Of a DNA stretch of 64,000 nt, positions 1 through 64,000 are shown piece after piece (the stretch's first letter is position 1; each line of letters opens with the position of its first letter). The notes under the pieces were generated by a model. It did no database searches. It worked only from the letters and a program-made list of their open reading frames with translations, and had not been told where the DNA came from. Position numbers and translations under genes: made by a program. The stretch lies in contig NZ_JAEHJZ010000025.1 of NCBI RefSeq assembly GCF_016469035.1, positions 41,512 to 105,511 on the forward strand, given 5' to 3'. Origin of the DNA: Gelidibacter salicanalis (lineage in GTDB: Bacteria > Bacteroidota > Bacteroidia > Flavobacteriales > Flavobacteriaceae).

Positions 1-1
1 T

Positions 2-106
2 AACAGTATAAGCAGAGGGGTTTTAGATACCAGAGATCTGCTCTATTTTGTTAGTATTTCAATCTTTTTTATTGCTTTGACCCAATTCAACATTCAAAAA
101 ACATAA
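2..106 (+). CDS. gldF: GldF C-terminus (partial; ABC transporter permease)
   Basis: The first bases encode the last 34 residues of a protein running in from the left edge, ending in TAA at 104-106. The segment contains SRGVLDTRDLLYF followed by a hydrophobic stretch, the typical end of GldF/NosY-type ABC-2 permeases, where the last membrane helix follows an 'SRG-D-RD' turn. GldF works with GldA and GldG as the gliding-associated ABC transporter. gldG lies 482 bases downstream, which supports the call. Only the tail is visible, so nothing can be said about the full protein. Confidence 0.85.
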   Translation, partial: NSISRGVLDTRDLLYFVSISIFFIALTQFNIQKT

Positions 107-107
107 T

Positions 108-602
108 ATGATCATCACGCCATTCCTTGTTGTCCTTTTAATTATTGTATTTGTATTGACCTATCTGTTTGTAAATACAATCGATAAGCGGCTTTGGATT
201 ACCATTCCATTGAGCCTTATTTTAACGCCCTTCATTTATTTTTATGCGTTTTACCCGTTGATCAACATCTTTAGCAGCTATCACCACGAAAAATATTTTG
301 ATTCCGAAGTGTGGCACAAGAATCCTTCATTCCGTTACGAAATGTATGATAATATCATTGCAACAGATACCTTAGTGGGAATCTCCAAGCCAAAGATCAA
401 AGAACTTTTGGGCACCTATGAATGGTTGAGCTGGGATGATGAAAAAGATGGTCACGATGCCAACCGTTGGAATTACGGTCTGGGTATTTTACCAGGCGCT
501 TTTAACAGCAAATCTGAAGCGATGGAAGTTGTATTTGATAATGATACGGTCAGAGCGATAAACACCTATAAAATTACCCTTAAAGTAGATGCTAAAAAAT
601 AA
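108..602 (+). CDS. Small membrane protein between gldF and gldG (unknown)
   Basis: A 164-aa protein of unknown function. Two hydrophobic segments (about residues 4-23 and 30-50) suggest a membrane hairpin. They are followed by a soluble domain of about 110 residues. In that domain, a stretch reading 'LVGISKPKIKELLG', a Trp/Tyr-rich middle and a closing 'EVVFDNDTVRAI' resemble the layout of SmpA/BamE-type small domains; this is a pattern impression, not a confirmed match. The ATG comes one base after the gldF stop, and the last 14 bases overlap the start of gldG, so all three are almost certainly co-translated. In well-known flavobacterial genomes gldF and gldG are adjacent, so this is an extra member of the operon. 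The tight coupling makes it a believable real gene. Confidence 0.8.
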   Translation: MIITPFLVVLLIIVFVLTYLFVNTIDKRLWITIPLSLILTPFIYFYAFYPLINIFSSYHHEKYFDSEVWHKNPSFRYEMYDNIIATDTLVGISKPKIKELLGTYEWLSWDDEKDGHDANRWNYGLGILPGAFNSKSEAMEVVFDNDTVRAINTYKITLKVDAKK

Positions 603-2259
603 ATCCATTCTTATTAAAATTATGATGCTGTTTGTTGCACTGCTCGCTCTCAATTGGGGAGGCACAATGGTTTATAAACGGTTTGACCTGACCCAGAATA
701 AGAGGTATACACTTTCTCAATCGGCTTTGGCAACGGTTAAGCATGTTAAATCGCCCTTAATTGTAGATGTGTTTTTGGAAGGCAACTTCCCGTCAGAATT
801 TAGACGCTTAAGAAATGAAACTGAGCAATTGCTGGAGGAGTTTGCCTTAGACAATGATCAGATTATAGTTAATTTTATCAATCCGCAAGAAGATCAAAAG
901 TTACGCGACAACAATATTGAACAGTTGGTACAACGCGGTTTAGAACCTTTGCAATTGAGTGTCAATAACAATGGTAAGACCTCTCAAGAATTGATATTTC
1001 CGTGGGCATTGGCTAGTTATAATGATCAAACGGTTAAAATCCCTCTGATCAAAAATAAAATTGGGGCTTCACAACAAGAGTTGGTCACAAATTCCATTCA
1101 ACATTTAGAATATGCCTTTGCGGAAGGATTTCAGAAACTCGTCACCCCAAAGAGTAAAAAAATTGCCATTTTAAAAGGGAATGGTCAATTGGGCGACGCT
1201 TATGTGGCAGATTTCCTTCAGGCCATTAAAGAGCATTATTTTCTGGCGCCATTCACTCTAGATAGTGTGGCTACAAATGCAGAAGGCACTTTAAACAAAC
1301 TAAATACATTTGATTTGGTTATTTCTGCAAAACCTACCCAAGCATTTTCAGAAGCAGAAAAACTGGTATTGGACCAATACACCATGAATGGCGGAAAAAG
1401 TTTGTGGCTTACCGAAAGTATTTTGATGGATAAAGACAGCCTTTATAATGATGAAGGTCGCGGAATAGCCATGAGAAATGAACTCAATTTAAATGATTTC
1501 TTTTTTTCTTACGGTGTACGTATCAACCCCGTTATTGTAAATGATATGTTCTCTGCCCCTATCACCCTAGCAATGGGCGAAGGTAGTAATGCACAGTTTC
1601 AGCCTATAAAATGGCCATATTCGCCATTGGCAGCAGGTAATCCTGAACATCCAATAACCAGTAACTTAAATTTGGTGAAATTTGATTTCGCCAGCCAATT
1701 GGACACCTTGAAGAGTAGTACCAAAAAAACAATCCTTTTACAGAGTTCCAAACTCACAAAATTGGAAGGGGTTCCCAAAGAAATCTCTTTGGCAATCGTG
1801 ACGCAAGATCAAGATCCTGCCACCTTTACTCAAGGACCACAAACCTTGGCAGTGTTAATGGAAGGCGAATTTACGTCGGCTTACAAAAATCGAATTAAAC
1901 CCTTCACAATGGCGTCTTATAAAGACAGTAGTCCTAACACCAAAATGATTGTGATTGCGGATGGTGATGTGATTAAAAATGACGTTATCAAAAACAAACC
2001 TCAAGAATTGGGTTTTGACCGTTGGACAGGACAAAATTTTGGCAATAAAGAGTTTTTGACCAATGCCGTAAATTATCTTTTAAACGACGATGGTTTGTTG
2101 AATGTCAGAACCAAAGATATCAATATTGCATTTTTAGATGCTGAAGCTACGGCTGAGAATAAAACCCTGTGGCAAGTACTCACCATTGCGCTACCACTTT
2201 TACTTCTGGCCATTTTTGGTGTGGTCTTTACTTATATCAGACGTAAAAAATACGCTTAG
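589..2259 (+). CDS. gldG: Gliding motility ABC transporter component GldG
   Basis: This 556-aa protein is GldG, the auxiliary subunit of the GldA-GldF-GldG ABC transporter needed for gliding in Flavobacterium. It has an N-terminal membrane helix (about residues 9-27) and a long periplasmic region starting with the typical 'FDLTQNKRYTLSQ' segment. A C-terminal helix (about 525-547) is followed by a basic tail RRKK. Size and layout (helix, large extracytoplasmic domain, helix) fit the family. The start overlaps the preceding small gene by 14 bases, so expression is probably coupled to gldF. The next gene, dnaN, is 242 bases away and probably has its own promoter. Confidence 0.95.
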   Translation: MLKNKSILIKIMMLFVALLALNWGGTMVYKRFDLTQNKRYTLSQSALATVKHVKSPLIVDVFLEGNFPSEFRRLRNETEQLLEEFALDNDQIIVNFINPQEDQKLRDNNIEQLVQRGLEPLQLSVNNNGKTSQELIFPWALASYNDQTVKIPLIKNKIGASQQELVTNSIQHLEYAFAEGFQKLVTPKSKKIAILKGNGQLGDAYVADFLQAIKEHYFLAPFTLDSVATNAEGTLNKLNTFDLVISAKPTQAFSEAEKLVLDQYTMNGGKSLWLTESILMDKDSLYNDEGRGIAMRNELNLNDFFFSYGVRINPVIVNDMFSAPITLAMGEGSNAQFQPIKWPYSPLAAGNPEHPITSNLNLVKFDFASQLDTLKSSTKKTILLQSSKLTKLEGVPKEISLAIVTQDQDPATFTQGPQTLAVLMEGEFTSAYKNRIKPFTMASYKDSSPNTKMIVIADGDVIKNDVIKNKPQELGFDRWTGQNFGNKEFLTNAVNYLLNDDGLLNVRTKDINIAFLDAEATAENKTLWQVLTIALPLLLLAIFGVVFTYIRRKKYA

Positions 2260-2456
2260 AAAATTACCGTACTTTTTGTAAATTTGAATAAAATGACAAG
2301 GGAAGACTGAGTTTCATAGCGCATAAAAAAAGTGCAATTCCCCTAATTTTAACCACTGCGGAAATAATTTATGAAAAGCTTCAATGAAGCTCAACATATG
2401 CACAAACTGTTAATAAAATTGTATAAGTTAGGCCTACGAGTATCAGTTTAAACAAA

Positions 2457-2464
2457 TATATTTG
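2457..2464 (+). promoter_or_regulatory. Candidate -7 element for dnaN
   Basis: TATATTTG matches the Bacteroidota -7 consensus TAnnTTTG exactly and sits 37 bases before the dnaN ATG, leaving a plausible leader of about 30 bases. No TTG lies at the expected 17-23 base spacing upstream, so the -33 half is missing or weak. Inference from consensus only. Confidence 0.4.
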
Positions 2465-2501
2465 CTTTGTCTAATATCTAACATACAAAATAAACACATA
2501 C

Positions 2502-3620
2502 ATGAAGTTTATCGTATCAAGTACCTATTTACTCAAACAATTGCAAGTATTGGGAGGGGTCATAAACAACTCAAACACCTTACCTATTCTGGATAACTTT
2601 TTGTTTGAACTTAATGATTCAAAGCTCACTGTCTCCGCTAGTGACTTAGAGACCACCATGTCTTCTATTATCGATGTTGAGAGCACAAGTGTTGGGAGTA
2701 TAGCGTTGCCGGCACGTTTGCTATTGGACACTCTTAAAACGTTTCCTGAGCAACCCCTTACCTTTGTGGCAGAAGCTAATAATACGGTTGAAATCAGTTC
2801 CAATCATGGTAAATACGCTTTGGCGTATGTTGATGGCAATGAGTTCCCTAAAGCAGTAGCGCTAGAAAACCCTAGTACTACAACGATTATGGGCGATATT
2901 TTGGCAACAGCAATCAGCAAAACAATTTTTGCTGCAGGAAATGACGATCTACGCCCCGTAATGAGCGGCGTGTTTTTTCAGTTCTCTACTGAAGGACTGA
3001 CGTTTGTTGCCACTGACGCGCATAAATTAGTAAAATATACTCGGGAAGATGTGACTGCAAATCAGGTAGCCGAATTTATAATGCCCAAGAAACCGTTAAA
3101 TCTGTTAAAAGGGATTTTAGCCGGTAATGATGATGCGGTTACCATTGAATATAACGACTCCAACGCAAAATTTACTTTTGAAAATTCCGTGTTGGTATGT
3201 CGCTTGATTGACGGGAAATATCCTAATTACGAGGCGGTGATTCCTAAGGAAAATCCGAATAAATTGACCATTGACAGAAACCAATTCTTGAATTCTGTTA
3301 AGCGTGTTAGTATTTTCTCTAACAAAACCACCCATCAAATTCGATTAAAAATTGCGGGAGCTGAATTGAATATTTCTGCAGAAGATATTGACTACAGCAA
3401 TAAAGCAGAAGAGCGCCTAACATGTGATTACCAAGGTGATGATATGCAAATAGGATTCAACTCGCGTTTCTTAACAGAAATGTTGAACAATCTTGGTGCC
3501 AGTGAAGTACAACTGGAAATGAGTTTGCCAAATCGCGCAGGAATCTTAACACCTATTGATGGCTTAGATGAAGGTGAACGCGTTACCATGTTAGTAATGC
3601 CAGTGATGTTAAATAATTAG
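2502..3620 (+). CDS. dnaN: DNA polymerase III beta sliding clamp
   Basis: DnaN, 372 aa, the usual length for the ring-forming processivity clamp of the replicative polymerase. The N-terminus MKFIVSSTYLLKQLQVLGGVI and the NTLPILDNFLFEL segment are characteristic. Three similar domains of about 120 residues can be followed along the protein. The C-terminal half contains the 'DGKYPNYEAVIP' segment typical of clamps, and the chain ends in the conserved 'VMPVML' strand. The gene sits alone between gldG and a convergent minus-strand gene, with a clear terminator just after it. The ATG start fits the family N-terminus. Confidence 0.99.
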   Translation: MKFIVSSTYLLKQLQVLGGVINNSNTLPILDNFLFELNDSKLTVSASDLETTMSSIIDVESTSVGSIALPARLLLDTLKTFPEQPLTFVAEANNTVEISSNHGKYALAYVDGNEFPKAVALENPSTTTIMGDILATAISKTIFAAGNDDLRPVMSGVFFQFSTEGLTFVATDAHKLVKYTREDVTANQVAEFIMPKKPLNLLKGILAGNDDAVTIEYNDSNAKFTFENSVLVCRLIDGKYPNYEAVIPKENPNKLTIDRNQFLNSVKRVSIFSNKTTHQIRLKIAGAELNISAEDIDYSNKAEERLTCDYQGDDMQIGFNSRFLTEMLNNLGASEVQLEMSLPNRAGILTPIDGLDEGERVTMLVMPVMLNN

Positions 3621-3639
3621 AACGACATAATTGAATATA

Positions 3640-3672
3640 AAAAACGCCTACTCTAAAAAAGTAGGCGTTTTT
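3640..3672. terminator. Bidirectional intrinsic terminator after dnaN
   Basis: Perfect 12-bp inverted repeat AAAAACGCCTAC / GTAGGCGTTTTT around a 9-base loop. The A-run on the left and T-run on the right let it serve both dnaN (plus) and the convergent DUF4870-type gene (minus). Confidence 0.93.
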
Positions 3673-3690
3673 GCTTTATCTAATGATTGT

Positions 3691-4029
3691 TTAACTAATA
3701 AAATTAAAAGATAAAGGGTATGTAGGTGTTTCCCCATTGCTGGCTTTAATAGCATTTATAATAGGAAGCACTATGGCCATAATTCCCAACACTATAAATC
3801 CTAAAAGCCCAAGTCCGAATAATAAAATTAGGGGTACACAAATAATACAATAAACGATCAAACTCAATTGAAAGTTGATAATGTTTTTTCCGTGTTCCTC
3901 CATTTCATAGACTTTTTCCTTTTGTGTAACCCAAATGATCAAGGGCAGAATTAAACTTCCAAAACCTGTTACTAAGGTTACTAATTGACTTAAATGGGTA
4001 ATGACGATTAATTGTCTGTCTTCTCTCAT
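3691..4029 (-). CDS. DUF4870 domain-containing membrane protein
   Basis: A small membrane protein of about 112 aa. After a short N-terminus (MREDRQLIVITHLSQL) come a helix over a 'GSLILPLIIWVTQK' segment, a polar 'HGKNIINFQLSLIVY' stretch, and two further helices with the Gly/Leu-rich 'LILLFGLGLLGFIVLGIMAIVLPIINAIKA'. This order, with the charged 'Y-E-x-HG-x-x-I/A-x-NFQ' element between helices, is that of the DUF4870 (Tic20-like) family of unknown function. The ATG at 4029 is preferred. A longer reading from a TTG at 4080 adds 17 residues that do not look like the family. It stands alone, convergent with dnaN. Confidence 0.88.
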   Translation of the reverse strand: MREDRQLIVITHLSQLVTLVTGFGSLILPLIIWVTQKEKVYEMEEHGKNIINFQLSLIVYCIICVPLILLFGLGLLGFIVLGIMAIVLPIINAIKASNGETPTYPLSFNFIS

Positions 4030-4096
4030 GATGATTTGTTTTTTGATGATTGATGTATCTATATGACGTTCAACAATCAAAAATGTTACACAAATC

Positions 4097-6385
4097 TTAA
4101 AAGTGGTAGTTTAATGAAACGCCGCCATAATAATTCCGTGGATTTCCTGGGTAATAATATCGCGGTTCAGAATTATTAAAACCTGTAGCATTTATCAAAA
4201 TAGATGATGCGTATGTCGTGTCTGTCACATTATTCACTCCAAAATTCACTTTATATCCCAGCTTTTTAAATAGTTGACCGGAATATTTCAGTTTCAAATT
4301 TAAAAGGTTGTAACCATCACTGTACAAACTGTTGGCATCGTTCATAGGCATTTCTCCAACATATAAATGATTTAAAAATAAAGAGAGTTGCTTCCTATTG
4401 AAGGCAATTCCCGAGGCCACTGTTACCTTTGGAATGCCCGTAAGATCCTTTCCAGAATAATCAATATCCTCGTTTACAAAGTCTTTAAACTCATGCCAGT
4501 TAAAGGAGGCATTGACATAAGGCGATATATTAAAATCATCAGTGACTAGAAACTTAAAATTGGTTGAAACTTCCAAGCCTTGGTGTACGGTACGCCCTGC
4601 ATTTCTGCCAATATATTGATCGTCTCCTACGCGTTGGGCCACCAATAAATCTTTGATGTCTAAAATATAGTACGATGTTAATATATGCCAGCGTCGTTCA
4701 AAAAAGTAAGCTTCCGTTCCTAGTTCATAATTATAGCCCTTTTCTGGACTAATTTCAGGATTAACCATACCTTCCGGCGTTAAGGTCTCTTCCAAACTCG
4801 GATAATTGAACCCATAACTCACATTGGCAAAAAGTTGTTGCTGAGGATTGACTTGATAGGACAGGTTGACATTGGGCGCGATGATAGGGTCAAAATTCCT
4901 TGAAGCACTTTTATTTGCCTCTCCAAAGTTATACTTGTCTTGAAAACCGTAGGTTGCCTTGTTATAATTCACCCCAAATTGAAGGGTTAATTTTTCTGCT
5001 ATAGGAAGGGTCAAACTAGAAAATAGATTCATCTTTTTTCTGATTTCTTCGTTTTCACTCAGTAATTCACCTTCCAAACTTCCCTGATCGTTGTTAGTTG
5101 CATAAAGGTTCTCGATGGTTTTCCACTGATAGTCATCTTTAAACAGTTCTGTGCCAAAATCCCATGTGGCCTGTTGACCTAAAACGACAAACGTGGTGGT
5201 AAAAACGGATCGCAAGCCGAGGCCCTCAGTATATTCATCCAGAATATTAAATGGTCTGGGTTCATAATGGTCCGTATAGGTATAAAATAGGCTTGTGGTA
5301 TTCTGAAAGGTTTCAGAGAAATTATGGTTCAGACTCACGCCTGCCAAATTTTGTTTATCCGCTTCATATCCTTGGGCTTTAGACCAGGTGAAGGCTGCCT
5401 TTGATGGATTTTCCAAATAATCGGTCCTTCCAATGGAACTCGGAATTTGTGCCTGATAATTGGTGTGATTGAGCACGATTGACATTTGGGTTTTGTCGTT
5501 TAATTTATAACTCGAATTTACAAAATAGGAGTTTTTATTATACCGACTGTTATCGCGATACCCATTCTGTTCCAAATGGTCATAGGCCACATGCAGAGTA
5601 ATGTTTTTATCAGAATAGTCAGATGACATGCTGCTTTTAAACAATCCGTAAGAACCTACAGTGCTACTGTTTTTAACAGAAAGTCCTTGCGATTTGGCAT
5701 TTTTGGAATTTAACAATATCGTTCCGCCTAAATTGGTGCCGTATAATGTGGCTTTAGGACCTTTAATAACTTCTATGGATTGTAAATCTTCCGGATCGTA
5801 AACATCCAATGCTGTTTCGCCAACCCCATTGGTAATTGGGATTCCATTAAAATAGGCTTTAATTTTATTGGTACCATACAGCGTGCGTGAGCCCACACCC
5901 CTGATGGTGATTCGGTTGGTATTGATAGCGCCACTTTGAATGTAGACTCCTGCGGTTTGGTTTATAGCATTTACCAGCGCTACTGGACTTTGCTGATCTA
6001 TGGCCTCACTCCTAATAAAGTTGGTAGGAATAATCACTTCACTTTTTATTTCTGAAGGCGCCATGAGTACTATGGTTTTTAGCTCTTCAATAGTGACGGA
6101 ATCCTTTAGATGAAATACTTGATTGGCATCACGGAAGCGAAACGTTTCCGTTTGATAATGAGGATGCTCCAATTGAATCTCTAATGGAAGCTTCAACTGT
6201 TCGGGCAGTATAAATATACCTTCGTTATCTGTTTTTGAAATGACCCGATTCTCGTAAATTACAGCCACATTTTGAACCGGGCGTTGGAGTTCAGATTTAA
6301 CGATGCCTTTTGTGTGTTGTGCGTACAATACATTAAAAAAAACGGTTATGAACATCATAACCGCTTGTATCTTAAAAAATTTCAT
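4097..6385 (-). CDS. TonB-dependent outer-membrane receptor, possibly for PQQ
   Basis: A 762-aa receptor with signal peptide (to about residue 22, ending VLYAQ), a carboxypeptidase-regulatory-like beta domain (about 25-105), a plug domain (about 115-230, with 'VALVNAINQTAGVYIQSG' and 'RGVGSRTLYG'), and a 22-strand-type barrel ending in aromatic YHF. It is shorter than SusC proteins and has no SusD partner, so it is a classical small-molecule receptor. It starts 5 bases after the stop of the PQQ-type sugar dehydrogenase gene, so the two form one transcription unit. E. coli PqqU (YncD) imports pyrroloquinoline quinone, and this pairing suggests a similar role. That role is inferred from neighbourhood only; siderophore or vitamin uptake remain possible. 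Confidence 0.93.
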   Translation of the reverse strand: MKFFKIQAVMMFITVFFNVLYAQHTKGIVKSELQRPVQNVAVIYENRVISKTDNEGIFILPEQLKLPLEIQLEHPHYQTETFRFRDANQVFHLKDSVTIEELKTIVLMAPSEIKSEVIIPTNFIRSEAIDQQSPVALVNAINQTAGVYIQSGAINTNRITIRGVGSRTLYGTNKIKAYFNGIPITNGVGETALDVYDPEDLQSIEVIKGPKATLYGTNLGGTILLNSKNAKSQGLSVKNSSTVGSYGLFKSSMSSDYSDKNITLHVAYDHLEQNGYRDNSRYNKNSYFVNSSYKLNDKTQMSIVLNHTNYQAQIPSSIGRTDYLENPSKAAFTWSKAQGYEADKQNLAGVSLNHNFSETFQNTTSLFYTYTDHYEPRPFNILDEYTEGLGLRSVFTTTFVVLGQQATWDFGTELFKDDYQWKTIENLYATNNDQGSLEGELLSENEEIRKKMNLFSSLTLPIAEKLTLQFGVNYNKATYGFQDKYNFGEANKSASRNFDPIIAPNVNLSYQVNPQQQLFANVSYGFNYPSLEETLTPEGMVNPEISPEKGYNYELGTEAYFFERRWHILTSYYILDIKDLLVAQRVGDDQYIGRNAGRTVHQGLEVSTNFKFLVTDDFNISPYVNASFNWHEFKDFVNEDIDYSGKDLTGIPKVTVASGIAFNRKQLSLFLNHLYVGEMPMNDANSLYSDGYNLLNLKLKYSGQLFKKLGYKVNFGVNNVTDTTYASSILINATGFNNSEPRYYYPGNPRNYYGGVSLNYHF

Positions 6386-6390
6386 ATTCT

Positions 6391-7683
6391 CTATTGGGTC
6401 TTATAACTTACTTTCCAAATGGCGTTTCCAGAATCATCATTAACTAATAAATCGCCCTGTGGCGTTACAGTTACTGCTACTGGACGTCCGTATACATCAG
6501 TTCCTTCTTTATCGGCAATAAATCCTGTTAGGAAATCTTCAGGCTGTTTTGGTGTTCCATTTTCAAAAGGAATAAACACCACTTTATATCCTGACAATAC
6601 GGAACGATTCCAAGAGCCATGTTGGCCAACAAAAGCACCATTTCTATACTTTTCCGGGAAGGCTTTAGCATCGTAAAAGGTGAATCCTAACGAAGCGGTG
6701 TGTGGGCCTAGAGGTACATCAGGAACAATTGATTTTGCCACCATTTCAGGGGCTTTGCCTTCTAAGCGTGGGTCTTCAATCTGGCCAAAATAAGAATATG
6801 GCCATCCATAAAATCCACCTTCCTTAACACTTGTTGCATAATCAGGAACCAATTCGTCCCCAAGTTCATCACGTTCGTTGATTGCGGACCACAATTCGCC
6901 ATTGACAGGATTCCAATCCATACCAACCGGATTTCTCAATCCGCTTGCATATATCTTTTCATCAGAACCATCTAAATTAACCACCAAAATATTGGCGCGT
7001 CTTATTTCTTCCTCCATCCCGTGCTCGCCCACATTACTCGCCGAACCTACGGAAATATAGATTTTATCTTGAGCAGCATTGGTAATGATATTTCGGGTCC
7101 AATGGTTGTTATACCCACCAGCTGGTAGCGACAGAATTTTCTCGCCTTTTACATCTTTTAATGACGTCTGATTGGTTTTATAGGGATATTTATACAGTCC
7201 GTCCGTATTGGCTACGTAGAAAAAGTTATCAATGATCAACATGCCAAAAGGCTGATTAAGACCCTCAAGAAAGGTTTCCCGAACCTCAAATTTACCGTCA
7301 TTATTTTTATCTCGGAGTACGGAAATTTTACCGGATGATTTTCCTGTAGAAGCTTCACTCACAAATAAATCGCCATTGGGACCAAAATAAGACCAACGCG
7401 GATTATCAAAACCGTCCGCATATTTAGTTACGGTAAATCCTTCGGGTGCGGTTGGCAGGGTGTTTTCAGGCCAATCAACCAGAGTGTTTTGTTTTGCTAC
7501 GGATTCGGTTGCGTAGGGCGCGGCCAAAATTAATTCGCCAACAGCAGTCCTTACAGTATCGCCCGTGTGCACTTTTTGTTGTTGAACCTCATTGGTTTTT
7601 TCCATCTTCTTTTCTGTGTCCGATTTACAGGACGCCAGAAGGAACAGGCCAATAATACTAAATGTTTGAATGTATATTCTCAT
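6391..7683 (-). CDS. PQQ-dependent sugar dehydrogenase (sorbosone dehydrogenase family), lipoprotein
   Basis: A 430-aa protein of the glucose/sorbosone dehydrogenase beta-propeller family, oxidising a sugar with bound pyrroloquinoline quinone. The N-terminus carries a lipobox (FLLASC, Cys19), so it is a lipoprotein of the periplasm or outer membrane. Propeller repeats of the type 'GDLFVSEAS', 'NNHWTRNIITN', 'YASGLRNPVGMDWNP', 'GELWSAINERDELGDELVPDY' and 'GFYGWPYSYFG' are clear hallmarks, the last two contributing to the quinone pocket in this family. It ends with 'GDLLVNDDSGNAIWKVSY'. It is the first gene of a two-gene unit with the TonB receptor downstream. No PQQ synthesis gene is in the window. 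The precise substrate cannot be read from sequence. Confidence 0.92.
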   Translation of the reverse strand: MRIYIQTFSIIGLFLLASCKSDTEKKMEKTNEVQQQKVHTGDTVRTAVGELILAAPYATESVAKQNTLVDWPENTLPTAPEGFTVTKYADGFDNPRWSYFGPNGDLFVSEASTGKSSGKISVLRDKNNDGKFEVRETFLEGLNQPFGMLIIDNFFYVANTDGLYKYPYKTNQTSLKDVKGEKILSLPAGGYNNHWTRNIITNAAQDKIYISVGSASNVGEHGMEEEIRRANILVVNLDGSDEKIYASGLRNPVGMDWNPVNGELWSAINERDELGDELVPDYATSVKEGGFYGWPYSYFGQIEDPRLEGKAPEMVAKSIVPDVPLGPHTASLGFTFYDAKAFPEKYRNGAFVGQHGSWNRSVLSGYKVVFIPFENGTPKQPEDFLTGFIADKEGTDVYGRPVAVTVTPQGDLLVNDDSGNAIWKVSYKTQ

Positions 7684-7810
7684 AAAATTAGTTTTTCATA
7701 AAGTTAGGAATACTGGTATAAGTTCTGAACTCCATTAGATAAAATTGTAGCAGAGATGATCTTTTTTTTATTTGAAGTTTTTTAAACTTCATTACATAAG
7801 TCGTTGAAGA

Positions 7811-8815
7811 TTATTTTGTCGTCCCCCTTAAAATCAAATTTGTTTTAATGGTTTTGGTAACGTGTGTAGTGGTGTTTTTTTTATTTAATCGATCAATCAA
7901 GAGCTCGACGGTAGCCTTCCCAATATCCATGGTATGCTGAGATATTGTAGACAGTTTGGGATCCGTAAAGACAAGCACATTCTCATCAGAAAAACCAATA
8001 ATCGATAGGTCTTCTGGAACCTTAAAGCCTTTTTTTAAAGCTTTATGTAAGGCGACTACCCCAGAAGTATTGTCGATGGATAGGATGCCATCAACTTTTG
8101 GATTTGACATAAAAAGGTTTTCAATGCTTGCTTCCACATCATTATCTTTATTAACGTGGATGACGATTGGCGGTTGCTTATAATCGATATTTTCTTCCAA
8201 AGCTTTAAGATAGCCATTGGTTCTAAGTTTACCAACACTCAACTCCTCAATATCGCTTATAAGAACAATATGTTTACGCCCTTCACTTAACAAATGTTTG
8301 GTGGCTTCATAAGAAGCGCCAAAATCATCTATAATAACTTTATCGCAACTGAGATCAGCAACTCTGTCAAACAAAACAATAGGAATGTCCTGATCCAAAA
8401 TAAGTGAAATATGATCCGTAGAATTTTTTACTTGTGTCTCTTCTGCTATCGACATGATAAATCCGTCAACGCTACCATTAGACAATACCTGCAGACTCTG
8501 TTCTTCTTTTTCAAGTAATTCATTGGAAACACAGGTGATAATACTAAAACCTTGTCTCGAAGCTTCCTTTTCAATTGCATAGAGCGCTTTCGCAAAAAAA
8601 TGATTGAGCACATTTGGAATGATCACCCCAAACGTTTTTGTTTTGTTGCTTTTCAAACTCAAGGCCATTCGATTGGGCTGATAATTTAGATGTTTTGCCA
8701 ATTCCTTAACCCGCTGAATGGTATCCTTACTGATTTCTTCACTGTTATTTAAGGCTTTAGAAACCGTAGACACTGACACATTTAATTGTTCAGCTAATTG
8801 TTTGAGCGTTACCAT
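7811..8815 (-). CDS. LacI-family transcriptional regulator
   Basis: About 334 aa. The N-terminus 'VTLKQLAEQLNVSVSTVSKALNNSEEIS' is the LacI-type helix-turn-helix, followed by the hinge 'LNYQPNRMALSLKSNKTKTFGVIIP'. The rest is a periplasmic-binding-protein-like effector domain (about 60-334), including 'VDGFIMSIAEE', 'ILDQDIPIVLFDRV' and 'VDGILSIDNTSGVVAL'. The ATG at 8815 is preferred over an upstream TTG at 8827. The gene follows the small GH16 by 88 bases on the same strand, so it could be read through from the laminarin locus. It probably binds a sugar released from laminarin and represses or activates local genes, but no operator was identified. Confidence 0.96.
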   Translation of the reverse strand: MVTLKQLAEQLNVSVSTVSKALNNSEEISKDTIQRVKELAKHLNYQPNRMALSLKSNKTKTFGVIIPNVLNHFFAKALYAIEKEASRQGFSIITCVSNELLEKEEQSLQVLSNGSVDGFIMSIAEETQVKNSTDHISLILDQDIPIVLFDRVADLSCDKVIIDDFGASYEATKHLLSEGRKHIVLISDIEELSVGKLRTNGYLKALEENIDYKQPPIVIHVNKDNDVEASIENLFMSNPKVDGILSIDNTSGVVALHKALKKGFKVPEDLSIIGFSDENVLVFTDPKLSTISQHTMDIGKATVELLIDRLNKKNTTTHVTKTIKTNLILRGTTK

Positions 8816-8903
8816 GGATGTTTGCAATTAAAAAGAGTACAAGGGATAAAAATACACTCTTTTTATATAATAAGCTATGTTAGCACATGTATTAGTGTTT
8901 CAA

Positions 8904-9662
8904 TTATTTATAAATTTTAACATAGTCTATTAAAAATTGTTGCGGGAAGATCGTATCGTCTACTTCTGGACCACCAAAATTGCCACCAATAGCCAAATTT
9001 AAAATGAGATAATAAGGGTGATCAAAAGGCCACGTATTTTCGTCTTTTACTTCTGGTGAAAACGTATATACCAGTGCGTCATCAATATAAAACTTAATAA
9101 AATCTTTGGTCCAATGTGCCTTATACAGATGGAAGCCCTCTTCAATGTTTTCTGAGGTGGTTATCTTTGTATTTATGGATTGTCCATGGCTGTCAGGCGT
9201 GTGCAGCGTGGTATGAATTTCATGTGGATGTTTACCAACATATTCCATAATATCGATTTCACCAGACCTTGGCCAACCCACTTCTGAAATATTGCTCCCC
9301 AACATCCAAATGGCAGGCCAAATTCCTTTCCCTACGGCCAATTTGGCGCGAACCTCAACGGTCCCATATTGAAATTCAATGTTATCTTTTGTATTTATTT
9401 TTCCTGATGTGTAAGTCGCACCATCATATGCGGCAGTAATAACGAGATATCCATTTTGTATTTTCACATTGTCTTGCGTGTATATTTGACGCTCATTATT
9501 TCCCCATCCACATAAATTTGGACAGCCATCTCCCAATTCATAATTCCAAACGGTAGCATCTAAAGCATCTCCATTAAAGTGCTCTTCAAAAATGAGTTCT
9601 TGAGATTGGACAGTCAACGTGATAAGAAAGAGAACACAAAGTATCCTTAAAGTATTCATCAT
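8904..9662 (-). CDS. GH16 endo-beta-1,3-glucanase (laminarinase)
   Basis: A 252-aa secreted single-domain GH16 enzyme. After a Sec signal peptide (about residues 1-21) the whole chain is the beta-sandwich catalytic domain. The catalytic signature GEIDIME is at residues 134-140, giving Glu135 as nucleophile, Asp137 as helper and Glu140 as acid/base. 'WPAIWMLG' upstream and 'HLYKAHWTKDFIKFYIDDALVYTF' downstream are typical of bacterial laminarinases (GH16_3). The extra Met in the EIDIME motif (a beta-bulge) fits beta-1,3-glucanase rather than kappa-carrageenase or agarase specificity. It overlaps the upstream GH3 gene by 4 bases, so translation is coupled. Confidence 0.96.
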   Translation of the reverse strand: MMNTLRILCVLFLITLTVQSQELIFEEHFNGDALDATVWNYELGDGCPNLCGWGNNERQIYTQDNVKIQNGYLVITAAYDGATYTSGKINTKDNIEFQYGTVEVRAKLAVGKGIWPAIWMLGSNISEVGWPRSGEIDIMEYVGKHPHEIHTTLHTPDSHGQSINTKITTSENIEEGFHLYKAHWTKDFIKFYIDDALVYTFSPEVKDENTWPFDHPYYLILNLAIGGNFGGPEVDDTIFPQQFLIDYVKIYK

Positions 9663-11956
9663 AATTCGAATTGAGAGGTTAAGGTGGCGTCAGAACTACC
9701 TCCAACAAAAATGCTAAAGGTTCCTGGTTCAACACTAAATTTTCCGTTGTTATTATAAAATCCTAATTCCTGATCTGTTAAGTTAAAGGTTATAGTTTTA
9801 GTTTCATTTGGTTGTAATTCTACTAATTCAAATCCTTTCAACTCTCTTACTGGTCGTGTCACGCTAGCAAATTCATCTCTTATATATAATTGCGCCACTT
9901 CTTTACCTTTAACGTTACCCGTATTGGTCAGATTGACAGAAACGGTAACAGTAGTATTTGAAGTTACATTTACTTTAAGATCACTGTATTCAAATGTGGT
10001 GTAGCTCAATCCATATCCAAAAGGGTACAATGGTGCATTACTTACATCTGTATAATGTGACCAAAACACTTCACCTGGTGCAGGTATTGTAGGTCTACCT
10101 GTACTTTTATGATTGTAATAAATGGGCACTTGACCCACATTTTTAGGAAAGGTCATCGGTAATTTACCGCTCGGATTATAATCGCCATAAAGTACTTGAG
10201 CTATGGCGTGGCCACTTTGAGTTCCTAAATGCCAGGCTTCAACTATAGCTGGAATATGTGCATCTGCCCAATTTATCGTTAAAGGTCTGCCATTATTGAG
10301 TACCAATACAATATTCTTATTGGCTTTATAAACCGTTTCCAATAATTCTTGCTGAACACCTGTAAGACCAATTTCAGAACGACTTCTACCCTCACCAGAA
10401 TGCAAACCATGTTCTCCCAAAACCATGATGACCACATCTGCGCTTTTTGCAGCAGAAACCGCCGCAGCAAATCCGCTTTTCTCAGACACATTGATGGTCA
10501 ATTCTTTAGGAAAGAGGGTTTCGCCCGTGACCACATCTGCGCCTTTTTCATAAGTTATGGTATTGCCCTTATACGCTTTTAATCCTTCCAATACAGATAC
10601 GGCAGTACCGTCATCAGCAGCAATGCGCCAGCTTCCTAACGGACTCGTAGTGTCATCAGCTAAAGCACCAATCACGGCAATTTTTTGTCCATTCTTCTTT
10701 AGTGGTAGAAGGTTGTTCTCATTTTTAAGAAGGACTATAGATTTTTTAGCCATATCTAGAACGGCATCCATAATTCTTTTACTTCCGATGACTTCTTTTT
10801 CAACCGCTTCGTTACAATATTTATAAGGGTCCTCAAAAAGTCCCAATTCATATTTCACTCTTAAAATTCGCTTAACGGCATCATCTATCAAAGCCTCGTC
10901 AACCTTACCTTCTTTTACAAGTGTTGCAAGCTCATTAACGTAAGCGTAAGATTCCATATCCATATCAGCACCAGCTTTGATAGCTATCTCAGCAGCCATA
11001 TTCCGATTTTCAGCATAGCGGTGGGCAATCATTTCATTTATAGAACCCCAGTCTGTCACTACAAAACCATCAAAATTCCATTCACCTTTTAAAATATCTC
11101 GTTGCAGAAAAGCATTACCCGTTGCAGGAATACCATTAAGCTCATTAAAAGCATTCATAAAAGTTCTTGCTCCAGCTTCTTTGGCGGCTTTAAATGGTGG
11201 TAAGATGATATTGTACAATGTTGATGTACCCACATCAACAGTATTATAATCTTTCCCATCTTCGGGAAATCCGTAGCCTACAAAATGTTTTGCGCAAGCG
11301 GCAATAGTATTGGCCAAAGCTAAGTCATCACCTTGGAAACCTTGAACCCTCGCTTTAGCGATTAAGGAACCTAAATAGGGATCTTCTCCTGCACCTTCCA
11401 TGACACGCCCCCAGCGTGCATCTCGAGAAATATCAACCATAGGCGCGAAAGTCCAATTGATTCCTGATGCAGCAGCCTCTTCTGCGGCTACTTGTGCCGA
11501 TAACTTTATGGCTTCCAAATCCCAACTTGCAGCTTCAGCAAGCGGAATTGGACTAATTGTTTTATAACCATGAATGACATCAAAACCGATAATCAACGGA
11601 ATTCCTAGTCGGGTTTCTTCAACCGCTATTTTTTGAACTTTTCGTACATCCGTAACACCTTTAACGTTGAGCATTGAGCCCACCCAACCTTTTTTTAAAT
11701 GTTCATACTTTTGAGCGGCGTCACCATTTTGAGGTACTGGTCCTGTAACATCCCAAAAGCCATTATATTGGTTCATTTGTCCAATTTTTTCTTCTATGGT
11801 CATTTTTGCCAATAGTGCATCTACCTTAATGGCGATAGAATCTTTTACCTCTGAAAAAACTGAATTTTGCTTCGTACTACGAGCCTTTGCTTCGCCACAT
11901 GAAATCATGCTACTTATAATAACGGAAAAGGCTAAATATGTTACTAAATTTTTCAT
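9659..11956 (-). CDS. GH3 beta-glucosidase, lipoprotein
   Basis: A 765-aa exo-acting GH3 enzyme expected to release glucose from laminari-oligosaccharides. A lipobox (SMISC, Cys20) predicts membrane anchoring. The TIM-barrel domain includes 'RWGRVMEGAGEDPYLG' and 'CAKHFVGYG'. The nucleophile is Asp302 in 'GFVVTDWGS'. The alpha/beta sandwich follows (about 400-640, with 'ADVVIMVLGEHGLHSGEGRSRSEIGL'), and a fibronectin III-like C-terminal domain closes the chain. Length matches three-domain GH3 glucosidases. Its ATG is directly next to the stop of the preceding GH16 gene and its end overlaps the next GH16 gene, so it lies in the middle of the laminarin operon. Confidence 0.97.
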   Translation of the reverse strand: MKNLVTYLAFSVIISSMISCGEAKARSTKQNSVFSEVKDSIAIKVDALLAKMTIEEKIGQMNQYNGFWDVTGPVPQNGDAAQKYEHLKKGWVGSMLNVKGVTDVRKVQKIAVEETRLGIPLIIGFDVIHGYKTISPIPLAEAASWDLEAIKLSAQVAAEEAAASGINWTFAPMVDISRDARWGRVMEGAGEDPYLGSLIAKARVQGFQGDDLALANTIAACAKHFVGYGFPEDGKDYNTVDVGTSTLYNIILPPFKAAKEAGARTFMNAFNELNGIPATGNAFLQRDILKGEWNFDGFVVTDWGSINEMIAHRYAENRNMAAEIAIKAGADMDMESYAYVNELATLVKEGKVDEALIDDAVKRILRVKYELGLFEDPYKYCNEAVEKEVIGSKRIMDAVLDMAKKSIVLLKNENNLLPLKKNGQKIAVIGALADDTTSPLGSWRIAADDGTAVSVLEGLKAYKGNTITYEKGADVVTGETLFPKELTINVSEKSGFAAAVSAAKSADVVIMVLGEHGLHSGEGRSRSEIGLTGVQQELLETVYKANKNIVLVLNNGRPLTINWADAHIPAIVEAWHLGTQSGHAIAQVLYGDYNPSGKLPMTFPKNVGQVPIYYNHKSTGRPTIPAPGEVFWSHYTDVSNAPLYPFGYGLSYTTFEYSDLKVNVTSNTTVTVSVNLTNTGNVKGKEVAQLYIRDEFASVTRPVRELKGFELVELQPNETKTITFNLTDQELGFYNNNGKFSVEPGTFSIFVGGSSDATLTSQFEL

Positions 11957-13603
11957 CTATTGGAATACTTTTACATAATCGATTTCTAATGTTGATGCCG
12001 TAAAGGCTGGGTCAATCGTACCTCCAAAATTTCCGCCCATAGCCACATTCAAGATTAAAAAGAAATCAGCATTGAAAGGCTTTGCTGCGGTATTTGGGAA
12101 GGTGTGATAAACGGTATCATCCACTAAAAATTTAATAAAATCCGCAGTCCATTCCACACTGTAAATATGAAACTCCGTTGATGCTGTAGCAACAGTAGTG
12201 CTTTCTGTTACGCCGTTACCTCCTGAATTTCCAGGAAAATGCAAGGTAGAATGAATCGTATTTTGATCATTACCTACATGTTCCATAATATCAATTTCAC
12301 CACTAGCAGGCCAGGCATTAGTATCATAATTTGCACCTAACATCCAAATTGCTGGCCAAGTACCAGCACCTTTCGGGAGTTTGGCTCTCACCTCGACTCT
12401 ACCATAAGTAAATTCAAATAAGTTTTCGGTTTTAATTCTTGAGGATGTATAATTTCCATTCTCAGCTTTTGCCGTAATCTTTAAGCTACCATCCTCCACT
12501 ATTATATTACTAGGGCTATCTGTGTAACTTTGTGATTCGTTATTTCCCCAACCGTTGCTGCCTGTTCCTAAATCATAAGTCCAATTGGCAGGATTTGGAG
12601 CACCATTGGTGTTGAAGTTATCTTCCCAAATTAGTGTATTAAATATTGTAGTAAATTCATCCATAGCTGTCGCTGGCTCTTCGGAAGTTATGATAAACCA
12701 CCAATTAAAACTGCCATTACCATCTGCTGTAGTCAAAATCAATTCATTTGGAACAGATCTATCAAAAATTCTATATTGATGTGAACCTCCTGTATAATAA
12801 CCTATAAAACCAGTTCCAGATAATGTGATAGTCTCTGCTCCACCTGGTGCACTAATTTGATAATTATTAGTATAATCGTTATATGGATAATTAAATATAT
12901 CATCACCGTCAGCTGTGCCACCAGGACCGTTTAATTCATCAATTAAACCTTTACGGCCAAAGACGGTGCCGCTTGCATCAGTTGTTGGATCATCATTGTT
13001 ATTATTCGTTATATGTGTAAAAGTGCCATCACTATTAAAAATATAGCGATCATCATACATGCCTACACCAGCTTTTTCCTCAGGACCAGCGCCATACCAT
13101 TCAGCAGGAATATTTCCACCAACAGGACCAAGTCCAAAATGACCAGCTTTTTCCGACTTAATACGCCAAGTCTTGCTACCATCTCCAAATAATTTTTGTA
13201 GTAAATCCGCTGGAGGTGTATAGTCAACAAAAACCTCCACGTCTATTGTGGTTGACGTTGAAATACCGCCAGTTCCATAGGCAACTACTGCAACTTGATA
13301 CGTGAAAATTCCAGAATTTGCACTGGTAAAAGGTATTGAAGCGACACCATTGGGTGCTAATTGCTGACTTTCAGGAGTGACAAACTTAAAGGTTAATGCA
13401 TTTTTAGCGCTGGCAGAAAACTTAACAACACCACTTCCATCACCAAAAGGGTTATCGGTATCCTTTCCAACAATTTCTGCCTGTACTTGTAAATCTGATG
13501 GTGCTATAATATCTCCTATGGAAACATCGTCTTCTTGACAACTTACAACTGCGAACGCAGTGAGTGCCATAAAATAGAAGCATATAGTTTTAAAATTTTT
13601 CAT
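11957..13603 (-). CDS. Multidomain GH16 laminarinase, lipoprotein
   Basis: A 548-aa lipoprotein (lipobox VVSC, Cys22), probably displayed at the cell surface. Residues about 35-128 resemble a PKD/Ig-like domain. Residues about 135-310 form a lipocalin-like or glycan-binding module ('KLFGDGSKTWRIKSEKAGHFGLGP' and following) common next to GH16 in flavobacteria. The GH16 domain fills about 322-548. The signature GEIDIME gives Glu436, Asp438 and Glu441 as catalytic residues. It starts 32 bases after the stop of the PKD glycan-binding protein gene. A binding region plus endo-glucanase fits the first cut of laminarin at the surface. It differs from the small GH16 in this operon, which has no extra domains. 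Confidence 0.95.
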   Translation of the reverse strand: MKNFKTICFYFMALTAFAVVSCQEDDVSIGDIIAPSDLQVQAEIVGKDTDNPFGDGSGVVKFSASAKNALTFKFVTPESQQLAPNGVASIPFTSANSGIFTYQVAVVAYGTGGISTSTTIDVEVFVDYTPPADLLQKLFGDGSKTWRIKSEKAGHFGLGPVGGNIPAEWYGAGPEEKAGVGMYDDRYIFNSDGTFTHITNNNNDDPTTDASGTVFGRKGLIDELNGPGGTADGDDIFNYPYNDYTNNYQISAPGGAETITLSGTGFIGYYTGGSHQYRIFDRSVPNELILTTADGNGSFNWWFIITSEEPATAMDEFTTIFNTLIWEDNFNTNGAPNPANWTYDLGTGSNGWGNNESQSYTDSPSNIIVEDGSLKITAKAENGNYTSSRIKTENLFEFTYGRVEVRAKLPKGAGTWPAIWMLGANYDTNAWPASGEIDIMEHVGNDQNTIHSTLHFPGNSGGNGVTESTTVATASTEFHIYSVEWTADFIKFLVDDTVYHTFPNTAAKPFNADFFLILNVAMGGNFGGTIDPAFTASTLEIDYVKVFQ

Positions 13604-13635
13604 TATCTCTTTATTTAAAATGCTGTTATATTATC

Positions 13636-15663
13636 TTAATTAATTAAAGCGAAATCATCATAATAATATGTTGAACCATCTCCTACATTTCCAAAATCGA
13701 AAAAGATGACCACTTTTACATAATCTGCCACAGGAGCCTCACTAAAATCATAGCGTAGTTCTTCCCATGCATTTGCGACTGTTGTGTTTAAATCGACCTC
13801 ATGAACAATGCTGGCATCTACATTTTCCAATTTTAACTTCACAACAGCACCTCGTTTTGGCGACCAGGTTTTAACTCTAATTTGGCTGTAATTTGTCAAA
13901 TCCACAGTGCTTGTTTCAAAAAAAGATCCTGCCCAAACTTCAGATCCTGAAGTTTTTGTCAATTGCGCTACTTTATTAGACATATTAATGCCTGAAGCAT
14001 CAGGATTTGCTATAATTTCTACATCAGCAATATTGCCAAATGTTGTAAATGCTGGCGCATCTCCCTCAAAGTTTTGTAATGTTACAGGAACTGAAGCTCC
14101 TGAATTATTTACCAATTGTATTTGATCATAGTAGTAATCTGCTCCAGTGCCTGCGTTGCCAAAATCGAAGAAAATAACGATTCTAACGTAATCTGCAGTT
14201 GGGGCCGCACTAAAATCATATATAAGTTCCTCCCAATTGTTTGCCACAGCCGTATTTAAATCGACTTCGTGAACAATGCTTGCATCTTGATTTTCAAGTT
14301 TTAGTTTCACTACAGCACCAACTTTTGGTGACCATGTTTTAACACTAATTTTATTAAAGGATACTAAGTCCAAAGGGCTTGCAATTTCAAAGAAAGTCCC
14401 TGCCCAAACTTCAGACCCGCTTGTTTTGGATAATTTTGCAACCTTGCTGGTCGTATTAATCCCTGACGCATCCGGATTGGCAACAACTTGCGTATCGGCA
14501 ATATTTCCAAAGGTTGTAAATGTTGGTGTAGCGCCTTCAAAATTTTGAATCATAGCACTAGTAGTCCCCGAAGCGGCTTTATAAAAATATAGGTTGTCAA
14601 TAAAAACAGTACCACCTGAAGGCGTTCCAACAAACTTAAATTGATGTATATCAGCCATGGAAAGACCTTGACTGGTAAAATCAGATAATGGAATGTTATA
14701 ACTGTTCCATTGTCCTGCCACAGGATTTTTTTGAACAAATTTTTCTCCGGTTGCAATACTTATTGGAAAAATATCAAGGGCCATGTTTTCATCAGCAGTC
14801 CATACATCAATATGTAAAAACTCCATTTGAGAAGCGTCTGCCGTAGCGCCAAACTGAATTCCTTGATAGTTTAAATTGCCATATTGAATGCTGTTATTTC
14901 CATTGATTGCAATTTCATTATAGGTAGTTGTTTGACCCCAATTTGGGTAAAAATCAGTACCAGCAATATTTTGATAACTATCACTGTAAATTGAAATAAC
15001 ATCAGTTGCAGCTCTATTAGGTTGCGCTGGCGCAGCTTTTAAAGGCTGTAAAATCTCGGTGACCTCAAATTCTTCAGTATATGATGCTGTTTCAATAGCA
15101 GCACTAAACGCAGTAACTGTAATGGTGTAAGTTCCTCCATCTTGATAGGTATAAGATGTTGTCTCATTTATATTTGACATAAGAAGATCACTTCCGTCAC
15201 CAAAATCGACATTATAACTTAAGGCGAAATCAGCGGATGCCAAAATATTAACGGTTTTGGATAGTGTTCCATCATTTTCAATGGTTACCATCAAATTTTG
15301 AGGCGCTTTAAAGGATACCACTATGTCTTGATTAACGGTGGTTGTAAGTCCATTAAGTCCATTGGCAGTTATAATTGCTGTATAGGTACCTTCTTCATAA
15401 ATGTGTTTCAAACTTTTACCAGTAACTATCGTCCCTGATGGATCTGAATTATCTCCAAAAGCGACATTAAAACTAACAGCACCTTCTCCAGTTGGTGTAA
15501 TGGTAACCAAACCAGTGTTATCTTGTGTTACAGTTACCGATGCTGAGACGTTTGATGGCGCTGCAATGGCCTCAACAAAATCTGCATTATCATCATCCTG
15601 TGAGCAACTGTAAATTGCTAACACTATAAAACATAAACTAAATATGTATTTTACTGTTTTCAT
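13636..15663 (-). CDS. Surface glycan-binding lipoprotein with PKD domains and duplicated C-terminal module
   Basis: A 675-aa non-enzymatic lipoprotein (YSC, Cys20) directly after susD, the position of the SusE/F-type or SGBP-B protein. Two PKD-like domains come first (about 35-120 and 121-203; the second has the classic 'VDFGDGSD' and 'YTYQDGGTYTITVTA'). A beta-sandwich module follows (about 212-362, 'IQYGNLNYQGIQFG', 'VFIDNLYFYK'). Two copies of another module occupy about 373-519 and 530-675 and are strikingly similar; both contain 'NFEG', 'FTTFGNIAD', 'SGSEVWAG' and 'GAVVKLKLEN'. No glycosidase motif is visible. It probably binds laminarin at the surface for SusC/D. The binding specificity of each module is unknown. 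Confidence 0.88.
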   Translation of the reverse strand: MKTVKYIFSLCFIVLAIYSCSQDDDNADFVEAIAAPSNVSASVTVTQDNTGLVTITPTGEGAVSFNVAFGDNSDPSGTIVTGKSLKHIYEEGTYTAIITANGLNGLTTTVNQDIVVSFKAPQNLMVTIENDGTLSKTVNILASADFALSYNVDFGDGSDLLMSNINETTSYTYQDGGTYTITVTAFSAAIETASYTEEFEVTEILQPLKAAPAQPNRAATDVISIYSDSYQNIAGTDFYPNWGQTTTYNEIAINGNNSIQYGNLNYQGIQFGATADASQMEFLHIDVWTADENMALDIFPISIATGEKFVQKNPVAGQWNSYNIPLSDFTSQGLSMADIHQFKFVGTPSGGTVFIDNLYFYKAASGTTSAMIQNFEGATPTFTTFGNIADTQVVANPDASGINTTSKVAKLSKTSGSEVWAGTFFEIASPLDLVSFNKISVKTWSPKVGAVVKLKLENQDASIVHEVDLNTAVANNWEELIYDFSAAPTADYVRIVIFFDFGNAGTGADYYYDQIQLVNNSGASVPVTLQNFEGDAPAFTTFGNIADVEIIANPDASGINMSNKVAQLTKTSGSEVWAGSFFETSTVDLTNYSQIRVKTWSPKRGAVVKLKLENVDASIVHEVDLNTTVANAWEELRYDFSEAPVADYVKVVIFFDFGNVGDGSTYYYDDFALIN

Positions 15664-15674
15664 ATATCTATTTT

Positions 15675-17174
15675 TTAATACCCTTCATTTTGAGACAACC
15701 TAGAGATATCTATTTCTCTTTGAGGAATTGGAAAAAGTCCTAATGTTGCCGAATTATATCCTAAACCTCCTAATACGTTAGTAGCTTGTCCGGTTCTTAC
15801 CAAATCGAAAAAACGATCACCTTCCATACCCAATTCTAATCGTCTTTCATCCCAAACTGTTTGAACTGTAGCTGTAACTCTATTATTTTGGTTTCTGAAT
15901 GCTCTATCACGTACTCTGTCTAAATAGGATTGTGCTAAAGCTTGGTTTGCAGTTGATGCTCTTAAGTTTGCCTCTGCTGCCATTAACAACACTTCAGAAT
16001 AACGGATGGTACGCTGGTTGTTCTCGTAATTCAATTCTACTTGTCCACTAGTTTGCCCTTTTCTTGGCAAATACTTTTTATTATATAATCCTGTATTTTT
16101 AAAAGGTGCAACTTGATAAGACACATTTAAACTAGGATTATTATTAGCATAAGCCTCAACATCAAAAGTTGTAGCGGCTTTTCTTTGATCTCCTTCTGCG
16201 TAAGCATTGGCTAAATCTTGAGTAGGTAGGTTTGTACTCCATCCTGAATTGAATGGCATGTTTGCTGAACCATTAAAGCCCCTAACACCATTCTGCTGCA
16301 CGGCATAATTTCCTTGACCTCTTGTAGCACCTCCCCAATTATAGTAAGGCTGACCGTTAGAATACTGAACTTCGTAAACAGATTCTGAACCATTTTCACC
16401 TTCCAATAAAAAGATGTTATCAAAATTGGACACTAAACTGAACGGCCCATCCACGACACTTTGAAGGACAGGAACTGCCTCATTGAATTTTTCTTGGTAC
16501 AAATACACTTTACCAAGTAAAGCCTGAGCTGCATATTTTGTTATACGTCCTTGTTGTGATTGTACTGTTGGTAACACATTAATGGCTTGAATTAAATCCA
16601 TTTCCATTTGAGCATAAACTTCAGCTTTTGGAGATCTCTGCAAAGTTCCAAAATCAGATAGGCCTAGTTTATGATCCGTAAACAGAACCACATCACCAAA
16701 CATTTTTACCAAATTGAAATAATAAAAAGCTCTTAAAAAATGAATCTCTCCATAAAGTGCTTCTTTACCTTCAAAATTTACAGTATTACCTAAAAGGTTG
16801 ACATCTTTATAACCTATTAAATAATTAGTTCTATTAACACCTTCATAGGCAGAAGTCCATAAATCCTGTAATATGCTATTGTTAGTCAAAATAGCATAAT
16901 CATCCATTTGTTGATAGGCAATAACATCCGAAGCGTTTTCGCCACCAGCCACAGAATTGTCTGAAGAAACATCCCCAACAACAATTACCTGGTTTAACCA
17001 TTGTGTTGGCGTATAACAACTAACTGCCATGGTTTGATAATCTGCCTCTGTTTGCAGATAATCTACTTCAGTAACCTGATACTCATCATGAGGATCAAAT
17101 TCAACCACATCTGAACAACCCAAAAAGATTGAAAGTATGATAATTAACCCGAAATTATTTTTTATATTTTTCAT
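15675..17174 (-). CDS. susD: SusD-family outer-membrane glycan-binding lipoprotein (PUL 1)
   Basis: A 499-aa RagB/SusD protein. The lipobox FLGC puts Cys20 at the mature N-terminus, so it sits on the outer face of the outer membrane as the lid on SusC. The N-terminal TPR-like region includes 'EIHFLRAFYYFNLVKMFGDVVLFTD', a family hallmark. Its C-terminus carries 'VWDERRLELGMEGDRFFDLVRTGQA' and 'LGLFPIPQREIDI', the second hallmark. It lies 18 bases downstream of susC and 11 bases before the glycan-binding protein gene. With GH16 and GH3 enzymes alongside, the expected ligand is laminari-oligosaccharide. Confidence 0.98.
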   Translation of the reverse strand: MKNIKNNFGLIIILSIFLGCSDVVEFDPHDEYQVTEVDYLQTEADYQTMAVSCYTPTQWLNQVIVVGDVSSDNSVAGGENASDVIAYQQMDDYAILTNNSILQDLWTSAYEGVNRTNYLIGYKDVNLLGNTVNFEGKEALYGEIHFLRAFYYFNLVKMFGDVVLFTDHKLGLSDFGTLQRSPKAEVYAQMEMDLIQAINVLPTVQSQQGRITKYAAQALLGKVYLYQEKFNEAVPVLQSVVDGPFSLVSNFDNIFLLEGENGSESVYEVQYSNGQPYYNWGGATRGQGNYAVQQNGVRGFNGSANMPFNSGWSTNLPTQDLANAYAEGDQRKAATTFDVEAYANNNPSLNVSYQVAPFKNTGLYNKKYLPRKGQTSGQVELNYENNQRTIRYSEVLLMAAEANLRASTANQALAQSYLDRVRDRAFRNQNNRVTATVQTVWDERRLELGMEGDRFFDLVRTGQATNVLGGLGYNSATLGLFPIPQREIDISRLSQNEGY

Positions 17175-17192
17175 ACTAATTTATTTTAGATG

Positions 17193-20100
17193 TTAAAATT
17201 TAAGGTCTAAACCAATTAAAAATGTTCTTGCTTGTGGATAAGCACCTCTATCGATACCTGTATCCAAAATACCACCAGAAATCTCTGGATCAGAACCTGT
17301 ATATTCAGTAAGAGTTAATAGATTTTTAGCTTGGGCATAGATGCGGACTTTACTAAAACCTGAGCTAAAACTTTTTGGTAATGAATAGCCTAAAATCAAA
17401 CTTTTAATTTTTATAAAACTCCCATCTTCCACATATCTATCAGAGGGTCTGATATTACTATTTGTATCTGCAAAAGTATAACGTGGGTTTGCGGCATCAT
17501 TAGTCGTATTTTCTCCAGTCCATCTATTTAAAATACTTCGATCTTTGTTAGTAAACTGTGCATTTCGTTCATAAGCTCTATAGATATCATTATCTACTGA
17601 TGCATACGTAAACATGCTAAAATCAATGTTTTTATAATCAAACCCCAAATTCCATCCTATAGTAAAAGTTGGAAACGGATCTCCAATTTTAGTTTTATCT
17701 TCATCGTTTATAACACCGTCATTGTTACCATCTACATAACGAATATCTCCTGGTTGTGCTCCTGTTTGTGTTGCATGAGCATCAATTTCAGCCTGGTTTT
17801 GAAATAAGCCATTAGTTTGGTACCCGTAAAAATAACCTGGCGTAAAGCCTTTTTCGAAACGTGTTGCAAATTGGCTTTGACCATTAAAATAAGAGCCCCC
17901 AGCAACAAATGCAGTACCATCATTATTTGTTTCTGTTACTAGGTTTTTTGAAGTTGTAAAGGTGACTGAGGTATTAAATCTAAAATCCTTAGTGCTACTA
18001 TTATTATACCCTAGAGTTAAGTCAATACCCTTACTTTCAGTGCTTCCAATATTAGATTGTACCGGTTCAGAAGTCCCAGCGTAAAGTGGCGGTGCTTCTG
18101 TAAATAATAAACCTTCTACAGATTTATTGAAATAATCAACAGTTAATGATAAATTGTTTAATACAGTAGCATCAAAACCGATGTTGTACTGCGTCTGTTC
18201 TTCCCAACTAAGAAAAGGGTTATTGAATGAATTTACAGTTGCTCCAGAAACAAATTCAGTCCCAAAAGTATAGCCATTACTATTCGCTGTTTGATTATAA
18301 CTCGGACCACCAACTGTAATACTCACATATTGTGGGTCAACAATTTCATTACCAACGGTACCATAACTCCCTCTAATTTTTAAGAAATTGATGGCATTAG
18401 ATTTAAAGAAATCTTCATTAGTTAGTACCCAACCTAAAGACCCTGCGTAAAAATTTGCAAACTTATTATCTTTACCAAAAGCTATTGAACCATCGCGTCG
18501 TGCAGAAAACGAAGCTAAATACTTACCTTCAAAATCATAGTTAACCCTGCTGAAGTAAGATAAATTTCTTCGTTCCAAATCTTGGCTACTATATCCTGTG
18601 TATGCATTGGTATTTAATTTTGTATTGACACCCGTAGCAGAACTTATATCTGCCCATGCCCAAGAGTTGTCCCTAACATCTTGTCTTGTCGTACCAATCT
18701 CATCGCCGGTAGATTTACTACGAGATATCCCTAATACAATATCAAAATTATGTTGGTCATTTAAAACAAATCCATAACTCGCAAAAGTTTCAAACGTATA
18801 ATTAAAATTGGATTCTTCCCTTTCAGTAACACTGTTATGAAACGAAGGTATTATACTTGTAGTTCCGTCACCATTATCAACCTCTTGTGTTTTAACTGTG
18901 CCATCAGTATTATAATCACTGGAAACATTATTAGGACCATAATACGCCAATGGCGAAAAGCTTTTGCTTACTTGATCCCATTTAGTGTAACCAAAACGTG
19001 AAGTAATTTTAAGATTATCCAATAGGTCATATTGAAGCTCTAGTTTACCATACAACTTATCACCATTACTCTCATTATAAGTATCCTGCAATCTCTGAAC
19101 TGGATTAAATATTTCAGACAACAATAAATTACTATAACCAAAAGTTGCAAAATCATTAGAATCTGAATTATATGGCGATACTGTTGGATCAAAATTTATA
19201 GCATTACCAAGAATTGAATTAAATGAATTTTCTGCAATTGTTTTACCTTTAATGTTGGCGTAACTAGTGTTAATTATAAATTTTAATTTAGAAGATAATT
19301 GAAAATCTATATTCGCCGTGATATTCAATCTATTAAAATTAGATTTATCAACACCACCTACTATACCACCTTGACTTAAATATCCAGTAGATAAGAAATA
19401 ACCAACTTTTTCTGAACCACCTCTAGCAGAAAGTGTGTAGGACGATATTTGGGCATCTTTAAAAATTTCATCTTGCCAATTAGTACCGACTCCTAAAGTA
19501 GAAATATCTGGGAATATAAGGTTGCCTCCAGAGACCACACTACCTTCATTAATAATAGCAGCATATTCAGAAGCGTTTAAAAGACCAATATTTCTATCTA
19601 CAGATTGAATACCGGTATATGTATTAAATGAAAATTCAGTTTTTTCATTGTTTCTACCGCTTTTAGTGGTCACCACAATGACACCATTACCACCTTTAAC
19701 ACCATATATAGCCGTTGAAGCAGCATCTTTTAAGATGTTTAGCGATTGAATGTCTGCTGAGTTTATTGAATTTAAATCATCTAAACTCTGAGGTACACCA
19801 TCTATAATCACTACAGGCTCTGTACCTGTAAATGATGGAATACCACGCACTAATACAGTTGGTTTGCTGCCTGGTGCACCACTTTGAATAACCGCAACAC
19901 CTGAGGCATTCCCTTGAAGAGCCTCTTCAATTCTTGTTGGTTTTAATCGTTCAATAGCTTCTGATTTTACTGTAGAAATAGCGCCAGAAACATTGGTGAC
20001 TTTTTGCGTACCATACCCAATCACGACAATTTCATCAAGAGCCTCAGCATCTTCAATTAAATTGATAATTAATGGTTGGCCATTTGTAACTACAACTTCC

Positions 20101-20339
20101 TGATTTTTATATCCTACATAAGAAAAAACCAAAATTGAGTTGACGTTGATGTCCTGAATTGTAAAGTTGCCATCAAAGTCTGTAGAGACCCCTTTAGATG
20201 TATTCTTTACAATCACATTTACTCCAGGAAGCGGTTGTCCGCTTCCCAAATCCTTAACTGTACCATTAACACTAATAGATTGTGCAAAGGATATTGTTGT
20301 AGATAGAAGTAATAAAAAAGAGAGAAATTTTGTTATCAT
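17193..20339 (-). CDS. susC: SusC-family TonB-dependent glycan transporter (PUL 1)
   Basis: A 1048-aa outer-membrane transporter importing oligosaccharides with its SusD partner. Signal peptide 1-19; carboxypeptidase-regulatory-like domain about 22-102 ('GQPLPGVNVIVKNTSKGVSTDFDGNFTI'); 'DEIVVIGYGTQK' linker, the SusC signature; plug about 115-230 ('GVKGGNGVIVVTTKSG'); then the large barrel. The C-terminus 'GAYPQARTFLIGLDLKF' ends in Phe as outer-membrane barrels do. It heads the laminarin operon. The 236-base upstream gap holds repeated TTGTTGTGG-type motifs that could be regulator sites. Confidence 0.98.
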   Translation of the reverse strand: MITKFLSFLLLLSTTISFAQSISVNGTVKDLGSGQPLPGVNVIVKNTSKGVSTDFDGNFTIQDINVNSILVFSYVGYKNQEVVVTNGQPLIINLIEDAEALDEIVVIGYGTQKVTNVSGAISTVKSEAIERLKPTRIEEALQGNASGVAVIQSGAPGSKPTVLVRGIPSFTGTEPVVIIDGVPQSLDDLNSINSADIQSLNILKDAASTAIYGVKGGNGVIVVTTKSGRNNEKTEFSFNTYTGIQSVDRNIGLLNASEYAAIINEGSVVSGGNLIFPDISTLGVGTNWQDEIFKDAQISSYTLSARGGSEKVGYFLSTGYLSQGGIVGGVDKSNFNRLNITANIDFQLSSKLKFIINTSYANIKGKTIAENSFNSILGNAINFDPTVSPYNSDSNDFATFGYSNLLLSEIFNPVQRLQDTYNESNGDKLYGKLELQYDLLDNLKITSRFGYTKWDQVSKSFSPLAYYGPNNVSSDYNTDGTVKTQEVDNGDGTTSIIPSFHNSVTEREESNFNYTFETFASYGFVLNDQHNFDIVLGISRSKSTGDEIGTTRQDVRDNSWAWADISSATGVNTKLNTNAYTGYSSQDLERRNLSYFSRVNYDFEGKYLASFSARRDGSIAFGKDNKFANFYAGSLGWVLTNEDFFKSNAINFLKIRGSYGTVGNEIVDPQYVSITVGGPSYNQTANSNGYTFGTEFVSGATVNSFNNPFLSWEEQTQYNIGFDATVLNNLSLTVDYFNKSVEGLLFTEAPPLYAGTSEPVQSNIGSTESKGIDLTLGYNNSSTKDFRFNTSVTFTTSKNLVTETNNDGTAFVAGGSYFNGQSQFATRFEKGFTPGYFYGYQTNGLFQNQAEIDAHATQTGAQPGDIRYVDGNNDGVINDEDKTKIGDPFPTFTIGWNLGFDYKNIDFSMFTYASVDNDIYRAYERNAQFTNKDRSILNRWTGENTTNDAANPRYTFADTNSNIRPSDRYVEDGSFIKIKSLILGYSLPKSFSSGFSKVRIYAQAKNLLTLTEYTGSDPEISGGILDTGIDRGAYPQARTFLIGLDLKF

Positions 20340-20397
20340 AGTTTAAAACTTTATTTGATAAACTTAAACAAACAAGTTGCGAGATCAGGAAATATGA

Positions 20398-20573
20398 CCA
20401 CGACAATGAACATACAGCGCAGATTTTCAGGTTTTTTTTTAAGAAAATTTTAAGATTTGTCAAGTATACCCGTATACACCACTGTTTTTATTTTCTGCAA
20501 CTACAACGAGATAGTTGGGCTGAAAAGCACAATTGTTGTGGTAATGTATAGGTTACTTTAAAAGTTGTTGTGG
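20398..20573. promoter_or_regulatory. Repeated TTGTTGTGG-type motifs upstream of susC 1
   Basis: TTGTTGTGG occurs at 20533-20541 and 20565-20573 in the same orientation, 32 bases apart (about three helical turns). A one-mismatch inverted copy, CCACGACAA, lies at 20398-20406. All are in the gap between the sensor-regulator gene and susC. Repeats with helical spacing suggest an operator for the neighbouring LuxR-type regulator. Inference only; no good TAnnTTTG element was found here. Confidence 0.35.
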
Positions 20574-20575
20574 CT

Positions 20576-23380
20576 TTACAAATCCAAGATGTAATTTGTT
20601 AAGCTCGCTTCGTGAGGTAAATCCATCTTTTTACGCAATCTGTAACGTTTTACCTCTACACTTCTGTGGGAAATGTTCAATAAAGGTGCTATTTCTTTGG
20701 AGGACAGATTAAGTCGTAAATAAGCACAGAGTTTCAGATCATTGGGCGTTAGTTTGGGATGCTTACTTTTTATCTTTTTTAAGAAATCTTTGTCTGCATT
20801 GTCGAAAGCTTCCTGAAAAAACTTCCAATCATCTGTAGTATTTATGTTCTTGTCAATAATCTTGATCACTGGCTTCACACTGGCCTGATCGTTTGTGTTT
20901 TTGAGTTCTTCCTTGATTTGATTCAGGAATTCATTCTTTTTAATCAGACTCATTGTGGAAATTGCCAATTCCCTGTTTTTGTTTTCTATATCCTGATGTA
21001 GCTTTTCATTTTTGAGCTGCATTAATTGTTGTTCGCTCTCCAGCTCCCTTAAATCTATGTCACGCTTATTTTTTAAGATCAATTTCTCCTTCTGTTTTTT
21101 ATAATAACGTTTATAAATATAATGGACCAAAACACCTAAAACGATTAAGATTATGATATATAGAAAGATCATTAAATTAGAAATATACCACGGCTTAGCG
21201 ATTTCAAATTCATAGATTGCTTCGTTATTGGATAATTTATCACCTACTTTAGAACGCACCTTAAGAGTGTATTCACCATGTGGTAAGTTTTTAAACAATA
21301 CCGAAGACTGTGAAGACCATGGACTCCATTCATCATAATAACCAATAAGTTTATACTGGTATTCTGCCTCTAAATACTTATAGTACTCCGCCACGCTATA
21401 ATTAAACTGAAGGTTATTTTGATTAGTCTTAAAATGGGAAGGTTCTGTTACATCTACAGAAAATGCCTCTCCGTTAATGGCATAATTGGCTATGGAATTG
21501 ATGGCAACGTCATAAGATTTAAGATCAATTTTATTGATATCAATTATAATATAACCTGAAGATGTGCCAAAAAGATAGGTGTCATCTGACAAAAATGAAA
21601 TCGTCTCATAGCCTACCATTTCCTTTCTGAGCGATTTTGGCAGCGGAATTCTCGTAATAATGGGCTGCTCACTAAATTTTCCTGGAGATACGTATGAAAT
21701 ATTTTTCTGTGAAAAACCCCATAGTTTATCATGTTGGATGTCTGAAATCAATTTACCTGAAGTATATTCTCCAGACGAGAACATTGTACTCAACAAGCTA
21801 TCCTTTTCAAATTTATTTTCTTGTTTATCATAGACAAATACTCCGTTTTCATAAGCATATAGGATTTTATCCAAATAGTTTACTAAACTTGAGCCAAAAC
21901 CTTTTTCTACAGAAGTATCTTTTATAACCGATTGCACTTTGGTCCAATCATTATCAGTTGTAATTTCAAAAACACCTTTGTATTCGTGGCTCACTAATAA
22001 TTTATTGGCATCAACACTAGCAAAGTATTTGGACGAAATATCAAATCCTTCTAATTTATTTCTAAATGACCATGCTCCATTTTGCCTGTGTAATACATGA
22101 AGTCCACCGTAATTACCCTGAATAACAAGATTTTCATTGTCGAGAAAAGGCTGAATGTCCCAAGTTCCCGGAATTGAGGCTACCAGTTGTACCTGATCAT
22201 CCTTCACCACAAAAGTTCCTAAATTATGTCCACAAAAAAGAGTGTCTCCTATGGCCTTTAAACTCCACACCTGTCCTTTGGTGCCTTCAATAAACTTAAA
22301 GCGATCATTTGACGCCATTACTTTATAAAAAAGACCTTGGTTAGTGCCTAAATACAGTTTACCATCATAAAGTATGGACGTGTACACTGTACCCAAATCG
22401 CCCTTTTTATCATTATAAATACTCAAGGCTGATGTCATGTTGATACAGTTGATCCCATTGTCTGAAGCAAGCCAAATATTGTTATTGCTATCTTCAAATA
22501 ATGATAGTATCGTATTGTTTGAAAGCCCATCTGCTTGATCAATTTTATAGACAAAATCGCCAGAGCTATTTAAATAAACTAAACCATTAGAAATTGTTCC
22601 CAAAATAAAATCGCCATTTTTAAGCCTGATACTATTGTACACGCTCAAAGTGTCAATCATTGCTTTGGCGGATATATCCCAATCCGTTAATTTTTCATCT
22701 TTCCATTTATAAAATCCCTGCTCTTGGGTTTCTATCAAAAGATTTCCATTATGGTTGAACATATTGACGATAACATTCGTCTTGAGAATCTCATTATCTA
22801 TCAACAAGATGGATTGGCCGCTTTCTATTTTATAAACTCCTTCTCCAAAACCCTGATAGTATATCGTATCGTTTACCCTGAAAATCTTGGTAATTGTACT
22901 CTGGTTATCGATGACTTTATAACTATTATTTTCTAAATCATATATATAAATTCTATTCAAAGACTGAAAAAGCACGTAATGGTCCATCGCTAAAATATTC
23001 CAAAACTGCTCGTCTTCAATAAGCGGTATTTCCAGTTCATCAGAGATTGAGGTATAGTTTAAACTACCAAATGCATTCCGCTTCCAATACCCAAAGTTCA
23101 TATAACATCCTGTATAAATCAGATCATCTATAACTTTGACTGAACGTAACACGGATTGATTTGGTGTAGGATATAATTGCCATTTAGCGCCATTAAATTC
23201 TAGGAGACCTTTGTTATTTGCTACATAGATGTATTGCTCAGACGATTGAGAAATACTCCAATTTTGGTTTTCTGCGCCATATTGCTGTGGTTGATATGTA
23301 ATGATGGGAGGCAACTCTTGAGCAATCAATGCGGATGAAAGCAAGAGTTGTATGGAAAAAATGATGGTTTTAATTCTCAA
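20576..23380 (-). CDS. Membrane sensor-regulator: beta-propeller, Y_Y_Y domain, LuxR-type HTH (PUL 1)
   Basis: About 934 aa from the preferred start. After a signal peptide comes a large extracytoplasmic region of two-component-regulator-propeller repeats ('LSLFEDSNNNIWLASDNGINCIN') forming two seven-bladed propellers. A Y_Y_Y domain follows ('YQYKLIGYYDEWSPWSSQSSVLFKNLPHGEYTLKVRS'). Then come one membrane helix ('LMIFLYIIILIVLGVLVHYIY'), a coiled coil, and a C-terminal helix-turn-helix ('LNLSSKEIAPLLNISHRSVEVKRYRLRKKM'). There is no histidine kinase or receiver domain, unlike hybrid two-component systems. No ATG fits the N-terminus. A TTG at 23380 gives a clean signal peptide (LRIKTIIFSIQLLLSSALIAQ) with AGGAAA upstream. 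A TTG at 23449 would add 23 unlikely residues. It probably senses laminari-oligosaccharides and drives susC. Confidence 0.92.
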   Translation of the reverse strand: MRIKTIIFSIQLLLSSALIAQELPPIITYQPQQYGAENQNWSISQSSEQYIYVANNKGLLEFNGAKWQLYPTPNQSVLRSVKVIDDLIYTGCYMNFGYWKRNAFGSLNYTSISDELEIPLIEDEQFWNILAMDHYVLFQSLNRIYIYDLENNSYKVIDNQSTITKIFRVNDTIYYQGFGEGVYKIESGQSILLIDNEILKTNVIVNMFNHNGNLLIETQEQGFYKWKDEKLTDWDISAKAMIDTLSVYNSIRLKNGDFILGTISNGLVYLNSSGDFVYKIDQADGLSNNTILSLFEDSNNNIWLASDNGINCINMTSALSIYNDKKGDLGTVYTSILYDGKLYLGTNQGLFYKVMASNDRFKFIEGTKGQVWSLKAIGDTLFCGHNLGTFVVKDDQVQLVASIPGTWDIQPFLDNENLVIQGNYGGLHVLHRQNGAWSFRNKLEGFDISSKYFASVDANKLLVSHEYKGVFEITTDNDWTKVQSVIKDTSVEKGFGSSLVNYLDKILYAYENGVFVYDKQENKFEKDSLLSTMFSSGEYTSGKLISDIQHDKLWGFSQKNISYVSPGKFSEQPIITRIPLPKSLRKEMVGYETISFLSDDTYLFGTSSGYIIIDINKIDLKSYDVAINSIANYAINGEAFSVDVTEPSHFKTNQNNLQFNYSVAEYYKYLEAEYQYKLIGYYDEWSPWSSQSSVLFKNLPHGEYTLKVRSKVGDKLSNNEAIYEFEIAKPWYISNLMIFLYIIILIVLGVLVHYIYKRYYKKQKEKLILKNKRDIDLRELESEQQLMQLKNEKLHQDIENKNRELAISTMSLIKKNEFLNQIKEELKNTNDQASVKPVIKIIDKNINTTDDWKFFQEAFDNADKDFLKKIKSKHPKLTPNDLKLCAYLRLNLSSKEIAPLLNISHRSVEVKRYRLRKKMDLPHEASLTNYILDL

Positions 23381-23505
23381 AATTGAAGATTTCCTAAGTA
23401 TGACATACAATATAGGTTGAAATTTCAAATTCCAAACTAAAAAGTTCAAATTTCAGGTGACATGCGCACTTTCCTGATTCTTAAAACCTACCAATTATAA
23501 ACATC

Positions 23506-24885
23506 TTACTTCTTCCAAAACCCTTCAATTTCTTCTAATGTTTTTCCTTTTGTTTCAGGGATGAATTTATAGGTCACAAAAACGATGACGACTATAAACA
23601 CAATAAAAATAAAGTATGGCAACGACCCGTTCCAGGTGTCGCTATGATTGACCTCGCTTCCCATTACTATGGGGAACGATTGAGACACCATATAATTAGC
23701 TGCCCACTGCGCCGCTACAGCAACTGACATGGCCACACTGCGTATTTTATTGGGAAACATTTCAGAAAGCAGCACCCACACCACAGGCCCCATGGACAAT
23801 GCAAACGAGGCGATAAAAATCAAAACACCCAATAAGGATAAAAATCCAACCGATTGTTGTTGCAGCGTTATGCCTAATAATAAGAATCCTGCTAGCATGC
23901 CAAAAGCACCAATATAAATTAATGGTTTTCTTCCAAACTTATCCACCGTAAACATGGCTACGAAAGTGAATACCAAATTTACGAAAGCTAGTAGAATTTG
24001 TTGTTTCAAAACATCTGCCTTGCCAAAGCCTAAGGCTTTTTCAAAAATATCAGCCCCATAATACAATACCGCATTGATACCTGTAAACTGCTGTAACATA
24101 GAGAACACCGTGCCTATAATGATTATGGTTAAAATTGCTTTAGAAAAATAATTGACTTTCAAGCCAGTATCATCTGCCTTTAGAGATTGTTGAATCTGGA
24201 AAATCTCTTTGTTGGCCTGCTCGTCATCATGAATTTTCTTTAAAACGATTAAAGCGTCATCATTTCTCCCTTTTAAAGCTAACCATCGCGGACTTTTGGG
24301 AACGAAAAATAATAAAATCAAAAACAGACCACTCGGTATCAATTCTGACCAAAACATCTTACGCCATCCCAATTGAATGTTCTCAGCCTCGGTTAAATTA
24401 TTGCCTATAAAATATGTGGCTAAAAACACGACAAAAAACCCTATCACAATAGCCAATTGGTAATACGTCACCATCCGTCCCCTAATATCACTAGGCGCTA
24501 TCTCTGCAATATACATGGGTGCGTTCATAGAAGCAATCCCGATACCCAATCCGCCAATAATTCGAAAAACAACCAAAAGCGTTACTGATTCCGGTAAAAA
24601 GGAAGGCAAACCCGAACCCCACGCCGAAAGTGTAAACAAAACTGCAGAAATAATCAACGAATATTTACGACCAATTTTTATACTTAAAGGGCCTGCAATA
24701 ATAGCGCCTACAAAACAGCCCAATAATGCACTGCCTACCACCCAACCTTTCATGGCATCACTCAAGTCAAAATATTTGCTCAAATAAAATTGGGCACCAT
24801 TGATAACCCCAGTATCGTATCCAAATAATAGGCCTCCTAAAGCTGACACTGCTGCAATAAGAAGAAGAAATGTTTTTTTGTTCAT
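23506..24885 (-). CDS. Sugar porter MFS transporter (sugar/proton symporter)
   Basis: A 459-aa, 12-helix inner-membrane transporter of the sugar porter family (XylE/GlcP type). Signatures seen: 'GGLLFGYDTGVINGA' in helix 1, 'GRKYSLIISAV' between helices 2 and 3, 'RIIGGLGIGIASMNAPMYIAEIAPSDIRGRMV' in helices 4-5, 'QQFTGINAVLYYG' in helix 7, 'DKFGRKPLIYIG', and the closing 'FIPETKGKTLEEIEGFW'. It likely takes the final monosaccharide into the cytoplasm, probably glucose or a related hexose. It lies 131 bases after the GH43 gene and just before the PUL 1 regulator on the same strand, so it may be the last gene of PUL 2 while serving both loci. Confidence 0.96.
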   Translation of the reverse strand: MNKKTFLLLIAAVSALGGLLFGYDTGVINGAQFYLSKYFDLSDAMKGWVVGSALLGCFVGAIIAGPLSIKIGRKYSLIISAVLFTLSAWGSGLPSFLPESVTLLVVFRIIGGLGIGIASMNAPMYIAEIAPSDIRGRMVTYYQLAIVIGFFVVFLATYFIGNNLTEAENIQLGWRKMFWSELIPSGLFLILLFFVPKSPRWLALKGRNDDALIVLKKIHDDEQANKEIFQIQQSLKADDTGLKVNYFSKAILTIIIIGTVFSMLQQFTGINAVLYYGADIFEKALGFGKADVLKQQILLAFVNLVFTFVAMFTVDKFGRKPLIYIGAFGMLAGFLLLGITLQQQSVGFLSLLGVLIFIASFALSMGPVVWVLLSEMFPNKIRSVAMSVAVAAQWAANYMVSQSFPIVMGSEVNHSDTWNGSLPYFIFIVFIVVIVFVTYKFIPETKGKTLEEIEGFWKK

Positions 24886-25016
24886 GATCGTAGATATTAA
24901 GTTGTTCAGTATGGTTTTTATATCGGTAAGGTTATTATTGTGTTACATCAACGGATAAGCCTCGCAATCGCTGTAATTTTGCAAGTGACTTTTAAAGGCC
25001 CTCTTAAGAAGTTTTT

Positions 25017-26876
25017 TTAATCTATAAAGATGATCTCACTTCGCTCGGAAATGCCATTTTCATTAAATGTCTCCACTTGCAAATAATAAGACTGATCTAC
25101 ATTCAATGCCCTTACTTCATAATTTGGATGGTCATACATCATGGCATTCAGATTTAATTTATCCTTTTCGATTCCCCAATAAATAACATATCCTGTGGCA
25201 TCCTTTACGGCATCCCAAGTTAAATTGGCATTGCGTTTGTCTTTTTGTCTCACCACTTTAAAATTGGAAGGTGTTTGCGGCAGACTTCCCTTCCCTTTGC
25301 CAAAAATACGCAGTTCTGAAATGGCCAAATACTTATTTGTGCAAAACACATGGTTATAGCGAATATAGCGAGCTTCAACCGCTTTTTCCAGTTGCATATA
25401 AGCATGGGGTCTATCTGTCTCATTCTTTGAATAGTCTACCACAACATCCCATGTTTTACCATCTAAAGACGATTCAATGACAAATTGCTGTTTGATGTCT
25501 TCCGGTCTTCCAAAAATTTCACTATTAAAATCCTGAAAATTGATTTGAAGTGCGTTCACCTGCATCGGTTTTAGCAAATCCATTTCAATATAAATAGAGT
25601 CGTTGTTACTTTCTGACACCCAATAACTGCGAATCTCTTCATCATTGATCTTATTGATATTAAAATCCTTGATTTGTTCCTGCATATAACCTTCCTCAAC
25701 TTCTTCAACCACATTGATTTCCTTTTCGACCAAAGGCGAATTGGTTTTTACAGGTTTATTATAAGAAAGTAACATCCATCCTGTAAAGCGTTCTTTATGC
25801 TGGTCCACTTTGGTATCAGGAAGGTAATGCGGATAATCGCCATATGCTGTATTGACATACATTTGTCCGTTGTCTTCAAATCCCGCAGGATACATGCCCA
25901 AACGTCGTTCAAATTTAAAATTGACTGAGATGGCCATGGTAGAATAATGCCAGTAATTACCATTGTTATCCTGAACCGTACTACCATGTCCGGAGCCCTT
26001 TAAGAAGCCTCCAGGTTTATAGGAAATGGGATTATAAGGTGCGTACTCAAATGGTCCTAACGGATGTTTACTGGTATAAACACCATCAGCATAAACGTTC
26101 CATTGGGTTCCTGGAGCACCATATTCTAAGTAATAGGTGTCATTGTGCTTCACCATCCAAGGACCTTCGATAAACGGTTTTAAATCAGAATTATGATCCT
26201 GTCCAAAACGTTCCCAGCCGTGTTGTTCTGGTTTAAGATTAAACAGATCAACTTGTTCTCCTAAAGGAATGTAATAGTTTTCCGGGTCTAACTCAATACC
26301 TCTAATGGGCCATTTGTTGGAGGACTCCTCATACAAATAAACTTTACCATCATCATCCACAAAAAGATTGGGGTCCTGAGTACCTCCAGGCATATTGATC
26401 ACGGCGTAATTTGTTTTCCAATCGCCAAGTTCAGGATTTTCGGTTTCTATAACCGCCCCTCTTCCGGAGGGATCTCCCGAAACAATGATTTTTCCATCCC
26501 TCACCGCCGCCGCTGGGGCATTGGAACCATTAAAATACCAACTTTGGGGCTTGATAAAGGTCCAATTGCTCATATCATCACTAGCCCAATAGCCGTGGGA
26601 GCGTGTGACAAACATATAATAGCGGCCTTTAAAGTTGACAATGGCAGGGTCTGCACCAGAACGGTAAGACACATTATTTTTAGCCCGATAATGCGACATA
26701 TAGGAATAATCAATATCTATTGGATTGCAATAGGTGGTAAAATTATTTTTGGGGTTTTGGACGGTATTCCTTGTTTGATTTACCTCCGTTTTATTCTGTG
26801 CCTCTGCGCTTTCCTTGCAGAATGTCAGCGCGACTATCGAAAGGCATATACTGAGTGTTTTAAGCGATTTAATCAT
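25017..26876 (-). CDS. GH43-type glycosidase with discoidin and FN3 domains
   Basis: A 619-aa secreted enzyme with an apparent lipobox (LTFC, Cys20). The N-terminal five-bladed propeller (about 45-345) has the GH43 acid triad: Asp76 in 'SGADPAIV', Asp168 in 'GTQDPNLFVDDDGKVYLYEE', and Glu237 in 'FIEGPWMVKHNDTYYLEY'. A discoidin/F5-F8-type domain follows (about 405-530, ending 'YIRYNHVFCTNKYLAISELRIFGKG'), then a fibronectin III domain to the end. GH43 enzymes remove arabinose, xylose or galactose side groups; the subfamily and substrate cannot be assigned from this reading. The start is 13 bases after the sulfatase stop, so it belongs to the PUL 2 operon. Confidence 0.88.
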   Translation of the reverse strand: MIKSLKTLSICLSIVALTFCKESAEAQNKTEVNQTRNTVQNPKNNFTTYCNPIDIDYSYMSHYRAKNNVSYRSGADPAIVNFKGRYYMFVTRSHGYWASDDMSNWTFIKPQSWYFNGSNAPAAAVRDGKIIVSGDPSGRGAVIETENPELGDWKTNYAVINMPGGTQDPNLFVDDDGKVYLYEESSNKWPIRGIELDPENYYIPLGEQVDLFNLKPEQHGWERFGQDHNSDLKPFIEGPWMVKHNDTYYLEYGAPGTQWNVYADGVYTSKHPLGPFEYAPYNPISYKPGGFLKGSGHGSTVQDNNGNYWHYSTMAISVNFKFERRLGMYPAGFEDNGQMYVNTAYGDYPHYLPDTKVDQHKERFTGWMLLSYNKPVKTNSPLVEKEINVVEEVEEGYMQEQIKDFNINKINDEEIRSYWVSESNNDSIYIEMDLLKPMQVNALQINFQDFNSEIFGRPEDIKQQFVIESSLDGKTWDVVVDYSKNETDRPHAYMQLEKAVEARYIRYNHVFCTNKYLAISELRIFGKGKGSLPQTPSNFKVVRQKDKRNANLTWDAVKDATGYVIYWGIEKDKLNLNAMMYDHPNYEVRALNVDQSYYLQVETFNENGISERSEIIFID

Positions 26877-26889
26877 GATCTTTTCAATT

Positions 26890-28566
26890 TTAGTGTTTAT
26901 AAGCTTCCATTGGTTGGCCTCTCAAACGTTCAAAGTTTTTATAACTGCGTTGGATGGATTCTGGACTTGCTTTTTCAAATTCTTTCTCCGTTACTAGGTA
27001 TTTCTCTTGCAAGATGCCAAGTTTTATTCGTAATTCTCTTTCAATAGCATTGTAAGAATCATCGTCAATAAGATTATGGATTTCCTTGGGATCTGTTTTT
27101 AGATCATATAATTCCCATTGGTCAATATCATCATACACATGAATTAACTTGTAGCGCTTGGTGCGGATACCATACATTTTCTTCACCATGTGGAATGCCG
27201 GAAAATCGTAATAATGATAATAGATGGCATCCCTAAAATCGGCGTCAATTGAGGTATCTGTTACAAGAGGTCTTAATGATTTCCCTTGCATATCTGCTGG
27301 GGTTTCAGCTTGGGCAAAATCTAGAAACGTCTCCGCAAAATCGAGGTTTTGGGTCAAAGCCGTCACTTCTGTTCCTGGTTTGATTACACCGGGATACATC
27401 ATCACCATAGGCATTGCCAAAGATTCTTCGTACATAAAACGTTTGTCAAACCAGCCTTTCTCGCCCAAATAAAAACCCTGATCTGTGGTATATACCACGA
27501 TGGTGTTTTTGTCCAATCCGTTGGACTTTAAATAGTCGAGGATTTTCCCAACACCTTCATCAACCGAGGCTATGGTTGCCAAATAATCCTGTAGATAGCG
27601 TTGTGCTTTCCAAAGGGCCAATTCTTCTTCATTATAATTGGCATCATGCATGGCTTCATTTTTTGGTCCGTAGGCGTTATCCCAAATGGTACGTTGTTCT
27701 TTGGTCATGCGATCAAAATCTGTGGTCCATGGATTATGTGCCAACGCTGTGCTTCCTTTTGCAACAGTCATCTTGAGGTCATGACCTTCGTACATGTCTT
27801 TATAAATGGTCTGATATTGCTCTTTTGAAGCGATAGATCCTTCATGATCTGTAAAATACGTGTCAGGCAACGGGAATTTAACCGCGTCATATTTATTTAA
27901 GTGCCGGAGCGCGGGCATCCAGTTACGATGTGGCGCTTTGTGCTGTACCATTAAGAGAAATGGTTGGTTGCCATCCTTAACTTTATCCAAATAGTTTATG
28001 GCATCTTCAGTGATGATATCTGTAGCATAGCCTTCAATTCTTGTGGTGTCTATTGTATGGGTTGTTTCATTTATGGCGATAAAATCCGGATTGTAATAAT
28101 TGCCTTGATCGGTTAAAATATTCCAATGATCAAACCCTTGCGGATTGCCGTGCAGATGCCATTTCCCAATGAGGGCGGTATTATATCCTGCCTTTTGAAG
28201 CATTTTAGGAAAGGTAGGCTGATCTCCATCAAACTTATTCCCATTCATCCTAAACCCGTTGATATGACTGTGTTTTCCTGTTAAAATGACGGCTCTACTC
28301 GGGCCACAAATAGAATTGGTACAGAAGTTATTTTTAAAGATGGCACCGGCATTGGCGATGCGATCTATTTGAGGTGTGGGTGCCAATTTACTGATAGGAT
28401 GTCCATAAGCACTAATGGCTTGTGTCGCATGGTCGTCTGCCATGATGAAAATAATATTCGGCCTCTGTTTTGTGACCTCAGTTACGATCTTATTCTCGTT
28501 TTGCTGTTTCGTTTTACAGGATTGAAATGCGATAACAACCAGTATAAAAAGGGCTAACTTTTTCAT
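26890..28566 (-). CDS. Type I (S1) sulfatase, lipoprotein
   Basis: A 558-aa formylglycine-dependent sulfatase. Lipobox FQSC gives Cys17. 'RPNIIFIMADDH' (Asp44-Asp45) supplies calcium ligands. The modification motif C-x-P-S-R is present as Cys87-Gly-Pro-Ser-Arg91, followed by 'AVILTGKH'. 'ALIGKWHLHG', 'VVYTTDQGFYLGEKGWFDKRFMYEESLAMP' and the C-terminal 'YKLIHVYDDIDQWELYDLKTDPKEIHNL' complete the S1 pattern. Cys (not Ser) at the first position means an FGE-type activating enzyme is needed; none is in the window. It implies a sulfated part in the PUL 2 substrate. The S1 subfamily cannot be assigned here. Confidence 0.96.
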   Translation of the reverse strand: MKKLALFILVVIAFQSCKTKQQNENKIVTEVTKQRPNIIFIMADDHATQAISAYGHPISKLAPTPQIDRIANAGAIFKNNFCTNSICGPSRAVILTGKHSHINGFRMNGNKFDGDQPTFPKMLQKAGYNTALIGKWHLHGNPQGFDHWNILTDQGNYYNPDFIAINETTHTIDTTRIEGYATDIITEDAINYLDKVKDGNQPFLLMVQHKAPHRNWMPALRHLNKYDAVKFPLPDTYFTDHEGSIASKEQYQTIYKDMYEGHDLKMTVAKGSTALAHNPWTTDFDRMTKEQRTIWDNAYGPKNEAMHDANYNEEELALWKAQRYLQDYLATIASVDEGVGKILDYLKSNGLDKNTIVVYTTDQGFYLGEKGWFDKRFMYEESLAMPMVMMYPGVIKPGTEVTALTQNLDFAETFLDFAQAETPADMQGKSLRPLVTDTSIDADFRDAIYYHYYDFPAFHMVKKMYGIRTKRYKLIHVYDDIDQWELYDLKTDPKEIHNLIDDDSYNAIERELRIKLGILQEKYLVTEKEFEKASPESIQRSYKNFERLRGQPMEAYKH

Positions 28567-28620
28567 AATTTGTCAATGATTTGTACAGTTTGTATGATGT
28601 CTTTTTTTTAGATCATTGTG

Positions 28621-31242
28621 TTAGTTTATCTTTTCTATTAAAACACCACTGATAACAGGTTTTCCCTTTATGGGTCTTAATGCAATGTGTAAACCTTCGT
28701 TGTTATCGATGCTGATACTGCTCGTAAGGGTCACCCCATATTTATCTGGATAGGCTTTTGCCAGGTCAAATTGACTTTCAATCACTGTGGTATTCAACAG
28801 TATATCAAAGATCCGTTCTTGGGTGATTTCATTAGGTTCTTTTATAGCCGACAAATTATAGAGTGTTTCAACCTTGCTTTTAATTTGAGGCTCTACAAAA
28901 TATAAGGATATCTTATAATTGCCATTTGGGATGTCAATTTTATACGACGTACAACCTTCCAACATGGTTTGGAATATCCCTTCCTTTTCTGTGTTTATGA
29001 CGTTATTGGGAATGCCTTGATTGCGATCTTTGGTGATGTTATAAGGTGTGCCATCTACATGTCCATACAGCTGTTCAGAATAGCCTCTGTCCGGAACAAA
29101 CGTTACCTCATGGTCTTTATCATAGAAGCTAAAATGAGACCCGATGTTAATTCCGAATCTTTTGAAATCCGCTGTTTTCAAGTTATCAGATTTGAATACT
29201 TGAATCGTTTTGGTCTCGACTTGAGTATCTGCTACCAATTTCAATTCGTTTTCACCATTTATAAATGGAATGTCCGCTGTAGCCAATCCGTTACTAAATA
29301 CAACCGAATCAATTAACTTGCCATTTAAAAAAACCTCTGCCTTCTTTTGATTTGAAAATAGCGATACTGTACGCTTATCTTCCTTGATTAAATTCAACGG
29401 GTGTTTTGCATTCAAGGCTATATAAACAAAAGGAGCCTTCTTATTTAAAACGGATTTATACCAATAATAAATAGCCTTTGGTTCCCGATTGTATTGAACC
29501 AAACCTTTTTGATTGACATGTGGTATCGTTTCGCCCCGAAATTCTGAGCCAAAGTCGGCAAAATTCCAAGCGGTCATGCCTGCAACAAAATCGCGTGAAG
29601 TAACTTGTTCATAATAGCTTTTATGCAGAATCAATTGATATTCTTGAGTATAATCGTACTTTTTTGGGGTCGTGCTAGACACATTGACATCTGCACCAGG
29701 ACCATATTCTGACACCATAATGGAACGGTTGGGGAAATGTTTGTGTTGATCATCCAAAAATATGCCCAAATCAGGAATGGTATCATTATACCATCCAAAG
29801 TAGAGATTCCAACCAATGAGCATGGACAAATCGGCAATTTTGGTATCGTTATAAACTTCATTAAAGTGCAATGCCATTACCGTTAAGCGGTTTGGTGCCA
29901 TTTTTCTTGTGAACTCTTCCAACTGTTTCGCAAGTGCATAGCTATACACTTTAGCGGCTTCCTTTTCTTTTTCAGTAGATTTATTGTCGAACACCAAGCG
30001 TAGAAAAATCTCATTCATATAACCAAACATCACCACAGAAGGAAAATTATAATACTGTTTGAGGTGTTCTTCCTGCATGGTCATGCTGGTCTCAAAAAAT
30101 TCAGGGGTGTTGGTCACTTTATTGACAATGGGAATCTCTGACCAAACCAGAAGTCCCAGTTCATCACATAACTTATAGAGTTCCTGAGCGTGTGGATAAT
30201 GTGCAAAGCGAATTATATTGGCACCCATATCTTTTATCAAATGAATGTCCTTTTCCTGAAGCTGCATCGGAACCGCATTTCCGTAGCCTTCATAATCCTG
30301 ATGTCTGTTAACCCCAATTATCTTGTAAGGATTTCCGTTTAAAAACAAGCCTTTATTTGGATCGACACTCACCCAACGGAAGGCTATATGCGATAGTTTC
30401 TCATCTAAAATGGTTCCATCGGTATCTTTTAGCAACAGCTGCAAACGATAGAGATATGGCTGTTCTGGCGACCATAATTTTGGATTATGGATTTCAGGAA
30501 AATGTATTTTGAATGTTTCGCTGGCGTTGGCGCCGATTTTAATTTTTTTACTATCAGTTTGGATGATTTTTCCTTCGGCATCTGAAATACTTACCTGAAG
30601 TTGATTTGAAGCTGCTTTTATATCAAAATTATCCAATAGAACGGTGACTTCCACCTCGGCCTTTTCCTTTGAAACATTAGGGTAATCCACGTAAAAACCG
30701 TCCGATGCGAAATCGTTTAGAGAAAAATGCTGCTTTGGAAGGGCTATCAACTCCACATCCCTATAAATACCTCCATAAAATGTAAAGTCAGCATCCAGAG
30801 GAGGAATATTCTCATTATGCGAGTTGTCAACGCTAACTTCAATGCTGTTGTAAGCGTCAAATTTTAAAAATTCAGTAATATTAAAATTGAAGGCTGTGTA
30901 GCCGCCTTTGTGGTTGCCAACATAGTTGCCATTTACATAAACATTTGCTTCTTGATTGACGCCCTTAAAATTGAGATAGTGTACCAGATCTTTCTTCTCT
31001 TTGGGAATATACACCTGTTTTTGATACCAGCCCACACCTCTAAAATAACCGGAAATGTCATCCAAAGCATCGTCTGTATTCCAATTGTGCGGAATATTGA
31101 CCGTTTGCCAATTGGTTTTCGCAGCATCCAAGGTGAATTGCCAACCTGAATTTAAGGTGATTTTTTGTGCGCACAATTCATAAGAAAAAACCGCACAGAA
31201 CAGGATGACTAAAGTTTTTAGGTGAGATATTATGTGCTGCAT
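28621..31242 (-). CDS. GH2 glycosidase with C-terminal malectin-like domain
   Basis: An 873-aa GH2 enzyme with signal peptide (about 1-25). Sugar-binding sandwich domain about 30-165 ('WYQKQVYIPKE', 'VNGNYVGNHKGGYTAFNFNIT'), Ig-like domain about 185-290, TIM barrel from about 295. Catalytic residues: Glu411 as acid/base in 'MFGYMNEIF' and Glu512 as nucleophile in 'MVSEYGPGA'. A Big_4-like linker and a malectin-like carbohydrate-binding domain (about 712-873, ending 'IALRPIKGKPVISGVLIEKI') follow. This form is usually annotated beta-galactosidase, but GH2 also covers glucuronidases, mannosidases and others, so the substrate is open. It is inside the PUL 2 operon between GH3 and the sulfatase. 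Confidence 0.93.
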   Translation of the reverse strand: MQHIISHLKTLVILFCAVFSYELCAQKITLNSGWQFTLDAAKTNWQTVNIPHNWNTDDALDDISGYFRGVGWYQKQVYIPKEKKDLVHYLNFKGVNQEANVYVNGNYVGNHKGGYTAFNFNITEFLKFDAYNSIEVSVDNSHNENIPPLDADFTFYGGIYRDVELIALPKQHFSLNDFASDGFYVDYPNVSKEKAEVEVTVLLDNFDIKAASNQLQVSISDAEGKIIQTDSKKIKIGANASETFKIHFPEIHNPKLWSPEQPYLYRLQLLLKDTDGTILDEKLSHIAFRWVSVDPNKGLFLNGNPYKIIGVNRHQDYEGYGNAVPMQLQEKDIHLIKDMGANIIRFAHYPHAQELYKLCDELGLLVWSEIPIVNKVTNTPEFFETSMTMQEEHLKQYYNFPSVVMFGYMNEIFLRLVFDNKSTEKEKEAAKVYSYALAKQLEEFTRKMAPNRLTVMALHFNEVYNDTKIADLSMLIGWNLYFGWYNDTIPDLGIFLDDQHKHFPNRSIMVSEYGPGADVNVSSTTPKKYDYTQEYQLILHKSYYEQVTSRDFVAGMTAWNFADFGSEFRGETIPHVNQKGLVQYNREPKAIYYWYKSVLNKKAPFVYIALNAKHPLNLIKEDKRTVSLFSNQKKAEVFLNGKLIDSVVFSNGLATADIPFINGENELKLVADTQVETKTIQVFKSDNLKTADFKRFGINIGSHFSFYDKDHEVTFVPDRGYSEQLYGHVDGTPYNITKDRNQGIPNNVINTEKEGIFQTMLEGCTSYKIDIPNGNYKISLYFVEPQIKSKVETLYNLSAIKEPNEITQERIFDILLNTTVIESQFDLAKAYPDKYGVTLTSSISIDNNEGLHIALRPIKGKPVISGVLIEKIN

Positions 31243-31252
31243 CAGTTTTATT

Positions 31253-33496
31253 TTAATCTGTTAGAATAAATGTATTCTTAAATGTAAAATCAGAACTCGG
31301 GGCAATCGCAATCTCAAATTCGCCAGGTTCCACGTCAAATTTGTGCTCGTTATTATAATACTTCAAATCTTCTACCGTAATCGTAAACGTGACGGTTTTG
31401 CTTTCTCCTTTTTTAAGGAATAGCTTTTGAAACCCTTTCAGTTCTTTTACTGGTCTGGTAATGCTTCCAAATTTATCATGGATATAAAGTTGTACGACTT
31501 CATGTCCGTCATAATTACCAGTATTGCTGATGGTTGCAGTGGCCGTAAGCGTATCCCCAACACCTATTTGGGATGCAGACAGCTGTAGGTCTGAATAGTT
31601 AAAAGTTGTGTAGCTCAAGCCATGTCCGAAAGCAAATAGCGGCGTGTTTTGCACATCAATATAATTGGATTTATAGTCTTCCTTCGGATTGGCTTCAGGA
31701 ATAGGACGGCCAGTGTTTTTCATATTGTAATAAATGGGTACCTGACCAACATTTCTTGGAAAGGTTACGGTCAACTTTCCTGAGGGATTATAGGCTCCAA
31801 ACAATACATCAGTAACTCCATTTCCGCCCATTGTTCCAGGAAACCAAGCTTCCAAAATAGCGTCAACCTCATCCACTTCTTCAGAAAGATTGAGGGGTCT
31901 CCCATTCATCAATAGCAACACAATTTTTTTATTTGGAACGGCTTCGCGGATTTTTTTAATGAGTTTTGGCTGAATGCCCGGAATCTTTAAATTTGTTCTT
32001 GATGCCGCTTCCCCACTCATTCCATGGTCTTCTCCCATGACCAATAACACGACGTCTGCTTGTTTTGCGGCATTGATAGCGTCCTGAAATCCGGTGTCAT
32101 CATCAGCAACGATGTCACATCCTTTTGCATAAATAATTTGATTGGACTTTAAATACTCCTGCAAACCTTCATAGATGCTAACCGATTTTCCTTTTCTATC
32201 GCCGGCGCCTCCCCAATTGCCGTTAATGTGGTACTCATCTTTTGCCAGAGGACCAATTAGGGCAATTGTTTTTGTTTTATCCAAGGGCAAAGCGTTATTG
32301 TTGTTTTGCAACAAGACTGAAGATGCAGCTGCGGCTTCATGGGCTGCCTTTAAAAATTCAGGCTTATAGATGGTTTCCCTTTGACGTGCTTCGTCTGAAT
32401 AGCGGTACGGATCATCAAACAGTCCTAATTTGAATTTTGCCAATAGGATTTTTCTGCAGGACGCTTCAACCAATTCCAGATCAATTTTTCCAGCGGCAAT
32501 CAATTCCTTTAGATGCAAACGGTAAACATGTCCCATCATGTCCATATCCGTACCGGCAAGCATTCCTAAACGTGCCGCATCTGTACTGTCTGTTGCAAAG
32601 CCGTGTGGAATCATTTCATTGATTGCCGTATAATCAGACACTACAAAGCCTTTAAAATCCCATTCCCCTCGGAGAATATCCCTAAAAATATATTTATTTC
32701 CTGATGCAGGCACACCATTAAGTTCATTAAATGCGGTCATAAAAGTTTCCACACCAGCATCAACAGCTGCCTTAAAAGGTGGTAAATACACATTTCTCAA
32801 TTCATCCTCGCCCATGTTTACCGTATGGTAATCACGGCCGGCTTGGGCGGCGCCATATCCTACAAAGTGTTTCGCACAGGCAAGAATGGTATTATGTTTG
32901 GACAAGTCGTCCCCCTGAAAGCCTTTAACATAGGCTTTTGCCATAATACTAGTCAAATAGACATCTTCTCCTGCACCTTCTGAGATGCGTCCCCAACGGG
33001 GGTCGCGAGCAATGTCCAACATGGGGGCAAACGTCCAATGCAATCCTTCTGCAGAAGCCTCTTCAGTGGCAATTCTAGAACTTTGTTCAACAAGATTCGG
33101 GTCCCAACTTGCCGCCAGTCCTAAATTGATAGGAAAGATGGTTCGGTGCCCATGGATCACATCATAGCCAAACAATAAAGGAATGCCTAAGCGGGTCTCC
33201 TCAATGGCTATTTTTTGTAAATCGCGAGTCGCTTTTGCGGTATAGACATTTAACATGGCACCAACGCTACCTTGCTTGATGTATTTTTCGAAATCCGTAT
33301 CGACGAACGGCCCTGTTTTATCCCAACCACCACCATACATAACGGTCTGGCCTATTTTTTCTTCCAAAGTCATCAAATTCATCAACGAATCTACTTGAGC
33401 TTCATAAATTGAAGGTGCATTTTGGGCATTCAGATAGCAGCACGATCCAATAAGTGCGAAAATTGCGATTACCAATTGTTTTGAGTTCATATCCAT
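31253..33496 (-). CDS. GH3 beta-glucosidase (PUL 2, first paralogue)
   Basis: A 747-aa exo-beta-glucosidase of the three-domain GH3 type (BglX-like). Signal peptide to about residue 24 (no lipobox, so probably periplasmic). Nucleophile Asp288 in 'GFVVSDYTAINEM'. Barrel motifs 'RWGRISEGAGEDVYL' and 'CAKHFVGYG' are present. The second domain carries 'ADVVLLVMGEDHGMSGEAASRTNLKIPG', supplying the acid/base region, and an FN3-like domain closes it. It starts MDMNSK; the second Met at 33490 is an alternative. It sits between the GH97 and GH2 genes. GH3 enzymes of this type accept beta-1,2-, 1,3-, 1,4- or 1,6-linked glucosides; pairing with GH144 suggests beta-1,2-linked products are possible. Confidence 0.96.
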   Translation of the reverse strand: MDMNSKQLVIAIFALIGSCCYLNAQNAPSIYEAQVDSLMNLMTLEEKIGQTVMYGGGWDKTGPFVDTDFEKYIKQGSVGAMLNVYTAKATRDLQKIAIEETRLGIPLLFGYDVIHGHRTIFPINLGLAASWDPNLVEQSSRIATEEASAEGLHWTFAPMLDIARDPRWGRISEGAGEDVYLTSIMAKAYVKGFQGDDLSKHNTILACAKHFVGYGAAQAGRDYHTVNMGEDELRNVYLPPFKAAVDAGVETFMTAFNELNGVPASGNKYIFRDILRGEWDFKGFVVSDYTAINEMIPHGFATDSTDAARLGMLAGTDMDMMGHVYRLHLKELIAAGKIDLELVEASCRKILLAKFKLGLFDDPYRYSDEARQRETIYKPEFLKAAHEAAAASSVLLQNNNNALPLDKTKTIALIGPLAKDEYHINGNWGGAGDRKGKSVSIYEGLQEYLKSNQIIYAKGCDIVADDDTGFQDAINAAKQADVVLLVMGEDHGMSGEAASRTNLKIPGIQPKLIKKIREAVPNKKIVLLLMNGRPLNLSEEVDEVDAILEAWFPGTMGGNGVTDVLFGAYNPSGKLTVTFPRNVGQVPIYYNMKNTGRPIPEANPKEDYKSNYIDVQNTPLFAFGHGLSYTTFNYSDLQLSASQIGVGDTLTATATISNTGNYDGHEVVQLYIHDKFGSITRPVKELKGFQKLFLKKGESKTVTFTITVEDLKYYNNEHKFDVEPGEFEIAIAPSSDFTFKNTFILTD

Positions 33497-33628
33497 TGCT
33501 ATTATTACGATTCAATAAGGGCCGAGTACTGAAATGCACGTTGTCATTGAACGCTTCTGTTTAAAAATAAAGGGAATCCTAAAGCCACTATAACAACCGT
33601 TTTTATATGATTGATCCCATCCCTTCCA

Positions 33629-35731
33629 TTACTGATCTATAGGCATCAAACTCACTGCTGTTCCACCACCTGCAGCCATCTTTAATTTTAGTTTTGTTTT
33701 GTTAGTTACCGTTTTTGTTATAATGTTGTAACTTTTCGGATGCTTTTCCCAATGTGCATCTTCCCCATCCTGATAAATGATGGCTTTGTACATTGTGCTA
33801 GGCGAAAGGAAATCTAATTTGATTTCAGTATGTCTTGGGTTTTCATCTGTAATGGCGCCTAAGAACCAGTTTTCTGAATGTTTATCTTTTCTTACCACCG
33901 TCAAATAGTCTCCAGGTTCTGCTTCAAGGTATTTTGAGGTTTGCCAATCGGCCGGAACATCCTTGATAAATTGAAAGGCATCCAAATATTTTTCATAGTT
34001 CTCTGGCAGATCCGCCGCCATTTGTAAAGGTGAATACATCGTGACATAGAGTGCCAATTGTTTTGCCAAAGTGGTATGCACTTGTTCGGTTTTGCTTGGG
34101 TCATACACATCCATCTTAATTTCAAAAATTCCTGGAGTGTAATCCATCGGGCCTCCTAATAATCTGGTGAACGGCAAGACGGTTTCGTGGGAAGGTAAAT
34201 TGCCATTGCTCCAGGCATTAAATTCGTTGCCACGTGCTGCTTCTGCCGCTATAAAATTGGGATAGGTTCTATGATACCCCGTTGGCCGTGTACTTTCGTG
34301 GGAATTGACCATCAATTGATTGTCCGCCATCCGTTGTGCCACAAAATTAAAATGGTTGACCATGGCTTGGCCATCATGAAATTCTCCACGAGGAATGATG
34401 CGTCCTACATAACCCGTCTTGACCGCTGGATACTCATATTTTTTCATCAAGGCCATCGCGCGGTCCAGATGGCGCTCATAGTTGCCCACAGATCCTGAAG
34501 TTTCATGGTGCATGATCATTTTAACGTCTTTAGACTTCGCATAGTGATGTACTTCCTCAATATCAAAATCAGGATAAGGCGTTGTAAAATCGAAGACATC
34601 TTCTTTCCAATTTCCAAACCAATCTTCCCAACCTACATTCCAACCTTCAACCAACACTCCGTCAAAACCATGTTTGGCTGCAAAATCAATATAACGTTTT
34701 GTGTTTTCAGTGGTAGCACCATGCTTTCCTGTTGGAATTAATGCCTGCGATTCAGCATTTTGCGCATTTTGGCTTCCCGCATAATCCCAGGTGGCTTTCC
34801 CCACATGCATTTCCCACCAAATGCCAACATATTTCATAGGTTTAATCCAAGATGTGTCTTCTATTTTGCTGGGTTCATTGAGATTCAAGATCATTTTTGA
34901 CGCCACTATATCGCGCGCATCATCACTGACCATAATAGTACGCCAAGGTGTGGTTGACGGCGTTCTCAAATAGGCTTTATCTCCAACGGCATTTGGTACT
35001 AAATTGGAGGTTAACTGAAAATTTTTAGTATTGACATCCAAGTGCATCACTGGATAATTGTTGACCGCGGCTTCAAAAATATTGAGGTATAATCCCTCAG
35101 CAGACCTCATCATTAACGGCGATTGTACCCTGAAATTACTGGTAATGCTCTGTAGTGCAATCCCATTATCTCTATTGATTTTTGAGATATCGATTTTTGA
35201 AAGGGGTGTTTCGTTATAGTTATATTCTTGACTGTCATAATCTCCAGGTAACCAAAATGTGTTATGATCTCCTGTTACATTGAACTCTGTAGTTTCATCA
35301 GAAATAACAAAATAGTCCACCTTGTTTTCAAATGGAAATTCATATCTGAAGGCCACACCTTCATCATACACTTTAAAAACAATGTCTATTTTCTTGTCAG
35401 AATCAAGGTGTTTCAGATGGAAAGTGATTTGGTTATAATGGTTTCTGATGGCCGATTCTTCACCCAAAACAGGTGTCCAATGGTCATCAAACGTATCCGT
35501 TTTGACATCTTCCAGTGCGAAATTTTGATTTAGCAAGGTACCATCTTTAAGTACAATGCCCATTTTACTAGGTTTGATGACGCTATTTCCTTTATAGGTC
35601 AGTGTATAGGTTGGTGCTCCTCGATCCGTCAAAGAGAACGCAACTGAAATCTCCTTTGATGGCGACAGGATTTGCTGCGCATTGATGAGATAGAAGGAAC
35701 AGCAGCAGATGATTAAGGATAGATTTTTCAT
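33629..35731 (-). CDS. GH97 alpha-glucosidase, SusB-type (inverting)
   Basis: A 700-aa GH97 enzyme with Sec signal peptide (about 1-19). N-terminal beta-supersandwich (about 25-290), TIM barrel (about 295-580), C-terminal beta domain. Glu410 in 'MHHETSGS', Glu479 in 'VNSHESTRPTG' and Glu503 in 'AARGNEF' are spaced 69 and 24 residues apart. These are the same intervals I recall for Glu439, Glu508 and Glu532 of B. thetaiotaomicron SusB. This points to the inverting alpha-glucosidase branch, not the retaining alpha-galactosidase branch. Expected reaction: release of glucose from alpha-linked glucosides. It lies between the two GH3 genes of PUL 2, with 132- and 230-base gaps on either side. Confidence 0.93.
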   Translation of the reverse strand: MKNLSLIICCCSFYLINAQQILSPSKEISVAFSLTDRGAPTYTLTYKGNSVIKPSKMGIVLKDGTLLNQNFALEDVKTDTFDDHWTPVLGEESAIRNHYNQITFHLKHLDSDKKIDIVFKVYDEGVAFRYEFPFENKVDYFVISDETTEFNVTGDHNTFWLPGDYDSQEYNYNETPLSKIDISKINRDNGIALQSITSNFRVQSPLMMRSAEGLYLNIFEAAVNNYPVMHLDVNTKNFQLTSNLVPNAVGDKAYLRTPSTTPWRTIMVSDDARDIVASKMILNLNEPSKIEDTSWIKPMKYVGIWWEMHVGKATWDYAGSQNAQNAESQALIPTGKHGATTENTKRYIDFAAKHGFDGVLVEGWNVGWEDWFGNWKEDVFDFTTPYPDFDIEEVHHYAKSKDVKMIMHHETSGSVGNYERHLDRAMALMKKYEYPAVKTGYVGRIIPRGEFHDGQAMVNHFNFVAQRMADNQLMVNSHESTRPTGYHRTYPNFIAAEAARGNEFNAWSNGNLPSHETVLPFTRLLGGPMDYTPGIFEIKMDVYDPSKTEQVHTTLAKQLALYVTMYSPLQMAADLPENYEKYLDAFQFIKDVPADWQTSKYLEAEPGDYLTVVRKDKHSENWFLGAITDENPRHTEIKLDFLSPSTMYKAIIYQDGEDAHWEKHPKSYNIITKTVTNKTKLKLKMAAGGGTAVSLMPIDQ

Positions 35732-35811
35732 ATATACATATTTTGTTGCTCAACTATTCATAGCTGAAAATTTGTGACTTGGAGGTTTAATTAATCATGA
35801 ACCACCTCGTC

Positions 35812-35859
35812 TTCTGCTTCTCTTCGGAAGCAGAATCCACTCCTCCTTAGAAAGGAGGA
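35812..35859. repeat. Two adjacent hairpins in the GH97-GH3 gap
   Basis: A 9-bp inverted repeat TTCTGCTTC/GAAGCAGAA (35812-35835) is followed by an 8-bp one, TCCTCCTT/AAGGAGGA (35841-35859). Neither has a T-run after it. They look like dispersed-repeat remnants or an mRNA-processing/stability element inside the PUL 2 transcript. Function unknown. Confidence 0.6.
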
Positions 35860-35961
35860 CAATTTTATTTGGCAGCAAAAGACGCGAGAAATAACAGTTT
35901 CTCATGAGATACAGTTTTTGTTGCCAGACCTCTCAGGTTTCTAAAATTAGAAGTCTGAAAA

Positions 35962-38271
35962 TTATTTCAACTCAAATTCAGCTTTCATGGTCGTGTCAGA
36001 ATTGGTACCTACAAAGACTTCAAACTGTCCAGGTTCTGCTACAAAATCCAAACTGGAGTTGTAGAATTTTAAATCGTCGACGCTCAATGTGAAGGTTACC
36101 GTTTGAGTTGCTCCTGTTTTGATCTCCACTTTTTGGAACCCTTTTAATTCTTTAACAGGACGTGTTACCGAACCGACCATATCTCTGATATATAACTGAA
36201 CAACTTCCTTTCCATCATAATTTCCGGAATTCTTTACATCAACAGTCACCTCTACAGTACCATTACTGTCTATCTGATTGCTGCTCAATTTTAAATTGGT
36301 ATAGTCAAATTTGGTATAGCTCAAACCAAAGCCGAAAGGAAACAATGGCTCATTGCGTACATCTAAATAATTGGTTCGGAATTTCTCAAAAGTGCCTTCA
36401 TTATTGTTCAGTGGGCGTCCGGTATTTTTGTGATTGTAATAGATGGGAATTTGTCCCACATTTCGCGGAAACGTCGCTGTTAATTTTCCTGACGGATTCA
36501 CATCGCCAAACAAGACATCAGAAATTGCCAAACCAGCTTCACTACCAGGAAACCAAACATTTAAAATTGCAGGAACAGTTTCCACTTCTTCTTGAATGGT
36601 CAATGGGCGGCCAGCGAACATGACCAACACCACAGGTTTCCCTGTTTTTAAAAGGGCTTGTAATAAGTCTTTTTGAATTTGGGGAATATCTAAATTTGTC
36701 CTGCTGCTACTTTCGCCACTCATTTCAGCCGATTCTCCCAAAGCGGCAATAATGACATCAGATTTTGAAGCGATCTCCAAAGCTTCATCCAGCATTTGTT
36801 TGTCGGTTCTGCCATCACGTGGAATGTCTTTTCCAAACATGGTGACCCGTTTTTCGTATGCTAAGTCGGCAGCAAGATTACTTCCTTTGGCATAGAGAAT
36901 TGTAGCCTTATTGCCAACCACTGTTTTTAAACCTTCCAACAACGGATTGGACTTTTCTTGTTTGGTGGCCACACTCCACGTGCCTGCCATATTCACTGCA
37001 TTATTGGCCAAAGGCCCGATAAGAGCAATGGTCCCTGATTTTTTTAGGGGCAGGGTTTGACGTTCGTTTTTTAACAATACCATAGATTCTGCCGATACTT
37101 TTCTAGCGAAGGCACGGTGCTCATCTGTGAAAATCTCTGTTTTGGCTCTGTTGATATCGCAATAGTTATAAGGATCATCAAACAGACCCAATTGATATTT
37201 TGCGGTTAGCATCCGCTTAACGGCGGTGTCAATTGTTGCCATAGACACTTTACCTTCCTCAAAAGACTTCTGCAAGGTGGTCAACAATCCTTCGCCCACC
37301 ATATCCATATCTATCCCGGCATTCAAGGCCATGGCAGAAACCGCTTGCAAATCGCCCATCCCATGATCAACCATTTCGTTGATGCCCGTATAATCAGTAA
37401 CCACAAAGCCATCAAAACCCCAATCGGTACGCAGTAAATCGGTCATTAACCATTTATTGCCTGTGGCAGGAATCCCATCTATTTCATTAAAAGAGGCCAT
37501 TACTGAACCCACACCAGCATCAATGGCAGCTTTATAAGGCGGTAAGTAATCGTTGTACATTTTGATGCGGCTCATATCGACCGTATTATAATCGCGACCT
37601 GCCTCCGGAGCACCGTAGAGTGCAAAATGTTTAACAGTGGCCATTATTGTTTTATTATCGGTCAAATCAGTACCCTGATATCCTTTAACCATTGCTTTTG
37701 CGATTTCGCTTCCCAAATACACATCCTCTCCAGAACCTTCAGAAACACGACCCCATCTGGCATCACGGGAAATATCCACCATAGGCGAAAAGGTCCAGTT
37801 GATACCATCTGCACTGGCTTCAATAGCCGCAATACGTGCTGTTTTTTCAATCATTGGTATATCCCAAGAACTCGATAATCCCAGCGGAATCGGGAATGTG
37901 GTTTCATATCCATGAATAACATCCATACCAAATAATAACGGAATTTTAAGTCGGCTTTTTTCCATGGCCACCTTTTGGACGTCTCTAATTTTTTCAACCG
38001 TTTTGATGTTAAAAAGTCCGCCTACCTTGCCGTCTTCAATTTTACTTGCAATGTCAGCGCTTTTGGCCTGACCTGTGGTGATATCTCCGGAAGATGGTAA
38101 ATTGAGCTGGCCCAATTTTTCTTCCAAAGTCATGAGTTTAAGGATGGAATCTACTTTCTGTTCAATAGATTGTTGTGGTTTTACTTGTGTTTGTGCCTGA
38201 TAGGAAGTACAGGATAACAAACAGAATGTAAGTGCACTAAAGAGAATGCTGTTAATGGATTGTAATTTCAT
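35962..38271 (-). CDS. GH3 beta-glucosidase (PUL 2, second paralogue), lipoprotein
   Basis: A 769-aa GH3 enzyme with lipobox LLSC (Cys21). Nucleophile Asp293 in 'GFVVTDYTGINEM'. 'RWGRVSEGSGEDVYLG' and 'VKHFALYGAPEAGRDYNTVDMS' line the barrel. The second domain has 'SDVIIAALGESAEMSGESSSRTNLDIP' and an FN3-like domain closes the chain; domain order equals E. coli BglX. It differs from the other PUL 2 GH3 in being lipidated and in its N-terminal region. The ATG overlaps the esterase stop by one base (TAATG), so the two are translationally coupled. Confidence 0.97.
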   Translation of the reverse strand: MKLQSINSILFSALTFCLLSCTSYQAQTQVKPQQSIEQKVDSILKLMTLEEKLGQLNLPSSGDITTGQAKSADIASKIEDGKVGGLFNIKTVEKIRDVQKVAMEKSRLKIPLLFGMDVIHGYETTFPIPLGLSSSWDIPMIEKTARIAAIEASADGINWTFSPMVDISRDARWGRVSEGSGEDVYLGSEIAKAMVKGYQGTDLTDNKTIMATVKHFALYGAPEAGRDYNTVDMSRIKMYNDYLPPYKAAIDAGVGSVMASFNEIDGIPATGNKWLMTDLLRTDWGFDGFVVTDYTGINEMVDHGMGDLQAVSAMALNAGIDMDMVGEGLLTTLQKSFEEGKVSMATIDTAVKRMLTAKYQLGLFDDPYNYCDINRAKTEIFTDEHRAFARKVSAESMVLLKNERQTLPLKKSGTIALIGPLANNAVNMAGTWSVATKQEKSNPLLEGLKTVVGNKATILYAKGSNLAADLAYEKRVTMFGKDIPRDGRTDKQMLDEALEIASKSDVIIAALGESAEMSGESSSRTNLDIPQIQKDLLQALLKTGKPVVLVMFAGRPLTIQEEVETVPAILNVWFPGSEAGLAISDVLFGDVNPSGKLTATFPRNVGQIPIYYNHKNTGRPLNNNEGTFEKFRTNYLDVRNEPLFPFGFGLSYTKFDYTNLKLSSNQIDSNGTVEVTVDVKNSGNYDGKEVVQLYIRDMVGSVTRPVKELKGFQKVEIKTGATQTVTFTLSVDDLKFYNSSLDFVAEPGQFEVFVGTNSDTTMKAEFELK

Positions 38272-39074
38272 TATTGAGATTTAGAGTTAGAAAATAACCA
38301 AGGAATGAGTTCAGGTTCAGCAAATGCAGAATCCCAACTGTTGTGGTTGTCTTTGGCGTAGAGCGAAAAATTGGGCTTTCCACCATATTTTAAAATACCG
38401 GAAACCATGTCAACGGAATGCTGCGGATCTACCACATCATCATTGGCACCGTGGAAAATCCACATAGGAATAGTTTTGGCGTATGCTTCTGTAGCTTCAG
38501 GATTCCCGGCACCACAGATAGCGAATGCTGCTGCAAATACGTCTGGTTTTCTGTAAAGGATTTCAAAAGTTCCCATCCCTCCCATAGAAAGCCCTCCAAC
38601 ATATACTTGATTTTTATTGACATACGGTTTGGCCAGCAAGTCGTTTAACAGTTCCATAACTAAAGACATAGATTTGGTTGGAGCGCTATCTAATGGGAAA
38701 TTTAAAGTAATAGGTTTTGTACTTCTGTCTACTGTTGCATTTGCCCAATAATCGGTTTGCGGACATTGTGGAAAGATGACTATTGCCGGAAAGGAATCTC
38801 TCATTTTATAGAACAACTCACTCCCGTGTGCCAATTGTTTTGTGTTGTCACTCCCCCTCTCACCAGCGCCATGAAGGAAGAGTACGACAGGATATTTTTT
38901 GGTCGTTTCAAAGTTCTTAGGCATTAACGCCCGATAGTTCAAGCTATCGTTGCCAGAAATAAATTGTTCTTGGGAGTAGTATTCTTGATGTTGTGCCAGT
39001 AATTTAAAGGCACTTAAAAGAAGAATCACAACACTGTAGATTATAGTTCTAAAATTTGTTTTCATTGGTTTCAT
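38271..39074 (-). CDS. Secreted alpha/beta-hydrolase esterase (CE1/dienelactone-hydrolase-like)
   Basis: A 267-aa secreted serine hydrolase. A signal peptide spans about 1-28 (an in-frame Met at codon 4 is an alternative start). The nucleophile is Ser163 in 'GGLSMGGMGTF', and 'LFLHGAGERGSDN' forms the oxyanion-hole strand. Acid and base are probably in 'FHGANDDVVD' and 'KDNHNSWDSAF'. The fold resembles polyhydroxybutyrate-depolymerase-like carbohydrate esterases and prolyl-oligopeptidase-family proteins near flavobacterial glucan genes. Removal of acyl groups from the PUL 2 glycan is a reasonable inference. It starts 31 bases after the upstream GH144-type gene and overlaps GH3. Confidence 0.88.
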   Translation of the reverse strand: MKPMKTNFRTIIYSVVILLLSAFKLLAQHQEYYSQEQFISGNDSLNYRALMPKNFETTKKYPVVLFLHGAGERGSDNTKQLAHGSELFYKMRDSFPAIVIFPQCPQTDYWANATVDRSTKPITLNFPLDSAPTKSMSLVMELLNDLLAKPYVNKNQVYVGGLSMGGMGTFEILYRKPDVFAAAFAICGAGNPEATEAYAKTIPMWIFHGANDDVVDPQHSVDMVSGILKYGGKPNFSLYAKDNHNSWDSAFAEPELIPWLFSNSKSQ

Positions 39075-39105
39075 TGTTTATGGTTCACTTAATTCATCTT
39101 ATAAA

Positions 39106-40473
39106 TCAATACGTAAACCCGAGTTTATCAAGTCCGTTACGCACATCTTCATTCTGCATAAACAGATTCCAAAGCAAACCTGTTCTGTAATTTTCGATCA
39201 TGATGATTTCCGGTCCTTGATCAATTGCCAAATAGGCTTCTGCCACCCAAAAATTATACTCTGGACTAAAGGCATCATAAAATCCTGCCTTTCCCAATAA
39301 TTTGTCTTTCTTCTGATAGAAATAATGCATCGCACGCAAAGATTCGGTAGGCGTATAAGGGATGGAACTTATGGCCGCCGTGGGCGAAATAACCCCTTTA
39401 TCATTAACTGGACTATGAGCCGAATAGCCTAGAGATCCGTCAGTATTTCTGGAATAACTTGCCGTTAGACCCCAACAATCAGGACCATAATCTTCAAAGT
39501 TTTTAGGGTTTTGAACCGCATATTGATAATTGATTTTGGCATGATTGGTCACCACCTCATTATAATTGGCGTATTGGTCCACTAAATTTGTTGGATTTAA
39601 ACCCAAAAATGAATAATGACTAAAGAACATTGGGCCTCCAAATTGAGGAGAACCCGCATGTTTTAGAACCAATGGCAGGCCATATTGTACATTTGAAGAT
39701 ACAATGCTTCCATTACCAGCCCACCCTTGGATATAAGCCTCTACTGGGATACTATGTTCTGGGGATGCAGCTCCTAAAATGTAGGCCACCAAGGTTTCAT
39801 TATACCCTTGCAGTTTTAGCTTGATGGCAAATTCGTAATTCGGGCTCCAATGCCAATACAATACATGTTGATCTTGTGTGTACCAATTCCATTCCACAGC
39901 TTTCCAAAGCAGATCAGCCTTATTGGCCAATTGCACCTCTGCCGGAGTTCCATTTTTAAAATATTCTTTGACACAGATGAGCCCTTGGGTTAAAAAAGCA
40001 GTTTCTACTAGATCTCCACCATTATCTTTGGCACTAAAAGGAACTACGCTCCCATTTGTGCCATTGAGCCAATGTGGCCATGCGCCATGAAAACGGTCTG
40101 CGGTTTCCAAAAACGTCAAAAGGGTCTGTAATCTTGCCACTGCATCCGCTCTTGAAACATAACCTCTCTCAATACCCACCAAAATTGCCATCAGCCCAAA
40201 ACCAGTACCACCTGTAGTGACGATATTCTGATCTTGGGAAGGGTTGCTGGGGATATAGCGTTCTCTTGCTGCTTTAGAATTGGACTCTGCAAAATCCCAA
40301 AAGTATTTAAAGGATTCACGTTGTACCAAGTCCATCATTTCCACATCTGACAGCGGTGCAATGAGGACCGGAACATCAACTCCAGGAGCTGGAATAAAGG
40401 GTTCTGATGGCGAGTTGTCAGAACAGGAAAAAGTTATAAACGCTATGAGGAGGAGCCTATAAATGTGAGTCAT
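39106..40473 (-). CDS. Glucoamylase-like/GH144-type glucanase, lipoprotein (copy A)
   Basis: A 455-aa protein of the 'glucoamylase family' (PF10091), which includes GH144 endo-beta-1,2-glucanases such as that of Chitinophaga pinensis. Lipobox (TFSC, Cys17). The all-helical barrel shows family signatures: 'SFKYFWDFAESNSKAARER', 'TTGGTGFGLMAILVGIERGY', 'RFHGAWPHWLNG', 'NGGDLVETAFLTQGLI', 'VEWNWYT', 'HVLYWHWSPNYEF', 'YNETLVAYILGAASP', 'CWGLTAS' and 'IDQGPEIIMIENYRTGLLWNLFM'. These acidic and aromatic segments match the pocket region of the family. beta-1,2-Glucanase activity is inferred from family membership; uncharacterised specificities are possible. A clear paralogue lies 237 bases upstream. 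Confidence 0.9.
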   Translation of the reverse strand: MTHIYRLLLIAFITFSCSDNSPSEPFIPAPGVDVPVLIAPLSDVEMMDLVQRESFKYFWDFAESNSKAARERYIPSNPSQDQNIVTTGGTGFGLMAILVGIERGYVSRADAVARLQTLLTFLETADRFHGAWPHWLNGTNGSVVPFSAKDNGGDLVETAFLTQGLICVKEYFKNGTPAEVQLANKADLLWKAVEWNWYTQDQHVLYWHWSPNYEFAIKLKLQGYNETLVAYILGAASPEHSIPVEAYIQGWAGNGSIVSSNVQYGLPLVLKHAGSPQFGGPMFFSHYSFLGLNPTNLVDQYANYNEVVTNHAKINYQYAVQNPKNFEDYGPDCWGLTASYSRNTDGSLGYSAHSPVNDKGVISPTAAISSIPYTPTESLRAMHYFYQKKDKLLGKAGFYDAFSPEYNFWVAEAYLAIDQGPEIIMIENYRTGLLWNLFMQNEDVRNGLDKLGFTY

Positions 40474-40535
40474 TGTGTTTTATTTTGAGTGTCTGAAATT
40501 TTTTCAGTCATTAGTGTCATTTAATCGTAAAGAAT

Positions 40536-40690
40536 TCCTCGAGGCTCTGCCTCGGGGTTTCCGTTGATCCCGATAATTATCGGGAGTCATTCCCGTGAAA
40601 ACGGGAATCTAAATACAGAATTTTGGTTTTTGACCTTTTTCAGGTCAAAATGAAACCAGCGAAACACCTCTATGGCTCTGCCTCGAGGAT
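40536..40690. repeat. Hairpin-rich dispersed repeat between the GH144-type genes
   Basis: A cluster of inverted repeats: TCCTCGAGG and GGCTCTGCCTCG elements at 40536-40554, a perfect 18-bp palindrome (TCCCGATAA/TTATCGGGA) at 40568-40585, ATTCCCGT/ACGGGAAT with GAAA loop at 40589-40608, and TTTTGACCT/AGGTCAAAA at 40628-40650. GGCTCTGCCTCG recurs at 40674-40685. The make-up resembles non-coding repeats scattered through flavobacterial genomes. A small reading frame across it is not credible. Confidence 0.75.
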
Positions 40691-40710
40691 AGTTGGTTTC
40701 AAAAAATTCT

Positions 40711-42078
40711 TTATTTCTGATACTCGAACCCCAGTTTATCCAAACCGTGTTGTACATCGTTGTTTTGCATGAACAAATCCCATAACATTCCTGATCTATA
40801 ATTTTCAATCATTATGGGAATAGGGCCTTGATCTATTGCCAAATACCGCTGAACATACCATTTTTTATCTAAACTAAACGCATCATAAGGTCCATATTTC
40901 CCAATCAAGGAATCTTGTTTTTTATATAAATAATGAAGCATTTTCATGCTCTCCTTAGGTGTATAAGGAAAGGAAGCTAAGGCGGCCGTTGGTGAAATGA
41001 CCCCTACATCATTTCCTGGCCTGTGACTGGTATATCCCTTTATGGAGTAACTGGAGGTCATACCCCATAAACTATCGCCATAACCTTTAAAGTTCTTCGG
41101 ATTATCAACAGCATAGGCATGGTGTATTTTGGATTGATTTTGCACCAATTCCCAATAATCTGCATATTGATCTTTTAATCCTTTTGGGTTTAACCCTAAA
41201 TACGAATAATGCGCCCAAAATAAAGGGCCCACATCAGTGTCATCATTTTCGTAATAATTCAGCACTAAGGGGATGTCATATAAAGAATCTTTAGATACAA
41301 TATTACCGTTGAGCGCCCAGCCTTGATCATAGACCTCTTTAGAAATAGGATATGTAGGTGAGGCTGCTGCTAGCACATACATCACCAAGCATTCATTATA
41401 GCCTCCAACAGGGAAATTCATGTCCCAATTATCGGTGGGAGACCAATGCCAATACAGGACGTTTTCTCCTTTAGTGTACCAGTCCCATTCTACCCCTCGC
41501 CATAGCTGATCGATTTTAGCGGCAAGTTGTTTTTCTTTGGCGTTGCCATTTTTGAAATACTCTTTAACGGTCAACATGCCTTGGATTAAAAATGCAGTCT
41601 CCACCAAATCACCACCTGTATCTTTTTTGCTGAAAGGCACTACTTTGCCAGTTTCTCCATTAAGCCAATGTGGCCACGCGCCGTGAAAGCGATCGGCTTT
41701 TTCGAGAAAATCTACCATTTTCACAAATCGGCCAACGGCATCTTCCCTAGTAATATAACCTCTTTTGATCCCTACCAGAAGCGCCATAAAACCAAAACCA
41801 GAACCACCGGTGGTAACCGTGTTTTTAGGACTGGTAGGGTAAACATCATCCATATGGAGACGTTCTCTTGCCAACCCGGAGTTGGGTTCAGCACCCTCCC
41901 AGAAGTAGTTGAAAGTTTGTTTTTGGATGGTGTCCAACAAGGGGTCATCAACAATTATCAGCCCTGAATAACTTTCAGAAGGCACCGTAATCTGCTTTGT
42001 TTTTGTTGAATTGCAACTAGAAAAAAACACTACAAATAACATCCAAAAAACTACAATTTTGGTAGATGTTTTATTCAT
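40711..42078 (-). CDS. Glucoamylase-like/GH144-type glucanase, lipoprotein (copy B)
   Basis: A 455-aa lipoprotein (FFSSC, Cys22) parallel to copy A over its full length, with identical hallmark segments: 'TTGGSGFGFMALLVGIKRGY', 'RFHGAWPHWLNGETGKVVPFSKKDTGGDLVETAFLIQGML', 'NVLYWHWSPTDNWDMNFPVGGYNECLVMYVLAAASP' and 'AIDQGPIPIMIENYRSGMLWDLFMQNNDVQHGLDKLGFEY'. The two copies are certainly a tandem duplication, though well diverged in the non-core parts. Having two may mean endo plus exo action or two chain lengths. The gene follows susD by 254 bases. Catalytic residues are not assigned here because I cannot align it to a structure. Confidence 0.9.
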   Translation of the reverse strand: MNKTSTKIVVFWMLFVVFFSSCNSTKTKQITVPSESYSGLIIVDDPLLDTIQKQTFNYFWEGAEPNSGLARERLHMDDVYPTSPKNTVTTGGSGFGFMALLVGIKRGYITREDAVGRFVKMVDFLEKADRFHGAWPHWLNGETGKVVPFSKKDTGGDLVETAFLIQGMLTVKEYFKNGNAKEKQLAAKIDQLWRGVEWDWYTKGENVLYWHWSPTDNWDMNFPVGGYNECLVMYVLAAASPTYPISKEVYDQGWALNGNIVSKDSLYDIPLVLNYYENDDTDVGPLFWAHYSYLGLNPKGLKDQYADYWELVQNQSKIHHAYAVDNPKNFKGYGDSLWGMTSSYSIKGYTSHRPGNDVGVISPTAALASFPYTPKESMKMLHYLYKKQDSLIGKYGPYDAFSLDKKWYVQRYLAIDQGPIPIMIENYRSGMLWDLFMQNNDVQHGLDKLGFEYQK

Positions 42079-42332
42079 GAAAATTTTATGTAAAAAATTA
42101 TTATGTAAATTCTCGGGCTCCCGATCTGATAGTTATTGGGTTTCCGGAACGAAGTATTTTAATTGAAACTCCGCAAAAAATATGGGGTTAACCTGCTCAC
42201 AAAAGGGATGTTTGACCATCATATTTTAGTACGTTGTTAATAAAAGAGAGCGGCACAAGGGTCTCAATATTAAATTTTAGCCGCATTCTGTTACCAAAAT
42301 GCGGCCAAAATAAAAATAGATTAACTCAAATT

Positions 42333-43739
42333 TTACCATCCCGGGTTTTGAACCATTTCTGGTGTTTGTATTAGTTGATCATTGGGAATTGGAAACAATT
42401 CGTGCTTCCCATTGACAAACGTTTTTCCATCAGCTGCCATTGCCGCAGCAGCTTGGCCTGTTCTGTTAAGATCAAACCAACGGTCATGTTCCATTGCCAA
42501 CTCCAAGCGTCTTTCATTCCAAATTTGTTGAACTGTGGGTGCAGCGATAGGTGCTAAACCTACACGCTCCCTTACTAAATTCAGTGGTGTCGCGGCATCT
42601 TGATTGATATGAGTTGCGGCTTCAGCTTGGATCAAAAGAATTTCAGCATAGCGCAATACCCGGATATTTTTATCACCATCACCATCACCTACATTTAAAC
42701 TTGAATACGCCTTTTCATTATACATTGGGTTTTCAGTTTCACCAACCACACGACCATCCCAAAGAGTTTCTCCTCTAAAAATAATAGTGGCGTCTCTTCT
42801 TACGTCATCTCCTGCGGCGTCAAATGCATTTAAGAGATTTTCACTTGGCGTATTGAAGCCCCATCCCCAACCAGTTGAGCCTCTGGCGCCTTGGGTTTGT
42901 GAATATTGCTGGATGCCATGATTTATGGTCTCCCCTCTACCTTGAATTTCAAAAAGTGACTCCATACCATTTTCTGTCGAAGCTCTCCATATCTCAGCGT
43001 AGTTAGGATGTAGATCATATTGATTTGATGCAATGACCTCATTAGCTGCATCATAAGCGGCTTGCCAATTTTCTTGATATAAATAGACCTTGGCCAATAA
43101 ACCTTGAGCCGAACCTTTAGTTGCTCTACCAACATCTTTAGGGGCGTAAGAACTTTTAACTGGCAATGCGCTAATAGCATCTTGTAAATCATTGATTATA
43201 TAGGCATAAACTTCACTTTCTGGAGCTCTTTCCACAAGATCAACTTCTTGAATTGGCACGTCACCAAAACTACGCACCAACCAGAAATAATGTAAGGCTC
43301 TTAAAAACTTTGCTTCTCCAATTAATCGCGATTTTAGATTGGCATCATAGTTTTCATAATTCTGGGTATAATCTATAGCAATGGTTGCACGACCAATACT
43401 TTTATACCACTCTTCCCACATGGCTCTAATAGAAGAGGATGAAGTTGTATGGGTTAAGTCGTCTAACAAATTTTTATCTCCTCCCGTATCTCCTGGAGAA
43501 CTGCCCTTATCTGAATTATCAGAAATGATCTCCGAAACTCCCAAATAGGAAAAGGCATAGCTAAAGCCGGTAAAACGCCCGTAAACACCAGTGACCATTT
43601 CTTCAGGTGTTACTACCTCCCCACTATCTTCAAACTCAATATCATCTCTAGAATCAACTTCTAAATAATCTTCATCACACCCAACAATCACTATAAGTGT
43701 CGCCAGTAAAAGACTAATTTTTTTTATATTAATTTTCAT
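42333..43739 (-). CDS. susD: SusD-family outer-membrane glycan-binding lipoprotein (PUL 2)
   Basis: A 468-aa RagB/SusD protein with lipobox IVGC (Cys21). Family features: 'LIGEAKFLRALHYFWLVRSFGDVPIQEVDL' in the helical N-terminal part, 'AKVYLYQENWQAAYDAANEVIAS' as a TPR unit, and 'IWNERRLELAMEHDRWFDLNRTGQA' with 'HELFPIPNDQLIQTP' near the end. It follows susC by 12 bases and is divergent from the PUL 1 SusD outside these motifs, so it probably binds a different glycan. Confidence 0.98.
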   Translation of the reverse strand: MKINIKKISLLLATLIVIVGCDEDYLEVDSRDDIEFEDSGEVVTPEEMVTGVYGRFTGFSYAFSYLGVSEIISDNSDKGSSPGDTGGDKNLLDDLTHTTSSSSIRAMWEEWYKSIGRATIAIDYTQNYENYDANLKSRLIGEAKFLRALHYFWLVRSFGDVPIQEVDLVERAPESEVYAYIINDLQDAISALPVKSSYAPKDVGRATKGSAQGLLAKVYLYQENWQAAYDAANEVIASNQYDLHPNYAEIWRASTENGMESLFEIQGRGETINHGIQQYSQTQGARGSTGWGWGFNTPSENLLNAFDAAGDDVRRDATIIFRGETLWDGRVVGETENPMYNEKAYSSLNVGDGDGDKNIRVLRYAEILLIQAEAATHINQDAATPLNLVRERVGLAPIAAPTVQQIWNERRLELAMEHDRWFDLNRTGQAAAAMAADGKTFVNGKHELFPIPNDQLIQTPEMVQNPGW

Positions 43740-43751
43740 AATTATTTATTT

Positions 43752-46700
43752 TTATAATTCTATATTAACTCCAAACAAGAATGTTTTTGTATTAGGATAT
43801 GCACTTAGCTCAATTCCAGCTCGTTCTTCAGGCGCTCCATCTTCATTACCTACTAACTCTGGAGTAAAACCTGAGTAGTTAGTAAATAAAAAGGGGTTTT
43901 GAACCGTAAGATATAAGCGAATTCTTGAAATGTCTGGAATCACATTTTTCAGGGTATACCCTAACGTCATATTGTTAATTCTCAAATAATCACCATCTTC
44001 AAGATAGTAGCTTGATGCAATAGCATCTCTATTAGCACCTGGATTGACATTGGTCGAACCTTCTCCAGTCCAACGTTCATTAAATACATCTGCTGTAATA
44101 TTTTCACCGCCGTCAATACGTGTACCTTTTAATCCATTGTAAATTTTATTTCCACCAGCACCAAAGGCATCCACACTGAAATCAATGTTCTTGTAGTTAA
44201 GTCCTAAAGTCAATCCAAGATTATATGTTGGTAAATAAGAACCAAAAAACTTTTTATCCCTATCATCAATCACGCCATCGTCATTTTGATCTTTATATCT
44301 TAAATGACCTGGTTTAGGACTTCCAACTCTTGGATTATTATCAATTTCAGCTTGGTTTTGCCAAACTCCTTCGGCTTCATACATCCACCAGGCATACAAT
44401 GGCTGACCGTCTTGCAATCGTTTAGTAATTTGACCGTTATTCAAGCTACCACCAATTTGACCATCATAAGCAGGTTTTACATTCTCAACATTATTTTTGT
44501 TGTATGAATAGACAACACCAATATTATAAGAAAGATTATCATTAATATCATCACGCCAGTTCAGTTCTACTTCAACACCTTTGTTAGTAATGTCCGCTCC
44601 AGAATCAAAAAAGTTAGCATCATTAGGTGAATTTAAAACAGGTCGCACTTGCAAAATTGCATCGTTAGTTCTTCTATCATATAGATCAACAGAACCTGCC
44701 AATCTTGAGTCCAGCATTCTAAATTCCAGACCTATATTTGTCTCTTCAGTAACCTCCCATGATATTGGAAATACTTGCGCTCCCAATGATGCCCCAAGTA
44801 CAAAATCTTGATTAACTCCAAAAACATAATTCACGTTATTGCTACCACTATTGGTGTTAAAGCGGAATTGGTTGAATGGCACTCTTGAGTTGCCAACTTC
44901 ACCCCAACCGCCACGTAGCTTAAGAAAGTCTAGACCGTTAACATCTTTCAGGAAATTTTCCTCTGTCAGTACCCATCCTAAACTGAATGAAGGAAAATTA
45001 CCAAAATATTCAGCATTGTCCTTAAAGGTACTCACACCATCTCGACGTATATTCACCTGTGCTAAATATTTACCATCGTAGTTGTATTGCAAACGACCGA
45101 AGTAGGACAATTGAGTAGTATACGTTGAAAATCTTTGCGTGGACACATTGTCGTAATTACCGTTCGCAAACTCTATGCTCCAATATTGCTCTTGAGAAGG
45201 AACACCATACGCAGTGGTTTCTGCAAAATAAAAATCATCCCTTTTCCCTTTTGTGATACCTGCTAAGGCACCAATGGTATGTTTTTCATTGAAGGTCTTA
45301 TCAAAACTCAAGAAGTTATCCCAATTATAACTAAAATTTTCAGTCATTGTGTATCTCAAACTATTATTTGCATATTGTGTATTATTGGGATTCGCATCTT
45401 GCAAATTTTGAAATTGTTGATCTGTATCTGATACAGGATCTCCTGCCACTACATATCTTCCCCTTATGTCGTTGAAGACCCTTTCTCTACCATAGGCTTT
45501 AGTCATACCCACTCTTGACGTAAACTTTAAGAAATCTGTGATTTTTAATTCTGCCTCAATTATGCCTTGTAGATCAGTCGCTTTATTTTTATTATTCGAG
45601 AAAAACACATTAGCAACCGGATTTCCTACTGAATTTAACCCACCGATAGTTTCACCAAGGCCAGCTAAAAAGCCTTGAACTCCAGTTGTTCTATTCACGT
45701 CATTTGTTCCAAAATGACCATCTGGATAAAAAACAGGTACAATTGGCGCTTGACGGTAAGCTTCGTTAAATGCACCAAATGGCTTTGGTGTCGATTTCGT
45801 AAAAGCGCCACTTATAGATGAAGTAATTTTTAATTTATTATCAAAAAAATTGAACGTATTATTTAAACGTAAAGTGTTTCTGCTTAAATCTTGATCTTTA
45901 AGGATTCCATCTTCATTATAGTTGTTGAAACTAAAATAATAGCTAGACATATCACCAGCACCTGACAACGCAACATTATTGCTGTTAGAAAAACCAACAT
46001 CAATAAGCGCATCATACCAGTCAGTATTTGCGGGTTGTTGTGAGGCCGGAGCTAATTGGTAAGAATTATCCCCACCTATTGCAGTTTGATTTTCATTAAA
46101 ATAAGTAACATATTGATTGGCATCGGCCATTCTAACTTGGTTCAATATCGTTTTTGCACCATAAAAAGAACTAAGTTCAATTTTGGTTTGGCCTTTTTTA
46201 CCTTTTTTAGTTGTGATGATTACAACTCCATTGGCAGCATCCATCCCATAAATTGCTGTAGATGAAGCATCTTTAAGAACATCCATGGTTTCAATATCAG
46301 CTGGGTTGATATTTGTAATTCCTGTTACCTGAATACCATCTACTATATAAAGCACCTGCTCCCCTGCAGATGCTGTACCAACTCCTCTGATCACAACTTT
46401 AGGTACTGCACCTGGAGCATCGGAATTAACAATATTTACTCCAGATAATTTACCTTGGATGGATTGCGTGGCATTTAAAGCCGGTTGCTTTAAAAGTTCT
46501 TCCGACTTTATACTGGAAATAGCACCAGTAACTTCAGAACGTTTTTGAGTACCATACCCAATCACCACAATCTCACTCAGCGATTCAATATCGTTTTGTA
46601 ACGTGACATTAACCACAGTTTGACTGCCCACAGTAAATGATTGTTTTTTGAATCCTACATATGAGAATTCAAGAATCTCATCAGATTTAGCTGTAATAGA

Positions 46701-46880
46701 ATACTTCCCATCAAAATCAGTGCTAGTTCCTCTAGTGGTCCCTTTAATAAGAACATTCACGCCCGGAACTGGCATATTGTCTTCTGCATTCGTTACCGTT
46801 CCTGTGACAGTCGATTCCTGCGCTTGTGAAACAGCATAACTGAAAAGAAAAAATAAGAATAAAACTAGTCTTGCTTTCAT
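43752..46880 (-). CDS. susC: SusC-family TonB-dependent glycan transporter (PUL 2)
   Basis: A 1042-aa outer-membrane transporter. Signal peptide about 1-20; carboxypeptidase-regulatory-like domain about 23-100 ('NMPVPGVNVLIKGTTRGTSTDFDGKYSI'); 'LSEIVVIGYGTQKRSEVTGAISSI' linker; plug about 115-230 ('YGMDAANGVVIITTKKGKKG'); barrel to the C-terminus 'YPNTKTFLFGVNIEL'. It is the first structural gene of PUL 2. The upstream gap carries four copies of TGACGTA. It differs clearly from the PUL 1 SusC in loop regions, consistent with another substrate. Confidence 0.98.
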   Translation of the reverse strand: MKARLVLFLFFLFSYAVSQAQESTVTGTVTNAEDNMPVPGVNVLIKGTTRGTSTDFDGKYSITAKSDEILEFSYVGFKKQSFTVGSQTVVNVTLQNDIESLSEIVVIGYGTQKRSEVTGAISSIKSEELLKQPALNATQSIQGKLSGVNIVNSDAPGAVPKVVIRGVGTASAGEQVLYIVDGIQVTGITNINPADIETMDVLKDASSTAIYGMDAANGVVIITTKKGKKGQTKIELSSFYGAKTILNQVRMADANQYVTYFNENQTAIGGDNSYQLAPASQQPANTDWYDALIDVGFSNSNNVALSGAGDMSSYYFSFNNYNEDGILKDQDLSRNTLRLNNTFNFFDNKLKITSSISGAFTKSTPKPFGAFNEAYRQAPIVPVFYPDGHFGTNDVNRTTGVQGFLAGLGETIGGLNSVGNPVANVFFSNNKNKATDLQGIIEAELKITDFLKFTSRVGMTKAYGRERVFNDIRGRYVVAGDPVSDTDQQFQNLQDANPNNTQYANNSLRYTMTENFSYNWDNFLSFDKTFNEKHTIGALAGITKGKRDDFYFAETTAYGVPSQEQYWSIEFANGNYDNVSTQRFSTYTTQLSYFGRLQYNYDGKYLAQVNIRRDGVSTFKDNAEYFGNFPSFSLGWVLTEENFLKDVNGLDFLKLRGGWGEVGNSRVPFNQFRFNTNSGSNNVNYVFGVNQDFVLGASLGAQVFPISWEVTEETNIGLEFRMLDSRLAGSVDLYDRRTNDAILQVRPVLNSPNDANFFDSGADITNKGVEVELNWRDDINDNLSYNIGVVYSYNKNNVENVKPAYDGQIGGSLNNGQITKRLQDGQPLYAWWMYEAEGVWQNQAEIDNNPRVGSPKPGHLRYKDQNDDGVIDDRDKKFFGSYLPTYNLGLTLGLNYKNIDFSVDAFGAGGNKIYNGLKGTRIDGGENITADVFNERWTGEGSTNVNPGANRDAIASSYYLEDGDYLRINNMTLGYTLKNVIPDISRIRLYLTVQNPFLFTNYSGFTPELVGNEDGAPEERAGIELSAYPNTKTFLFGVNIEL

Positions 46881-46959
46881 ATAATTAAATTTTATTGCGT
46901 TAGTTAATCGAATGTATAATGAATTTGAAACGTGACGAATAAATGGTTTACATTTTAAT

Positions 46960-47070
46960 TACGTCAACGTTAAATAATTCTTAAATTTCACTAATGACGT
47001 AGGATTAAGTTACAAACAAATGACCGAAAACGTTTAAGTAAAACGCATTTGACGTAGAATTGACGTAGAA
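46960..47070. promoter_or_regulatory. Four TGACGTA motifs upstream of susC 2
   Basis: TGACGTA occurs at 46995-47001, 47050-47056 and 47061-47067 on the plus strand, and inverted (TACGTCA) at 46960-46966. The last two sit 11 bases apart, one helical turn, each as TGACGTAGAA. The cluster lies between the sensor-regulator gene and susC and is a good operator candidate for that regulator. Inferred from repetition and position only. Confidence 0.45.
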
Positions 47071-47102
47071 AAAATTATGGAAATGTATGTTTTGAAGTGC
47101 TG

Positions 47103-49919
47103 TTATTTAAAATTTAACAAATAATCTGTTAAATTTTTGTCTGAATCAAGCGCCAATTTACCCTTTAATCGATATCTCTGAGTCTCTACACCCCTGATGG
47201 AGATATTTAATAATGGTGCAATCTCTTTGGTAGATAAGTTCATTTTGATGTAGGCACAAATTCGTAAATCCTTAGCGTTCAATTCGGGATGTTTGTGTTT
47301 TAATTGATGAAAGAATTCTTCATGGACTTGGTTGAAATTGTACTCAAACACTTTCCATTCATCTTTATGGCTTATGGATGTGTCTATTTTTTTAATAAGA
47401 TTTTTATAAGAGTAATAATTTTCAAAAGAATTTTTATGCACTAATAGTTCCTTTTTAAGTTCTAAAAGTATTTCATTCTTTTTGACCAAAGACATGGCAG
47501 TATTGGCAAGTTGCTTACTTTTTAATTTGACTTCATTTTTTAAAGATTCATTTTTGAGCTCAACAATGCGTCTCTCATTTTCAATGGATTTTTCTTTAAG
47601 GACTTCCTTTTGCTCCTCTTCAAACCTCAAATGCAAGAGGCGTTGCTCTTTATCAATTTTTTTACGGTGCAGGATATAAAACACGACTGACGTTAACACC
47701 AATAAAACTCCAAAGAGTACGTAACCTGGTGTAGATCTGTACCAAGGAGGCAGTACCTTGACCATCAACCTACGAGAAGTTGATGCTTTTCCCAGGTGGT
47801 TTGATGTTCTGAAAAGAAACTCATGATCGCCGTAATTTATATTTGAAACTTCCAACCTATCATTTTCTATTTTGTACCAATGCATGGAATCCGTTGACCT
47901 CACAGCATATTCAAAATAATGATCTTTAGATTTTGGCGAGGTCAATGAAATGCTAAACGTTTGAAAATTATTTTTTAGTTCAACGGTTGTGACGGAATCT
48001 ATGGCGATCCGTTGCTTGTTGATGAGTATACTTTCAAAATAGGGCTCATGCAATGCACTTGACTGTGAATTTAATGTTTTATCAAATAACATAAATCCAT
48101 TATTCAAACTCAATGCATATATGGAGTCTGACAGTTGTGAAATATTTTCATAGCCTACTATAAGGCGCTGCTTAAAATACTTGTCGCCGAGCGACGCTTT
48201 AAAACCATCATCTGGAAAGGTTTTAAAATTGATTGTATTTTTATTTTTGACCGCTAAAGTGCTGATATCATTTTCAGAAATGATGTAGGAATTCTTTCCA
48301 AAACTTTTATTCAATAACGGATACGAAACAATCGTATCCAACAGTGGCTCATATTTTTGCCAGCCCTCATTAGTTTTGATACAGATATCATTCTTAAGTT
48401 CATATACACGGACATTATACGGCGACCAGAGTCCTTTCTTTTCATAATTTTTGATCTCCAAAATGGAATCATATGAACTGTTGAACTTAACTTTGTAGAA
48501 GCCTTTATAGGCATGCGCTACCCAAGCAGTATAGGCATCTTCAAATACCAAAAACCGGCTGGGAATAGTAGTTTGTCCTAAATGCTTTACCGTCCACCCC
48601 GTAGATTCTTTTTTAAATCTGACCAATCCAGCATAAGTGCCTTGAATGTAGGTCCTTGGTGTTCCGATCACCTTTTTAATGACCCAGCCACCTGTGTGTG
48701 AGGAAATAAGCTCTAGTTGTTTGTCTTTTACAAGGTAAGTTCCGTTATTATGCCCACAAAAAAGATCGCCTTCAATTTCTTTCAAATCCCAAACCTGCCC
48801 TTGGGAGCCGTCGATAAATTGCAGTATATTATCAGCATCTAGGTAATAAAGACCAGTATTGCTGCCTATATAAACGGTGTTTTTATATTGGATGACATCA
48901 TAAACGGCGCCCAAATTTCCTGAAACATCATTATAAAATAGATATGGACTGCTCAAATCTGCCGATGCCAATCCATTATCAAGACCTAACCAAAGCTGGT
49001 TGTCATCATCCACATATTGAGACAGCACCGTATTGTTAATAAGTCCATTTTCTTTATGAATATGGAAAAGTAATTTCCCTTTTGAATTGGTAATATATAT
49101 ACCGTTCTTTATAGTTCCAAAGATCATATTTCCATTTCCCATTTCAGAAAACGCATTGAGTTGTTGTTCTTTTATAATAGTGCATATTTCAGCTTTAAAC
49201 GGGCTAAGAACGCCGTTTTCATATATAAATATGCCTTGTAAGGAAGTGGTAATGAATAGCTGTTCCTTCTTTTTGGTAATAGAGATTATTTTAGCTTCAA
49301 CTAAATCCTTATGATCAATAAACGGAATTAGTTCTCCATCATCAAAAGTAAAAATACCATTCTTTAAGGTTGAAATATATAAGGTTCCATCTATAACATC
49401 ACAAGAAAGCACCGTTGAAGGAGGCGTTGCTTTCTTAATTTCACCATCCTTATAGATATAAATGTTCAAAAACGACCTAAAGATAATGGCGTCTTCAATT
49501 TTTATAATCTGCCAGAACTCTTCACTTAAAAATTCTTTTGGATTCAAGTTTTCACTTAGTGAGGTATATTTTAGTTGTCCAAATTTACTGCGTTCCCAAA
49601 ATCCAAACTCTTCATAGGAGCCTGTATAAATTTTAGTGTCAATTGCTAGAACGGAGCGTATTGTGGTCTTATTGGGAAGCGTACTCAAGGTCCACCTAAA
49701 ACTATCATACTCCAACAAACCCTTGTTATTCGCTACATACAAACGACCATCACTTGCCTTAGAAATACCCCAATTTTGGTTTCCTGCATTGTATTGCGAC
49801 AGATCATAATTTTGAAAATAAGGTGCATATTGCGCCTCTGCGATGTTTTGAAAAAGCAAACACCCGAGCAGTGCAGCCCAGATTTTAGAAGTAAGTGTTA
49901 AAGACATTCTTATTTTCAT
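47103..49919 (-). CDS. Membrane sensor-regulator: beta-propeller, Y_Y_Y domain, LuxR-type HTH (PUL 2)
   Basis: A 938-aa one-protein sensor and DNA-binding regulator, built like the PUL 1 regulator. Signal peptide about 1-29; propeller repeats through about residue 620 ('VLSQYVDDDNQLWLGLDNGLASADL'); Y_Y_Y domain ('YFEYAVRSTDSMHWYKIENDRLEVSNINYGDHEFLFRTSN'); membrane helix about 733-750; coiled coil about 755-830; C-terminal helix-turn-helix ('LSTKEIAPLLNISIRGVETQRYRLKGKL', about 895-922). No kinase or receiver domain. ATG start with a good signal peptide. It lies upstream of susC 2 on the same strand, separated by the TGACGTA cluster. Confidence 0.94.
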   Translation of the reverse strand: MKIRMSLTLTSKIWAALLGCLLFQNIAEAQYAPYFQNYDLSQYNAGNQNWGISKASDGRLYVANNKGLLEYDSFRWTLSTLPNKTTIRSVLAIDTKIYTGSYEEFGFWERSKFGQLKYTSLSENLNPKEFLSEEFWQIIKIEDAIIFRSFLNIYIYKDGEIKKATPPSTVLSCDVIDGTLYISTLKNGIFTFDDGELIPFIDHKDLVEAKIISITKKKEQLFITTSLQGIFIYENGVLSPFKAEICTIIKEQQLNAFSEMGNGNMIFGTIKNGIYITNSKGKLLFHIHKENGLINNTVLSQYVDDDNQLWLGLDNGLASADLSSPYLFYNDVSGNLGAVYDVIQYKNTVYIGSNTGLYYLDADNILQFIDGSQGQVWDLKEIEGDLFCGHNNGTYLVKDKQLELISSHTGGWVIKKVIGTPRTYIQGTYAGLVRFKKESTGWTVKHLGQTTIPSRFLVFEDAYTAWVAHAYKGFYKVKFNSSYDSILEIKNYEKKGLWSPYNVRVYELKNDICIKTNEGWQKYEPLLDTIVSYPLLNKSFGKNSYIISENDISTLAVKNKNTINFKTFPDDGFKASLGDKYFKQRLIVGYENISQLSDSIYALSLNNGFMLFDKTLNSQSSALHEPYFESILINKQRIAIDSVTTVELKNNFQTFSISLTSPKSKDHYFEYAVRSTDSMHWYKIENDRLEVSNINYGDHEFLFRTSNHLGKASTSRRLMVKVLPPWYRSTPGYVLFGVLLVLTSVVFYILHRKKIDKEQRLLHLRFEEEQKEVLKEKSIENERRIVELKNESLKNEVKLKSKQLANTAMSLVKKNEILLELKKELLVHKNSFENYYSYKNLIKKIDTSISHKDEWKVFEYNFNQVHEEFFHQLKHKHPELNAKDLRICAYIKMNLSTKEIAPLLNISIRGVETQRYRLKGKLALDSDKNLTDYLLNFK

Positions 49920-50310
49920 TGCTATAAAAATATCATTTATAGTTGAAATAACATCATGTAATCACAATGAATATCCTACACCAGCGACTATTATTTGATG
50001 GTAAAAAACGTGTTAGTAGAAAACTAACCTAGAGGTTTTATTTGGACAAAAATCATTTAGAAAATAATGTGATTTATTATCTAGTTAAAGGTTAAAACCC
50101 TGCTCCAGATAGCTATCAGGATTCATTGCAGTTACTTTAGTTATATAAACTTTTAAGAGGATGTTGTCATTTCGACAGAGCGAGGAACGAGTGACGAGAA
50201 ATCTTATAATATTGAGATTCCTCTTCATACCTCATTCGGAATGACAAACTATTCTCAGAAAAGAATTTCATTCTTTTCTTTAAAACTATGGATTTCAAAT
50301 CTATAGTGCT
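49920..50310. other. Intergenic stretch (391 bp)
   Basis: No coding potential seen. It holds the terminal-inverted-repeat element at 50164-50247 and some AT-rich sequence that could contain the promoter of the PUL 2 regulator, though no clear TAnnTTTG was found. Confidence 0.6.
50164..50247. repeat. Short element with terminal inverted repeats
   Basis: An 84-bp element bounded by TTGTCATTTCGA and TCGGAATGACAA (11 of 12 positions complementary), with an internal AATCT/AGATT pair. This 'TGTCATTTCGA...GAATGACA' arrangement is a common non-coding dispersed repeat in Bacteroidota intergenic regions. It has no coding capacity. Confidence 0.75.
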
Positions 50311-51198
50311 CTATTTTTTAAAATTTATTCTTACCGTTTGGATAATTTCTTTCTTTAACACCGTTTGATCAAAAAAGCTAAAGACATCTTTTAATTGATC
50401 AAAAGGAATAGAAGACAATTCGTGCTTGCCACCAATAACCTTATAAAAATAATAAGGCATTTGCAATTCCAACAATCTATCCACAATGGTTGCAGAACCA
50501 TCTAACATGATATACCCCTTTTTTTCAGGTTTGCACATATGATGTGCTGCACTAGCAAATGGCACTAAAGTATCAGCCGTACCATGAAAAAAAGCGGACG
50601 GCAAGGCGTTTTCTTTAGTTACATAATCTGCATTGACCATAGCGCCAGCTAAAGATAGCACTCCGGCAAATTTGACGCGATCATATTTTTTTAAATCGTC
50701 TACAAAATATTCCCGCATATACACCGCGTTCAACATGCCTTCTGCTCCCGCACTACTACCGCCAGCGATTATCCTATTGACATCTGCCCCCAATAAGCCC
50801 TTATTCTCAACGATAAATTTTGCGGCATCCAGAAAATCGATGGCCGCACTTTTAAAAGTCGCCAATTTATCAGCTTTTGGACAATCGCAGCCAAACCCGG
50901 TAGGCTGCCCCTTACGGGTTAATCGGTAAGAAATTAGTACTCCTATATAACCCTTTTCAGCGGCCAACTCACCAAATTTAACCTCACTGGGATAATCCCT
51001 CCCTCCACCAGAAAACCCGCCACCGTGCATCCATAGCATTACCGGAAGGGAATCATTTTTTTTCATGTTTTTGGGTGTATACACATCCATTTTTAGGGTA
51101 TCTAAACCTTTAATGGCATAAGTGTATTTGGTTACTTTTGATTGCGCAATGGCAAAACTTGTAAATAATATAAAAATGTAAACAATGTGTTTTTGCAT
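50311..51198 (-). CDS. Secreted alpha/beta-hydrolase (BD-FAE/carboxylesterase-like)
   Basis: A 295-aa serine esterase with Sec signal peptide (about 1-19). The oxyanion-hole motif HGGGF is at residues 58-62 ('MLWMHGGGFSGGG'). The nucleophile elbow is G-S-S-A-G with Ser149 ('IIAGGSSAGAEGML'). Asp is likely in 'FHGTADTLVPF' and His in 'IGGKHELS'. The HGGGF/GxSxG pair is typical of the hormone-sensitive-lipase or BD-FAE group, which includes carbohydrate and feruloyl esterases. The gene is solitary, 391 bases before the PUL 2 regulator on the same strand, so a link to PUL 2 is possible but not shown. Confidence 0.9.
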   Translation of the reverse strand: MQKHIVYIFILFTSFAIAQSKVTKYTYAIKGLDTLKMDVYTPKNMKKNDSLPVMLWMHGGGFSGGGRDYPSEVKFGELAAEKGYIGVLISYRLTRKGQPTGFGCDCPKADKLATFKSAAIDFLDAAKFIVENKGLLGADVNRIIAGGSSAGAEGMLNAVYMREYFVDDLKKYDRVKFAGVLSLAGAMVNADYVTKENALPSAFFHGTADTLVPFASAAHHMCKPEKKGYIMLDGSATIVDRLLELQMPYYFYKVIGGKHELSSIPFDQLKDVFSFFDQTVLKKEIIQTVRINFKK

Positions 51199-51446
51199 AA
51201 TGGGGTCTTTAAATAATCACTTAAATAGGGATTCTCAAAAATGAATTCAATCCTTAATGAGGTCTGTATTATCACGGGTAAAAATATCAATTATTGTTTA
51301 ATAATTACTATCTCATTGAAATGTAATTTATGAAGGATACATTCCTTTGGATTTAGAATTCTGCCTAAAGTTAAGAATCATCAGTATCTCCTTATAAATG
51401 CTCCAATCAGGGGCTCCTTTGAGAAGGAAAACTATATTATTTCACT

Positions 51447-51454
51447 TACTTTTG
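51447..51454 (+). promoter_or_regulatory. Candidate -7 element very close to the next start codon
   Basis: TACTTTTG matches TAnnTTTG exactly and ends 8 bases before the ATG at 51463. If used, the transcript would have almost no leader. The nearest TTG upstream (51419-51421) is 25 bases away, slightly beyond the usual spacing. Confidence 0.3.
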
Positions 51455-51462
51455 CAGCCATT

Positions 51463-52461
51463 ATGGATTCACTTACACAAATCATTTTAGGGGCCGCTGT
51501 TGGAGAGGTCGTTTTAGGGAAAAAAGTTGGGAACAAGGCGATGCTCTACGGTGCTATTGCAGGCACGATTCCTGATTTGGATATTTTTTCATCTTATTTC
51601 ACGGATACGGTAACGGCCTTGCAAATACATAGAGGTTTTACCCATTCAATCGTGTTTTCCGCACTGTTCGCTCCTATTTTTGGATGGCTGGTATCACGCT
51701 ATGAACGTTATAAAGACTTTAAGGGCTGGGCGTGGTTGTTTTTCTGGGCATTTGTAACCCATCCCATACTAGATGCGCACACCACTTGGGGTACACAACT
51801 GTTTTGGCCATTACATGAACGGCTTGCCTTTAAAACCATTTTTGTCATCGACCCACTTTACACGGTGCCATTTTTAGTATTTTTAATTATGGCCATGTTC
51901 CAGCAGCGAACTTCCAAAAAAAGACGACTGTATAATAAGACTGGGCTCATTTTAAGTAGCGCGTATTTGCTTTTGACCTTCTTCTTGAAATGGATGGCGT
52001 TTATCAAATTTGAAGCGGCTTTGAAAGACCAGCAGATTGCTTACAAACAAATAGACACCAGACCTGCCCCGCTCAATACGATTTTGTGGAGTGCCAATGT
52101 TGAAACTGATACCGCCTATTTATTGGGTTATTATTCATTCTTTGATACAGAGTCCATCAAATTTGAAACCTATGAAAAGAATCATGAACTTTTGGGCGAT
52201 CTTGCGAATGATGAAAAAGTGCAACAGATGATTAACATTTCCAAAGGATGGTATATTATTACAGAAAAGGATGGTAAATTATTGTATAATGATCTACGAT
52301 TTGGAGTGTTGAGTATGGAGGAAGGCTCTCAAGATTTTGTGTTTCAATACGAAATAAAGCAAGACAGCCAAGGCAAGGTGCAATTTGTAGAGCAGGAAAA
52401 GAGACCACGGGATGCCAAAAAGCTGATGTCTGATTTATGGACGCGGATCAAGGGCAAATGA
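51463..52461 (+). CDS. YdjM-type membrane-bound metal-dependent hydrolase
   Basis: A 332-aa integral membrane protein of the YdjM/DUF457 family. The start 'MDSLTQIILGAAVGEVVLGKKVGNKAMLYGAIAGTIPDLD' is the family signature, with 'HRGFTHSIVFSALFAPIFGW' (residues about 56-75) and 'FVTHPILDAHTTWGTQLFWP' giving the conserved His/Asp residues thought to bind metal. Four to five helices occupy the first 180 residues, followed by a soluble C-terminal region of about 150 residues. Enzymatic activity is predicted by annotation only; the biological role is unknown. It is alone on the plus strand; its stop codon lies inside a 173-bp repeat. Confidence 0.92.
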   Translation: MDSLTQIILGAAVGEVVLGKKVGNKAMLYGAIAGTIPDLDIFSSYFTDTVTALQIHRGFTHSIVFSALFAPIFGWLVSRYERYKDFKGWAWLFFWAFVTHPILDAHTTWGTQLFWPLHERLAFKTIFVIDPLYTVPFLVFLIMAMFQQRTSKKRRLYNKTGLILSSAYLLLTFFLKWMAFIKFEAALKDQQIAYKQIDTRPAPLNTILWSANVETDTAYLLGYYSFFDTESIKFETYEKNHELLGDLANDEKVQQMINISKGWYIITEKDGKLLYNDLRFGVLSMEEGSQDFVFQYEIKQDSQGKVQFVEQEKRPRDAKKLMSDLWTRIKGK

Positions 52462-52628
52462 ACAACCTCGACCCAAGGATACGAGGTATCAAGTAGAAGT
52501 TCCTTTTTTATTTCGACGCAGAGCGTCGGGGAATAAAACCCAAGGATCCCGCTAAAAAGCGGGATTAGTTCAACTAACAATTTTTAATTCATTGCTTCGC
52601 AACTTTTAAAAATTGAGTTTCACTAATT
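52456..52628. repeat. 173-bp dispersed repeat, copy 1
   Basis: Matches 53698-53870 at 171 of 173 positions, same orientation, offset exactly 1242 bases. It contains CCTCG...CGAGG, CGACGC-AGA-GCGTCG (52514-52528) and ATCCCGCT-AAAA-AGCGGGAT (52546-52565). The first bases supply the stop codon of the preceding gene. Confidence 0.95.
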
Positions 52629-52844
52629 AAATTTAATGCTGAAAATATATTTTTTTTTAAAACCTTAAAGAAGTTATACGAAGCTAAAAAAATAGCATAT
52701 AAACCTCTTGTTTTCAATGAGCTAACCACTATTAAAGGGAGACAAATTTAAGCTGATCTATGTCATTTTGCTATTACATATAAAACTGTAATTTTACATC
52801 TATTAAAAACTTAATTTTATTTCATAGAAATAACCATAAAAAGC
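52629..52844. other. Intergenic stretch after repeat copy 1
   Basis: Together with the repeat this makes a 383-base gap. It is AT-rich leader sequence before the stress-protein gene with no reading frame of note and no convincing promoter match. Confidence 0.5.
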
Positions 52845-53681
52845 ATGAGACATCAGATTCTAGTACCAACAGATTTTTCAGACAACGCATGGAGTGCCGC
52901 GCTTTACGCCCTAAAATTGTATGCCAACAAACCATGTACGTTTTATTTTTCGCATGCTTGGACGTTTTTGAACTCAGGATCAAGAACACATATTTCGCAA
53001 AGTTATATAGAGCCCTTAATTGAAAACGCCAAAGAACAACTTGAAGCAGTGAAGGAGAAAGCAAAATTGGAAAGCACTAGTAGCGACCATGAGTTTGAAA
53101 CTATTTTTAGTTATGGTTCTCTTATGGACTCCATAGAATTCGCCAATAAGGAGCATAATATTGATTTGGTTGTAATGGGTACTAAAGGTGCTACAGGAGC
53201 CAAAAAGATTTTTCTAGGGAGTAATGCGGTAACGGTCATCAATAAAGTGAGACGCGCTCCATTATTACTTGTCCCTAAGAAATGTACCTTTGAAACTCCT
53301 AAAAAGATATTGTTTCCTACGGCTTTTACTCGATTTTTTGGTGAAGAAATTATGCGAGTAAAACAGTTAGCTGAGTTGCATGAATCTACAATAGACATTC
53401 TTCATATTAATAAAAAGGATACGTTATCAGACATCCAGAATTCTAATTTAGAAAGTTTAAAAACGTCTTTAAAAGACTTTGAGTTTAATTTTAATTGGAT
53501 GCCAGATTATAATACGAAAGCACATGCTATAACCGATTTTATTAAGGATAATGATATCAATATCCTCACCATGATCAATTATGAGCACAGCTTTATTGAA
53601 AATTTAATCAAAGAACCGGTTATTAAAAAATTAGGGTTTCATTCAAGAATTCCATTTATGGTCATCCCGAGAATCGACTAA
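52845..53681 (+). CDS. Universal stress protein, two UspA domains
   Basis: A 278-aa cytoplasmic protein with two Usp folds (about 1-145 and 148-278). The first begins 'RHQILVPTDFSDNAWSAALYALKLY' and holds the ATP-binding motif G-2x-G-9x-G-S at 'MGTKGATGAKKIFLGSNA', so it likely binds ATP. The second begins 'PKKILFPTAFTRFFGEEIM' and lacks the motif ('IKEPVIKKLGFHSRIPFMVIP'), a common asymmetry in Bacteroidota tandem Usps. The gene is flanked by two copies of a 173-bp repeat. The exact stress response is unknown. Confidence 0.95.
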   Translation: MRHQILVPTDFSDNAWSAALYALKLYANKPCTFYFSHAWTFLNSGSRTHISQSYIEPLIENAKEQLEAVKEKAKLESTSSDHEFETIFSYGSLMDSIEFANKEHNIDLVVMGTKGATGAKKIFLGSNAVTVINKVRRAPLLLVPKKCTFETPKKILFPTAFTRFFGEEIMRVKQLAELHESTIDILHINKKDTLSDIQNSNLESLKTSLKDFEFNFNWMPDYNTKAHAITDFIKDNDINILTMINYEHSFIENLIKEPVIKKLGFHSRIPFMVIPRID

Positions 53682-53697
53682 AATAAAGAATTTTTTG

Positions 53698-53870
53698 AAA
53701 TGAACAACCTCGACCCAAGGGTACGAGGTATCAAGTAGAAGTTCCTTTTTTATTTCGACGCAGAGCGTCGGGGAATAAAACCCAAAGATCCCGCTAAAAA
53801 GCGGGATTAGTTCAACTAACAATTTTTAATTCATTGCTTCGCAACTTTTAAAAATTGAGTTTCACTAATT
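53698..53870. repeat. 173-bp dispersed repeat, copy 2
   Basis: Second copy of the repeat at 52456-52628, in the same orientation, with two substitutions. It begins 17 bases after the stress-protein stop. The two copies bracket exactly one gene, so they could recombine to delete or duplicate it. Confidence 0.95.
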
Positions 53871-54004
53871 TAAATGCTATTAAGTTGAGATTTTCAATAG
53901 TGTATTTTACGTAGTAAGAATGATAAAAAAATAAAAGCGACTCCTATTGGGTCGCTTTTATAGTATGGATTACCATCAAAATATAACAATAGAGATATTT
54001 CAGA
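53871..54004. other. Remainder of the 323-bp gap after the stress protein
   Basis: Beyond repeat copy 2 and the terminator at 53931-53961, nothing recognisable is seen. Confidence 0.5.
53931..53961. terminator. Bidirectional intrinsic terminator
   Basis: Perfect 11-bp inverted repeat ATAAAAGCGAC/GTCGCTTTTAT with a 9-base loop, between the plus-strand stress gene and the convergent 107-aa gene. A- and T-rich flanks allow use in both directions. Confidence 0.85.
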
Positions 54005-54328
54005 CTATGCCACGTCGTTCAACCAACGTTGCACATACTCATCATTTCTCGCATACCATTGCGTATTGATGGCATATAAAAACCCGTTTCTTTCAATCTC
54101 ATGATCCCAAGTCCATCGCTCCACACCTTTTTCATCTTTTACGGCATCCACTTTCTCTGCTTCTGTAAAATGCGTTGGTACTTTTAAAAGCAGCGGATTT
54201 TTGATATCAAAAACCACTTTGGAATGTGATTTCCGGCAAAACTTGTCTAAATCAGCGTCTGATAATTTTTTAAGTGCACTTGAAATTTTTTCTTGGATTT
54301 CAGTATTGGAATATATTCTTTGACTCAT
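54005..54328 (-). CDS. Hypothetical protein (107 aa)
   Basis: A 107-aa soluble protein not recognised. The N-terminal half is helical and charged ('NTEIQEKISSALKKLSDADLDKFC'), followed by a mixed stretch ('KVVFDIKNPLLLKVPTHFTEAEKVDAV') and a Trp-rich C-terminal part with 'RWTWDHEIERNGFLYAINTQWYARNDEYVQRWLN'. No signal peptide or membrane helix. The ATG is good and the gene is convergent with the stress gene across a terminator, which supports it being real. Confidence 0.7.
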   Translation of the reverse strand: MSQRIYSNTEIQEKISSALKKLSDADLDKFCRKSHSKVVFDIKNPLLLKVPTHFTEAEKVDAVKDEKGVERWTWDHEIERNGFLYAINTQWYARNDEYVQRWLNDVA

Positions 54329-54547
54329 AATTAGGGTGACATCACCATGTTTTTGGTTACTTGCTATAACCGTTAGCGCTAGTATAACGCCTTACTTGTA
54401 GATTATTAGGAAGAGGGCAAAGATAGGGAGATAATTTATATTTCATACGCTTATCAAAACAAACCCTGACATTGCTGTAGACAGATTTTAATTTCTGCAG
54501 CACGTCAAGGTTTTTACAAGTTCAGTTTAAACGATAGAGATCTGATT

Positions 54548-57061
54548 TTAATCCTTCAAATTGAGGGTACGCTCTAAAGTCTCAAACGTATAGCCACGCT
54601 CTTTCAAAATTGTAATAAGATTATCCAACGTTTTATAAAACTTATCGGTCCGATCAGGATGTGTGCCCAAATGTGAGAGTAACATAAAACCATTCATGCC
54701 ATACGTTTCTTCAAAGGTCAAAACAGAATCCCTGATGTCTTCTGTACTTCTATAATTCTTCATGTCAGGTGTGGTATAATCTGCATGGGACAACGTGCCT
54801 TTACTGTAATTGATCATTGTAATACCCATTTGATCAGTCCATTGGGTGATAATATTGTCGTTCCATTCATAAGGTGGTAAAAAATAGGGGGCTTGCTCTT
54901 TTTGAATGCCTAATTTTTCCATTTCGGAATAATTGGCTTTGAGATCGTTTTGAAATTCTTCCTGAGTGACTAAACGTTTTTTGTCTTCTGTCCACTCGTT
55001 ATAAAGTAAATGTTGGTCAGAATGTGCACCAAGATAATGGCCGGCTTTTTTTGCTTGTTCCACAAATGGGGTGAAGTCTTTATTTCTATAAAAATTCCCC
55101 GTTAAAAAGAACGATCCTTTAATACCATGCCTTTCAAGAATACGCAAGATATCCTCTGCCCCATCAGCATATTCATCCGCAGAGAATAGTAAGCTGATTC
55201 TTTTATGATATGTGCTGCCTCTAACAATGGCGCCAGTATCATCATAAGTAGAGCTCTTTTTCTGATGTCCTTTTGCCCTACTCTCATTTTCAAGAGCTGC
55301 AAGGTAGTACACCAAAGACGCTGTCCCGTCCATAGTAGGCTCGTTGGTGGCATAACTCCCCACATCGTCTTGATACACCACCAAATCCGATTGAAACCTT
55401 GCGTACTCATCCGCATTATGAAGCTCCACCCCTATCAAACTGTTGGCGATAGAAGCATAAACTGGACCGTCAATGAGCCCACCATTTGTTGGATAACCTT
55501 CCAAAAGCGTTAGGGAAGAATGCGGATCAACCGGTGTATCTCCAAAATTTGGAAGTCCTACAATCATTGAGGTTCCCCAAATATTACAGCCAAACAGCCA
55601 ATCGCGCAGCGCGGCTTCCATTTCTAAAAACGTTGCATCCCCCGTCAGATTATAATACAATTTACTTTGGGTGACGGCAGCGGTTAAGAAGTTATTGGAA
55701 CACCACACAAATGGAATTCCTATATAAAACGGATTATCCTTACCGCGTTCGTGTAACATTTGTAAGCCTTCTTGATAATAGGAAACGACTTCCGTTTTTT
55801 CTTCGGAAGCGAGCGCGGTAGCCAATTCATGATGTCCGGCATTTAAAAACGGATAATATTGATAATGGAGGATGGTGTCTCGACCAATCCAAGGGGTGAT
55901 TTTTTCTTCAGCCGCATATTTTAAGGCGCTCTTTTTATAGGCCTCATTGCCGGTAAGTTTATATAGACTGCTTGCCGCCAACTCCATATCATCCACCCAA
56001 TTGTCTTCTTCATAAAAATAAGGCGAACCTCCTGGTGCAGTTTGGCTCACGCCGGGATGCACTTCGCCATAAGAAAAGGCATCTTCGGCACGCTGATATA
56101 AATCTTTAGAATATTCAGGATAAAAATTGCTTAACACTTCCGCGCCAATCGCAAACGCTGACGCAAATTTTCCTGCAGTAGAAGCCGCCCCTGTAGATCT
56201 ATTTTTATATTTTAACACGCCTTGTTGTTCACCACTTGCCAAATACACGGGACGTCCTTTGTGATTAGGGTCGTAAACCACCGTGTCCTTATTTGGCAAA
56301 CGGTATCCTGCGTGATCACGATCATCAGCAATTTGGTTATAATATTCTGTTGTAGATGGATTCATTCTTTTCAGCCAATCCATTCCAAATTTGGCCTCAT
56401 CAATCACATCAGGGATACCATTCGGACCCGGTAACCCAGCTACATCATAAGCATCACCAAAGGCTTCTGGATTATCGCGATAGGCAAAAAGCAATTGAAA
56501 CACAGCATTGGCCGAAGTGGCGGTATATTGTAAATAATCTGAAGCATCATGCCATCCACCAGTCGCATCCATGCGCTCTCCTATTCTGTCAGGATTGTAA
56601 AGGATATAACCATCATCCAAATGACAGGAGGCGGTTAAAAAGGGATTGTAGCCACAACGTTGTTGACGCATATATTCTAAAAGAAAATCGGCGGTATGGT
56701 CATACACATCAGCATTGATCCGAAATTCGGGCGATTTCACCCCATTGGCAGAAAGATAGTATGTGCCTAGCGTATTGAAGGTACTAAAATTTAAGCGGTA
56801 CGACGATTTAAAAGGACCGTAAGCACCTTTAGCTTCTGGTGTTTTTGAGCTAAACACGACTTTATCTGTTTGTGCATCGTGTAAAGTGAACGCATTAATT
56901 GTTTCGGACTCCAGCGCACCGAAAACAGCAACTTTTATGGCGTTTGGTGTGTATCCCAATTGATTGATTCGGATTACCGCGTTTTCTTCAGTTTGCAACG
57001 CCAGTGCGCTAGCAAGTGTAGAAAATAGGATCAGACTAAGAAAGAGGAATATTTTTTTCAT
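54548..57061 (-). CDS. GH9 glycosidase fused to a polysaccharide deacetylase (NodB-like) domain
   Basis: An 837-aa secreted protein. Signal peptide about 1-22; Ig-like CelD_N domain about 25-115 ('VIRINQLGYTPNAIKVAVFG'); GH9 (alpha/alpha)6 domain about 120-592 with Asp172 and Asp175 in 'GGWHDASDY' as base region and Glu574 in 'ATNEPTMDGTASLVY' as proton donor. A C-terminal NodB-like domain (about 618-837) keeps the H-S-x-x-H metal motif (His680, His684) and 'LLSHLGTHP', but the usual TFDDG motif is replaced by 'FSADEYADG' and RxPY by 'LPPYEW'. GH9 includes endoglucanases but also exo-glucosaminidases. The amino-sugar genes upstream make a chitosan- or peptidoglycan-derived substrate more likely than cellulose. 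The 367-base gap before it means it may be transcribed separately. Confidence 0.9.
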   Translation of the reverse strand: MKKIFLFLSLILFSTLASALALQTEENAVIRINQLGYTPNAIKVAVFGALESETINAFTLHDAQTDKVVFSSKTPEAKGAYGPFKSSYRLNFSTFNTLGTYYLSANGVKSPEFRINADVYDHTADFLLEYMRQQRCGYNPFLTASCHLDDGYILYNPDRIGERMDATGGWHDASDYLQYTATSANAVFQLLFAYRDNPEAFGDAYDVAGLPGPNGIPDVIDEAKFGMDWLKRMNPSTTEYYNQIADDRDHAGYRLPNKDTVVYDPNHKGRPVYLASGEQQGVLKYKNRSTGAASTAGKFASAFAIGAEVLSNFYPEYSKDLYQRAEDAFSYGEVHPGVSQTAPGGSPYFYEEDNWVDDMELAASSLYKLTGNEAYKKSALKYAAEEKITPWIGRDTILHYQYYPFLNAGHHELATALASEEKTEVVSYYQEGLQMLHERGKDNPFYIGIPFVWCSNNFLTAAVTQSKLYYNLTGDATFLEMEAALRDWLFGCNIWGTSMIVGLPNFGDTPVDPHSSLTLLEGYPTNGGLIDGPVYASIANSLIGVELHNADEYARFQSDLVVYQDDVGSYATNEPTMDGTASLVYYLAALENESRAKGHQKKSSTYDDTGAIVRGSTYHKRISLLFSADEYADGAEDILRILERHGIKGSFFLTGNFYRNKDFTPFVEQAKKAGHYLGAHSDQHLLYNEWTEDKKRLVTQEEFQNDLKANYSEMEKLGIQKEQAPYFLPPYEWNDNIITQWTDQMGITMINYSKGTLSHADYTTPDMKNYRSTEDIRDSVLTFEETYGMNGFMLLSHLGTHPDRTDKFYKTLDNLITILKERGYTFETLERTLNLKD

Positions 57062-57428
57062 CTGTTTATTTTATTTTTTTTACTGTACGTCCGTATTTTG
57101 TCATATCAGTGAAAAATCTGCGAACATGTGCGAAATCAGCGGGAAATAAAAACATGCGAATGCGGAAGTTATACCGCAGATTGCGCAGATTCACGCCGAA
57201 TAAAAACGAATATTTGTTTTTGATGACTAAATCTAAAAATTACTATAACGTGAAAATTTATAGTGTTATGATATTTTCTGGACAATCAATTTTTTTTAAA
57301 AAAAGGGATGCTACGACGTCTAAGATCATATCTTGTTAGCAGTGGCATCCATTGTTGAAAAGATACATATTCCGACACCATTAATTGAATTATAAGCTAA
57401 AGTACTGAAACTACGCTCTTCAGTTCGA
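57062..57428. other. Intergenic stretch (367 bp) with repeat
   Basis: Contains the repeat element at 57110-57195. The remaining bases are AT-rich. A 76-codon frame across the repeat has no sign of being a gene. Confidence 0.5.
57110..57195. repeat. Dispersed repeat with AATCTGCG/CGCAGATT arms
   Basis: AATCTGCG at 57115-57122 is inverted as CGCAGATT at 57175-57182 and again at 57184-57191. Sequences of this 'aaatctgcg...cgcagatt' kind are frequent non-coding repeats in Bacteroidota. It separates the GH9 gene from the NamZ-type gene. Confidence 0.6.
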
Positions 57429-58643
57429 TTAGTTATACAACAAGTACTTTGCTCTAGTTTCTTTAAAAGATTCCAATCCAGGCTGCCAAGTTGCTTTAAT
57501 ATCTTCTATAGACATGCCTTGTTCTATTTGGGCCTTTAATTTGGTAGTGCCGGCTAATTTCTTAAAAAAGTCATTAAAAAATGTTTTCTTATCTGAAGTT
57601 GCAGTATAGGCTTCAATTAACCAATCTAAACGGATTTCGTTAAGCGGTTCTACGGTTCTTAAATCTTTTCCGTAGCAGACTTTGCCTTCATGTTTTGGTG
57701 TTTTCGCTCCAAAATTTGGTTGTGGGGTAAAGCTGAAATCGAATTGGTCTTTTGGTAAATAAGGTGCTCCAAAAATTTGAAATTGCATTTCCGTACCACG
57801 TCCACAGCTGACCGTTGTACCTTCAAAAAAGCACACGCTAGGATATAGATTAATCGACTTTGCGTTGGGAAGGTTTGGTGATGGTAAAATAGGTAAGTCG
57901 TATTCAGAAGCATAGGTGTAATTCTGAAGTGGCACCACAGTAAGATCGCATTGAATGCCATTGTCCAACCATTTTTCGCCATTGATCATCTTTCCGTATT
58001 CGCCAATAGTCATCCCATATACAATTGGCACCGGATGCATGCCCACGAAACTCTTCACATCGCTTTCCAAAATAGGACCATCAATATAATGTCCGTTAGG
58101 ATTCGGTCGGTCAAGAACAATGACTGGAATATTGAGTTCAGCCGCAATTTCCATCACATAGTGTAAGGTAGAAATATAGGTGTAAAAACGCACCCCAACA
58201 TCCTGTACATCAAACAACATCACATCAATATTCTCTAAAAACTCAGCCGGTGGTTTTCTGTTTTTTCCATACAATGAAAATACAGGAAGTCCGGTTTTTT
58301 CATCCACACCATCTTCAATATATTCACCAGCATCAGCTGTGCCACGGAAGCCATGTTCTGGCGCAAACACGGTGGTCACGTTAACATTCATAGCGATTAA
58401 GGAATCCACAATGTGCGTATGCGTTTCTTCACTCGCATCTTTAAAAATAACACTGGTTTGATTGGCTACAACACCAACCTTTTTCCCTTCTAATAATTTG
58501 AGGTAGTTTTCTGTTTGGTTAGCGCCTGTTATGATTGCTGGGCTTTCAACATTAGGCACCACACCGTCATCTTTAGCTTGATTTTTTTTAGGCGTAGAAT
58601 TACAAGCTAAAAGCGTCATAAAACATAATAAAAGATATTTCAT
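57429..58643 (-). CDS. namZ: NamZ-type exo-beta-N-acetylmuramidase (DUF1343/GH171), lipoprotein
   Basis: A 404-aa lipoprotein (LLAC, Cys14) of the DUF1343 family, which includes B. subtilis NamZ, an enzyme releasing MurNAc from the non-reducing end of peptidoglycan fragments. Family hallmarks: 'GKKVGVVANQTSV', 'VFAPEHGFRGTADAG' with Glu96, 'MLFDVQDVGVRFYTYISTLHYVM', 'IVLDRPNPNGHYIDGP', 'GMHPVPIVYGMTIGEYGKMIN', 'LPSPNLPNAKSINLYPSVCFFEGT' and 'SCGRGTEMQFQIFGAP'. It lies 69 bases after the NagZ-type gene, as nagZ precedes namZ in Bacillus. The lipidated form should act in the periplasm. A paralogue is at the other end of the cluster. Confidence 0.9.
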   Translation of the reverse strand: MKYLLLCFMTLLACNSTPKKNQAKDDGVVPNVESPAIITGANQTENYLKLLEGKKVGVVANQTSVIFKDASEETHTHIVDSLIAMNVNVTTVFAPEHGFRGTADAGEYIEDGVDEKTGLPVFSLYGKNRKPPAEFLENIDVMLFDVQDVGVRFYTYISTLHYVMEIAAELNIPVIVLDRPNPNGHYIDGPILESDVKSFVGMHPVPIVYGMTIGEYGKMINGEKWLDNGIQCDLTVVPLQNYTYASEYDLPILPSPNLPNAKSINLYPSVCFFEGTTVSCGRGTEMQFQIFGAPYLPKDQFDFSFTPQPNFGAKTPKHEGKVCYGKDLRTVEPLNEIRLDWLIEAYTATSDKKTFFNDFFKKLAGTTKLKAQIEQGMSIEDIKATWQPGLESFKETRAKYLLYN

Positions 58644-58712
58644 AAGTTCTATTTTTTGAATTTGTTAATACTGAATCGAGAGGCTAAATAGCCATTATTT
58701 TTTTTCAAATCA

Positions 58713-60401
58713 TTAAGGATTTACAATTCCTGAATGCACCGGATAGGTTGGTGAAATTGAAGCTGGCAAGGTCCCTTTTGCTTCAGTCTCGCCAAAAATG
58801 ATTTCTGCCGAAACGTTATTGGCTATTACTGAATTTTCGTAAGAAATCACAATACCTTCAAGGTTGTCAAGATTTGTTTCCTTTAAACTGTACTGACTGG
58901 CAAAAACAGTAAGTAGTGTTTGATGCTCTTTTGCGATGGATTCTATCACCTTTTTATCGGCTGCAGAAACAGCATAGGTTAAACGACTATTTTTACGATG
59001 ATACCCAATGATTACCTTATCGTACGCTTTAAGATCTTCCAAAAGAGTGTTAGTAGAAGTGTTAGTAATTTCCGTCACTTCAGCTCTGGATTTCAATTCC
59101 TTTAGAAACGCCTCAGAAGGGCCTTCTCCTAATTTTACAAAGGCAATTTTTTCGTCTCCATTTTTTTTCAACGGCATAAGTTGATCCTCGTTTTTAATGA
59201 CAGTGATGGCATTTCTGATAGCCTCTTCGTACAGATTTGCGTTAACTTCGCCATTCAAGTCTTTGATGAGATGCTTTGTTTCTATAGGCTTATAGTTGTT
59301 CAATCCGGAGTCAAATTTTGCGGCAAGGATTTTCTTTACAGAATAAGCCAAACGCTCCTCTGAAACCTCCTTGGCATCGTAAGCTTCGACTATTTTTGCA
59401 ATGGCTTTTGGTGCGTCTTCAGAAAATAAAAGAACGTCATTTCCTGCTTTAAATGCCGCCAAATCAATATCGCCAGGTTGACCATAATCTGCGGCACCTT
59501 TCATATTTAAAGCATCGGTAAAAATGAGTCCGTCGTAGCCTAATTTTTCTTTCAGGAGTTCCGTGACAATTTTATAGGATAAAGACGACGGTAAGCCCGC
59601 TTGAGGTTCCAAATTCGGTACATTTAAATGCGCTACCATGACGCCGCCAATACCTTTCTTGAACAATTCTTTATAAGGATACAATTCTACCGAATCGATT
59701 CTTTGTTCGGTAAAAGCAACGGTTGGTAATGTTTTGTGAGAATCAGTATCTGTATCGCCATGACCTGGAAAATGTTTGGCAGAACCAATCACGCCCGTAC
59801 TTTCCATGCCTTTGGTAAAGGCCCAAGCTTTTTGGGCGACGTTATACTTTTCTTCTCCGTAAGAGCGGACACCAATCACCGGATTTCTAGAATTTGTATT
59901 GATATCTACTACAGGTGCAAAGTTGATATGAATGCCCATGCGGTTACAATCCTTCCCAATTTGATGGCCTATTTTTTCGAGGATTTTGTTGTTGGTAATT
60001 GCTCCGAGGGTCATGTTATACGGATATCTTGCCGTACTGTCCAAACGCATATTCAAACCCCATTCGCCATCAACACCAATAAACATCGGCACCTTTGATA
60101 AAGCTTGATAGGTATTGGTTTGATTTGCCTGGCGTACTGGTCCGCCCTGAAAAAATATCAGTCCCCCAATTTGATACTCATTTATGAGTTTTTGAATAGA
60201 ATCTGTATGGGCATCAATGCGGTTGGAATAGGCGCTGACCATAAACAACTGTCCTACCTTTTCCTGAAGCGACATTTGATTATACACACTGTCCACCCAA
60301 TGCCCTCTATGATCGACCTCTATAGAACGCTTAGTTGGCGTTTTAGCGCAAGACGCCAACATGAGCATGGCGATACTGACTATCGGTAAAATTTTTTTCA
60401 T
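58713..60401 (-). CDS. nagZ: GH3 NagZ-type beta-N-acetylhexosaminidase, lipoprotein
   Basis: A 562-aa GH3 enzyme with lipobox MLASC (Cys18), so periplasmic rather than cytosolic like E. coli NagZ. The NagZ loop is intact: 'AKHFPGHGDTDTDSHKTLPTV', with the catalytic Asp220-Ser-His222 dyad as acid/base. Nucleophile Asp296 is in 'GLIFTDALNMKG'. Barrel about 30-375; a smaller alpha/beta domain about 385-562, as in two-domain Gram-positive NagZ. It should remove GlcNAc from GlcNAc-MurNAc fragments. It overlaps murQ by 4 bases, so the two are coupled. This loop separates it from the three beta-glucosidase-type GH3 enzymes in the window. Confidence 0.93.
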   Translation of the reverse strand: MKKILPIVSIAMLMLASCAKTPTKRSIEVDHRGHWVDSVYNQMSLQEKVGQLFMVSAYSNRIDAHTDSIQKLINEYQIGGLIFFQGGPVRQANQTNTYQALSKVPMFIGVDGEWGLNMRLDSTARYPYNMTLGAITNNKILEKIGHQIGKDCNRMGIHINFAPVVDINTNSRNPVIGVRSYGEEKYNVAQKAWAFTKGMESTGVIGSAKHFPGHGDTDTDSHKTLPTVAFTEQRIDSVELYPYKELFKKGIGGVMVAHLNVPNLEPQAGLPSSLSYKIVTELLKEKLGYDGLIFTDALNMKGAADYGQPGDIDLAAFKAGNDVLLFSEDAPKAIAKIVEAYDAKEVSEERLAYSVKKILAAKFDSGLNNYKPIETKHLIKDLNGEVNANLYEEAIRNAITVIKNEDQLMPLKKNGDEKIAFVKLGEGPSEAFLKELKSRAEVTEITNTSTNTLLEDLKAYDKVIIGYHRKNSRLTYAVSAADKKVIESIAKEHQTLLTVFASQYSLKETNLDNLEGIVISYENSVIANNVSAEIIFGETEAKGTLPASISPTYPVHSGIVNP

Positions 60402-61219
60402 TTTTTATGTAAATTATAGGTGTCAATTGCTTTTCGGATGCTTTTATGCTCGTTTAAAAGTAGTTTTGCAGTGGCTTCATCAACGTGGGTTTCATTCATA
60501 ATCATTTGAACACCTCTGGTCACCAACTTTTTGTTTGACAATTGCATGTCGACCATTTTATTGCCTCTAACCCTTCCCAATTTGATCATCACGGTTGTGG
60601 AAATCATATTTAAGGCGAGTTTCTGGGCAGTTCCTGCTTTCATTCTGGTACTTCCGGTGACAAACTCCGGACCTACCACCAATTCAATAGGAAAGTCTAC
60701 TTCTTGAGACAACGGCGAATCGGCATTACAGGTAATACATCCTGTAATGATACCTTGAGCTCTTGCTACTCTTACACCACCAATCACATACGGTGTTGTA
60801 CCAGACGCTGCAATCCCCACAAGTGCATCCTTTGAGGTGATGTTGTGTTTTTTTAGATCTTCCCATGCTAATTCAGTATCATCCTCAGCATTTTCAACTG
60901 CCTTTCTAAGAGCACCATCGCCTCCCGCTATAATACCAACTACCATCGTATCTGGCACGCCATAGGTAGGTGGACATTCTGAAGCATCCAACACGCCCAA
61001 ACGGCCACTAGTGCCTGCACCAATATAAAATAAGCGTCCGCCATCCTTCATTTTAGAATATATGGCATCTACTAAGTTTTCAATTTGTGGAAGGACTTTT
61101 TCAATGGCTTCAGGTACCGTTTTATCTTCGGTATTCATATTTGAGAGCAACTCAAAGGTGTCCATTTTTTCTAGATCATTATAATCCGACGCTTGCTCTG
61201 TGGTTAATTTACGTTCCAT
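60398..61219 (-). CDS. murQ: N-acetylmuramic acid 6-phosphate etherase
   Basis: A 273-aa cytoplasmic SIS-domain lyase converting MurNAc-6-phosphate to GlcNAc-6-phosphate and D-lactate. The phosphosugar site 'YIGAGTSGRLGVLDASECPPTYG' is intact. Glu81 ('DASECPPT') and Glu112 ('ENAEDDTE') are 31 residues apart, the same spacing as the two catalytic glutamates of E. coli MurQ. 'ASGTTPYVIGGVRVARAQG' and 'EFVTGSTRMKAGTAQKLALNMISTTVMIKLG' complete the family. The start is 27 bases after the symporter stop. Slightly short at the C-terminus relative to the E. coli protein. This gene fixes the pathway of the cluster. Confidence 0.98.
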   Translation of the reverse strand: MERKLTTEQASDYNDLEKMDTFELLSNMNTEDKTVPEAIEKVLPQIENLVDAIYSKMKDGGRLFYIGAGTSGRLGVLDASECPPTYGVPDTMVVGIIAGGDGALRKAVENAEDDTELAWEDLKKHNITSKDALVGIAASGTTPYVIGGVRVARAQGIITGCITCNADSPLSQEVDFPIELVVGPEFVTGSTRMKAGTAQKLALNMISTTVMIKLGRVRGNKMVDMQLSNKKLVTRGVQMIMNETHVDEATAKLLLNEHKSIRKAIDTYNLHKK

Positions 61220-61246
61220 AGGATTTGTATTATATTTGCTATTATA

Positions 61247-62707
61247 TTAAGATTTGAGTGGCTTTTTCTTCACAAGTATCAAGCACACAATTGTTAACAA
61301 GGCATTGACAAAAATATTCATGAACCCGAAATCAAAGTTATACCAGTTTATAAAAAAGTAATTTAAAAAGTAGGTTACCAACGGCATTGCAATACATATA
61401 TACGGCACTGCAGCGTCATAAACCTTTACTTTTGTAAAAATACCCAATAGATATAAGCCCAACAAGGGCCCGTAGGTATAACCTGCTACTTTAAATATGG
61501 TTGAAATAACATCGCCTTTACTTTCTGAAAACACCATGATGATGATGAAAATAAACGCTGAGAATCCAAATAACGTCCAATTTTTTAGCTGAATCTTTTT
61601 CTTGGAAGTCTTCGTTTTAATATTTAAAAAATCATGTGTAAATGATGTAGTCAATGCGGTTAAGGCAGAATCGGCGCTGGAAAATGACGCGGCCGTTATT
61701 CCCAGAATAAAACTGATTCCGGCAATCATGCCAAAATGATTTAAAGACAACATTGGGAATAAATTATCAGTATTGATAAAATTGCCGTTCTCCATGTCTA
61801 ATTGAATCCCGAATTTCTCCGCATATAAATAGAGCATGACGCCTAAACCTAAAAATAGAAATTGGGTTACCGCTAAAAAGATACTAAAGGTCAAAATATT
61901 TTTCTGGGCTTCCTTTTTGGTTTTGCAGGTTAAGGTTTTTTGCATCATATTCTGATCCAATCCCACCATAGCGACGGCAATGAGAACCCCTGAAATGAAC
62001 TGCTTGTAAAAGTTGTTCCCCGATTTAAAATCCCAATCAAACACTTTAAAATACTCGTGGTTGGTCACTGAAGTAATGGTTTCCGAAACACTTAAATTAA
62101 GCGATGTTTTAACAACATAAATAGAGATTCCAACCGCTAATAACAAGAAAAAGGTTTGTAACGTGTCTGTCCACACAATGGTCTTAATCCCTGATTTGTT
62201 AGTATATAGCCAGATGAGAACGAGAATAAGGATGACCGTCACAAAAAACGGGATGTTAAAGGCGTCAAAAACGGCATATTGTAAGATTTTTGCGGCAAGC
62301 ATTAAACGCAGGGCCGCGCCAAAAGACTGTGAAATAAGAAAAAACATAGACCCCGTTTTGTAGGTCTTCATCCCAAAACGTGTTTCTAAATAAGTGTAGA
62401 TGGATACCAACTTCAAATCATAATAAATGGGAACCAATACATAGGTAATAAACACATAGCCTACAACATTTCCAAAAACGAACTGTAAATAATAAAAATA
62501 GTTGTTCCCCACCATTCCCGGAATGGATACAAAGGTGACCCCTGATAAAACGGCACCAATCATCCCGAAGGCTACAATTTGCCACGGCGATTTCCTGTCT
62601 CCGGTATAATAAGAGTCCTCACTGGTATTTTTAGAAACGATGTGGGAGATCAGCATCAATACTCCAAAATAGCAGGCTATGATTATTAAAATTAAAGTCG
62701 CGCTCAT
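61247..62707 (-). CDS. Sodium/solute symporter (SSS family), probable amino-sugar importer
   Basis: A 486-aa inner-membrane protein with about 13 helices. SSS signatures seen: 'FGMIGAVLSGVTFVSIPGMVG' in the first core helices, 'YTYLETRFGMKTYKTGSMFFLISQSFGAALRLMLAAKILQYA', and 'ISFILGITAASFSSADSALTALTTSFTHDFL' with the Ser-rich sodium-site segment. It lies directly upstream of murQ, and in Tannerella forsythia a membrane transporter (MurT) next to MurNAc genes imports MurNAc. Import of MurNAc or its disaccharide is therefore likely here, by context. Sialic acid or other sugars are known substrates of related proteins. Confidence 0.93.
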   Translation of the reverse strand: MSATLILIIIACYFGVLMLISHIVSKNTSEDSYYTGDRKSPWQIVAFGMIGAVLSGVTFVSIPGMVGNNYFYYLQFVFGNVVGYVFITYVLVPIYYDLKLVSIYTYLETRFGMKTYKTGSMFFLISQSFGAALRLMLAAKILQYAVFDAFNIPFFVTVILILVLIWLYTNKSGIKTIVWTDTLQTFFLLLAVGISIYVVKTSLNLSVSETITSVTNHEYFKVFDWDFKSGNNFYKQFISGVLIAVAMVGLDQNMMQKTLTCKTKKEAQKNILTFSIFLAVTQFLFLGLGVMLYLYAEKFGIQLDMENGNFINTDNLFPMLSLNHFGMIAGISFILGITAASFSSADSALTALTTSFTHDFLNIKTKTSKKKIQLKNWTLFGFSAFIFIIIMVFSESKGDVISTIFKVAGYTYGPLLGLYLLGIFTKVKVYDAAVPYICIAMPLVTYFLNYFFINWYNFDFGFMNIFVNALLTIVCLILVKKKPLKS

Positions 62708-62775
62708 TTGTGTGGTTAGTTTTTATTTTAATGGGTTGCTATGGTTATTTTTTATTTTGAATCTCCAAAAATACT

Positions 62776-63963
62776 TTAATATATCTTAATGTCTTCGAGT
62801 TGTAATGTATAGTCCTTTAAATCCTCAAATGAATCCAATTCTTCAAGGGATCCATTTTGGGTTACCCAATGTCTTAATGTATCTGTTCCGTTAATAATAT
62901 CAATGGGTTGTTGGGTGTAATTATATTCGTAAGGGGGTGATAACCATTCAAAATCATCACCTAAATAATGGTAGACTTCTCGTAACAAAAATTGACCCAC
63001 GCGCCACGGTTGGTAAAGCGTTCTGTCCGTTGTATGTAATTGAAATCCGCCACAAACTTCATCTTTTTGCTTATGGAATGTGGGCAGAAAAGTGATCGGT
63101 CTTAATGTAAAGCCTTCTAATTTGGACTGCTTGATTTTTTGCGTCAATTGATCCTTATAAAATGAAAATGGTTCAATTTTAGGATGCCCCATAATCTCCA
63201 AGGCCTGCGTAGTCCCTCTACCTTCACTTAAATTCGTGCCTTCAAAAAGGACGATTGCAGGAAATGTTAAAGCACTTTCTACCCTACCCAAATTGGGTGA
63301 TGGCAATAGCCAACGCAATTGTGTATCTTCATAATACATTTCGCGATCCCAATTTCGCATGTTTATGACTTTTAAGTTGGCTTTCTCTTTAGCCCAAAAT
63401 TTCTGGTGCATCAATGCTACTTCTCCAATAGTCATCGCATGCCTTACGGGAATGGGATGCCTTCCTATAAATGACTCAAAATTCAAGTCTAAAATATTGC
63501 CCTCAATGGTAACACCATTTAAAGGATTGGGTCTATCTAAAACAATAATCTCGATTGGTTTATCACTACATTTTTCCAAAAGTAAGGTCAGGGTATAGAT
63601 GTAGGTGTACATTCTGCTCCCTATATCCTGTAAATCGACAAACAGATGGTTCACAGCCTCCAACATGCTATCCGTAGGTACGCGCGTTTCAGAATACAAA
63701 GAATAGACTGGAATGTTGAAATAAGGATGGATCTCATGATCTGTTTCAATCATATTGTCCTGTGCGCTGGTACTAAATCCGTGTTGAGGTCCGAATAGTT
63801 TTACAAATCTTGATCCAAAAAGTTCCTTAAATCTTACAGACGCATGCACTAAGCTAGAATCTACAGATGCATTATGAGCCAATAAGGCCACGTTGCCACG
63901 GAAGGTTTTTTGAAGATTGCCATCCGCCACTAAAACATCCAATCCTAAACTAATTCTTTTCAA
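62776..63963 (-). CDS. NamZ/DUF1343 paralogue without signal peptide
   Basis: A 395-aa DUF1343 protein. Conserved segments: 'FVDLQDIGSRMYTYIYTLTLLLEKC', 'IVLDRPNPLNG', 'GRHPIPVRHAMTIGEVALMHQ', 'WLLPSPNLGRVESALTFPAIVLFEGTNLSEGRGTTQALEIMGHP'. Unlike the lipoprotein paralogue it starts straight into the domain ('KRISLGLDVLVADG'), so it appears cytoplasmic. An in-frame TAG sits at 63967-63969, so no longer reading exists. The start is TTG at 63963 (or the ATT before it), as no ATG fits. The position of Glu96 in the paralogue's 'PEHGF' is Gln60 here ('GPQHGFST'). It may have altered activity or act on imported fragments. It heads the salvage cluster, 68 bases before the symporter. Confidence 0.88.
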   Translation of the reverse strand: MKRISLGLDVLVADGNLQKTFRGNVALLAHNASVDSSLVHASVRFKELFGSRFVKLFGPQHGFSTSAQDNMIETDHEIHPYFNIPVYSLYSETRVPTDSMLEAVNHLFVDLQDIGSRMYTYIYTLTLLLEKCSDKPIEIIVLDRPNPLNGVTIEGNILDLNFESFIGRHPIPVRHAMTIGEVALMHQKFWAKEKANLKVINMRNWDREMYYEDTQLRWLLPSPNLGRVESALTFPAIVLFEGTNLSEGRGTTQALEIMGHPKIEPFSFYKDQLTQKIKQSKLEGFTLRPITFLPTFHKQKDEVCGGFQLHTTDRTLYQPWRVGQFLLREVYHYLGDDFEWLSPPYEYNYTQQPIDIINGTDTLRHWVTQNGSLEELDSFEDLKDYTLQLEDIKIY

Positions 63964-64000
63964 AATCTATGCTTATTTGTTTAAATTAGTAAAACTCAAT

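Follow-up and report, generated by a model that had tools for sequence, protein, structure and literature searches.

A probable peptidoglycan utilization locus, divided by an assembly break, in Gelidibacter salicanalis

Six genes at the end of the window (the whole 64,000-nucleotide stretch of Gelidibacter salicanalis DNA analyzed here) very likely form the downstream half of a Flavobacteriaceae peptidoglycan utilization locus, or murein PUL. Judging from the encoded proteins, the cluster probably allows this marine bacterium to break down the walls of other bacteria, import the wall-specific sugar and burn it as food. In the sea, peptidoglycan holds much carbon and nitrogen and turns over slowly, and the SSS-MurQ-NamZ combination provides a recognizable locus mark with which to ask which bacteria eat it. 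While gene sets of the murein type have already been published, two proteins of the cluster look unusual.

All six genes lie on the minus strand, and the positions and domains given for them by an earlier sequence-only reading were confirmed by ORF coordinates and Pfam searches. A fusion of GH9 and CE4 (polysaccharide deacetylase) domains (54548..57061; CelD_N, GH9 and Polysacc_deac_1), whose N terminus resembles a signal peptide by eye, is the loosest member of the cluster because 367 nt separate it from NamZa (57429..58643; NamZ_N and NamZ_C), a lipoprotein NamZ and candidate exo-beta-N-acetylmuramidase of the GH171 type. Another 69 nt lie between NamZa and a NagZ/YbbD-like GH3 lipoprotein (58713..60401; Glyco_hydro_3), a probable exo-beta-N-acetylglucosaminidase that overlaps by 4 nt the gene of the MurNAc-6-phosphate etherase MurQ (60398..61219; SIS-type domains). 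Upstream of MurQ come, after 27 nt, an SSS-family sodium symporter (61247..62707; SSF) and, after a further 68 nt, NamZb (62776..63963; NamZ_N and NamZ_C), a signal-less NamZ/DUF1343 paralogue. Neither an amidase nor a lytic transglycosylase is present in the cluster, and its substrate would therefore be limited to peptide-free glycan.

The core of the locus consists of the symporter, MurQ and the GH3 protein. MurQ scored 342.1 bits against the NCBIfam equivalog model TIGR00274, passing its cut-off of 302. The best match of the symporter among solved structures is 5nv9, a putative sodium:solute symporter, and its SSF domain, its linkage to MurQ and its place in a tree suggest that it probably takes up MurNAc or anhydroMurNAc through the inner membrane. 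In G002/L040, the symporter is represented by two ORFs. The GH3 protein has a lipobox-like signal (LASC) and aligned with YbbD over the segment KHFPGHGDTDTDSH as well as over KHFPGHGxxxxDSH and TDALNMK, segments that presumably include the catalytic residues. Its score against the NCBIfam NagZ model NF003740 (159.9 bits) is below the cut-off of 207. Gene order was compared across Flavobacteriaceae, a check that the sequence-only reading had proposed: the three core genes are kept together in all ten genus genomes examined, the window genome included, and MurQ lies no more than 3 kb from the symporter in 11 of its 14 orthologues from 199 family genomes (all rows at 62% or more were counted), an adjacency far from chance. 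MurQ was not found in the fetched flank of the other three.

The window contig (C165) has no sequence beyond position 64000. Its likely continuation by homology is contig C673, the end of which carries DeoR-NagX-SusC-SusD and stops about 200 bp past SusD. We infer the link between the two contigs from relatives: the order DeoR-SusC-SusD occurs on a single contig in L036-L039 and L041, NagX being missing from L039 and L041. The NagX-type protein scored 161.9 bits, far below the model cut-off of 480. Together, SusC/SusD, a regulator and CAZymes, the elements that define a murein PUL, are found across the assembly break. Some relatives' loci add enzymes suited to the products of murein: AnmK and a GlcN6P deaminase, both over their NCBIfam cut-offs, and a D-2-hydroxyacid-type FAD/4Fe-4S dehydrogenase (D-lactate-dehydrogenase-like) and an Ala-Glu-epimerase-like MR_MLE protein, both under the cut-offs of their best models. 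For example, a Lutibacter MAG (L098) has TonB receptor-SusD-NamZb-SSS-MurQ-AnmK-dehydrogenase-epimerase-GH3, and L090/L091 combine NagP, GH20, MurQ, SusCD, GHL10, SSS, GH9 and the epimerase, L090 ending in NlpC/P60. In L039, the one relative in which it was scanned, the GH18 has a T9SS tail.

These observations agree with the proposal of the sequence-only reading that the cluster serves the catabolism of murein sugars, and bear on two other functions. The cluster could recycle sugars from turnover of the cell's own wall instead of foreign peptidoglycan, which we consider unlikely. In Escherichia coli, MurQ and AnmK act in recycling, and SusC/SusD of this type are absent from the fetched 20 kb in four of the ten genus genomes (G002, G004, G006 and G009). 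Furthermore, the cluster MurQ may serve recycling too because it is the sole MurQ of the window genome among the matches listed (E 1e-50). On the contrary, SusC/SusD belong to the locus in the six remaining genus genomes (the window genome being counted via C673), the GH18 of L039 bears its secretion tail, and AmpG (TIGR00901) had no match in the window genome although the E. coli positive control was matched. Recycling in the family also appears to be independent of the cluster, since MurQ is present in at least 186 of the 199 family genomes and the symporter (62% or more) in only 13. Given also the D-lactate-dehydrogenase-like enzyme of relatives, the earlier preference for feeding over recycling is upheld, with the sole listed MurQ counting against it. 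It is less probable still that the PUL is aimed at another hexosamine glycan (chitin, chitosan or N-glycan) with MurQ as a passenger. The GH18 of L039 has further matches to GH85 and EndoS-type models, GH9-CE4 and NagX would suit a glucosamine-containing glycan, and the GH9 part matched a cellobiosidase among NCBIfam models, far under its cut-off. However, NamZ and MurQ occur in the same loci, accompanied in some relatives by AnmK and the dehydrogenase- and epimerase-like proteins, and we know of no role in chitin use for any of these five.

In the murein PUL that we favor, the SusC/SusD of C673 would carry murein glycan fragments across the outer membrane, after which GH3 would trim terminal GlcNAc and NamZa terminal MurNAc, with GH9-CE4 handling de-N-acetylated glucosamine ends, or both making and removing them. 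The symporter would import MurNAc, anhydroMurNAc or a small MurNAc-containing saccharide together with sodium. MurNAc-6-phosphate would then be supplied by a kinase whose gene lies outside the cluster, AnmK in the case of anhydroMurNAc and perhaps a MurK-like ATPase in that of MurNAc, and converted by MurQ into GlcNAc-6-phosphate and D-lactate that enter central metabolism. NamZb, if active, would work in the cytoplasm, and the genes are presumably co-expressed. A kinase outside the cluster had been predicted, and three candidates were found: AnmK on contig C34, a BadF-type ATPase on C401 and an APH-type sugar kinase adjoining a nucleotidyltransferase on C284. None of the six cluster proteins has a kinase domain by Pfam, and BLAST found no AnmK- or BadF-like ORF in L182 or at the loci of the nine other genus genomes; each of the ten genus genomes examined does have a match to AnmK and one to the BadF-type ATPase. 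The C401 ATPase is kin to solved MurNAc kinases, matching 8oqw at E 1e-40 and 8ow9 at 2e-40, both of which we take to be MurK from their SPL segment; it is closer to the conserved hypothetical protein 1zxo (6e-47), and its 28.3 bits are below the Pfam cut-off of 31.5. In an alignment read by eye, it keeps D95, N119, D141 and L135 of the MurK pocket and differs at six or more positions (S133 to Q, P134 to S, T94 to E, F34 to E, F35 to I and I69 to G).

The two NamZ-type proteins named by the sequence-only reading turned out to differ from each other. NamZa has a lipobox-like signal (LLAC), both NamZ domains and the PEHG glutamate, which we take to be the proposed catalytic residue of NamZ, and with these features it is a candidate enzyme of the NamZ/GH171 family. 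NamZb keeps both domains and the overall NamZ fold, but has a TTG start with an in-frame TAG two codons upstream, no export signal, and PQHG instead of PEHG; lacking both signal and glutamate, it should not simply be labelled a second exo-muramidase. The glutamine was found in 10 of 10 NamZb copies collected without the motif in the search and in all 7 of an overlapping synteny set, while every one of the 16 NamZa/NamZc rows has the glutamate, as do the two solved Bacteroides fragilis DUF1343 proteins, BF0371 (4k05) and BF0379 (4jja). A larger collection was gathered with the motifs AQDNMIE and K[LI]FGPQHG, which biases its count: 79 of 80 NamZb-like ORFs longer than 200 residues have PQHG, the remaining one being a fragment without that region.

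Glutamine in every copy examined could mean that NamZb is an inactive pseudoenzyme, leaving the cluster with a single working NamZ, a reading to which we give some credit but which we rather doubt. NamZb is also missing from the fetched 20 kb in seven of ten genus genomes, and at E 1e-60 it is unmatched in 191 of the 199 family genomes. Against this interpretation stand a conservation of 65-83% among aligned Flavobacteriaceae rows, 45 invariant columns shared with six NamZa/NamZc rows over a 38-row alignment, the complete fold and a clade that extends beyond Bacteroidota, none of which looks like decay, although the conserved role may be a non-catalytic one. Bdellovibrionota, among which predators are well known, also carry NamZb-type proteins, there next to unrelated genes. 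A census of neighborhoods retained loci with 5 kb on both sides (36 of 49 on the Flavobacteriia side and 13 of 31 others; the rest were left out), and the 36 Flavobacteriia-side loci contained MurQ in 21 cases, SSS in 18, a TonB receptor (both types counted) in 26 and GH3 in 11. We tentatively propose that NamZb represents a branch of the NamZ fold that is cytoplasmic and lacks the usual catalytic glutamate, and that would have another role on MurNAc-containing molecules (cleavage chemistry, sensor or carrier) in murein-eating Flavobacteriia and, in other surroundings, Bdellovibrionota, and that GH9-CE4 in the same loci may be a new murein-active pair of de-N-acetylase and exo-glucosaminidase, the glucosamine that it frees being re-acetylated by NagX. 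If murein-active, GH9-CE4 would take a family known for cellulases on to cell-wall glycans, and the conserved Q-for-E in a NamZ fold makes NamZb a sharp test of whether activity is lost or changed. The consulted parts of the named NamZ/GH171 papers do not mention a signal-less PQHG NamZ, nor do excerpts on murein utilization and NamZ, from searches aimed at other subjects, mention a GH9-CE4 pair acting on murein.

Bacillus subtilis has murQRP-amiE-nagZ-namZ with MurP as PTS permease. The window cluster shares MurQ, a NagZ-type GH3 and a NamZ with this operon but differs by its SSS, second NamZ, GH9-CE4 and SusCD; neither the ORF list nor Pfam revealed MurP, MurR or AmiE among its six proteins, consistent with the earlier suggestion that an SSS stands where B. 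subtilis has a PTS. According to the passages describing it, murTKQ of Tannerella forsythia, with its upstream scavenging cluster, shares PTS-free MurNAc import followed by a kinase and MurQ (PMC10465942, PMC7670621, PMC5790795). The title of a reference names a NamZ1 and a NamZ2 of that organism. MurK lies in the operon there and ampG in the cluster, whereas here no kinase was found in the cluster and no AmpG match in the genome. The symporter may belong to the same superfamily as MurT, which is called a sodium symporter in the introduction of one paper and MFS in its discussion (PMC5790795). A closer model than B. subtilis is the already published murein PUL of the Flavobacteriaceae symbiont Urechidicola (PMC10199937). 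The Fig. 5 legend for that locus names no GH9, GH9-CE4 fusion, AnmK or D-lactate dehydrogenase, and the locus is listed with ampG, ampD, dacA, nhaC as additional genes and an Ala-Glu epimerase (PMC10199937). As far as that published list goes, it is nonetheless an assembly similar to the Gelidibacter locus, comprising deoR, SusCD, a sodium/iodide-type co-transporter, murQ, nagB, GH3, GH18 and GH171 (PMC10199937).

The window cluster is very likely a peptidoglycan polysaccharide utilization locus of a kind already in print (to judge from the accessible part of PMC10199937), with two unusual members, our confidence being slightly reduced because its MurQ is the sole one found in the genome (G000). 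Domain and family models bore out all six genes of the sequence-only reading, in position, family and minus-strand orientation: NamZb, a signal-less NamZ paralogue with PQHG (62776-63963), the sodium symporter SSS (61247-62707), MurQ (60398-61219), GH3 (58713-60401), NamZa, a NamZ lipoprotein with PEHG (57429-58643), and GH9-CE4 (54548-57061). The comparison of gene order that it had proposed found SSS-MurQ-GH3 kept in 10 of 10 genus genomes, G000 included, with 20 kb inspected in each of the others. NamZa is present in 9/10, GH9-CE4 in 7/10, GH18 in 5/10 and NamZb in 3/10; the one GH18 scanned (locus L039) bears a T9SS tail. In genome G002 two overlapping ORFs share the SSS between them (L040:7758-9240), either because the gene is broken or through misassembly.

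Looking beyond base 64000, also proposed earlier, yielded nothing on the window's own contig (C165), which ends at that base, and succeeded by homology elsewhere. The single match in the genome to a relative's SusD (E 1e-50 or better) lies at C673:74113-75600 with 88% identity, about 200 bp from where contig C673 stops. The terminal 10.8 kb of C673 carries a divergent DeoR gene, NagX, SusC and SusD, at 87-93% identity to genus homologues. We infer that C673 joins C165 because gene order is uninterrupted across both halves in loci L036-L039 and L041 (NagX being absent there in L039 and L041). The final 118 bases of C673 belong to a dispersed repeat that matches the genome at 11 places, 8 of which cover its full length at ≥96% (own copy counted), and a further copy of at least 118 bases lies at window 40595-40712; this repeat probably explains the assembly break beside the cluster.

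A search of 199 family genomes with the SSS recovered 14 copies at ≥62% identity, spread over 13 genomes. MurQ lies within 3 kb of 11 of the 14 copies and was not found in the fetched flank of the other three (G156:C1, G103 and G053); MurQ itself is present in 186/199 genomes. A second SSS, at ~45-53% identity, occurs in most family genomes and, among the matches listed and read by eye, comes within 15 kb of MurQ only in G054 and G134, in another murein-type locus (NagP, GH20, MurQ, SusCD, GHL10, SSS, GH9, epimerase, the last followed by NlpC/P60 in L090). These SSS cluster with the window type (support 99/99) in a midpoint-rooted 19-row tree, which places the near-universal paralogue, like two copies from Bacteroidales, outside that grouping. 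A widespread SSS paralogue (L092, L093, L094) has yihA beside it and recR close by in one Parabacteroides and one Bacteroides record, and in G000 (contig C392) adjoins a RecR-like ORF read by eye.

GH9 matches (E 1e-60) occur in 10/199 family genomes. GH9 is fused to CE4 in G000, G001, G103, G142 and G158, adjoins a separate CE4 ORF matching fusion residues 607-833 in G212, G156 and G148, and lacks CE4 in G054 and G134, where it lies between SSS and epimerase of the murein-type locus. The nearest solved structure to the CE4 part is PdaA. The fusion overlaps a HGSNAT/NagX-like gene by 4 nt in G158 and adjoins a GHL10 gene in G103, GHL10 being akin to DigH. Two observations speak against murein as the target: the fused or paired genes of genomes from outside the genus have no MurQ beside them within the fetched 20 kb, and no murein gene was found among the single scanned neighbours in G142, G212 and G156. 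Deacetylase activity on denuded strands is plausible by analogy, since E. coli SddA is now known, from the accessible part of PMC12440217, as a GlcNAc deacetylase acting on such strands.

In other genera the locus gains genes. DUF6259-type proteins of ~760-790 residues are candidate murein enzymes; their genes separate SSS from MurQ in L080-L082 and lie upstream of the NamZb gene in L085 and L114. An FAD/4Fe-4S dehydrogenase of 971-975 residues joins the locus in L084, L098 and others (just its N-terminal part lies within the fetched stretch in L080 and L081); since its top NCBIfam model, D-2-hydroxyglutarate dehydrogenase YdiJ, scores under the cut-off, we only infer that it may handle D-lactate released by MurQ. 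A GlcN6P deaminase-PIG-L fusion is added in L045 and L084. In three Lutibacter loci (L098, L112, L141) MurQ is followed by AnmK, with the dehydrogenase, a 337-residue ORF (Ala-Glu-epimerase-like under cut-off in L098, where it was scanned) and GH3 downstream; SSS-MurQ-AnmK is also present in G012.

Sequence matches agree with the earlier view that a kinase lies outside the cluster, the candidates being AnmK on C34 (NF007144, 532.1 bits versus a cut-off of 436), a BadF-type ATPase on C401, and an APH-type kinase with a nucleotidyltransferase on C284. The C401 ATPase scores 28.3 bits, below the Pfam cut-off, and aligns with solved MurNAc kinases (E 1e-40 to 4e-37), matching 1zxo, a conserved hypothetical protein, somewhat better. 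Read by eye, the alignment keeps catalytic D95 and sugar ligands N119 and D141 (numbering from the accessible part of PMC10465942), and several lactyl- and N-acetyl-pocket positions are changed. The C284 pair belongs to a hexosamine locus (L178) with GlcN6P deaminase(NagB)-PIG-L, an oxidoreductase, a NagP-like MFS transporter and a LacI-type regulator. AmpG (TIGR00901) had no match in G000 at E 0.001, the E. coli control being positive.

A third NamZ of G000, a lipoprotein with PEHG (L005:7823-9127, contig C111), stands alone, divergent from an FtsX-like permease ORF read by eye. PQHG NamZ relatives occur in L144, L174 and other Bacteriovoracaceae-type loci; Pfam scans place them near thymidylate synthase in L144 and L174, and near DHFR too in L144, and no tallied cluster protein lies within 5 kb in 13/13 such loci with enough flank. 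Elsewhere in the window, ten ORFs scanned at 9659-42078 include three GH3 with Fn3, GH97, GH2, a sulfatase and a glucoamylase-like protein, and a 938-residue ORF (47103-49919) has no Pfam match at 0.001.
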